Assembly: GCA_020718465.1 (NCBI GenBank)
Contig: DYRY01000010.1
Location: forward strand, 1 to 33,016
Length of the DNA: 33,016 nt
Source of the DNA: Anaeromyxobacter dehalogenans
Lineage (GTDB): Bacteria; UBP6; JAFGXH01
Direction of reading: 5' to 3'
Shown: piece after piece, positions 1 to 33,016 of the stretch
How positions within the stretch are numbered: the stretch's first letter is position 1
Layout: each line of letters begins with the position of its first letter
Made by a program: the position numbers and the translations under genes
The notes under the pieces: model-generated
Seen by the model: the letters and a program-made list of their open reading frames with translations, nothing else
What the model was told of the DNA's origin: nothing
Databases searched by the model: none

Positions 1-1
1 G

Positions 2-532
2 GTTGGAACATTTTTACCAGAGTTTTCATCAGCAAAAAGTGATCCAGAAACGGGGCAAGGCGGACATCCTAATGTTCATTATACTGTTGGAGCAGCAGCG
101 GTATTACTTGAAGTTGATAAAAGAAGTGGTAAAATGAGGGTACTGAAGGTTGTTGAGGCTATAGATGCTGGTCAAGCAATAAATCCAGACCTTGTAAGAG
201 GGCAAATAACAGGTGGTTTGCTTCAAGGATTAGCAACTGTATTATATGAGGATATGCGTTATGATTCAAAGGGACGTTTATTGAATCCAAACTTTACAGA
301 CTATAAAATTCCAACTGCAAAAGATATTCCTGAAGAGATTGTTCCTATAATCATTGAGGTTCCACAACCAGATGGACCATTTGGAGCTCGTGGAGTTGGA
401 GAACAAACAATGATTCCGGTTGCCCCAATGATTGCAAATGCAATTTATAATGGATTAGGAATAAGAATCAAATCAATGCCAATAACAGCGGAGAAAGTTG
501 CAATGGCGATTCTTGAAAAAGAGAAAAAATAG
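2..532 (+). CDS. Xanthine dehydrogenase family molybdenum-binding subunit, C-terminal fragment (5' end outside window)
   Basis: The open frame runs from the window edge (VGTFLPEFSSAKSDPETGQGGHPNVHYTVGAAAVLLEVDKRSGKMRVLKVVEAIDAGQAINPDLVRGQITGG...GPFGARGVGEQTMIPVAPMIANAIYNGLGIRI). The 'D.G.AINP..V.GQ..GG...QG' and 'GARGVGE' motifs are typical of the molybdopterin-binding subunit. The supplied ORF starts only at an internal ATG (134). Confidence 0.9.
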   Translation, partial: VGTFLPEFSSAKSDPETGQGGHPNVHYTVGAAAVLLEVDKRSGKMRVLKVVEAIDAGQAINPDLVRGQITGGLLQGLATVLYEDMRYDSKGRLLNPNFTDYKIPTAKDIPEEIVPIIIEVPQPDGPFGARGVGEQTMIPVAPMIANAIYNGLGIRIKSMPITAEKVAMAILEKEKK

Positions 533-543
533 AGATATTTTTT

Positions 544-1596
544 TTAAATTGGTTTGATAAACATTGCATCACCATAAGAGTAAAATCGAAGGGTATTATC
601 AATTGCATATTGATAGGCATCTTTTATATTCTCTGCCCCATGAAGTGCAGAAACAAGTAGCATAAGTGTTGATTTTGGAAGATGAAAATTTGTTATTAAT
701 CCATCAATAACTTTAAATTTATATCCAGGATATATAAATATCTCTGTATCCTCTCCCTTTGGAATAACTTTACCACTCTCTAAACCATTTGCCTCTAAAG
801 CTCTTAGCGATGTTGTTCCAACAGCAACTATTTTTTTACCTGCATCTTTAGCTGAATTTATCTCTTGTGCAGTTTTTTCAGAGATTACATAAAACTCACT
901 GTGCATTTTATGCTTCTCAATTGTGTCACTTTTAACTGGTAGAAATGTTCCTAAACCAACATAGAGTGTTAAAAATGAGACTGTAATCCCTTTTTTTGCT
1001 ATTTTATCAAGTAACTCATTGGTAAAATGAAGTCCTGCAGTAGGTGCAGCAACTGCACCTTGTGTTGAGGCATAAACTGTTTGATATCTCTCATTATCAA
1101 TATTTTCATCACTTTTACTCTCTCTTGATTTTAAAATATATGGTGGTAATGGAAGACGTCCATGTTTTAATATCCAATTATCAAAATCATTAAATTTTAG
1201 ATTAAATTTAATAACTCTTTCATTTGTTCCCTCTGATAAAATACCCTCTAAACCATCTTCAAAATATATAATATCTCCAGTATTTAGTTTTGCTATTTTT
1301 CTTCCAATAATCTCCCACTCATTATTTTCAGAGTTTATTAATCTATTTAAAAATATCTCAACAACTCCTCCACTCTTTTTTTTACCAAATAGTCTTGCTT
1401 TTAAAACTTTTGCATCATTAAAAACAAGATGAATAGAGTTATCTAAATGCTCTATAATATCATAAAATGGTATAATATTTTTATTAAAACTTCCTTTATT
1501 TGTTACTAAAAGCTTTGAATGGTCCCTCTTTTCAACAGGATATGCTGCAATTAGAGACTCTGGTAGCTCATAATCATAATCATTTAGGTTTATCAT
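544..1596 (-). CDS. queA: S-adenosylmethionine:tRNA ribosyltransferase-isomerase
   Basis: Motifs DYDYELPESLIAAYP, HGRLPLPPYI, ERYQTVYA...GAVAAPTAGLHFT, VGLGTFLPV, TNFHLPKSTLMLLVSAL. GAGGTGG lies just upstream of the ATG at 1596, so this start is preferred over the ORF start at 1608. Confidence 0.95.
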   Translation of the reverse strand: MINLNDYDYELPESLIAAYPVEKRDHSKLLVTNKGSFNKNIIPFYDIIEHLDNSIHLVFNDAKVLKARLFGKKKSGGVVEIFLNRLINSENNEWEIIGRKIAKLNTGDIIYFEDGLEGILSEGTNERVIKFNLKFNDFDNWILKHGRLPLPPYILKSRESKSDENIDNERYQTVYASTQGAVAAPTAGLHFTNELLDKIAKKGITVSFLTLYVGLGTFLPVKSDTIEKHKMHSEFYVISEKTAQEINSAKDAGKKIVAVGTTSLRALEANGLESGKVIPKGEDTEIFIYPGYKFKVIDGLITNFHLPKSTLMLLVSALHGAENIKDAYQYAIDNTLRFYSYGDAMFIKPI

Positions 1597-1934
1597 AATC
1601 CACCTCAAAAAAAAGATACTACTTATATCAAAATAAAGGGAAAAATAAAACTATTATTTTTAAGTTGTTTTACTTAAAAGCATAAAATCTTGAATTCAAA
1701 TCTAAATGAATTAATGGATAATAATTACAAAAGAGTTGATATTTGATAGATTATATGAGAAAATACTAGGATTATTTTAGAAGAAATAATGAAGAAAAAA
1801 AGGAGTTTTTTCTATTGTGTGAATTTGAGTGTTAAATTTTTTAATAATCATATCTTTATATCACAAAGAATAAAGAATGTTATTTTAGATAATTTTAATG
1901 ATTTTACTTTTTATTTTAAAAAAAAAATAAAAAT

Positions 1935-1963
1935 TTGATTTTTACATATAAAAAAAATATAAT
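1935..1963 (+). promoter_or_regulatory. Candidate sigma70-type promoter for the pilM operon
   Basis: TTGATT (1935-1940), 17-nt spacer, TATAAT (1958-1963), 27 nt upstream of the pilM ATG. The region is very AT-rich, so chance matches are possible. Confidence 0.45.
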
Positions 1964-1990
1964 TAAATTAATGGTTTAGGAGTAATTCTC

Positions 1991-3046
1991 ATGGCAAATG
2001 AACTAATTGGTCTGGATATTGGAAGTAGTTCAATAAAACTAGTTCGACTTAAACAGAACAATAAATTTACATCTTTAAAAAATTTTGCAATTGCACCCCT
2101 TCCACCAGAGGCAATTGTTGATGGTGCTTTGATGAATACATCTGCAATTACTGAGACTTTAGGGAATCTTCTCAAAAGTATGAAAATTAAGGCAGAGAAA
2201 GTTGCTCTTTCAATCTCTGGTCACTCTGTTTTTGTACGTTTTATTAGAACGAGTAATTATAGAGATGAGGAACTTGAAGAGCATATAAAATGGGATGCTG
2301 AATCGTATATTCCAGATGTTAATGATGTATATCTTGATTTTCATAAATTAACATCAATGCCAGATGCTTCAGGAGAGATTGAAGTTCTTTTGGTTGCAGC
2401 AAAAAGGAATATTATTGATGAGTATGACCAACTTGCAAAATCTGTTGGACTAAAACCAGCTATTGTGGATGTTGATGCTTTTGCAATTCAGAATACATAT
2501 GAGTATAACTATCCTGATAGATTTAAAAATGAGGTAGTTGCATTACTTAATATTGGTGCTGCAGTTACAACAATTAATATTGTTGATAAAGGTGTATCTA
2601 AATTTGTAAGAGATATGTCAAGTGGTGGCGCAGAGATAACAGCGGCTATATCACAGCATTATGGTCTTCCAGTTGAAGAGGCTGAAAATATTAAAATTGG
2701 TGTTTATGGAGGAAATTCTGACCTTGTTAACTCCAATGATCTTCATAGAATTTATGAAGAGGTTTCATATAGAATTGTTGGTGAGATTCTTCAAACTATT
2801 GACTATTTTAAAACAACAACTCCAGGAATTGAGTTAAATAGAATATATTTAACTGGAGGTGGTTCAAAAATTAATCTAATTCAAAAAAGATTAGAAGAGC
2901 AAGCTGGCGTTAGGGTTGAGGAGTTAAACCCTTTTAATAATATTAACATTGATCCAAGAGCTTTCAATATCGATTTTATTAGAGCCAACAGTTCTTTAGC
3001 AACTGTTGCGGTTGGTTTGGCTTTAAGAAAGGCGGATGACAAATGA
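1991..3046 (+). CDS. pilM: Type IV pilus assembly protein PilM (actin-like ATPase)
   Basis: N-terminal ELIGLDIGSSSIKLVRL; FIRTSNYRDEELEEHIKWDAESYIP; IYLTGGGSKI. First gene of a pilMNOPQ order. Confidence 0.95.
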   Translation: MANELIGLDIGSSSIKLVRLKQNNKFTSLKNFAIAPLPPEAIVDGALMNTSAITETLGNLLKSMKIKAEKVALSISGHSVFVRFIRTSNYRDEELEEHIKWDAESYIPDVNDVYLDFHKLTSMPDASGEIEVLLVAAKRNIIDEYDQLAKSVGLKPAIVDVDAFAIQNTYEYNYPDRFKNEVVALLNIGAAVTTINIVDKGVSKFVRDMSSGGAEITAAISQHYGLPVEEAENIKIGVYGGNSDLVNSNDLHRIYEEVSYRIVGEILQTIDYFKTTTPGIELNRIYLTGGGSKINLIQKRLEEQAGVRVEELNPFNNINIDPRAFNIDFIRANSSLATVAVGLALRKADDK

Positions 3047-3606
3047 TAAAATTAAATCTATTACCAATTAGGGAAGAACAGAAAAGGAATAAGCTTATTC
3101 AGCAATTTATCCTTTTTGTTGTTGTTATTATACTCATTTTTGCAACTAATATTGTTTTTTATCAATATCATAGTGATGCATTAGAGACACAACATGAGAT
3201 TGTTACAAAACTCCAAAAAGATATTGATAAATATAAAAATCTTTTGGGTGATTTAAAGAAAGAGAAAGATAAAAAAACTGAATTTTTACAAAGAATTGAT
3301 GCTATTAACTCACTAGAGGCTTTAAGACAAAATCTGTTAAGAGTTCTTGATGAGATGAATAAACAGATTCCTCATAAAACTTGGATAACTGAGTTAAAAA
3401 AACAGGGAGCACAGATTATTCTTAGCGGTGGAGCCTCATCATTTGAGGATGTATCAACATTTGCACACTCTCTTAAAGGTGAGTCGAAATATTTTAAAAA
3501 GGTGGACATTAAAAATGTTCGACTTGAAGAGTTGAAAGATAAAAATATAAATGTTGTTGGAACACCCCGTATAGTTTTATTTGAAATAGTGTGCACACTT
3601 CAGTAG
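3043..3606 (+). CDS. pilN: Type IV pilus assembly protein PilN
   Basis: N-terminal MIKLNLLPIRE followed by one TM helix and a coiled coil. ATGA overlap with pilM. Confidence 0.93.
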   Translation: MIKLNLLPIREEQKRNKLIQQFILFVVVIILIFATNIVFYQYHSDALETQHEIVTKLQKDIDKYKNLLGDLKKEKDKKTEFLQRIDAINSLEALRQNLLRVLDEMNKQIPHKTWITELKKQGAQIILSGGASSFEDVSTFAHSLKGESKYFKKVDIKNVRLEELKDKNINVVGTPRIVLFEIVCTLQ

Positions 3607-3618
3607 GTGGGGGCGATA

Positions 3619-4251
3619 ATGAATGAATTTTTAGACCAGTTTGGTGGATTAAAAGCCTCTGCAAAGGCTGGTATTCTTGTTGGAGTTGCAGTTTTTACAG
3701 CTGTTATAAACTATTTTCTTTTCTTTGCTCCTATTGAGGAGGAGTATATGTCTCTTTTAAATCAAAGAGCTACTGCAGAAGAGAAAAAAGTGGAGTATGA
3801 TGGATTAAGTCGTACTTTAGAGATGGATCGTCAAATCAATAAAGAGATTGATTTAATGCTCAATGAAAAAAAAGGGAGACTTCCTGATACAACAGAGTTA
3901 GAATCCATTATGAGAGAGTTACATAGAAGAGCAAGTGATTCAGGTGTTCGAATTGCCTCTTTTCTACCAAAATCAGAGATAATTAAGGAGTTGTATGTTG
4001 AACAACCAATATCACTTATATTAGAGGCCTCTTTTCATGACACACTTAATTTTTTGTATGGTGTAAGTCAAAATACAAGGATTATAAACATGGATGATAT
4101 TCTTATGGAGAGTCCAGAGTATCGAAATCAAAAAGTTATAATATCTTCAAAGCTTGATATTAAAGTTTATCGTTTTAGAAAAGATAGTGATAAGCTTCCT
4201 GAAGATAAAACAAAAAAACCGGCATCTGCTGGAAAATCAGGTAAAGAGTAG
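3619..4251 (+). CDS. pilO: Type IV pilus assembly protein PilO
   Basis: TM helix then a coiled coil and SDSGVRIASFLP; position after pilN. The ORF start at 3607 is a GTG inside the G-rich ribosome-binding stretch (GGTGGGGG); ATG 3619 (MNEFLDQFGG) is the likelier start. Confidence 0.88.
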   Translation: MNEFLDQFGGLKASAKAGILVGVAVFTAVINYFLFFAPIEEEYMSLLNQRATAEEKKVEYDGLSRTLEMDRQINKEIDLMLNEKKGRLPDTTELESIMRELHRRASDSGVRIASFLPKSEIIKELYVEQPISLILEASFHDTLNFLYGVSQNTRIINMDDILMESPEYRNQKVIISSKLDIKVYRFRKDSDKLPEDKTKKPASAGKSGKE

Positions 4252-4260
4252 GGGGAGAGG

Positions 4261-4812
4261 ATGAGATATTTGCCATTTTTACTTTTGCTATCTGTTTTTG
4301 CAGGATGTTTTCCAGAGTATCAATCTAATAAAGCATCAAGTATGCAAACAAATTTAGAGAAAGAGAGAGCAAAAATTATTGATGAGATTAAGAAAAAAAC
4401 AGAGATTATTAAAGAGGATTATATCTACTCTGTTATAAACAAGAGAGATCCTTTTCAGAATATTTTTATGAAAACAGGTATATCTAATTCTGATTCAATT
4501 GTTGATGAATCAATAAAACGACCTGGTGTTGAAAAAATAGGAAGAACACATGATTTGCAACGTTTTGATATTGATGAGCTTAAATTGACTGCTATCATTT
4601 ATGGAACTGCTGCAAGAAGAGCAATTTTAGTTGATCCAACAGGAAAAAGTCATATTGTAAAAGAGGGGCAATTTCTTGGGAAAAATTATGGAAAAATTGC
4701 TTCCATAAAAGCTGATAAGTTGATTGTAAATGAAGAGACTTATGATATAAGAAAAAGAAAACAGGTTAAAAACATTGTTGTGAGTTTAAATCCAAATGAA
4801 GAGATTGAATAA
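4261..4812 (+). CDS. pilP: Type IV pilus assembly lipoprotein PilP
   Basis: Lipoprotein signal (LLLLSVFAGC), INKRDPFQNIF, and LKLTAIIYGTAARRAILVDPTGKSHIVKEGQFLGKNYGKI, typical of PilP. Position between pilO and pilQ. Confidence 0.9.
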   Translation: MRYLPFLLLLSVFAGCFPEYQSNKASSMQTNLEKERAKIIDEIKKKTEIIKEDYIYSVINKRDPFQNIFMKTGISNSDSIVDESIKRPGVEKIGRTHDLQRFDIDELKLTAIIYGTAARRAILVDPTGKSHIVKEGQFLGKNYGKIASIKADKLIVNEETYDIRKRKQVKNIVVSLNPNEEIE

Positions 4813-4829
4813 AATTTATAGGGGTAAAA

Positions 4830-7800
4830 ATGGGACACTTTAAATTAATACTCCTCGTGGTTGTTTTTTTTAGTGCAACAACTCTGTTCGCGGAGAGGAA
4901 CAAAATATCTAAAATATCGATTCAAGAATCGAAAGGAAAAGTGGATGTAAATGTTTTTGGAACACAAAAACCAACATTTACAATTTTTAAACTTAAGAAT
5001 CCTCTACGCCTTATTGTTGATATCTCAAATGCAGATATTAATGGTATTGAATCACCAATAGAGGTTAATAATGGAGTGATTAAACAGATTATTACATCAC
5101 AATTTGAAGATGATGTAAATGTAACAAGTCGTATTATGTTGTCTCTTAAAGAGGACTCTAAATACGTTGTAAAATCTGTTGGAAGTAGATTTGTATTGTC
5201 TTTGGAGAGTGAAGCATTCCAAGGTAATACGTCTATTGTAAAAAATAGTCTTGATGATGAGAGTTCTCAAGAAGATTTTTCTGAAAAAGAGCAACTTTTT
5301 GTTCAAAAAATGAAAGAGATTCAAACAGATCTAATTCAAAAACAGGAGGCTCTTTATAATCGTGAGATTGAACTTCAGAAAAAAGAGCGAGAACTTCAAT
5401 CTTTGAAAGGAGAGTTAATAAAAACAGCCTCTACTCTTGAGAGTAAAAAGGCTGAAAATGAGAAATTGGCAAAACTATTAGATGAAAAAACCTCTGTTTT
5501 GTCTGATAAAAATAGAACGATCTCAACTCTTGAGAAAGAGTTAAAAGATAACTCTATTGAGATACAGAAAAATCAATCTGATATTAATGCTTTGAATCAA
5601 CAACTTAAAAAGAGTAATCAAAGTATTACAGAAACATCTAAAATAAAAATTGCAATTCAAGAGCTCGAAAAACAGAAACAACAACTTTTTTTACAAAAAC
5701 AGGATGTTTCAAAAGAGATAACCCTTTTAGCAAAAGAGAAAGATAATCTTTTAAAAGAGCAAAAGATACTTGTGGCTAAATATGATGAACAAAAAAAAGA
5801 TTTTATCAATCTTTCTCAAAAATACTCAAAATTAGAGCAAGAAAATCAAAAGGCAAAAGATGAGTTTTCAAAAATCTCTTCTCAAAATGAGACATTAATT
5901 GTAGAGAATAGCAAACTCAAAAAACAACTCTCTGAAATAATTTCTCAAAATAATGAGTTGATGAAGGGAAAAACCTCAACAATTAAACTTGCAAAAGAGA
6001 ACAATCTTTTAAAAGAGCAATTGGAAAAATTAATTGAAAAAAATGAGGCTTTATCTAAACTATCAAGCGAGAGAACAAAAAAAGATGAAGATTTCTCAAA
6101 ACTTAATAGTGAGCTCAAAAAAGAGCTTACAAAATTGACAGAAAGAAATGAGGTTTTCAGAAAAGAGGCAGAGTTACAAAAACAGCTTCTCACAGAAAAA
6201 ACTGAAGCTCTAAAAAAAGAGACAGAAGAACAAAGAAAAGAGCTTTCTAAGAATAAAGCAGAGTTAGTAACTTTATCTGAAAAAAATAGTTCATCTCAAC
6301 TAAATGATCTGAAAGTTTTAAAATACAAAGATAAAATAGTTGTTGATATGGATATTGATAATTATGGTGGTGATTTTGAAGTTCTTGAACTTGCATCTCC
6401 AAAAAGATTAGTTGTTGAGTTACCAAATACAAAACTTAATAGCTCATTAACAAAAAAAACAGATGTATCAAAAGCTCTTTTAAAGACTATACGACTTGGA
6501 GAGGAGAACTCAAAATCAAGAGTTGTTTTTGATATCTCTGATGCAAATAGTATTCCACGTTATTTTGTTAAGAAAGAGAAAAATCTTCTTAAATTTACAA
6601 TGCTTTTAGAAGATGTTAAGCAATTTAAAAATATTCTTGATATAAAAATGGATTCAGATGAATCATACTCAACTATTAAAATATCTTTTGATGATGGTGT
6701 GAAATACTCTCTTATTAGAGATGATAATGATTTAGCTGTTGTGAAGTTTTATGGGGTTAAAACTCCTGAATCTCTTCAAAATACAATAGATCAAACTTCA
6801 AAGGATAGTATTGTAAAAATGATTTCACTATTTCAATCCTCTGATGACTCTATTCTTGCCATAAAATTGGAAAGAAAAGGGGAAAATGAACTATTTTTTG
6901 ATAAAGAAACAAACAGTCTTATTTGGAAGTTTAAAAATTTTAAAAAAGAGACACCTATTTTAGTTAAAAAAGAGGAAAATGTTAAATATCTTTTCTCTGA
7001 AACAGCTTCATATCAAGAGGATGGTGTTGATATTTCAAGTAAACAGTATCATGGTAAAAGAATATCAATAGATTTTAAAAATGCTGATATTCATGATGTG
7101 TTACAACTAATTGCAGATGTAAGCAAGGTTAATATAATAACTTCTGATGATGTGTCTGGAACTGTAACAATGAAATTAAGAAATGTTCAGTGGGATAAGG
7201 CACTTGATGTTATTTTGAAAACTAAATTTTTAGGAAAAGAGGTTCTTGGAAATATTATAAGAATAGCTCCACAAGAGATTTTAACAAAAGAGTATCAAGC
7301 TAAAGTTGATTTAATAAAAAAGAGAGAGGAGAATGTTCCTTTAGGAATTCGCTTAATTCCTGTTAACTATGCTCATGCAGATGAGCTTTTAGAGCAGATT
7401 AAGAGTTTACTCTCACCAAGAGGGAAAGTATCTGTGGATATTAGAACAAATGTTCTTATTGTTAAAGACACATTCCAAAAACTTGATGAGTCTGAGGCTT
7501 TGGTTAGAAATTTAGATACACAAACTCCACAAGTTCTTATTGAAGGACGTATTGTTGAAGCAGAGTCTAGTTTCTCAACAGAACAAGGTATTGAGTGGGG
7601 TGGTGGTGCAGAAACTAGTTCTAAATTTGGAACACAAACCGGATTGGTTTTCCCATCTTCAATGAAGTTAAATGGTGGTCTTGGTGGTACAAGTAATTGG
7701 ATAACAAATCTTCCTGCTGCTGGAGCATCATCAGGTGGTGGAGGATTAAATTTTTCTCTTGGTTCAATTAATGACTCAATGTCTTTAAACTTTAGAATTA

Positions 7801-8306
7801 CAGCAGCAGAGGCTCAAGGTATGTTGAAAATTGTTTCCTCACCAAGAATCTCAACTCTTGATAATAAAGAGGCAATTATTGAAACAGGTTTAAAACTTCC
7901 AATCATAACAATTAATGAACAGGGAACACCAACAACAAAACTTGTTGATGCAAAAATAAAATTAACAGTAAAACCACATGTAACATCTGATGGTTCTGTT
8001 ATTTTGAAGATGGAGTTGAAAAAAGAGGAACCAGATTTTAGCCGTAAAAACTCTTTGGGTGATCCTGCTATTATCTCAAAAAGTGCAACTACTGAGCTTT
8101 TAATAAAAGATGGACAAACTGCAGTAATTGGTGGGATGTATACTAAAAAAACATCAGATGATGAAAAAAGAGTTCCATTTTTTGGAAGTATACCTGTTCT
8201 TGGTTGGTTTTTTAAAAATACCCAACAGACAGATACACGTTCTGAACTACTTATTTTTATCACACCAAGAATTATTAACAAAGATAATGGCCTAATTAGT
8301 AAATAG
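4830..8306 (+). CDS. pilQ: Type IV pilus secretin PilQ with AMIN domains and a long coiled-coil insertion
   Basis: Signal peptide, AMIN-like domain (PLRLIVDISNADI), ~340 aa K/E/Q-rich coiled coil, second AMIN-like segment (PKRLVVELPNTKL), secretin N domain (ISIDFKNADIHDVLQLIADVSKVNIITSDDVSGTVTMKLRNVQWDKALDVIL), secretin core (PQVLIEGRIVEAE ... VPFFGSIPVLGWFFKNTQQTDTRSELLIFITPRII). Confidence 0.95.
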   Translation: MGHFKLILLVVVFFSATTLFAERNKISKISIQESKGKVDVNVFGTQKPTFTIFKLKNPLRLIVDISNADINGIESPIEVNNGVIKQIITSQFEDDVNVTSRIMLSLKEDSKYVVKSVGSRFVLSLESEAFQGNTSIVKNSLDDESSQEDFSEKEQLFVQKMKEIQTDLIQKQEALYNREIELQKKERELQSLKGELIKTASTLESKKAENEKLAKLLDEKTSVLSDKNRTISTLEKELKDNSIEIQKNQSDINALNQQLKKSNQSITETSKIKIAIQELEKQKQQLFLQKQDVSKEITLLAKEKDNLLKEQKILVAKYDEQKKDFINLSQKYSKLEQENQKAKDEFSKISSQNETLIVENSKLKKQLSEIISQNNELMKGKTSTIKLAKENNLLKEQLEKLIEKNEALSKLSSERTKKDEDFSKLNSELKKELTKLTERNEVFRKEAELQKQLLTEKTEALKKETEEQRKELSKNKAELVTLSEKNSSSQLNDLKVLKYKDKIVVDMDIDNYGGDFEVLELASPKRLVVELPNTKLNSSLTKKTDVSKALLKTIRLGEENSKSRVVFDISDANSIPRYFVKKEKNLLKFTMLLEDVKQFKNILDIKMDSDESYSTIKISFDDGVKYSLIRDDNDLAVVKFYGVKTPESLQNTIDQTSKDSIVKMISLFQSSDDSILAIKLERKGENELFFDKETNSLIWKFKNFKKETPILVKKEENVKYLFSETASYQEDGVDISSKQYHGKRISIDFKNADIHDVLQLIADVSKVNIITSDDVSGTVTMKLRNVQWDKALDVILKTKFLGKEVLGNIIRIAPQEILTKEYQAKVDLIKKREENVPLGIRLIPVNYAHADELLEQIKSLLSPRGKVSVDIRTNVLIVKDTFQKLDESEALVRNLDTQTPQVLIEGRIVEAESSFSTEQGIEWGGGAETSSKFGTQTGLVFPSSMKLNGGLGGTSNWITNLPAAGASSGGGGLNFSLGSINDSMSLNFRITAAEAQGMLKIVSSPRISTLDNKEAIIETGLKLPIITINEQGTPTTKLVDAKIKLTVKPHVTSDGSVILKMELKKEEPDFSRKNSLGDPAIISKSATTELLIKDGQTAVIGGMYTKKTSDDEKRVPFFGSIPVLGWFFKNTQQTDTRSELLIFITPRIINKDNGLISK

Positions 8307-8318
8307 GGAGGTGTCACA

Positions 8319-9005
8319 ATGAGAAATATAATCTTTTCACTAATATTAGCTCTATTTATGGTTGGCTGTGTTGATGATTTTTATGAACTTCATATATTAT
8401 ATGTTCCTGCTCCTAAATTAGAGGGAGAGGATTGTGAATATAAACTTGTGAAGGATGGAGATGTTGTATACTATCCAAATGGGATTATGGATATATCATC
8501 CTATAATCCTTATGATTTACAACTAATTATTGAGTCAACACTTCCAAGTAAAAAGGTGAATGAGATTGAGACAAATGATATAATTGTTGAGAAGGCAATT
8601 ATTGAAGTTTCTACTATAAAAAGAGGGGTAAAAAGAAGATTAACTGTTGCAGATGGTACTTACTATATTAATAATGTTATTCCTGTTAATAGTATTTGGA
8701 TGACATCATTCCCAATTTTTTTGGATACGAGAGTTACTGATAGTTTAAATAATCTAAATCCAGATCCTGAAATTGCAGAAGAGGGACAATATGATCCTAA
8801 TTTTAGGATAGTTATTAATGTTAAACTTGAAGGTCAAACAAAAGCTGGAGCCTCTGTTAAGTCAAATGAATTTGAATTTTCGATTTATGTTTGTTATGAT
8901 TGCTTTAATTTAGAGAAATACTCTTGTGGAGATGGTTTTACACCTGATCTTTATTGTGGTATGAGACAAGACCACTCACCTATTTGTGTTGAAGCCAAAG
9001 AATAG
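8319..9005 (+). CDS. Putative lipoprotein with Cys-rich C-terminus, function unknown
   Basis: Signal peptide with lipobox-like MVGC; C-terminal CYDCFNLEKYSCGDGFTPDLYCGMRQDHSPIC. 12 nt after pilQ. Confidence 0.75.
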   Translation: MRNIIFSLILALFMVGCVDDFYELHILYVPAPKLEGEDCEYKLVKDGDVVYYPNGIMDISSYNPYDLQLIIESTLPSKKVNEIETNDIIVEKAIIEVSTIKRGVKRRLTVADGTYYINNVIPVNSIWMTSFPIFLDTRVTDSLNNLNPDPEIAEEGQYDPNFRIVINVKLEGQTKAGASVKSNEFEFSIYVCYDCFNLEKYSCGDGFTPDLYCGMRQDHSPICVEAKE

Positions 9006-9016
9006 GAAATCTTCTA

Positions 9017-10762
9017 ATGAAAATACAGACACTAACACTAGCAAAACTTCAATTTAAACAGGGTCATCTTGATAAAGCTCAAGAGATTTTAGATGTTTTA
9101 GTGGAAACACCAGAGACAATAAAGTTAAGAGAACAAATCAATGAGGCTCTGTTTATTCAAAAGCTATCCTCATATACAGAGAGTATTAAAGAGAGAGCTC
9201 TATTTTTAAACAAAGCTTTAGCAAAAATAAAAGAGTCTAAACAGAGTTTTAAAAGTGATATTGAAAAAAAACACTCATTTAATGATCTCTATTTTGATTG
9301 TGATATCTCTCTTGAGAGAAAGTATAAACCGTCTCAAAAACTTCAACAGATTTATAATATGTTAGAGCAGTGTAGACGATTTGAGCCTAAAAAGAGAGAT
9401 AAAAGTGCAACTTTTGAAGATATATCTCTTAATTTATCTGTAGAGATTTCTTGGGGTTATATTTTTGAACACTCTGATGGTGAAAAAATTGAGGTAGATT
9501 CATCTGAAATTGCTGTTGTTGAGGAATCTAAAGAGGTTTTTGTCTCTGCAAAACCTCTATTAGAGCAACTTTTAGGGAATATATCTCAAAAAAGGGATAG
9601 AAAAATACAAAATATAGCATCTTTTGATGACATCTCAATTGATTTTACATTTGATATATCAAAAGTTTTTGAGGTTGATAAAAAATCTGATTTAACTGAT
9701 GAGACTATTTTTGTAACTGAAAGTAATAATTTGATTTTAGAAGAAACTACTGCTTTTGATTCTGAAGTTTTTACTAACAGTGTTTCTTTTGAACCACAAC
9801 AGAGTGAGAGTATAGCCTCTTTTTCAGAATTTGAATTAAATGAAACTCTATCAGATTTAACTGATTTATCAAATAAAATAGAGTCTGATATTGAAGATTC
9901 AGTTGAAAATGTTAATTTAAAGGTTGCAGATTGCTCTCATAATAAAATCATGTTTTTATCAAAACTTGCAGACTCTTTTTCAAAAAAAGATACTCAAATT
10001 TTTAAACCAAAATATTTGGCATCTTTTGATGACATCTCAATTGATTTTACACTTGATATATCAAAAGTTTTTGAGGTTGATAAAAAATCTGATTTAACTG
10101 ATGAGACTATTTTTGTAACTGAAAGTAATAATTTGATTTTAGAAGAAACTACTGCTTTTGATTCTGAAGTTTTTACTAACAGTGTTTCTTTTGAACCACA
10201 ACAGAGTGAGAGTATAGCCTCTTTTTCAGAATTTGAATTAAATGAAACTCTATCAGATTTAACTGATTTATCAAATAAAATAGAGTCTGATATTGAAGAT
10301 TCAGTTGAAAATGTTAATTTAAAGGTTGCAGATTGCTCTCATAATAAAATCATGTTTTTATCAAAACTTGCAGACTCTTTTTCAAAAAAAGATACTCAAA
10401 TTTTTAAACCAAAATATTTGGCATCTTTTGATGACATCTCAATTGATTTTACACTTGATATATCAAAAGTTTTTGAGGTTGATAAAAAATCTGAAGATTT
10501 ATTTTTAGATACCAAAACCACATCAAAAATTGATGAACTTCAGAATTTAATCAAGTTTATTCAAGAGGATAAAAAAAGGGAGAGAAAACATGGTGAAAAC
10601 CTATTTTCTGATATCTCATTGAGTATTGAATTAGAGGTTTCAAGAGAGTACTCTACCCCAATTATCTCTGTTAAGAGAAGCAGAATTGATAGAAAAATAG
10701 AGGTTTTAAACTCATTACTAAAAAAAATAGATGATTATAAACATCAGAAAGGGACAAAATGA
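9017..10762 (+). CDS. Repeat-containing protein: short N-terminal TPR-like helical region plus six FxDIS-type motifs in acidic linkers; function unknown
   Basis: Single open frame with 12-nt gap from the upstream gene and ATGA overlap with the downstream gene. N-terminus MKIQTLTLAKLQFKQGHLDKAQEILDVLVETPE looks TPR-like. Contains tandem 402-bp repeats. Confidence 0.85.
   Translation: MKIQTLTLAKLQFKQGHLDKAQEILDVLVETPETIKLREQINEALFIQKLSSYTESIKERALFLNKALAKIKESKQSFKSDIEKKHSFNDLYFDCDISLERKYKPSQKLQQIYNMLEQCRRFEPKKRDKSATFEDISLNLSVEISWGYIFEHSDGEKIEVDSSEIAVVEESKEVFVSAKPLLEQLLGNISQKRDRKIQNIASFDDISIDFTFDISKVFEVDKKSDLTDETIFVTESNNLILEETTAFDSEVFTNSVSFEPQQSESIASFSEFELNETLSDLTDLSNKIESDIEDSVENVNLKVADCSHNKIMFLSKLADSFSKKDTQIFKPKYLASFDDISIDFTLDISKVFEVDKKSDLTDETIFVTESNNLILEETTAFDSEVFTNSVSFEPQQSESIASFSEFELNETLSDLTDLSNKIESDIEDSVENVNLKVADCSHNKIMFLSKLADSFSKKDTQIFKPKYLASFDDISIDFTLDISKVFEVDKKSEDLFLDTKTTSKIDELQNLIKFIQEDKKRERKHGENLFSDISLSIELEVSREYSTPIISVKRSRIDRKIEVLNSLLKKIDDYKHQKGTK
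9617..10494 (+). repeat. In-frame tandem direct repeat, 402-bp unit: copy 1 9617-10018, copy 2 10019-10420, partial third copy 10421-10494
   Basis: Direct comparison: copies 1 and 2 differ at one noticed base (TTT Phe vs CTT Leu in FTFDIS/FTLDIS). The third copy matches for 74 bp and then diverges after GATAAAAAATCTGA. Confidence 0.97.
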
Positions 10763-11109
10763 TTTTTGAAAAATACTTCTCTGAGATATTCTCTGAATGC
10801 AGTGGCACAAAGGGAATTGCGATTATGGGTAAAGATGGGATTGCTGTTGAACAACAGTCATCAGACCAGTTTTTTGAGGAGCTTTTGATAGAGTTTTCCG
10901 ATGTTACAACAAAGGCTATCTCTATTTTTGACTCAAGAGGTGAACTGACTAAACAGCAGATTTTTTTAACAGAGAAAAATCTCCTTTTTGTTGAGAGTTT
11001 ATCAGATTACTACTCTTTATTTGTTTTAGCTGATAGCTCTGTTAATATTGGAAAACTCCGTTTTGTAGTTAGAAAAAAAGCACCATGGATAAAAAAAGAG
11101 CTTCAATAA
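10759..11109 (+). CDS. Roadblock/LC7 domain protein
   Basis: ~116 aa; GTKGIAIMGKDGIAVEQQSS ... NLLFVESLSDYYSLFVLADSSVNIGKLRFVVRK is the Roadblock/LC7 (MglB-like) pattern. Confidence 0.75.
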   Translation: MIFEKYFSEIFSECSGTKGIAIMGKDGIAVEQQSSDQFFEELLIEFSDVTTKAISIFDSRGELTKQQIFLTEKNLLFVESLSDYYSLFVLADSSVNIGKLRFVVRKKAPWIKKELQ

Positions 11110-11618
11110 TCCTTATAGAGGGACCTAATTTAAATTTAATAGATTTAAGACCAAAAATATATCAATCAAAAAACTCAAATAGTGAGATTTTTCAAAAAAT
11201 AGAGCAGTTTTTTGAGCTTATCTATTTTCAATCAAATTATGAAGGGGAGTTTGTTGATATTTTACAACTTATTGAAATTAATAATATTCAAAATATTTCA
11301 GAAAACTCTAATTTTTTAGAAAAAATAGATAAATCTGAAAAAATTTTAGGTTTTCTGAAAAAAATAGAGAAAAAAAATATTGCTGGAGTTATTATTAATC
11401 CAGCAGCATTAACACACTACTCAATAGCTCTTTCAGATGCTTTAGAGATTTTAACTCTTCCAAAAGTTGAAGTTCATCTTACCAATATTTATAAAAGAGA
11501 GGAGTTTCGACACAAATCAGTAACAGCTAAAAATGTTGACTTTGTTATATCTGGTGCTGGAAATTTTGGCTACTATCTTGCAGCAGAGTATATTTATAAT
11601 CTAATTCCAATATGTTAA
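11085..11618 (+). CDS. aroQ: Type II 3-dehydroquinate dehydratase, divergent
   Basis: GPNLNL, FQSNYEGEFVD, INPAALTHYSIALSDAL, VEVHLTNIYKREEFRHKS. Carries an extra segment between EGEFVD and INPAA. Overlaps the Roadblock gene by 25 nt. Confidence 0.88.
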   Translation: MDKKRASIILIEGPNLNLIDLRPKIYQSKNSNSEIFQKIEQFFELIYFQSNYEGEFVDILQLIEINNIQNISENSNFLEKIDKSEKILGFLKKIEKKNIAGVIINPAALTHYSIALSDALEILTLPKVEVHLTNIYKREEFRHKSVTAKNVDFVISGAGNFGYYLAAEYIYNLIPIC

Positions 11619-11676
11619 TAGTAATCTAGCCATTTTTTTTTTTAAACAAAATAACAAAAAAGTTAATTAGACTAAT

Positions 11677-12291
11677 TTATAGGTTCATTTCATATATGTT
11701 TTTAGGTGAGTATGCTGTATATCTATAGGCATTTACATAGTTTCTAAATGTTTGCCTTAAAAATAACTCTTTTTGCTTCTCTTCCTCTTGTTTTAGAATT
11801 TTTACCCGTTTTTCAAGATATTTAAATGAGTCTCGAAAATGTGTTAATGCTCCATCAGAAAGGAAGTATGAATCATCTCTAAAATAGATAAAACTCTGAA
11901 TCAAATCCCCCTTTCTAAAGCCAGAGGAGTCAGATAGTAAAACTAAATAGCTGTTTTTGGGATTAAGAAAATCTTCAATAAAAATATTATCATCTGTTAT
12001 TTTTTTTATTTTAAAAATAGATAAAATTCTATTTTTAAAAATATTAAAAGCAGATTCCAATATCTCTCCATTTCTAAAAAGCATCTCTACAATTGTACTA
12101 TCATTATTTAAAGGAATAGTTAATATATACTCAAAATAGTAAAGATAGAGAGTTTTATGCATTGGGTCAATCTCTGTTATTGTAATATGAGTTTGATAAA
12201 ACCTCTCTTGAAGTTGAAGAATTATTTTTGTATATTTCTCTTGTGAAAGAGCATCTTCAATTTGATGAAGATCGCTATGATAGTTATCCAT
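11677..12291 (-). CDS. Hypothetical protein
   Basis: 204-aa ORF in a coding-dense region with ATG start; no recognised domain. Confidence 0.6.
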   Translation of the reverse strand: MDNYHSDLHQIEDALSQEKYTKIILQLQERFYQTHITITEIDPMHKTLYLYYFEYILTIPLNNDSTIVEMLFRNGEILESAFNIFKNRILSIFKIKKITDDNIFIEDFLNPKNSYLVLLSDSSGFRKGDLIQSFIYFRDDSYFLSDGALTHFRDSFKYLEKRVKILKQEEEKQKELFLRQTFRNYVNAYRYTAYSPKNIYEMNL

Positions 12292-12359
12292 TAAACTCTT
12301 CTCTTAATAGTTAAAAATAAACATAAATAACCCATTACTATAAATGGAGAGAAATTATA

Positions 12360-14603
12360 TCAAACAGTTCTTCTAAAATCAACATATAAAATTCCTGGAA
12401 TTTTTGTGATTTTTGCTTTTATTTTTTTTAACATCTCTATATCAGATACAAGAATTGTTAACATAATTCCAACTGTATTTGATTCTGTCTCTTTTGAGGA
12501 TGTTATTGACTCAATATTAAGCTCCATTTTAGATATCACTTTTGTGATTTCAGATAAAAGTCCAACCTTATTCGAACCATGAATATCTATTATTATTGGT
12601 CTAAAAGCCCCTTCATTTTGCCAAAAGGCAGGAACAACTCTTTCTAAGTCGAAATTTTCAACATTTACACAGTTTTTTTTATGAATTGTAACACCAACTC
12701 CAATAGAGATGTAACCAATAATAGCTTCATTTGGAATAGGATTACAACATTTTGCAAATCGAATCATTATATTCTCAAGACCATCAATAATAACTCCAGA
12801 TTTTGAATCAGATGCTTTTTTTGAGAATTTTTTTAAAAAACGGGCAAAACGAGTCTCTTCCTCTTGTTCTCTCTTTTTAAGAAGAGCATCTTTACTTTCT
12901 GGAATTAACTTCTCAAGAATCTCTTTAACATCAAGTTTTCCATAACCAATTGCAATTGCAATTCCTGTTAAATTTGCATATCTTGTTGTTTTTGCTCTCT
13001 CTTCAAGAGAGTTATCTTTTATAAGTTTATTAAAGTTTAAGCCAAATTTTGAACACTCTTTTTCAAGAACAGATAATCCAAGCTGTTTTGCTTGATCTCT
13101 CTCCTCTTGATTTACAATAGAGGCAATTTTTGAACGTGCTCTAGATGTTACAACAAACTCCAACCACTCTGCTTTTGGTTTTTGATTAGAGCTCTTTGTA
13201 ATACTTACAACCTGCCCAGATTTTAACTTTTGCCTTAATGGGGCAATTGAGCCATTAATTGTAGCTCCACTACACTGATTTCCTAAATTTGTATGTATTG
13301 CATATGCAAAGTCTAAAACTGTTGCTCCCTCAGGAAGAATAATAACATCTCCTCCAGGTGTAAAAACATATATCTCTCTATTAACAATCTCATCAGATAT
13401 ATCTGATTCAATATCTCTATTTTGATTATTAAAACTTTTATCTAAATCACTTGGATTTTTTTCTTGATTCTCAATCTCCTCTTGAATCCAATGTTTGACT
13501 ATTTTTTTTAAGGTATTAATTTGTGTTTGTTCTTTTGTTTCGGCCGATTTTTTAGCTTTATATGCCCAATGAGCAGCAAAACCATTCTCTGCAATAAGAT
13601 GCATCTCCTCTGTTCTAATCTGAATTTCAATCACTTTTCCTGTTTTTGAAACAACAGCTGTATGAAGTGATTGATAGTTATTTGATTTTGGCATAGAGAT
13701 ATAATCTTTAAATCTTCCTGGAATTGCTTTATAAAAAGAGTGTATCTCACCTAAAACAAGATAGCAATCCTCTTTTTTTGTTGTTATAACTCTAAAAGCA
13801 GTTATATCATAAAGCTCATTAAATTGTTTGTTGGCTCTAACCATTTTTTCATAGATAGAGTAGATATGCTTTGCTCTACCATCAACTCTTCCTTTTAGAG
13901 AGAGAGTTTCTAAAATATTTTTAAGTTCTGATATGGTTTCTGATATAAAAGTATCTCTTTGCTCTTTTTTTTCATCAAGAAAATTAGCTATTTTTCTATA
14001 GTTTTCAAAATCAAGAAATTTGAAAGCCAAATCCTCAAGTTCCGATTTTATTTTATAAAGACCCAATTTATGAGCAATTGGAGCATATAATTCTTTTGTT
14101 TCAAGAGCTTTCTGTAGTTGTTTATCTTTTGGAAGATATTTAAGTGTTCTCATATTATGAACTCTATCTGCAAGTTTCAAAAATAGAATTCTCATATCAT
14201 CAAGTGTTGATATTTGAATCATTTTTCTAAATCCTGCAGCTCTGCTTTCATCTTTTGATTGATATGATGTTTTTGAAAGAGTTGTAAATCCATCAACAAT
14301 TTTGGCAATCTCTAAACCAAACTCTTTCTCTAAAAACTCTCTCTCAATTGTTGAATCATACTCCATAACATCATGAAGATATGCTGCTCCAATAGTTGCC
14401 CAATCTAAACGAAGCTCTTTTGCCACAATTAGTGCAATTTCTACAGAGTGAATAAAAAAAGAGTCTCCATTTAAACGAAGATGCTCTTTATGAACTTTTT
14501 TTGAAAACTCAATACATCTCTCTATAACATTCCAATCAGTTTCTGATGAGTGTGAAAGAAGTGCTTTCTTTGTCTCTTCAATATAAATAGAAACATCAAT
14601 CAT
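12360..14603 (-). CDS. RelA/SpoT family (p)ppGpp synthetase/hydrolase
   Basis: HD domain (HSVEIALIVAKELRLDWATIGAAYLHDVMEYDS; LADRVHNMRTLKYLP), synthetase domain (GRAKHIYSIYEKM, PGRFKDYISMPKSNNYQSLHT, EIQIRTEEMHLIAENGFAAHWAYK), TGS (VFTPGGDVIILPEGATVLDFAYAIHTNLG), CC/zinc-finger-type (FAKCCNPIPNEAIIGYIS) and C-terminal ACT. ATG 14603 (MIDVSIYIEETKK) preferred over the ORF start 14636. Confidence 0.95.
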   Translation of the reverse strand: MIDVSIYIEETKKALLSHSSETDWNVIERCIEFSKKVHKEHLRLNGDSFFIHSVEIALIVAKELRLDWATIGAAYLHDVMEYDSTIEREFLEKEFGLEIAKIVDGFTTLSKTSYQSKDESRAAGFRKMIQISTLDDMRILFLKLADRVHNMRTLKYLPKDKQLQKALETKELYAPIAHKLGLYKIKSELEDLAFKFLDFENYRKIANFLDEKKEQRDTFISETISELKNILETLSLKGRVDGRAKHIYSIYEKMVRANKQFNELYDITAFRVITTKKEDCYLVLGEIHSFYKAIPGRFKDYISMPKSNNYQSLHTAVVSKTGKVIEIQIRTEEMHLIAENGFAAHWAYKAKKSAETKEQTQINTLKKIVKHWIQEEIENQEKNPSDLDKSFNNQNRDIESDISDEIVNREIYVFTPGGDVIILPEGATVLDFAYAIHTNLGNQCSGATINGSIAPLRQKLKSGQVVSITKSSNQKPKAEWLEFVVTSRARSKIASIVNQEERDQAKQLGLSVLEKECSKFGLNFNKLIKDNSLEERAKTTRYANLTGIAIAIGYGKLDVKEILEKLIPESKDALLKKREQEEETRFARFLKKFSKKASDSKSGVIIDGLENIMIRFAKCCNPIPNEAIIGYISIGVGVTIHKKNCVNVENFDLERVVPAFWQNEGAFRPIIIDIHGSNKVGLLSEITKVISKMELNIESITSSKETESNTVGIMLTILVSDIEMLKKIKAKITKIPGILYVDFRRTV

Positions 14604-14889
14604 ATAACTACCAAAATCAAAACACCAAAATACCATATTTTAGAAATAGAATCAACCTATTAAAAAATAGCTACCTACTTGATGAAATTCATAAATTAAA
14701 ATCTCACTTAATCTTAATAAAATAATATAAAACTTTTTTTTACTAATAATTAATAAAAAAAATTGTTTTTAGTTATCGTTATTTTATATATTAGCAAAGA
14801 GTGAGTTTTGATTATAATATAAAAACTCTAAATTATTTTTACTGTAATATTTTATTAAATATATACTTTAATAGAATAAAAAGGATTTT

Positions 14890-17088
14890 ATGATATTTAT
14901 AATCTATCTATTTTCAATACTAAATATAGATCAATCTTTTCAAAAAGAGCTTTTAGAGACACCATTTGATAGAGAGATTATTTTTCAGCTTGATAATCAA
15001 AAACTAGATAACTCAATAAACTGTCCTTTAGCTATTTTCTATTATGAAAATAATATGTTAGATAAAGCAGAAAAATCACTCAATAGTTGTAAAAAAATAG
15101 GTGGAAAAAAAATTGAGTGGAGTGAGTTTATTCTTTTAAAAACATTATTTTACCAAAGAAAAACCTCCATTTTATGGGCAATATCAAAATTTATTGAGAA
15201 ATATCCTAACTCTATTTTTTTGGAGGAGATTGATAAAATAAAACAGAGGACTCTTTTTAGAGCAGAAAAATATACTTCATTTTTTGATGATAAAAATCTC
15301 TCTCTCTCACAAAAAAGAGTTCTTAATTACATGAAAGTCTATCAAAACTATAACCTATCATCTAAAAAGTTTTTCCCTTCATTAATGCTTTTAGAGTATA
15401 AAGAGTTTTTATCACAATTTCAGACTGATGAGTTAAAAAAAAATCAACCTGAAAATCTAATTGAAGAATTAAATGAGAGTGATTCAAATAGTTTTGGTTA
15501 TCGATTGTCACTTTTAAGAAGATTTAATCGAGAGCTTTTTTTAGAATCTATAAAAACATTAAAAGATAAATATAGTGATGAAAATGGGAGTTTAAAAAAA
15601 GGTGATATTAGAGTTCATCTTATTATACAGGAGTATTTATCATTAAAAGGGGATAAAAAAGAGATTTTTAAAATACAGGAGAGTTTTTTAGATGAAGCTT
15701 TAGCATTAACTGATTTAACAGAGAGTGAAAAATTTGATATATTGTATCAAAAGGCTCTTCTATATCATAAATATAAACTTAATTCAAAACGAGTTGAGAA
15801 TTATGATAAAATATTAGAACTCTCAATAGTTCCTAAAAACAAAATAAGTTACTATAAATTTAGAAAAGGTGTCTATCAAATTGAGGATGGATTGATTGAT
15901 GATGGTCTTAAAACTTTATACTTACTAATTGATGAGATTCCAAAATGGTACACAGAGTATCCAAGAGCTTTATGGCTTATTTTTCAAAATGAGAAAAATA
16001 AAGAGAAAAAAGAGGAGATTATTGAGAAGATGAGAAAAACTTCATCTTTAAAAAATAGTGCAAACTTCTACTCATCTGATGATAAGTCAGATGAGTATTT
16101 TAAAAATATAAAAGAGACTCTTTATGCAAGAATATTTTTAAAAGATAATCTAACTACCTCACCAAAAAAATGGGAAGAGTATAGTAAATATCAGAAAGTT
16201 ACCCCTCCAGAGTATCCCTCTTTCTCTAAAAACTATATTGGAGCTCAACTTTTTAAACTTTTACCAGATGTTTTAGAGATTGAGATGATTAAAGAGGGTT
16301 TCTATATGGGATTTTACACTCCAATTGAGGAGATTATGATATCTCTTTATCAAAAATTTTATAGAGTTTTATATAAAGATAAGGAGAAAAATCTAACAGA
16401 GGAGGAGATTGAGTTAAAGTCTAAAATAAAACCAATAAAGGATAAAATTTTTATACAATTTTTAAACTACTTTATCTCAACTAAAAATTATCACTACATA
16501 TATCTACTCCTTAATAGACATTTTTTATATTTTAAAAAAGATGAGAAATCAATATATAATAAAATGTTTCATCCATTAGCATATTTTGATGAGATTGATA
16601 AATTTTCAAAAGAGTTTGATGTAAATCCACTTATAGTTCTCTCAATAATGGAGACGGAGTCTATTTTTCATCCAGAGGTTGTCTCTTCAGCAGGTGCAAT
16701 AGGATTAATGCAGATAATGCCTCAAACAGGTAAAAAAATAGCAGAATCATTAAAAATTGATAGTTATGACCTTTTTAATCCTGATGATAATATAAGATTT
16801 GGGGTATATTATATTTCACAACTACTAAAAAGATTTAAACATCAAATTCCCTTTGCCTCTGCATCCTATAATGGTGGTCCACATAATATGAGTTTATGGT
16901 TAAAAAAACATAAAGATAAAAAACTATCTCTTATTGAGATGGTTGACCAAATTGAGTTTGCAGAGTCAAGAAATTATGCACATAAAATAGTTAGACTTTT
17001 ATCAACCTACTCAAATCTCTATTTACAACAAAAAATAACAGTTCCAATGGAAGTAGATTATGAAGAAAAGAAATCCATTTCTTATTAA
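14890..17088 (+). CDS. Soluble lytic murein transglycosylase-like protein (SLT domain)
   Basis: C-terminal FDVNPLIVLSIMETESIFHPEVVSSAGAIGLMQIMPQTGKKIAESL...NIRFGVYYISQLL...ASASYNGGPHNMSLWL matches the Slt70-type catalytic domain. N-terminal helical repeat region. Confidence 0.9.
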   Translation: MIFIIYLFSILNIDQSFQKELLETPFDREIIFQLDNQKLDNSINCPLAIFYYENNMLDKAEKSLNSCKKIGGKKIEWSEFILLKTLFYQRKTSILWAISKFIEKYPNSIFLEEIDKIKQRTLFRAEKYTSFFDDKNLSLSQKRVLNYMKVYQNYNLSSKKFFPSLMLLEYKEFLSQFQTDELKKNQPENLIEELNESDSNSFGYRLSLLRRFNRELFLESIKTLKDKYSDENGSLKKGDIRVHLIIQEYLSLKGDKKEIFKIQESFLDEALALTDLTESEKFDILYQKALLYHKYKLNSKRVENYDKILELSIVPKNKISYYKFRKGVYQIEDGLIDDGLKTLYLLIDEIPKWYTEYPRALWLIFQNEKNKEKKEEIIEKMRKTSSLKNSANFYSSDDKSDEYFKNIKETLYARIFLKDNLTTSPKKWEEYSKYQKVTPPEYPSFSKNYIGAQLFKLLPDVLEIEMIKEGFYMGFYTPIEEIMISLYQKFYRVLYKDKEKNLTEEEIELKSKIKPIKDKIFIQFLNYFISTKNYHYIYLLLNRHFLYFKKDEKSIYNKMFHPLAYFDEIDKFSKEFDVNPLIVLSIMETESIFHPEVVSSAGAIGLMQIMPQTGKKIAESLKIDSYDLFNPDDNIRFGVYYISQLLKRFKHQIPFASASYNGGPHNMSLWLKKHKDKKLSLIEMVDQIEFAESRNYAHKIVRLLSTYSNLYLQQKITVPMEVDYEEKKSISY

Positions 17089-18934
17089 TTTTATAGTAAC
17101 AATACTATATATTTTTCTAATTTATAAAACATCAATTATTGAGTATAACATACACTTTTATATTGCTCTATTTCTGCTCTATCCAACAGTTCAGATTATA
17201 ATGTTATCAAAAAGTAGAGGTTTTACTGTTTTATTAAAGTCTACACTATTTTTTATGCTATATTTTAGTATATTCTCAATAATAAACTATGCTTTTATAG
17301 AGACAATCTCAAAGCAAGTTCATAGTAGATTCTATTTTTCATTAGCAATAACAATCTCAATTGTCTCTTTAGTCTCATTTTTTACAATATCAATGCCAGT
17401 TGTTTTACACTTTTTTAAAACAGAGATTGGAGTTTTAGATATATTACTTCTATTATTGAATATTTTTTTAATATATATTGAGTTAAAACTTATTGGTAGT
17501 GATATTCTGATGTATTATCAATATTTTTTAGTAGTTTTTATACTATTTTTAATACTATATATTATTCGACATGCACTTATTTTTAGGAAGTGGAGTGTAC
17601 CCTTAAAATCGGCTGGAATCCTGTTTTTTGCTACTATTATCTTTTTTATGAACAATATAAAGATAATCCAAAAAAACAGTAATCTTACTGAAAATGAAAT
17701 AAAAAAAATGAATAGTGAGTTGAAATCCACTGAAGAAATTAAAGATATAAATATAAAAGATAAAAGAACAACAGAAGATATAAAAGATAAAAAGCCTAAC
17801 ATTCTTTTGATAACAGTTGATTGTCTAACACCATATCACATGGAGCTTTTTGGATATGAAAGGGAGACATCTCCAAATTTAACAAAATTTTCAAAAGATT
17901 CTCTATTTTTTAAAAAAGCCTTCTCTCAAGGAAACAACACTCTTCCATCTATTGGTAGTTTAATGACTTCAAAATATACAACAGAGATACTTTGGAAAGA
18001 CTATAAAAGATTTTTACCAATAAAAGAGGAGAATTTACTTCTTGCAGAGATTCTTAAAGATAATGGATATCACACTATTGCATTTACAACACACTCCTAT
18101 TTTTTACCAAATCTTGGTTTTCAGCAGGGTTTTGAAAATTGGGATATATCACTAGTAAGTACAAAAGCAGAGATTGCTTTTGAGCAAGAGACTTCAATAG
18201 CACTTTTTGAGAAGTCAAAAGTTATAATGGATAATCTACCAGATAATAGGCCATTTTTTATGTGGCTTCATTTTTTTGATCCACATGATTCCTATCTTAA
18301 ACGAGATGAAGCTATTGATTTTGGCAACACAGAAAAAGATATTTTTGATAATGAAATTAACTACACAGATATCTATATTGGAAAGCTTTTAGAGTATTTA
18401 AAAGAAAAAAAACTTTATGATAATACAATTATCATAATTACAGGAGATCATGGGGAGGGATTTGGACTTCATGGCTATGAAAAACATGGAAAGAGTCTCT
18501 ATAATGACCAAATTTGGATACCTTTACTGATTCGTTTTCCAGATATGAAGCCACAAGTTATTGAGCAAGAGGTTTCACATATAGATATCTTTCCAACTCT
18601 TATTGAGTATTTGAATATTGATTTACCAAATGGAAGAGAGTTAAGCGGAATATCTCTTTTTGACAGAGTTGGAAATAGTGAAAATCCACCTGTTTATGCA
18701 ATGAATTTTAGGCAGGGAAAGGAGGAGTATAGCATGATTTATAAAGGCTATAAAATTATATATTTTTATAAGCAGAATGTGAAAAAAATATATAACATTC
18801 AGGATGATTTTAATGAAAAAAAGGAGTTATCTAATGAATCTCCTGAAATTTTATATGATTTATCAAAAAAAATATCTGTTTGGATAAAAAAACAGAAAGA
18901 TAGTTATAAAAGCATAACATCCAGAATAGATTAG
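17060..18934 (+). CDS. Membrane-anchored sulfatase/alkaline-phosphatase superfamily protein
   Basis: N-terminal multi-TM region, then PNILLITVDCLTPYHMELFGYERETSPNLTKFSKDSLFFKKAFSQGNNTLPSIGSLMTSKY, HFFDPHDSY, NTIIIITGDHGEGFGLHG. Thr occupies the usual Cys/Ser position of the sulfatase CxPSR motif. Confidence 0.87.
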   Translation: MKKRNPFLINFIVTILYIFLIYKTSIIEYNIHFYIALFLLYPTVQIIMLSKSRGFTVLLKSTLFFMLYFSIFSIINYAFIETISKQVHSRFYFSLAITISIVSLVSFFTISMPVVLHFFKTEIGVLDILLLLLNIFLIYIELKLIGSDILMYYQYFLVVFILFLILYIIRHALIFRKWSVPLKSAGILFFATIIFFMNNIKIIQKNSNLTENEIKKMNSELKSTEEIKDINIKDKRTTEDIKDKKPNILLITVDCLTPYHMELFGYERETSPNLTKFSKDSLFFKKAFSQGNNTLPSIGSLMTSKYTTEILWKDYKRFLPIKEENLLLAEILKDNGYHTIAFTTHSYFLPNLGFQQGFENWDISLVSTKAEIAFEQETSIALFEKSKVIMDNLPDNRPFFMWLHFFDPHDSYLKRDEAIDFGNTEKDIFDNEINYTDIYIGKLLEYLKEKKLYDNTIIIITGDHGEGFGLHGYEKHGKSLYNDQIWIPLLIRFPDMKPQVIEQEVSHIDIFPTLIEYLNIDLPNGRELSGISLFDRVGNSENPPVYAMNFRQGKEEYSMIYKGYKIIYFYKQNVKKIYNIQDDFNEKKELSNESPEILYDLSKKISVWIKKQKDSYKSITSRID

Positions 18935-19184
18935 AAAAAACAATACATCAAATTAAAAATATAATTATACAAATCACTGATAATCAAGTAGTTATTATTA
19001 TTATAAAAATTTATTACACCTTCAGTGGGTTAAAACTCACTATTCATATAATCGTTTTATCTCTAGAAAAATATAAAAGAAATAATAAATGAACAGGGTA
19101 TTTTAGTCCTGATAGAAGAAACAGAAGTATGTTGAAAATTTTGATTAATTTATGGCTAACAAATTACGCAAGATTATAATTATA

Positions 19185-20288
19185 TTACTTAAGATAAGAG
19201 AAGAAAAATCTTCTTGAATAAAGACTCATTATCATACCAATTGATGTCATTGTAATTAACATATTTGTTCCTCCATAACTAAAAAGTGGCAATGGAACAC
19301 CAATAACAGGAAACAAACCTGTTACCATCAGTAAATTTAGAACAATCTGCGAGACAATATAAGCAATTATTGAGAGAGATAGTAGTATTCCAAAGTGATC
19401 AGTACTATATTGTATTGAGTGAATAAGTGAGAATATGAATATAAAATATATGAATATTAATGTGATTGAGCCTTTAAAACCAAACTCCTCTGCCCAAACA
19501 GAAAATGCAAAATCAGTTTTTTGCTCTGGAACAAAACCACCTTTTGATATAGGACCTTTAGTAAAACCTTTTCCACTCATACCTCCAGAACCAATTGCAA
19601 ATTGTGATTGAAGTGTTTGATAGGCTGTTGTTTGTGCATATTTTTCTGGATTCCAAAATGCTTCAATCCGTTTTATGTGATACTCGTCTAAAATAAAAAA
19701 CCACATAATTGGAATGATTATAATAAAAAGTAAAAAAGATATAAGCCAAACATATATATTTATTCTTACCATAAATAAGATAATAAATAGTTCAACAAAA
19801 AGTATTGCAGCAGAACCTAAATCGGGTTGAATTTTTATTAAAAAAGCAGGAAATAGAGTTAATAAAAATGGAGCAATAAGCTCTTTAAAACCTATTTTAC
19901 TGTTTTGAAATATTGAAAAATATCTTGCTAATACCAAGGCAAGTACTAATTTCATAGATTCTGACGGTTGATATCGAAAAATTCCAAAATCTATCCATCT
20001 TGTTGAACCATTTACTGTTGTTCCAAAAAATAGAACAATAATTAGTAAAACTATATTTATAATATAAAGTGGAATAGCAATTTCAGAAAATATTCTATAG
20101 TCAATTGATGCAACTAAAAAAAGTGTAATAACACTTAAAATAAACCAACCTAATTGTGATATCCAAACAGATTCAGTTGTATTAATTTGAAGACTATATA
20201 GATTTGCGATACCTAAAATTGATATTATAATTGTTAAAAAAATTGTTATCCAATTTAAATTTTTAAAAAAACCTCTCTCTTCTCTCAT
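19185..20288 (-). CDS. rodA: Rod shape-determining protein RodA (SEDS family)
   Basis: SEDS signatures: STRWIDFGIFRYQPSESMKLVLALVLARY, IKIQPDLGSAAILF, GSGGMSGKGFTKGPISKGGFVPEQKTDFAFSVWAEEFGF, PVIGVPLPLFSYGGTNMLITM. Adjacent to PBP2. Confidence 0.95.
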   Translation of the reverse strand: MREERGFFKNLNWITIFLTIIISILGIANLYSLQINTTESVWISQLGWFILSVITLFLVASIDYRIFSEIAIPLYIINIVLLIIVLFFGTTVNGSTRWIDFGIFRYQPSESMKLVLALVLARYFSIFQNSKIGFKELIAPFLLTLFPAFLIKIQPDLGSAAILFVELFIILFMVRINIYVWLISFLLFIIIIPIMWFFILDEYHIKRIEAFWNPEKYAQTTAYQTLQSQFAIGSGGMSGKGFTKGPISKGGFVPEQKTDFAFSVWAEEFGFKGSITLIFIYFIFIFSLIHSIQYSTDHFGILLSLSIIAYIVSQIVLNLLMVTGLFPVIGVPLPLFSYGGTNMLITMTSIGMIMSLYSRRFFFSYLK

Positions 20289-20405
20289 ATATTCCTAAAA
20301 ATTAAAAAATCAGTTGTTTTTATTATTAAAAAATATTTAAAACAAAACCACATAAAACATCATACTATTTAAGAATTTTCTTAATTTTTCATCTATATTA
20401 TGATT

Positions 20406-22319
20406 CTATTCTATTAGGTCTCCATATAAAAGAGATTCTCTTTTTGCCTCCATTTTAGTTCTCTCTTTTATAAATTGAGCATGAATTCGTTTTGATTTAA
20501 GTGTCTCATAAGCCTTTATTATTTTCATACCTAATGGTACTGCAGTAGAGCTTGAACCTCCATGTTCAACTAAAACTGTTACAACAATCTCTGGTTTATA
20601 CGATGGTGCAAAAGAGGTAAACCAAGCATGATGTCTTAAATTCCAAGGAATCTCAAAGTCATACTCATCACTTGTTTTTGATGCAACTTGAGCTGTTCCT
20701 GTTTTGCCAGAAACTAAAACATCATTTAATCTAAAGTAGTAGGCAGTTCCATTAGGATCATTTATAGCACTATATAAACCTTTATTAACTTTTTGAAATG
20801 AGTATGGAGATATCTCTGTTGTTTTTTGTATGATTTTTCTATCATATCTCTCTTTACCATCAAAACCAACAACTCTTTCAAGAAGATTTATCTGTTTTCT
20901 AACTCCCAAATTTGCAGTTGTCATATAAATTTCTGCAATCTTAAATGGAGAGAGATATACATCCCCCTGACCAATTGATGTATTTAATGCAGTCCCTTTT
21001 TGATATCTTCCATAACGCTCTCTATACCATTTTTCATTAGGAACAAAACCAGAGGGAACATCTGTTATAAAATCACTATAATTAGAACCAATACCAATCA
21101 TTTTAGCATATTTATTTATCTCATCAAGACCAATCTTCTTTGCAACTCTATAAAAATATACATCACAAGACTCTGCGATTGCCTTTTTTAGATTTACAGA
21201 GCCATGACCAGTTCTTTTCCAACATCTAAAAGATGTTGCTCCATACTCCTCAACTCCTTTACAATCTACAGTTTCATCTTCTGTGAAATTTCCACTATCA
21301 ACAGCAGCAAGTGCTGTTACTAATTTAAAAACAGAGCCAGGATAAAACTGTTTAAAAGCTTTGTTAAGTGTTGGTTGAAGCTCATCTTTAAAAATCTCTT
21401 TTAAATAGTTTTTATCATCTTTTAATATGATTCTATTTGGATCAAATGTTGGTTTTGAATACAATGCAAGAATATCTCCTGTATCTACATCCATAACAAC
21501 TGCTGCACCAGAACGAACATTAAAAAATATCTCATCAATCTCTTTTTGAAGATCTAAATCAAGTGTTAAATAAACATCATTTCCCTCTTCAACAGGAGAG
21601 AACTCTTTGTTTTTTTTATCAATCAATTGTTGAAGAAAACCATCTTTTTTAATTTTTCCACTTTGATCTCTTATGACAATTTTTTTACCATTTTTACCAT
21701 GAAGATAATCCTCTAAATATCCTTCAGCACCAGTTCTACCAATATAATCATCATTAAGATACCCTAAATCTTTTTTTTCTTGAAACTCTTTAGGGGTTAT
21801 TTTATTAATATATCCAACAATATGAGCAGTTATGCTACTATTGGGATAGTGTCTAATAGACTCTGTTACAATATCAAGACCATTTAATCTAAACATTCTT
21901 GATTCAATAAGAGCTAACTCCTTTGATGAAAGATGCTCTTTTAACATAAAACTATCCTTTTTTTTCTGTTTTAATGAGGAATTCAACTCATTTTGCTGTT
22001 CATCAGTGAGTTTTATGCTGTTTTTTAAAAAATCAACTGTTTCTGAATCAAGAAATTTTGGAATAATGTAAAGATTAAATGCTGGGATGTTTTTAGCTAA
22101 AACATTACCATTTTTATCATAAATATTACCTCTTTTAGCGGAAACTTGAACTATATCTAAAAAGTTATTTTCAGCTCTTTGAGTATAGTAATCTCCCTCA
22201 ACAATCTGCATTTTATAGAGCCAACTAAAAATTAAAAAGAATACTATTATCAATGTTAGTAAAAATAGACGCACTTTAAGTGCATAGAATTGAATTATCT
22301 GTTTTTCACCCCAGAGCAT
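20406..22319 (-). CDS. mrdA: Penicillin-binding protein 2
   Basis: VSAKRGNIYDKNGNVLAKN, YPGSVFKLVTALAAV (SxxK), SCDVYFYRVAKKIG (SxD), VSGKTGTAQV (KTGT). Paired with rodA. Confidence 0.95.
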   Translation of the reverse strand: MLWGEKQIIQFYALKVRLFLLTLIIVFFLIFSWLYKMQIVEGDYYTQRAENNFLDIVQVSAKRGNIYDKNGNVLAKNIPAFNLYIIPKFLDSETVDFLKNSIKLTDEQQNELNSSLKQKKKDSFMLKEHLSSKELALIESRMFRLNGLDIVTESIRHYPNSSITAHIVGYINKITPKEFQEKKDLGYLNDDYIGRTGAEGYLEDYLHGKNGKKIVIRDQSGKIKKDGFLQQLIDKKNKEFSPVEEGNDVYLTLDLDLQKEIDEIFFNVRSGAAVVMDVDTGDILALYSKPTFDPNRIILKDDKNYLKEIFKDELQPTLNKAFKQFYPGSVFKLVTALAAVDSGNFTEDETVDCKGVEEYGATSFRCWKRTGHGSVNLKKAIAESCDVYFYRVAKKIGLDEINKYAKMIGIGSNYSDFITDVPSGFVPNEKWYRERYGRYQKGTALNTSIGQGDVYLSPFKIAEIYMTTANLGVRKQINLLERVVGFDGKERYDRKIIQKTTEISPYSFQKVNKGLYSAINDPNGTAYYFRLNDVLVSGKTGTAQVASKTSDEYDFEIPWNLRHHAWFTSFAPSYKPEIVVTVLVEHGGSSSTAVPLGMKIIKAYETLKSKRIHAQFIKERTKMEAKRESLLYGDLIE

Positions 22320-22432
22320 ACAAACCCCTACCCCGTAAAGTTATTAAAACACATTTAAATTAAAAAATCAATATTTAAAAAATTAAAATATTATAAAAAT
22401 ATTCCGACAAATTAAAAAAGAGTGGAGTTGTT

Positions 22433-23380
22433 ATGGAAAGTGTTGAGAGTTTAAAAAAAATTTTTGATGTAAAAGTTGAAACACGTGAAGAATTAATTCA
22501 ATCTATTGTTGATGAGTTAACAAAAGATAATCAACATAACTTTATTTTTATAAGGCAACTTATTCAATCAATGGAGCAGAATAAGATAGAGATACCTATT
22601 TTACCTATAGTTGCAAATAGAATTCTTCAACTATCATTTAATCCAAACTCCGATTATGATAAATATGCACAAGTTGTAAAAAGTGATACCTCAATTGCTA
22701 TAAATGTTATAAAATTAGCAAACTCCCCCCTTTATAAAGGATTAAGGGATATTAATGATTTACAACTTGCAATTAGTAGAATTGGAATTGAGGGACTAAA
22801 AGAGATTGTATTAATGTTATCATTAAAAATGAAAATTTTTAGTAATAAAACATTTAAAAATGAGTTTGAAAAAACTTGGAGAGCTTCACTATTAATAGCA
22901 CTTATCTCTTCAAAAGTTGCAGAATACTATAAGATATCATCCTCAAAAGCCTATACAATTGGTCTTTTGCATGATGTTGGAGATTTAATTTTTTATAACC
23001 AAATATCTCTATATCAATCAAAAAATCCTAAAATAGTTTTTGCTGAAAATTTTATGCAAAGAATTTCATACTCTTTTCATCCTAAACTATCTGCATTAGC
23101 ACTTCTATCTTGGGGGTTTCCAAAAGAGGAGTATGATTTTATTGGTTATCATCATCTTCCACCAAAAGATAACTCATCAATCAATCAAAAAATACTTTAT
23201 CTTGCCTTATCTATTGTTTCTGCAGAGGTAGTTATTGATAGTGATTATGATGAAGTTTCCCTATTTCCATATCAATTTATGATTCAGCAGGCAAAACTTA
23301 ATATTTCTCCAGAGTTTTTCAAAGCTATTTTTATTAAATCAAAAAACGATTTACAAATAATTCAATCTATGTTGGGGTAA
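22433..23380 (+). CDS. HDOD domain-containing protein
   Basis: IPILPIVANRILQLSFNPNSDYDKYAQVVKSDTSIAINVIKLANSPLYKG and YTIGLLHDVGDLIFYNQ...YHHLPP fit HDOD. Confidence 0.85.
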   Translation: MESVESLKKIFDVKVETREELIQSIVDELTKDNQHNFIFIRQLIQSMEQNKIEIPILPIVANRILQLSFNPNSDYDKYAQVVKSDTSIAINVIKLANSPLYKGLRDINDLQLAISRIGIEGLKEIVLMLSLKMKIFSNKTFKNEFEKTWRASLLIALISSKVAEYYKISSSKAYTIGLLHDVGDLIFYNQISLYQSKNPKIVFAENFMQRISYSFHPKLSALALLSWGFPKEEYDFIGYHHLPPKDNSSINQKILYLALSIVSAEVVIDSDYDEVSLFPYQFMIQQAKLNISPEFFKAIFIKSKNDLQIIQSMLG

Positions 23381-23482
23381 TTTTACCATTTAATAAAACT
23401 AATTCCATATATTATGTTTTTTGTTGTTTATAAATCAATAGCAATTTGATTTATTGTGTAAACAGATATTTAAATTGGTATT

Positions 23483-26092
23483 TTAATTTCCACCCATAAG
23501 AATATCTTCTGGATCCATTATGTTTTTGTCTGGTTCAGAATCTTTTGGAGTAGTTCCAACTCTAAATGCCTCTTTTATTCTTGCTGTAGAGGAGGCTGAG
23601 GCCTTTTTACCAGAATTTTTATCAACAGTTATCCACTCAATATTATTAACTTCCGGAAACTCTTTTTCAACACTATTTTTTATCTCATAAGAGAGAGCCT
23701 TTTTTGTAAAATCTATCCAAACAGGAAGTGATGTTTTACCACCTGCCTCTCCCTTACCCAATGGATTATTATTTAAATCATAACCAATCCAAACACCTGT
23801 TAAAAGAGATGTTGAAAATCCAACAAACCATGTATCAAAAGAGTCATTTGTTGTTCCTGTTTTTCCTGCAATTGGAATTTTTAAAGAGTTTGCAGCAACA
23901 GCTGTTCCTGAAGAAACAACAGCTCTTAATAAACGAAGAGTCAAATATGATGTTACAGGGTCTATAACTCTCTCTCTCTTTGTAAAAAGCTCCTCTTCCA
24001 ATCTATTAGGAAGTGACTCTGGAGATAAAAATGGGTCGCTATAGTGGCTATTATCCCAAAGAACATTACCATCTCTATCCTCAATTTTTTTTATAAATAG
24101 AAGTGGAACTTTAACACCATAGTTTGAAAAATATGAAAATGCAGTTAGAATATCAACTAATTTAACTGCGGTTGAACCAAGAGCCATTGATGAGTCCATA
24201 TTTAAAACACTTGTTATGCCAAGTTTTTTAACCCAATTTGCAACTTTTTCTGTGCCTAAATATTGGAAAACTTTAATAGAGGGAATATTCATACTATTCA
24301 TTAAAGCAGTTCTTAATGTTACTTCACCTTTATAACTATTTTCATAGTTTGCAGGCTTCCAATTAACTTTAGTAAGATAATCATACTCCACAATTGGTGA
24401 ATCAAATAGTGTTGTTGAAAGTGTATAATCTTCATCTATTGCTTTAGAGTAGTAGAGTGGTTTAAATATAGATCCTGATTGTCTCTCTGCTTGGATTGCT
24501 CTATTAAAATCGGAATACTCTCTTCCTCCCACCATTGCTTTAACATATCCTGTATCATAATCAACACTTAAAATAGCCCCTTGTGGTTTTGGAATTTGAG
24601 AGAGTCCTACAATAAGTTTACCAGATGAGTCTAACTCCTCTTTCTCATAAATACGAATCCAGACAACATCACCTTCAGAAAGTGGCTCGCTTAAATCACC
24701 AATTAATGCAGAGCCAAAATATACCATTGGATTCTCTTTTCTTGCCCATTTTGTATTTTTTATTAAAATTTTTCCCTCAAAAGAGCCAAATTTAACCTCC
24801 GCCTCAGTTTTATCAACTTTAGTAACTAATGCAAGATATCTTCTTCCTTTTGCAGGTTTTGATTCTAAATAGTATTTTTCACTATTCTCTAAAAATTTCT
24901 TATACTCAATTTTTTTTAGTTGAGTTATAGGACCATAGTAACCCTGTCTTGAAGATAAATCTCTTAAACCAACCTCAATTGATTCTCGAGCATAACTCTG
25001 TTTTTCAAGGCTAACTGTTGTGTATATTCTATATCCACCAGTATAAAACTCCTTTTCTCCTAACTCTTTTTGGGCAACTCTTCTTGCAAACTCTGCAAAA
25101 TAGGGTGCTTTTGAGAAAGTTGAATCAAGAAGTAGATTTTTCTCTCCAGTTATAGTATCAGTTCTAACTCCATAATCATAAACAAAAACAGCATTAGGAT
25201 ATTTTTCTTTTAAATTTGTATAGTAGTGAACTCTACTTGGTATATCTTTAAAGACAATAATTTTTCTGTTTAGAGCCTCTTCCATCTCCTCTTTTGTGAT
25301 AAACTTCTCTTTTAGCATTCTATTCAAAACATACTCACGACGTTTTAGTGCTTCTGATGTGTTACTATATGAAGAGTAGACTGATGGTGCTTGTGGAAGT
25401 CCTGCAATAAGAGATATCTCTGCTAAATCTAACTCCCAAATATTTTTATTAAAGTAGTGTTTTGCAGCCTCTTGAATACCATGAGCGCCATGTCCTAAAT
25501 ATATTTGGTTTAAATATAGAAAAATGATATGCTCTTTTGTGTGAATCTGCTCCATTTGACGAGACATTATCACCTCTTTTATTTTTCTATTAAAAGATCT
25601 CTCTTTTTTCTCATCATCACCTAAAAAAGATTTTGCAGTCTGTTGAGTTATAGATGAGCCTCCTTGAACAACTCTTCCTGCTTTTAGATTTTTCCAAGCA
25701 GCACGAATGATTCCAATATAATTAAGACCAGAGTGATCAAAAAACTCAATATCTTCAGATGCTATAAAAGCTTGAATCACTTTTTTAGGAATTTTTTCAT
25801 AAGGAATAATCTCTCTAAACTCTGTTGAATATTCACCAATTATCTCTAAATTATCTGCATATATTTTGGTGGTTAAGCTTGGTTTATACTCCTCAAATGT
25901 TGGAACCATTGAGATTTTATCAAAAAAATATAGATAAATACTTGTTGCAACCAATCCAATTAATATTGATATTGAGAGTGATAAGATAAAAAATATTTTT
26001 AACAGTTTTTTAAAAACACCTGTATGTTTTACATTTTCAATTTTTACTCTCTCTTGAGCTCTCTCTTTTGCAATCTCTTCAAATTTTTTCAT
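23483..26092 (-). CDS. Bifunctional penicillin-binding protein 1A (transglycosylase/transpeptidase, PCB_OB-like domain)
   Basis: Transglycosylase: AFIASEDIEFFDHSGLNYIGIIRAAWKNLKAGRVVQGGSSITQQTAKSFL, KEVIMSRQMEQIHTKEHIIFLYLNQIYLGHGAHGIQEAAKHYFNK. Transpeptidase: SGSIFKPLYYSKAI, SMNIPSIKV, IAGKTGTTND. Confidence 0.95.
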   Translation of the reverse strand: MKKFEEIAKERAQERVKIENVKHTGVFKKLLKIFFILSLSISILIGLVATSIYLYFFDKISMVPTFEEYKPSLTTKIYADNLEIIGEYSTEFREIIPYEKIPKKVIQAFIASEDIEFFDHSGLNYIGIIRAAWKNLKAGRVVQGGSSITQQTAKSFLGDDEKKERSFNRKIKEVIMSRQMEQIHTKEHIIFLYLNQIYLGHGAHGIQEAAKHYFNKNIWELDLAEISLIAGLPQAPSVYSSYSNTSEALKRREYVLNRMLKEKFITKEEMEEALNRKIIVFKDIPSRVHYYTNLKEKYPNAVFVYDYGVRTDTITGEKNLLLDSTFSKAPYFAEFARRVAQKELGEKEFYTGGYRIYTTVSLEKQSYARESIEVGLRDLSSRQGYYGPITQLKKIEYKKFLENSEKYYLESKPAKGRRYLALVTKVDKTEAEVKFGSFEGKILIKNTKWARKENPMVYFGSALIGDLSEPLSEGDVVWIRIYEKEELDSSGKLIVGLSQIPKPQGAILSVDYDTGYVKAMVGGREYSDFNRAIQAERQSGSIFKPLYYSKAIDEDYTLSTTLFDSPIVEYDYLTKVNWKPANYENSYKGEVTLRTALMNSMNIPSIKVFQYLGTEKVANWVKKLGITSVLNMDSSMALGSTAVKLVDILTAFSYFSNYGVKVPLLFIKKIEDRDGNVLWDNSHYSDPFLSPESLPNRLEEELFTKRERVIDPVTSYLTLRLLRAVVSSGTAVAANSLKIPIAGKTGTTNDSFDTWFVGFSTSLLTGVWIGYDLNNNPLGKGEAGGKTSLPVWIDFTKKALSYEIKNSVEKEFPEVNNIEWITVDKNSGKKASASSTARIKEAFRVGTTPKDSEPDKNIMDPEDILMGGN

Positions 26093-26122
26093 AAAAAATC
26101 CCTTTATTAAAAAGTGATTAAG

Positions 26123-27109
26123 CTAAAATAGTGATTTGGGTTTTGGTTTTAAAAGCTCTTCAACCTCAAATTTAAGCTCTTTTAAATGTTGTTTTAGTGA
26201 TTTTGCATCTGTTTTGCTTGGCATAATATATATTTTTGAAGGAGATACAAATTTTACATATTCAATTAATCCATTAAAATCAGCATGGTCAGATATTACA
26301 AAACTCTCATCTAAAAAATATTTAGAGTGAAAACTATCTTTAAAAAGTGCTTCTCCACTAAGGGCAATTTTTTTATACTCCCCTTTTGTAAAAGGGATTT
26401 TTTCAAATTGTTCAAATGGATAGATAAGTATTGATGGATTTGAAAGTTTTGATGTTAATGGTTTTATAAATGATAAATCTACAATTTTTTCATTTTTAAA
26501 AAGTTGTGTATATTGATATATTCTATTTTGAAGATATATAGGTTTTTGTAGGCTATTTAAAATTGATATTAAATATTGAGCTTTTCCAAAAGGATTTGTT
26601 AATATTACAATATGATATCCATTATCTAAATTTTTTTGAACATAAGTTAAAAATAGAGTCTCCTCAATATCTCTTTTTGGAAAAATATACTCATTAGAAC
26701 CATAAGTTGAGTCTAAAATAAGAGTGTCTGCTGTTGGATAATATATCTCATCACAAGTGGGGTTAAGTCGATTATTTATGTGACCTGAATATAAAATTTT
26801 ACTATCTTTAACTTTTACAAAAAGTTGAGCAGAACCTGAAACATGACCTGATGGATATAGTGTTAATGTTAAGTCTCCAATTGAGAACTTTCTAAAATAT
26901 GACATCTGAAGAGCATTTAGTGGAACATCTTTTAACACAAACTTTTTATAAAACTCAATTGTTGTTTTTGTTGCAATAATTCTATCATGATATGTATTCA
27001 TCTGTTCTGAGTGTGAATGAGATAAAAAGGATAATCCCCTTTTTTTTACTGCATCAAGCCAGAGAATCGTATCTTTTATATGAATTGAAGAGTCTGCATA
27101 TTCAATCAT
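26123..27109 (-). CDS. Metallo-beta-lactamase/beta-CASP-like protein related to ligase-associated exonucleases, with degenerate metal-site motifs
   Basis: FLSHSHSEQMNTYHDRIIAT, YPSGHVSGSAQLFV, ILYSGHINNRLNPTCDEIYYPTADTLILDSTYG, FVISDHADFNGLIEYV. Overall pattern fits the family; several ligand positions are substituted. ATGA overlap with the upstream gene. Confidence 0.75.
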   Translation of the reverse strand: MIEYADSSIHIKDTILWLDAVKKRGLSFLSHSHSEQMNTYHDRIIATKTTIEFYKKFVLKDVPLNALQMSYFRKFSIGDLTLTLYPSGHVSGSAQLFVKVKDSKILYSGHINNRLNPTCDEIYYPTADTLILDSTYGSNEYIFPKRDIEETLFLTYVQKNLDNGYHIVILTNPFGKAQYLISILNSLQKPIYLQNRIYQYTQLFKNEKIVDLSFIKPLTSKLSNPSILIYPFEQFEKIPFTKGEYKKIALSGEALFKDSFHSKYFLDESFVISDHADFNGLIEYVKFVSPSKIYIMPSKTDAKSLKQHLKELKFEVEELLKPKPKSLF

Positions 27110-27651
27110 AGCTTGTGCAAAGTCCCCTCTGTTTTATAAGTTTGAATAAGAATTGCATTATCTAATATATAATCTTTTTTTGTTGAAACTTTTTGTATAA
27201 TAGAGAATCTTAAAATATTTAGCAAAGGAATTTTATCATAAAGTGTATATGTTAGAGTATACTGTTTTCCATCAACATCTATCTCTGCCTCTATTTTTTT
27301 CCCTTTATATACTCTATCTTTATAATCATATGTATAATTATTTATGATTTTCTTTGATATAATTTTGATTGAACTTTTATTATAACTTAATGTTATCTCA
27401 ATCATTTTATCAATAAACTCATTCACCTCTATTTTAAGAGGCATCTCAAATGTTTTAGTCTGATGAAGAGAACCCATTTTAAAATCAACTTCAAGAGTAT
27501 ACCCTTTATCTGTAATATTTAATGGCTTCATTGTTAATGAACCATCATAATTTCCATCTGCAAAAAATCGATACTCACAAAACTCATCTGAAGATACAGC
27601 GAATATATTTATTGAGATAAATATAAAAATCATAACAAATAGATTTCTCAT
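27106..27651 (-). CDS. Secreted hypothetical protein
   Basis: N-terminal signal peptide (MRNLFVMIFIFISINIFAVSS); no firmly recognised domain. ATGA overlap with the downstream MBL-like gene. Confidence 0.65.
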   Translation of the reverse strand: MRNLFVMIFIFISINIFAVSSDEFCEYRFFADGNYDGSLTMKPLNITDKGYTLEVDFKMGSLHQTKTFEMPLKIEVNEFIDKMIEITLSYNKSSIKIISKKIINNYTYDYKDRVYKGKKIEAEIDVDGKQYTLTYTLYDKIPLLNILRFSIIQKVSTKKDYILDNAILIQTYKTEGTLHKL

Positions 27652-27687
27652 TTTAACCTAAAAAAATTAAAAAACATAATAAATCTG

Positions 27688-27724
27688 AAAAAAATAATTT
27701 TATAAAAAAAATAATTTTATAAAA
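27688..27724. repeat. Short tandem duplication, 17-bp period (AAAAAAATAATTTTATA x2)
   Basis: ATAATTTTATAAAA occurs at 27694 and 27711 in the intergenic region. Confidence 0.8.
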
Positions 27725-27755
27725 TAGTAACTAATATTAATATATTGTTTTATAA

Positions 27756-28376
27756 CTATCTAACAAAATGCCTAAAAAGATACTCAATAAGTTGCATACT
27801 TCCTCTACTTTCATATTGTGAAAACATAGATTCCATAAGTTGATATGCCTCTATTATTTTTTTCTGTTTTAGTAACTCAATTATTCTAAGTGATTTTTCA
27901 TCCAAAACATCAAAAACATCACTTTTTTCATTAAAAAACTGTTTTTTCAACTGTTTATCTAAATCTAATAGAGAGTGAGTTGGACTATTTTTGATTTGTA
28001 AATCAGTCTCTTCCTCATCTGAATTATCTACTTTTTTTAGATGTTGCTCTGTTAAGGGATTTGATTTAGGTCTACTACTCTCTTTTTGTTTGAGAAGAGT
28101 ATTAATATCTGTTGTAGAGTATATACTTTTGTTTTTTCTTACAGTTTCCCCTTCAACATCCTCTTCAAGTAAAAAATCCTCTTCTGATAAATCTTGAGTA
28201 TACTCCTCAACCTGTTTTGATAAAAGATCCTCTATATCAACAACTCCTTTTTTAATAGGTTTATCACTGATTTCAATTGTTCGCTCTTCAAACTCAATCT
28301 CTTCCATATCAAGAACAAGAATTTTTTCCTGTTTAGCCTTATCTGCTTTATTTAAGAGTAGCTCTGAAATATCCAT
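27756..28376 (-). CDS. Low-complexity acidic protein with repeated DIxxLL motifs, function unknown
   Basis: ORF with MDISELL, VDIEDLL and TDINTLL motifs and a helical C-terminus (VLDEKSLRIIELLKQKKIIEAYQLMESMFSQYE). The supplied ORF start (28409) is a TTG; ATG 28376 (MDISELL) is preferred. Confidence 0.65.
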   Translation of the reverse strand: MDISELLLNKADKAKQEKILVLDMEEIEFEERTIEISDKPIKKGVVDIEDLLSKQVEEYTQDLSEEDFLLEEDVEGETVRKNKSIYSTTDINTLLKQKESSRPKSNPLTEQHLKKVDNSDEEETDLQIKNSPTHSLLDLDKQLKKQFFNEKSDVFDVLDEKSLRIIELLKQKKIIEAYQLMESMFSQYESRGSMQLIEYLFRHFVR

Positions 28377-28755
28377 TGTTTTTTTATTCTCTATCACGTT
28401 TAAAACCAAAAGTTCAAAAAATTATATAAAAAAAAAAGATAAAAATCAAATTTTATTTCTATTATTTAGTTATATGCTGGAAATTCGCAAATAATAGATG
28501 AATTAAATCAATTTAATATAAGAAATATGGTAAAAATTACTTAGTTTTTATAGAGAGTTGCTTCCATTGTTAAAATCTTGTGAATTTATAAAAATCACTA
28601 CCATTAGCTATTTTTTTATGATATATAAATTGAATTAGATGGGTTTTATAGTTTTTTATCTTTAAAATAAAGAACTTTAAAAACACTTTTTTCTTAATAT
28701 TCTTAATTTGATGGTGTTAAAATTTCTCTACTGTCTATTAATGGAGGGACTCAAT

Positions 28756-29949
28756 ATGTTTTGGAATGAGATTCAAAAAAAAGCAAAAGAGTATCGTATG
28801 GATATGGCTAAATTTCTATCCGATTTGGTAAAAATTCACTCAATCTCTTGTAAAGAGAGAGATGTTGTTTTAAGAATCAAAGAGGAGATGGAAAAAGTAG
28901 GCTTTGATGAGATTATTATTGATGGTCTTGGAAACATATTGGGAAGAGTTGGTAATGGACCAAGAGTAATTGCAATTGATGCTCATATTGATACTGTTGA
29001 CCTTGGTGAACGTTCCGCTTGGAGTAGAGATCCTTTAAGTGGTGATATTGATGATGTAAATGTTTATGGTCGTGGAACAACTGATCAAACTGGTGGTCTT
29101 GTTTCTGGTGTTTATGCTGGTAAAATTGTTAAAGATCTAAATCTTGGTGAAGATGTTACTGTTTGGGTAACAGGAACAGTTATGGAAGAGGATTGTGATG
29201 GTCTTTGTTGGCAATATATTCTTAATGAAGTTAAACTTAGACCAGAGTTTGTTGTTATCACAGAACCAACAAATCTAAATATCTATAGAGGCCATAGAGG
29301 TCGTATGGAGATTAAAGTTTATGTTAAAGGGCTTTCAGCTCATGGTTCAGCTCCAGAGAGAGGTGATAATGCTATTTTTAAAATGGCAAAAATCCTTAAT
29401 GAGCTTGAAGAGCTTCATCCAAAACTTAAAAATGATGATTTCTTAGGAAAAGGATCTTTAACTGTTTCTCAATTTTTCTCAAGTTCACCATCTCAATGTG
29501 CTGTTGCAGATGAGGCTTGGATATCTATTGATCGTCGCCTTACTTGGGGTGAAACAAAAGAGTCTGCTATTAGTGAGATTGAGGCATTACCTTCTGTTAA
29601 AAAATTTGGTGCAAAAGTTGAGATGTATATGTACTCTGAAACTGCATATACAGGACTTGTATATCCAACAGAGAAATATTATCCAACTTGGAAAATCGAG
29701 GAGAATCATCCGCTTGTTCAACAGTGTGTTTCAACTTTTGAAAATCTTTTTGAGAAAAAACCTATTGTTGATAAATGGACATTCTCAACAAATGGTGTAT
29801 CTATAATGGGTAGAGAGGGGATTCCTTGTATTGGTTTTGGACCAGGAAATGAGATTTATGCTCATGCACCAAATGAGTTTGTTCCAATTGAGCATTTAGA
29901 AGTATGTGCAGCATTCTATGCTGGATTAATAGCTACAACAAAAAAATAG
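28756..29949 (+). CDS. ygeY: YgeY-family M20 metallohydrolase
   Basis: M20 motifs: [57 protein letters not shown]. Followed directly by ygeW, the known neighbour. ATG 28756 (MFWNEIQ) with GGAGG upstream is preferred over the ORF start 28708. Confidence 0.87.
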
Positions 29950-29980
29950 TTAACCAATATTCTTTTTTAAGGAGTTTTTA

Positions 29981-31174
29981 ATGCAACAGATTTCCATCAA
30001 AAAAAATATTGAGCTTTTAAAAAAGCTCTCAACTGATATGTATGAGAAAGATTTTCTTTTAACTTGGGAAAAAAGTTTTGATGAGATTCAGGCAACAATT
30101 TTGGTTGCTGAGGCTCTTAAAGAGATGCATCGCACAAATATATCCACAAGAATTTTTGACAGTGGATTGGGAATCTCTATATTCAAAGATAACTCAACAA
30201 GAACAAAATTTAGTTTTGCATCTGCTGTGAATGCACTTGGTCTTGCAGTTCAAGATTTTGATGAGAAAAAATCTCAAATTGCACATGGTGAAACTGTAAG
30301 AGAGACTGCAAATATGGTATCTTTTACAGCAGATGTTATTGGTATTCGTGATGATATGTATCTTGGAGAGGGAGATCGTTACCAAAGAGAGGTTAGTGAG
30401 GCAGTTCAATATGGTTATGATAAAGGAATTCTTCACCAAAGACCAACTTTAGTTAACCTTCAATCTGATATTGACCATCCAACTCAATCTATGTCTGACT
30501 TAGCAAAATTAAAAGACTATTTTGGTGGTTTTGAGAATCTTAAAGGAAAAAAAATTGCAATGACTTGGGCATACTCTCCAAGTTATGGTAAACCACTCTC
30601 TGTTCCACAAGGTGTTATTGGATTAATGAGTCGTTTTGGAATGGATGTAACTCTTGCATATCCAGAGGGATATGAGTTAATTCCTGAAGTTGTTGAGGTT
30701 GCTAAAAAGAATGCAGCTGTAAGTGGTGGTAAATTTGAAATCGTTCATAGTATGGATGAGGCTTTCAAAGATGCACATATTGTTTATCCTAAATCTTGGG
30801 CTCCATATTGGGTAATGCAAAAACGTACAGACCTTCTCCGTTCAGGGGATCATAAAGGTCTTGAAGAGCTTGAAAAACAGGCTCTTGCAAATAATGCAAA
30901 ACATACAGATTGGGAGTGTACAGAAGAGAATATGAAACTTACTCAAAATGGTGCAGCTCTATATCAACACTGTTTACCTGCAGATATAACAGGTTTAAGT
31001 TGTAAACAGGGAGAGGTTGTTCGTTCTGTTTTTGATAGATATATTCCAGACACATATCATCAAGCAAGTTTTAAACCTTTTGTTATTATGGCAATGATTT
31101 TACTTGGAAAAGTTTCAAATCCTGCTCAAAAACTTGAGGAGTTAATTGCTAAATCAATCAAAAGACAGTTTTAA
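29981..31174 (+). CDS. ygeW: YgeW-type (knotted) carbamoyltransferase
   Basis: FKDNSTRTKFSFASAVNALGLAVQDFDEKKSQIAHGETVRETANMVSFTADVIGIRDDMYLGEG, RPTLVNLQSDIDHPTQSMSDL, QHCLPADI. Strong resemblance to YgeW. Confidence 0.92.
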   Translation: MQQISIKKNIELLKKLSTDMYEKDFLLTWEKSFDEIQATILVAEALKEMHRTNISTRIFDSGLGISIFKDNSTRTKFSFASAVNALGLAVQDFDEKKSQIAHGETVRETANMVSFTADVIGIRDDMYLGEGDRYQREVSEAVQYGYDKGILHQRPTLVNLQSDIDHPTQSMSDLAKLKDYFGGFENLKGKKIAMTWAYSPSYGKPLSVPQGVIGLMSRFGMDVTLAYPEGYELIPEVVEVAKKNAAVSGGKFEIVHSMDEAFKDAHIVYPKSWAPYWVMQKRTDLLRSGDHKGLEELEKQALANNAKHTDWECTEENMKLTQNGAALYQHCLPADITGLSCKQGEVVRSVFDRYIPDTYHQASFKPFVIMAMILLGKVSNPAQKLEELIAKSIKRQF

Positions 31175-31202
31175 TTTTATAAAAACATTATAATTTGATT
31201 TT

Positions 31203-31236
31203 TTGGGGGCGTTATTTATAATGCCCCCAATTTTTT
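31203..31236 (+). terminator. Hairpin plus T-tract, Rho-independent terminator-like, between ygeW and the PLP enzyme gene
   Basis: TTGGGGGCGTTA-TTTA-TAATGCCCCCAA: 12-bp stem (one G-T wobble), 4-nt loop, then TTTTTT (31231-31236). Confidence 0.8.
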
Positions 31237-31254
31237 ATATAAAAGGAGAAAAAA

Positions 31255-32736
31255 ATGATTCCTATTATTGATTCAGTCATCCATCCAGAGGCAGTTGAGA
31301 ATAGCATTAAACGATTTAAAAAACAGGGAATTATCCTTCCAACATTTGAAGAGATGAGAAATCCAGAGCTTATTCCTGAAAAAATCAAAAAAAATCTTAA
31401 AAATATTGGTTTATGGGATTTAAATCCTCTTAATCTTTTTAGAATCACTTGGAAAAATGAGCCAGTTGAGAATGGTGGTGGTTATGGAAAGGTTAACTAT
31501 CTTGAGTTACCATCAGAATTAACAGGTATTAAGGCAAGAGTTGTTCTTCTTGTTGGTAAATGGTTTCCAACTGGTGCACATAAAGTTGGTGCTGCCTATG
31601 GTTGTTTAGCTCCAGCAATTGTATCAGGTCTTTTTGATCCAACAGTTCATAAAGCTGTTTGGCCATCAACAGGAAACTACTGTCGTGGTGGAGCATTTGA
31701 TTCTCATTTAATGGGGTGTGAATCTGTTGCTATTCTTCCTGAAGAGATGAGTCAAGAGCGTTTTAATTGGTTGAAAGGGATTGCCTCTGAGATTATTGCA
31801 ACACCAGGTTGTGAATCAAATGTTAAAGAGATTTATGATGCATGTTGGGATATAAGAAAAAATAGAAAAGATCATGTTATTTTTAATCAATTTGATGAGT
31901 TTGGAAATCCTGCTTGGCACTATAATGTTACAGGTCCAGCTATTGAAGAGGTTTATGGATATCTAAAAACAGAAACATCATCTCTCTCTGCATTTATCTC
32001 TGCAACAGGTTCTGCTGGAACAATTGCAGCAGGAGATTATTTGAAAAAAATCCATCCTCAAATGAAAATCTCTGCTTCAGAGGCTCTTCAATGCCCAACT
32101 ATTCTAGCAAATGGTTTTGGTGGTCATAGAATTGAGGGTATTGGTGATAAACATATTCCTTGGGTTCATAACACTAAAAATACAGATGTTATAACTGCAA
32201 TTGATGATGAAGATTGTATGAGACTACTTCGTCTTTTTAATGAAAAAGAGGGACATACATATTTGAAAAAAATGGGGTTACCAGAGGAGTTAGTAAATCA
32301 ACTTCATCTTCTTGGAATCTCTGGAATATCAAACATGCTCTCTGCAATTAAAACTGCAAAATATTATGAGATGACCTCTGATGATATTATTTTTACTCTT
32401 GCAACAGACTCTGCTGATATGTATCAATCAAGAGTTGTTGAGTTAAAAAAAGAGAGAGGAAAATATACATCAGTTCAAGCTGTTAAAGATTATGAAAAAT
32501 GTATGCTTGGTGCAACAGTTGACTATATGCAGGAGTTAACTTATGCAGATAGAAAACGTGTTCACAATCTAAAATATTACACTTGGGTTGAGCAACAAGC
32601 AAAAGAGACAGAAGATTTAAATACTCTTTGGTATGATAGAACTATTTGGGATAGACTATTTAATCAACCTAAAAGATGGGATGAGATGATTAAAGAGTTT
32701 AATGAAAAAACTGGAGTTCTAAAAAAACTAAAATAG
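31255..32736 (+). CDS. Fold-type II pyridoxal-phosphate-dependent enzyme (TrpB/cysteine-synthase-like)
   Basis: PTGAHKVGAAYG (candidate Schiff-base Lys), WPSTGNYCRGGAFDSHLMGCESVAILPEEMSQERFNWLKGIASEIIATPG, ATGSAGTIAAGDYL. AGGAG upstream. Confidence 0.85.
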   Translation: MIPIIDSVIHPEAVENSIKRFKKQGIILPTFEEMRNPELIPEKIKKNLKNIGLWDLNPLNLFRITWKNEPVENGGGYGKVNYLELPSELTGIKARVVLLVGKWFPTGAHKVGAAYGCLAPAIVSGLFDPTVHKAVWPSTGNYCRGGAFDSHLMGCESVAILPEEMSQERFNWLKGIASEIIATPGCESNVKEIYDACWDIRKNRKDHVIFNQFDEFGNPAWHYNVTGPAIEEVYGYLKTETSSLSAFISATGSAGTIAAGDYLKKIHPQMKISASEALQCPTILANGFGGHRIEGIGDKHIPWVHNTKNTDVITAIDDEDCMRLLRLFNEKEGHTYLKKMGLPEELVNQLHLLGISGISNMLSAIKTAKYYEMTSDDIIFTLATDSADMYQSRVVELKKERGKYTSVQAVKDYEKCMLGATVDYMQELTYADRKRVHNLKYYTWVEQQAKETEDLNTLWYDRTIWDRLFNQPKRWDEMIKEFNEKTGVLKKLK

Positions 32737-32812
32737 TCAAAACTTTTAACAATCCTTCAAAAACAATTGAGAATTACTTTTATTTATTTTTTTTAAATTA
32801 ATTTTATTTATT

Positions 32813-32973
32813 AGACCTCTTGCATAACCTAAAAGAAGAGAAAAAAAGAGTTTTTTTTATATTTTTTTAAAGAACCCTCTCCCTAAATCCCTCTCCAATA
32901 CTTGGCGAGGGACTTGAAGAAAAAAATAATTTTATTATTTTTTATAATATAAATAGGGTTCTGCAAGAAGTAT
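32813..32973. mobile_element. Candidate ~161-bp non-autonomous (MITE-like) element with imperfect terminal inverted repeats
   Basis: AGACCTCTTGCATAACC (32813-32829) versus the reverse complement of GGTTCTGCAAGAAGTAT (32957-32973): 14 of 17 positions match. Non-coding; contains an internal C-rich hairpin. Confidence 0.5.
32875..32912. repeat. CCCTCTCC direct repeat and hairpin inside the candidate MITE
   Basis: CCCTCTCCC (32875-32883) and CCCTCTCC (32889-32896). Hairpin TCCCTC-T-CCAA-TAC-TTGG-C-GAGGGA (32888-32912). Unusually C/G-rich for this sequence. Confidence 0.65.
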
Positions 32974-33016
32974 AATAATAGAAAATGTTAATGCAGAAAT
33001 AAAGGTTTTTAAAATT

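Follow-up and report, generated by a model that had tools for sequence, protein, structure and literature searches.

What does a 581-aa protein built from repeated short motifs do in a type IV pilus operon, in which its gene overlaps that of a Roadblock/LC7 protein? Both genes lie in the window, i.e. the whole stretch of 33,016 nucleotides of DNA that was analysed. The operon contains, in order and all on the forward (+) strand, pilM (1991-3046; above the cut-off for Pfam PilM and matching TIGR01175 pilM), pilN (3043-3606), pilO (3607-4251) and pilP (4261-4812), each above the cut-off of the Pfam family of its name, pilQ for the secretin (4830-8306; TIGR02515, 404.8 bits, residues 742-1150), a gene for a small lipoprotein-like protein (8319-9005), the motif-array gene (9017-10762), the Roadblock/LC7 gene (10759-11109) and an aroQ-like gene for a class II dehydroquinase (11085-11618; DHquinase_II, E 2.8e-36), which overlaps the Roadblock gene. 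The motif-array gene and the Roadblock gene share the stop and start sequence ATGA, and a search for a terminator-like site between pilQ and the Roadblock gene found none. The preliminary description of this DNA was thus correct in reporting the ATGA overlap and a unit that starts at pilM, and the products of pilM, pilN, pilO, pilP and pilQ match their families. The N-terminal half of PilQ contains a very long insert that resembles a coiled coil (approximately residues 140-520), and the aroQ-like product (177 aa) has an apparent internal insert, scores under the NCBI cut-offs and may be a divergent enzyme.

The genome of the window (G000) is a fragmented assembly that is 82% complete and consists of 259 contigs. 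Among 28 genomes of the phylum, a Roadblock gene of the window type is carried by only three, i.e. G000, a relative in the same genus (G001) and a relative in the same family (G002). The gene order pilMNOPQ - lipoprotein - motif protein - Roadblock - aroQ is shared by the three genomes known for the family, and the ATGA overlap is also present in G001. In these homologs the motif, its spacing and its linkage to pilQ and the Roadblock gene, as described for the window, recur. PilQ is of comparable length in G001 (1143 aa) and G002 (1105 aa). In two-sequence BLASTP comparisons, the lipoprotein of the window matched its counterpart in G002 (E 2e-7) as well as the lipoprotein encoded between pilQ and mglC in Citreicoccus (Myxococcaceae, L021; E 4e-5 over 37 residues).

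The Roadblock protein had been likened to MglB; this likeness did not hold. In a phmmer search with the single protein from the window, the sole PDB match was MglC of Myxococcus xanthus (7CT3; E 1.1e-5, residues 2-115), and an MglC profile, which includes a member from the Myxococcaceae, matched it at 2.1e-41. Moreover, its AlphaFold model (pLDDT 92.9) had 7CT3 as the top match in Foldseek (E 9.5e-9). In M. xanthus MglC, K104/R106/R110 form the patch that binds RomR (PMC10329633), and alignments place K99, R101 and R105 of the window protein (codons 11053-11073, + strand) as their counterparts. At the positions of the MglB-binding residues F25/D26/I28, the window protein has K25/D26/I28, i.e. 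D26 and I28 are kept, while F25 varies across the family. The MglB model matched with an E value of 0.0039, which is far under its cut-off, and a separate mglB gene adjoins mglA elsewhere in G000 (G000:C4). Based on its sequence and predicted fold, we conclude that the Roadblock protein is of the MglC type and not MglB, and we consider this family assignment strong.

Other components of the Mgl system are encoded in the same lineage. A gene for an SgmX-like TPR protein is present elsewhere in G000 (C165), and a RomR-like gene is present in G001 and was not located in the incomplete G000. The RomR-like protein (L238, G001:C370), in a frame of 727 aa, combines a receiver domain and a long acidic linker with the C-terminal helix VIEEIVWQVVPELAE; the M. 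xanthus RomR used as the query was recognised by the published residues E390, K391, W394 and E402 (PMC12719032), with an offset of one in the strain used. In M. xanthus, mglC (L122) is located downstream of pilQ, matching the position in the window, and an MglC-like gene was in reach at 35 of 80 PilQ loci, mostly downstream of pilQ.

The motif-array protein begins with a TPR-like helical hairpin (9017-9166, + strand; MKIQTLTLAKLQFKQGHLDKAQEILDVL..), which TPR_19 matches at E 0.012, below the cut-off. This hairpin resembles the TxTMADLYxxQGHxxxAxxIY TPR of other MglC partners, is modelled by AlphaFold as confident helices and is absent in the G002 protein. It is followed on the same strand by six units, each with a helix and a strand motif: unit 1 (9191-9325) with the helix at 9191-9238 (ERALFLNKALAKIKES) and the strand at 9272-9325; unit 2 (9326-9460) with the helix at 9326-9373 (KPSQKLQQIYNMLEQC) and the strand at 9407-9460; unit 3 (9545-9670) with the helix at 9545-9592 (SAKPLLEQLLGNISQK) and the strand at 9617-9670; unit 4 (9941-10072) with the helix at 9941-9988 (NKIMFLSKLADSFSKK) and the strand at 10019-10072; unit 5 (10343-10474), a duplicate of unit 4, with the helix at 10343-10390 and the strand at 10421-10474; and unit 6 (10523-10651) with the helix at 10523-10570 (SKIDELQNLIKFIQED) and the strand at 10598-10651. 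The FxDIS strand begins 9-18 residues after each internal helix. The protein ends in a further helix (10691-10738; RKIEVLNSLLKKIDDY), which corresponds to the helix at the C-terminus of TPR-type MglC partners.

All six 18-residue motifs that had been reported translate exactly at their coordinates; however, the motif copies at 9617, 10019 and 10421 fall inside a 402-bp tandem duplication (9617-10494, + strand, 2.2 copies). Positions 9617-10018 and 10019-10420 differ in one base, and 10421-10494 is identical. Therefore, the copies at 10019 and 10421 stem either from a single recent event or from faulty assembly, and approximately five motif copies rather than six are independent. In an assembly as fragmented as this one, the duplication could be genuine or artefactual.

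The versions of the protein in G001 (477 aa) and G002 (274 aa) have five and four units, respectively. With a strand profile made from the four distinct copies in the window, all five copies in G001 scored better than each of 1000 shuffles, while G002 had one clear copy (p=0.001) and three weaker ones. A 45-position model of the whole unit matched six units in G000, five in G001 and three in G002 with E values of 1e-14 to 1e-19, matches that are by construction as the model was built from those same units; it matched no other protein of G000, G001 or G002 at E below 0.002. Between the window and G001, identity was 84% in the helices and 69% in the strands versus 53% in the linkers, which also had 53 gapped positions. 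The amphipathic helix with its K/R end is, thus, the more conserved half of the unit; the preliminary description had mentioned a K/R-rich amphipathic helix before several motif copies only in passing.

In an AlphaFold model of the motif-array protein, based on an alignment of three sequences, the mean pLDDT was 36. The model has confident N-terminal helices as well as separate helices of low confidence at residues 107-119, 179-196, 501-522 and 554-578, and is otherwise unfolded. Such a model is what would be expected of a docking array; it agrees with an unfolded chain better than with a solenoid packed on itself, but a shallow alignment also lowers the confidence. Several other assignments were considered and rejected. 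Pfam matches to DUF4634, Staygreen, LRIM1 and LRR_4 were below the cut-off and taken as chance, as was a DNA match of the motif region to G000:C247, which is antisense to a PEGA-type protein. The protein is not RomR, as it has no receiver domain and the RomR C-terminus, with its helix EKIAWEVVPxLAE, does not fit the helix profile described below, and it is not SgmX, as an SgmX-like query found G000:C165 and not the gene in the window.

Does MglC have comparable neighbours in other lineages? In 389 genomes sampled across the domain, MglC-type genes were present in 63. At 30 of 44 loci outside the window lineage, from 23 families, a TPR gene is located directly upstream of mglC, a fraction that is not a census because loci were picked by MglC score and availability. 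These gene pairs often overlap. The typical partner consists of TPR repeats that a disordered-looking linker joins to a single C-terminal helix, and many partners end in an amphipathic helix of the form KxxxLxxWLxxIxxxK/R. At three loci (L167, L168, L172), a TPR protein with its own C-terminal Roadblock domain is encoded directly upstream of a second Roadblock protein, MglC. At L020, the TPR-MglC pair has no adjacent pil gene, and its neighbours are pepP, accB and accC. The TPR partner is not universal, because in L019 and L021 a lipoprotein-like gene takes its place immediately before mglC. The locus counts exclude G357, G124 and G245, which were rejected as MglC fusions and are acyl-CoA synthetase-like proteins that end in a Roadblock domain, as well as long reading frames of G344, G231 and G308, which are probably open-frame noise. 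As separate observations, L177, L178 and L179 encode acyl-CoA synthetase-like proteins (~780-800 aa) whose C-terminal domain is an MglC-like Roadblock, and an MglC-like Roadblock gene is directly preceded by a gene for a J-domain and TPR protein at L186, L193 and L194, and by a recR-like gene at L195 and L196. In a literature search with most subscription journals outside its reach, we found no description of a TPR protein encoded beside mglC. The array and its Roadblock gene had been proposed as an undescribed pilus-operon module; the linkage is kept, but the module is a local form of a widespread TPR-MglC pair that is sometimes located away from pil genes.

The C-terminal helices of these partners resemble the helices of the array. 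A profile of 22 C-terminal helices from partners in other lineages had the C-terminal helix as its top match in the proteins of the window and G001 and as its second best match in the G002 protein (shuffle p 0.001, 0.004 and 0.014, respectively). In the window, this helix has L at the W position of the consensus KxxxLxxWLxxIxxxK. Taken jointly, the helices upstream of the strand motifs also matched the profile better than shuffles (p below 0.001 for the window, 0.009 for G001 and below 0.001 for G002, in which one best helix is 29 residues from the strand), while most internal helices taken singly were not significant, i.e. they support the match as a group. In a reverse test, eight internal helices alone were made into a profile, which had its best match at most 30 residues from the C-terminal end in 15 of 24 other partners, where 2.2 are expected; none of 300 column-permuted profiles reached 15 of 24. 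The helices of both profiles were hand-picked and hand-aligned, which can favour the fit; the reverse test guards against this, as it searched entire partner sequences and permuted the columns. The set of 24 partners contains a few close relatives. Helix matches in L260 and L261, which are TPR proteins with signal peptides, were judged to be chance.

From these comparisons, the protein of the window appears to carry the partner-type C-terminal helix approximately six extra times. The FxDIS strand is confined to the window lineage and was not found in other TPR partners; it was therefore rejected as the ancestral element. The helix that precedes each motif is the older element shared with the partners, and the strand is a lineage-specific addition. 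The RomR C-terminal helix was also rejected as a match (p=0.39 with the helix profile) and, because of this dissimilarity, the docking site is not simply transferable from RomR.

In M. xanthus, RomR recruits MglC by its own C-terminal helix, which MglC binds (PMC10329633, PMC12719032). Because the repeated segments look like a multiplied partner helix, the motif protein may be a many-handed holder of MglC. Specifically, we consider it fairly probable that the 581-aa protein is the version of the widespread TPR partner in this lineage and a multivalent MglC-binding scaffold, largely disordered, at a locus for pili and polarity. In its evolution, the TPR part would have shrunk to one N-terminal hairpin, which is missing altogether in G002, while the helix would have been copied to form 4-6 units in a row, with the extended segment FxDISLxLxLEIS after each and a last helix at the C-terminal end. 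Each helix, together with its strand, would dock on an MglC dimer; one chain could thereby bring several MglC dimers together close to the type IV pilus machine and reach the MglB/MglA polarity switch by way of MglC, acting in parallel with RomR. The earlier suggestion that the motifs are multivalent docking sites for the Roadblock protein is, thus, retained for the array as the best current reading, with the emphasis shifted from the FxDIS strand to the preceding helix. The gene order, the family assignments, the likeness of the helices in both directions and the kept MglC patch are observations; we infer the direct docking on MglC, the valency and the role in pilus polarity, the last because of the operon position and the known role of MglC; the RomR precedent supports the kind of interaction and not its details, because the helices are dissimilar in sequence. 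More tentatively, and with greater doubt, MglC might have a second, old and widespread ligand, i.e. a TPR protein that docks on the MglC dimer with its C-terminal helix, in which case the array of this uncultured lineage could cluster many MglC dimers at the base of the pilus and serve as a polar hub, either in place of the input from RomR or to amplify it.

Alternatively, the array could scaffold a pilus component, e.g. cytoplasmic PilM or a PilB/PilT ATPase, with the MglC gene merely co-transcribed. In favour of this, the operon begins at pilM, has short or overlapping junctions and keeps its order in three genomes; however, the pair at L020 lacks pil genes and some TPR partners bear their own Roadblock domain, suggesting that conservation of the partner tracks MglC rather than the Pil proteins, and we regard this explanation as unlikely. 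It also seems improbable to us that the TPR or array protein and MglC act in a process unrelated to pili, such as the polarity of another machine or metabolism, at which the aroQ, pepP and accBC neighbours would hint, and that the linkage to pilus genes is ancestral hitch-hiking. While MglC genes of other lineages frequently have pepP, efp, accB, accC and aro genes next to them, the MglC of M. xanthus takes part in the polarity of both motility systems (PMC10329633), the gene is located at the pilQ locus in the window, G060, G041 and the Myxococcaceae, and mglBA and sgmX-like genes are present in the genome of the window.

Finally, the repeats might be a by-product of slippage and duplication in low-complexity A+T-rich DNA and have no docking function. 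The motif gene has a GC content of 28%, its 402-bp duplication is recent and its structural model is of low confidence, all of which would fit; but the helices and strands are better conserved than the many-gapped linkers, units are found again in another genus and the helices resemble those of a family independent of this one. This explanation is disfavoured, and we judge it very improbable.

How does the putative scaffold compare with known systems? The Roadblock protein resembles M. xanthus MglC (7CT3; PMC7949163, PMC10329633, PMC12719032) in sequence, fold, position downstream of pilQ and the K/R/R patch, and the mglBA genes in G000 and the RomR-like gene in the same genus are shared with the M. 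xanthus Mgl system. By contrast, mglC of the Myxococcaceae lacks a preceding TPR or array gene (L021 has a lipoprotein gene at this position), and RomR, the known helical ligand of M. xanthus MglC, has a C-terminus unlike the helix family of the window. SgmX, a protein with 14 TPRs in M. xanthus that binds MglA, and Bd2492 of Bdellovibrio are likewise TPR proteins tied to MglA-dependent control of type IV pili (PMC11580455, PMC3983030); however, SgmX-like proteins have long TPR arrays and are encoded separately, whereas the protein of the window has one TPR-like hairpin. The TPR partners of the 23 other families share with it the gene pair with MglC, a TPR-like segment of the LYxxQGHxxxAxxIY kind and, in most cases, the C-terminal amphipathic helix, but have one helix, a larger TPR region and no FxDIS, whereas the window lineage has a helix-strand array and little TPR. 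In eukaryotes, LAMTOR1 (p18) wraps Roadblock heterodimers in Ragulator, and the dynein intermediate chain pairs with a Roadblock light chain; here the likeness, an extended helical chain on Roadblock dimers, is in principle only, and we claim no sequence similarity.

How RomR, MglC, MglB and MglA choose the pole at which pili are formed is an active question that has been studied almost only in M. xanthus. The conserved TPR gene next to mglC in many families suggests that MglC has a partner that has so far escaped study, and singles out a short helix in it. The window lineage would represent a natural multivalent version of this partner, which could ease detection of the interaction.
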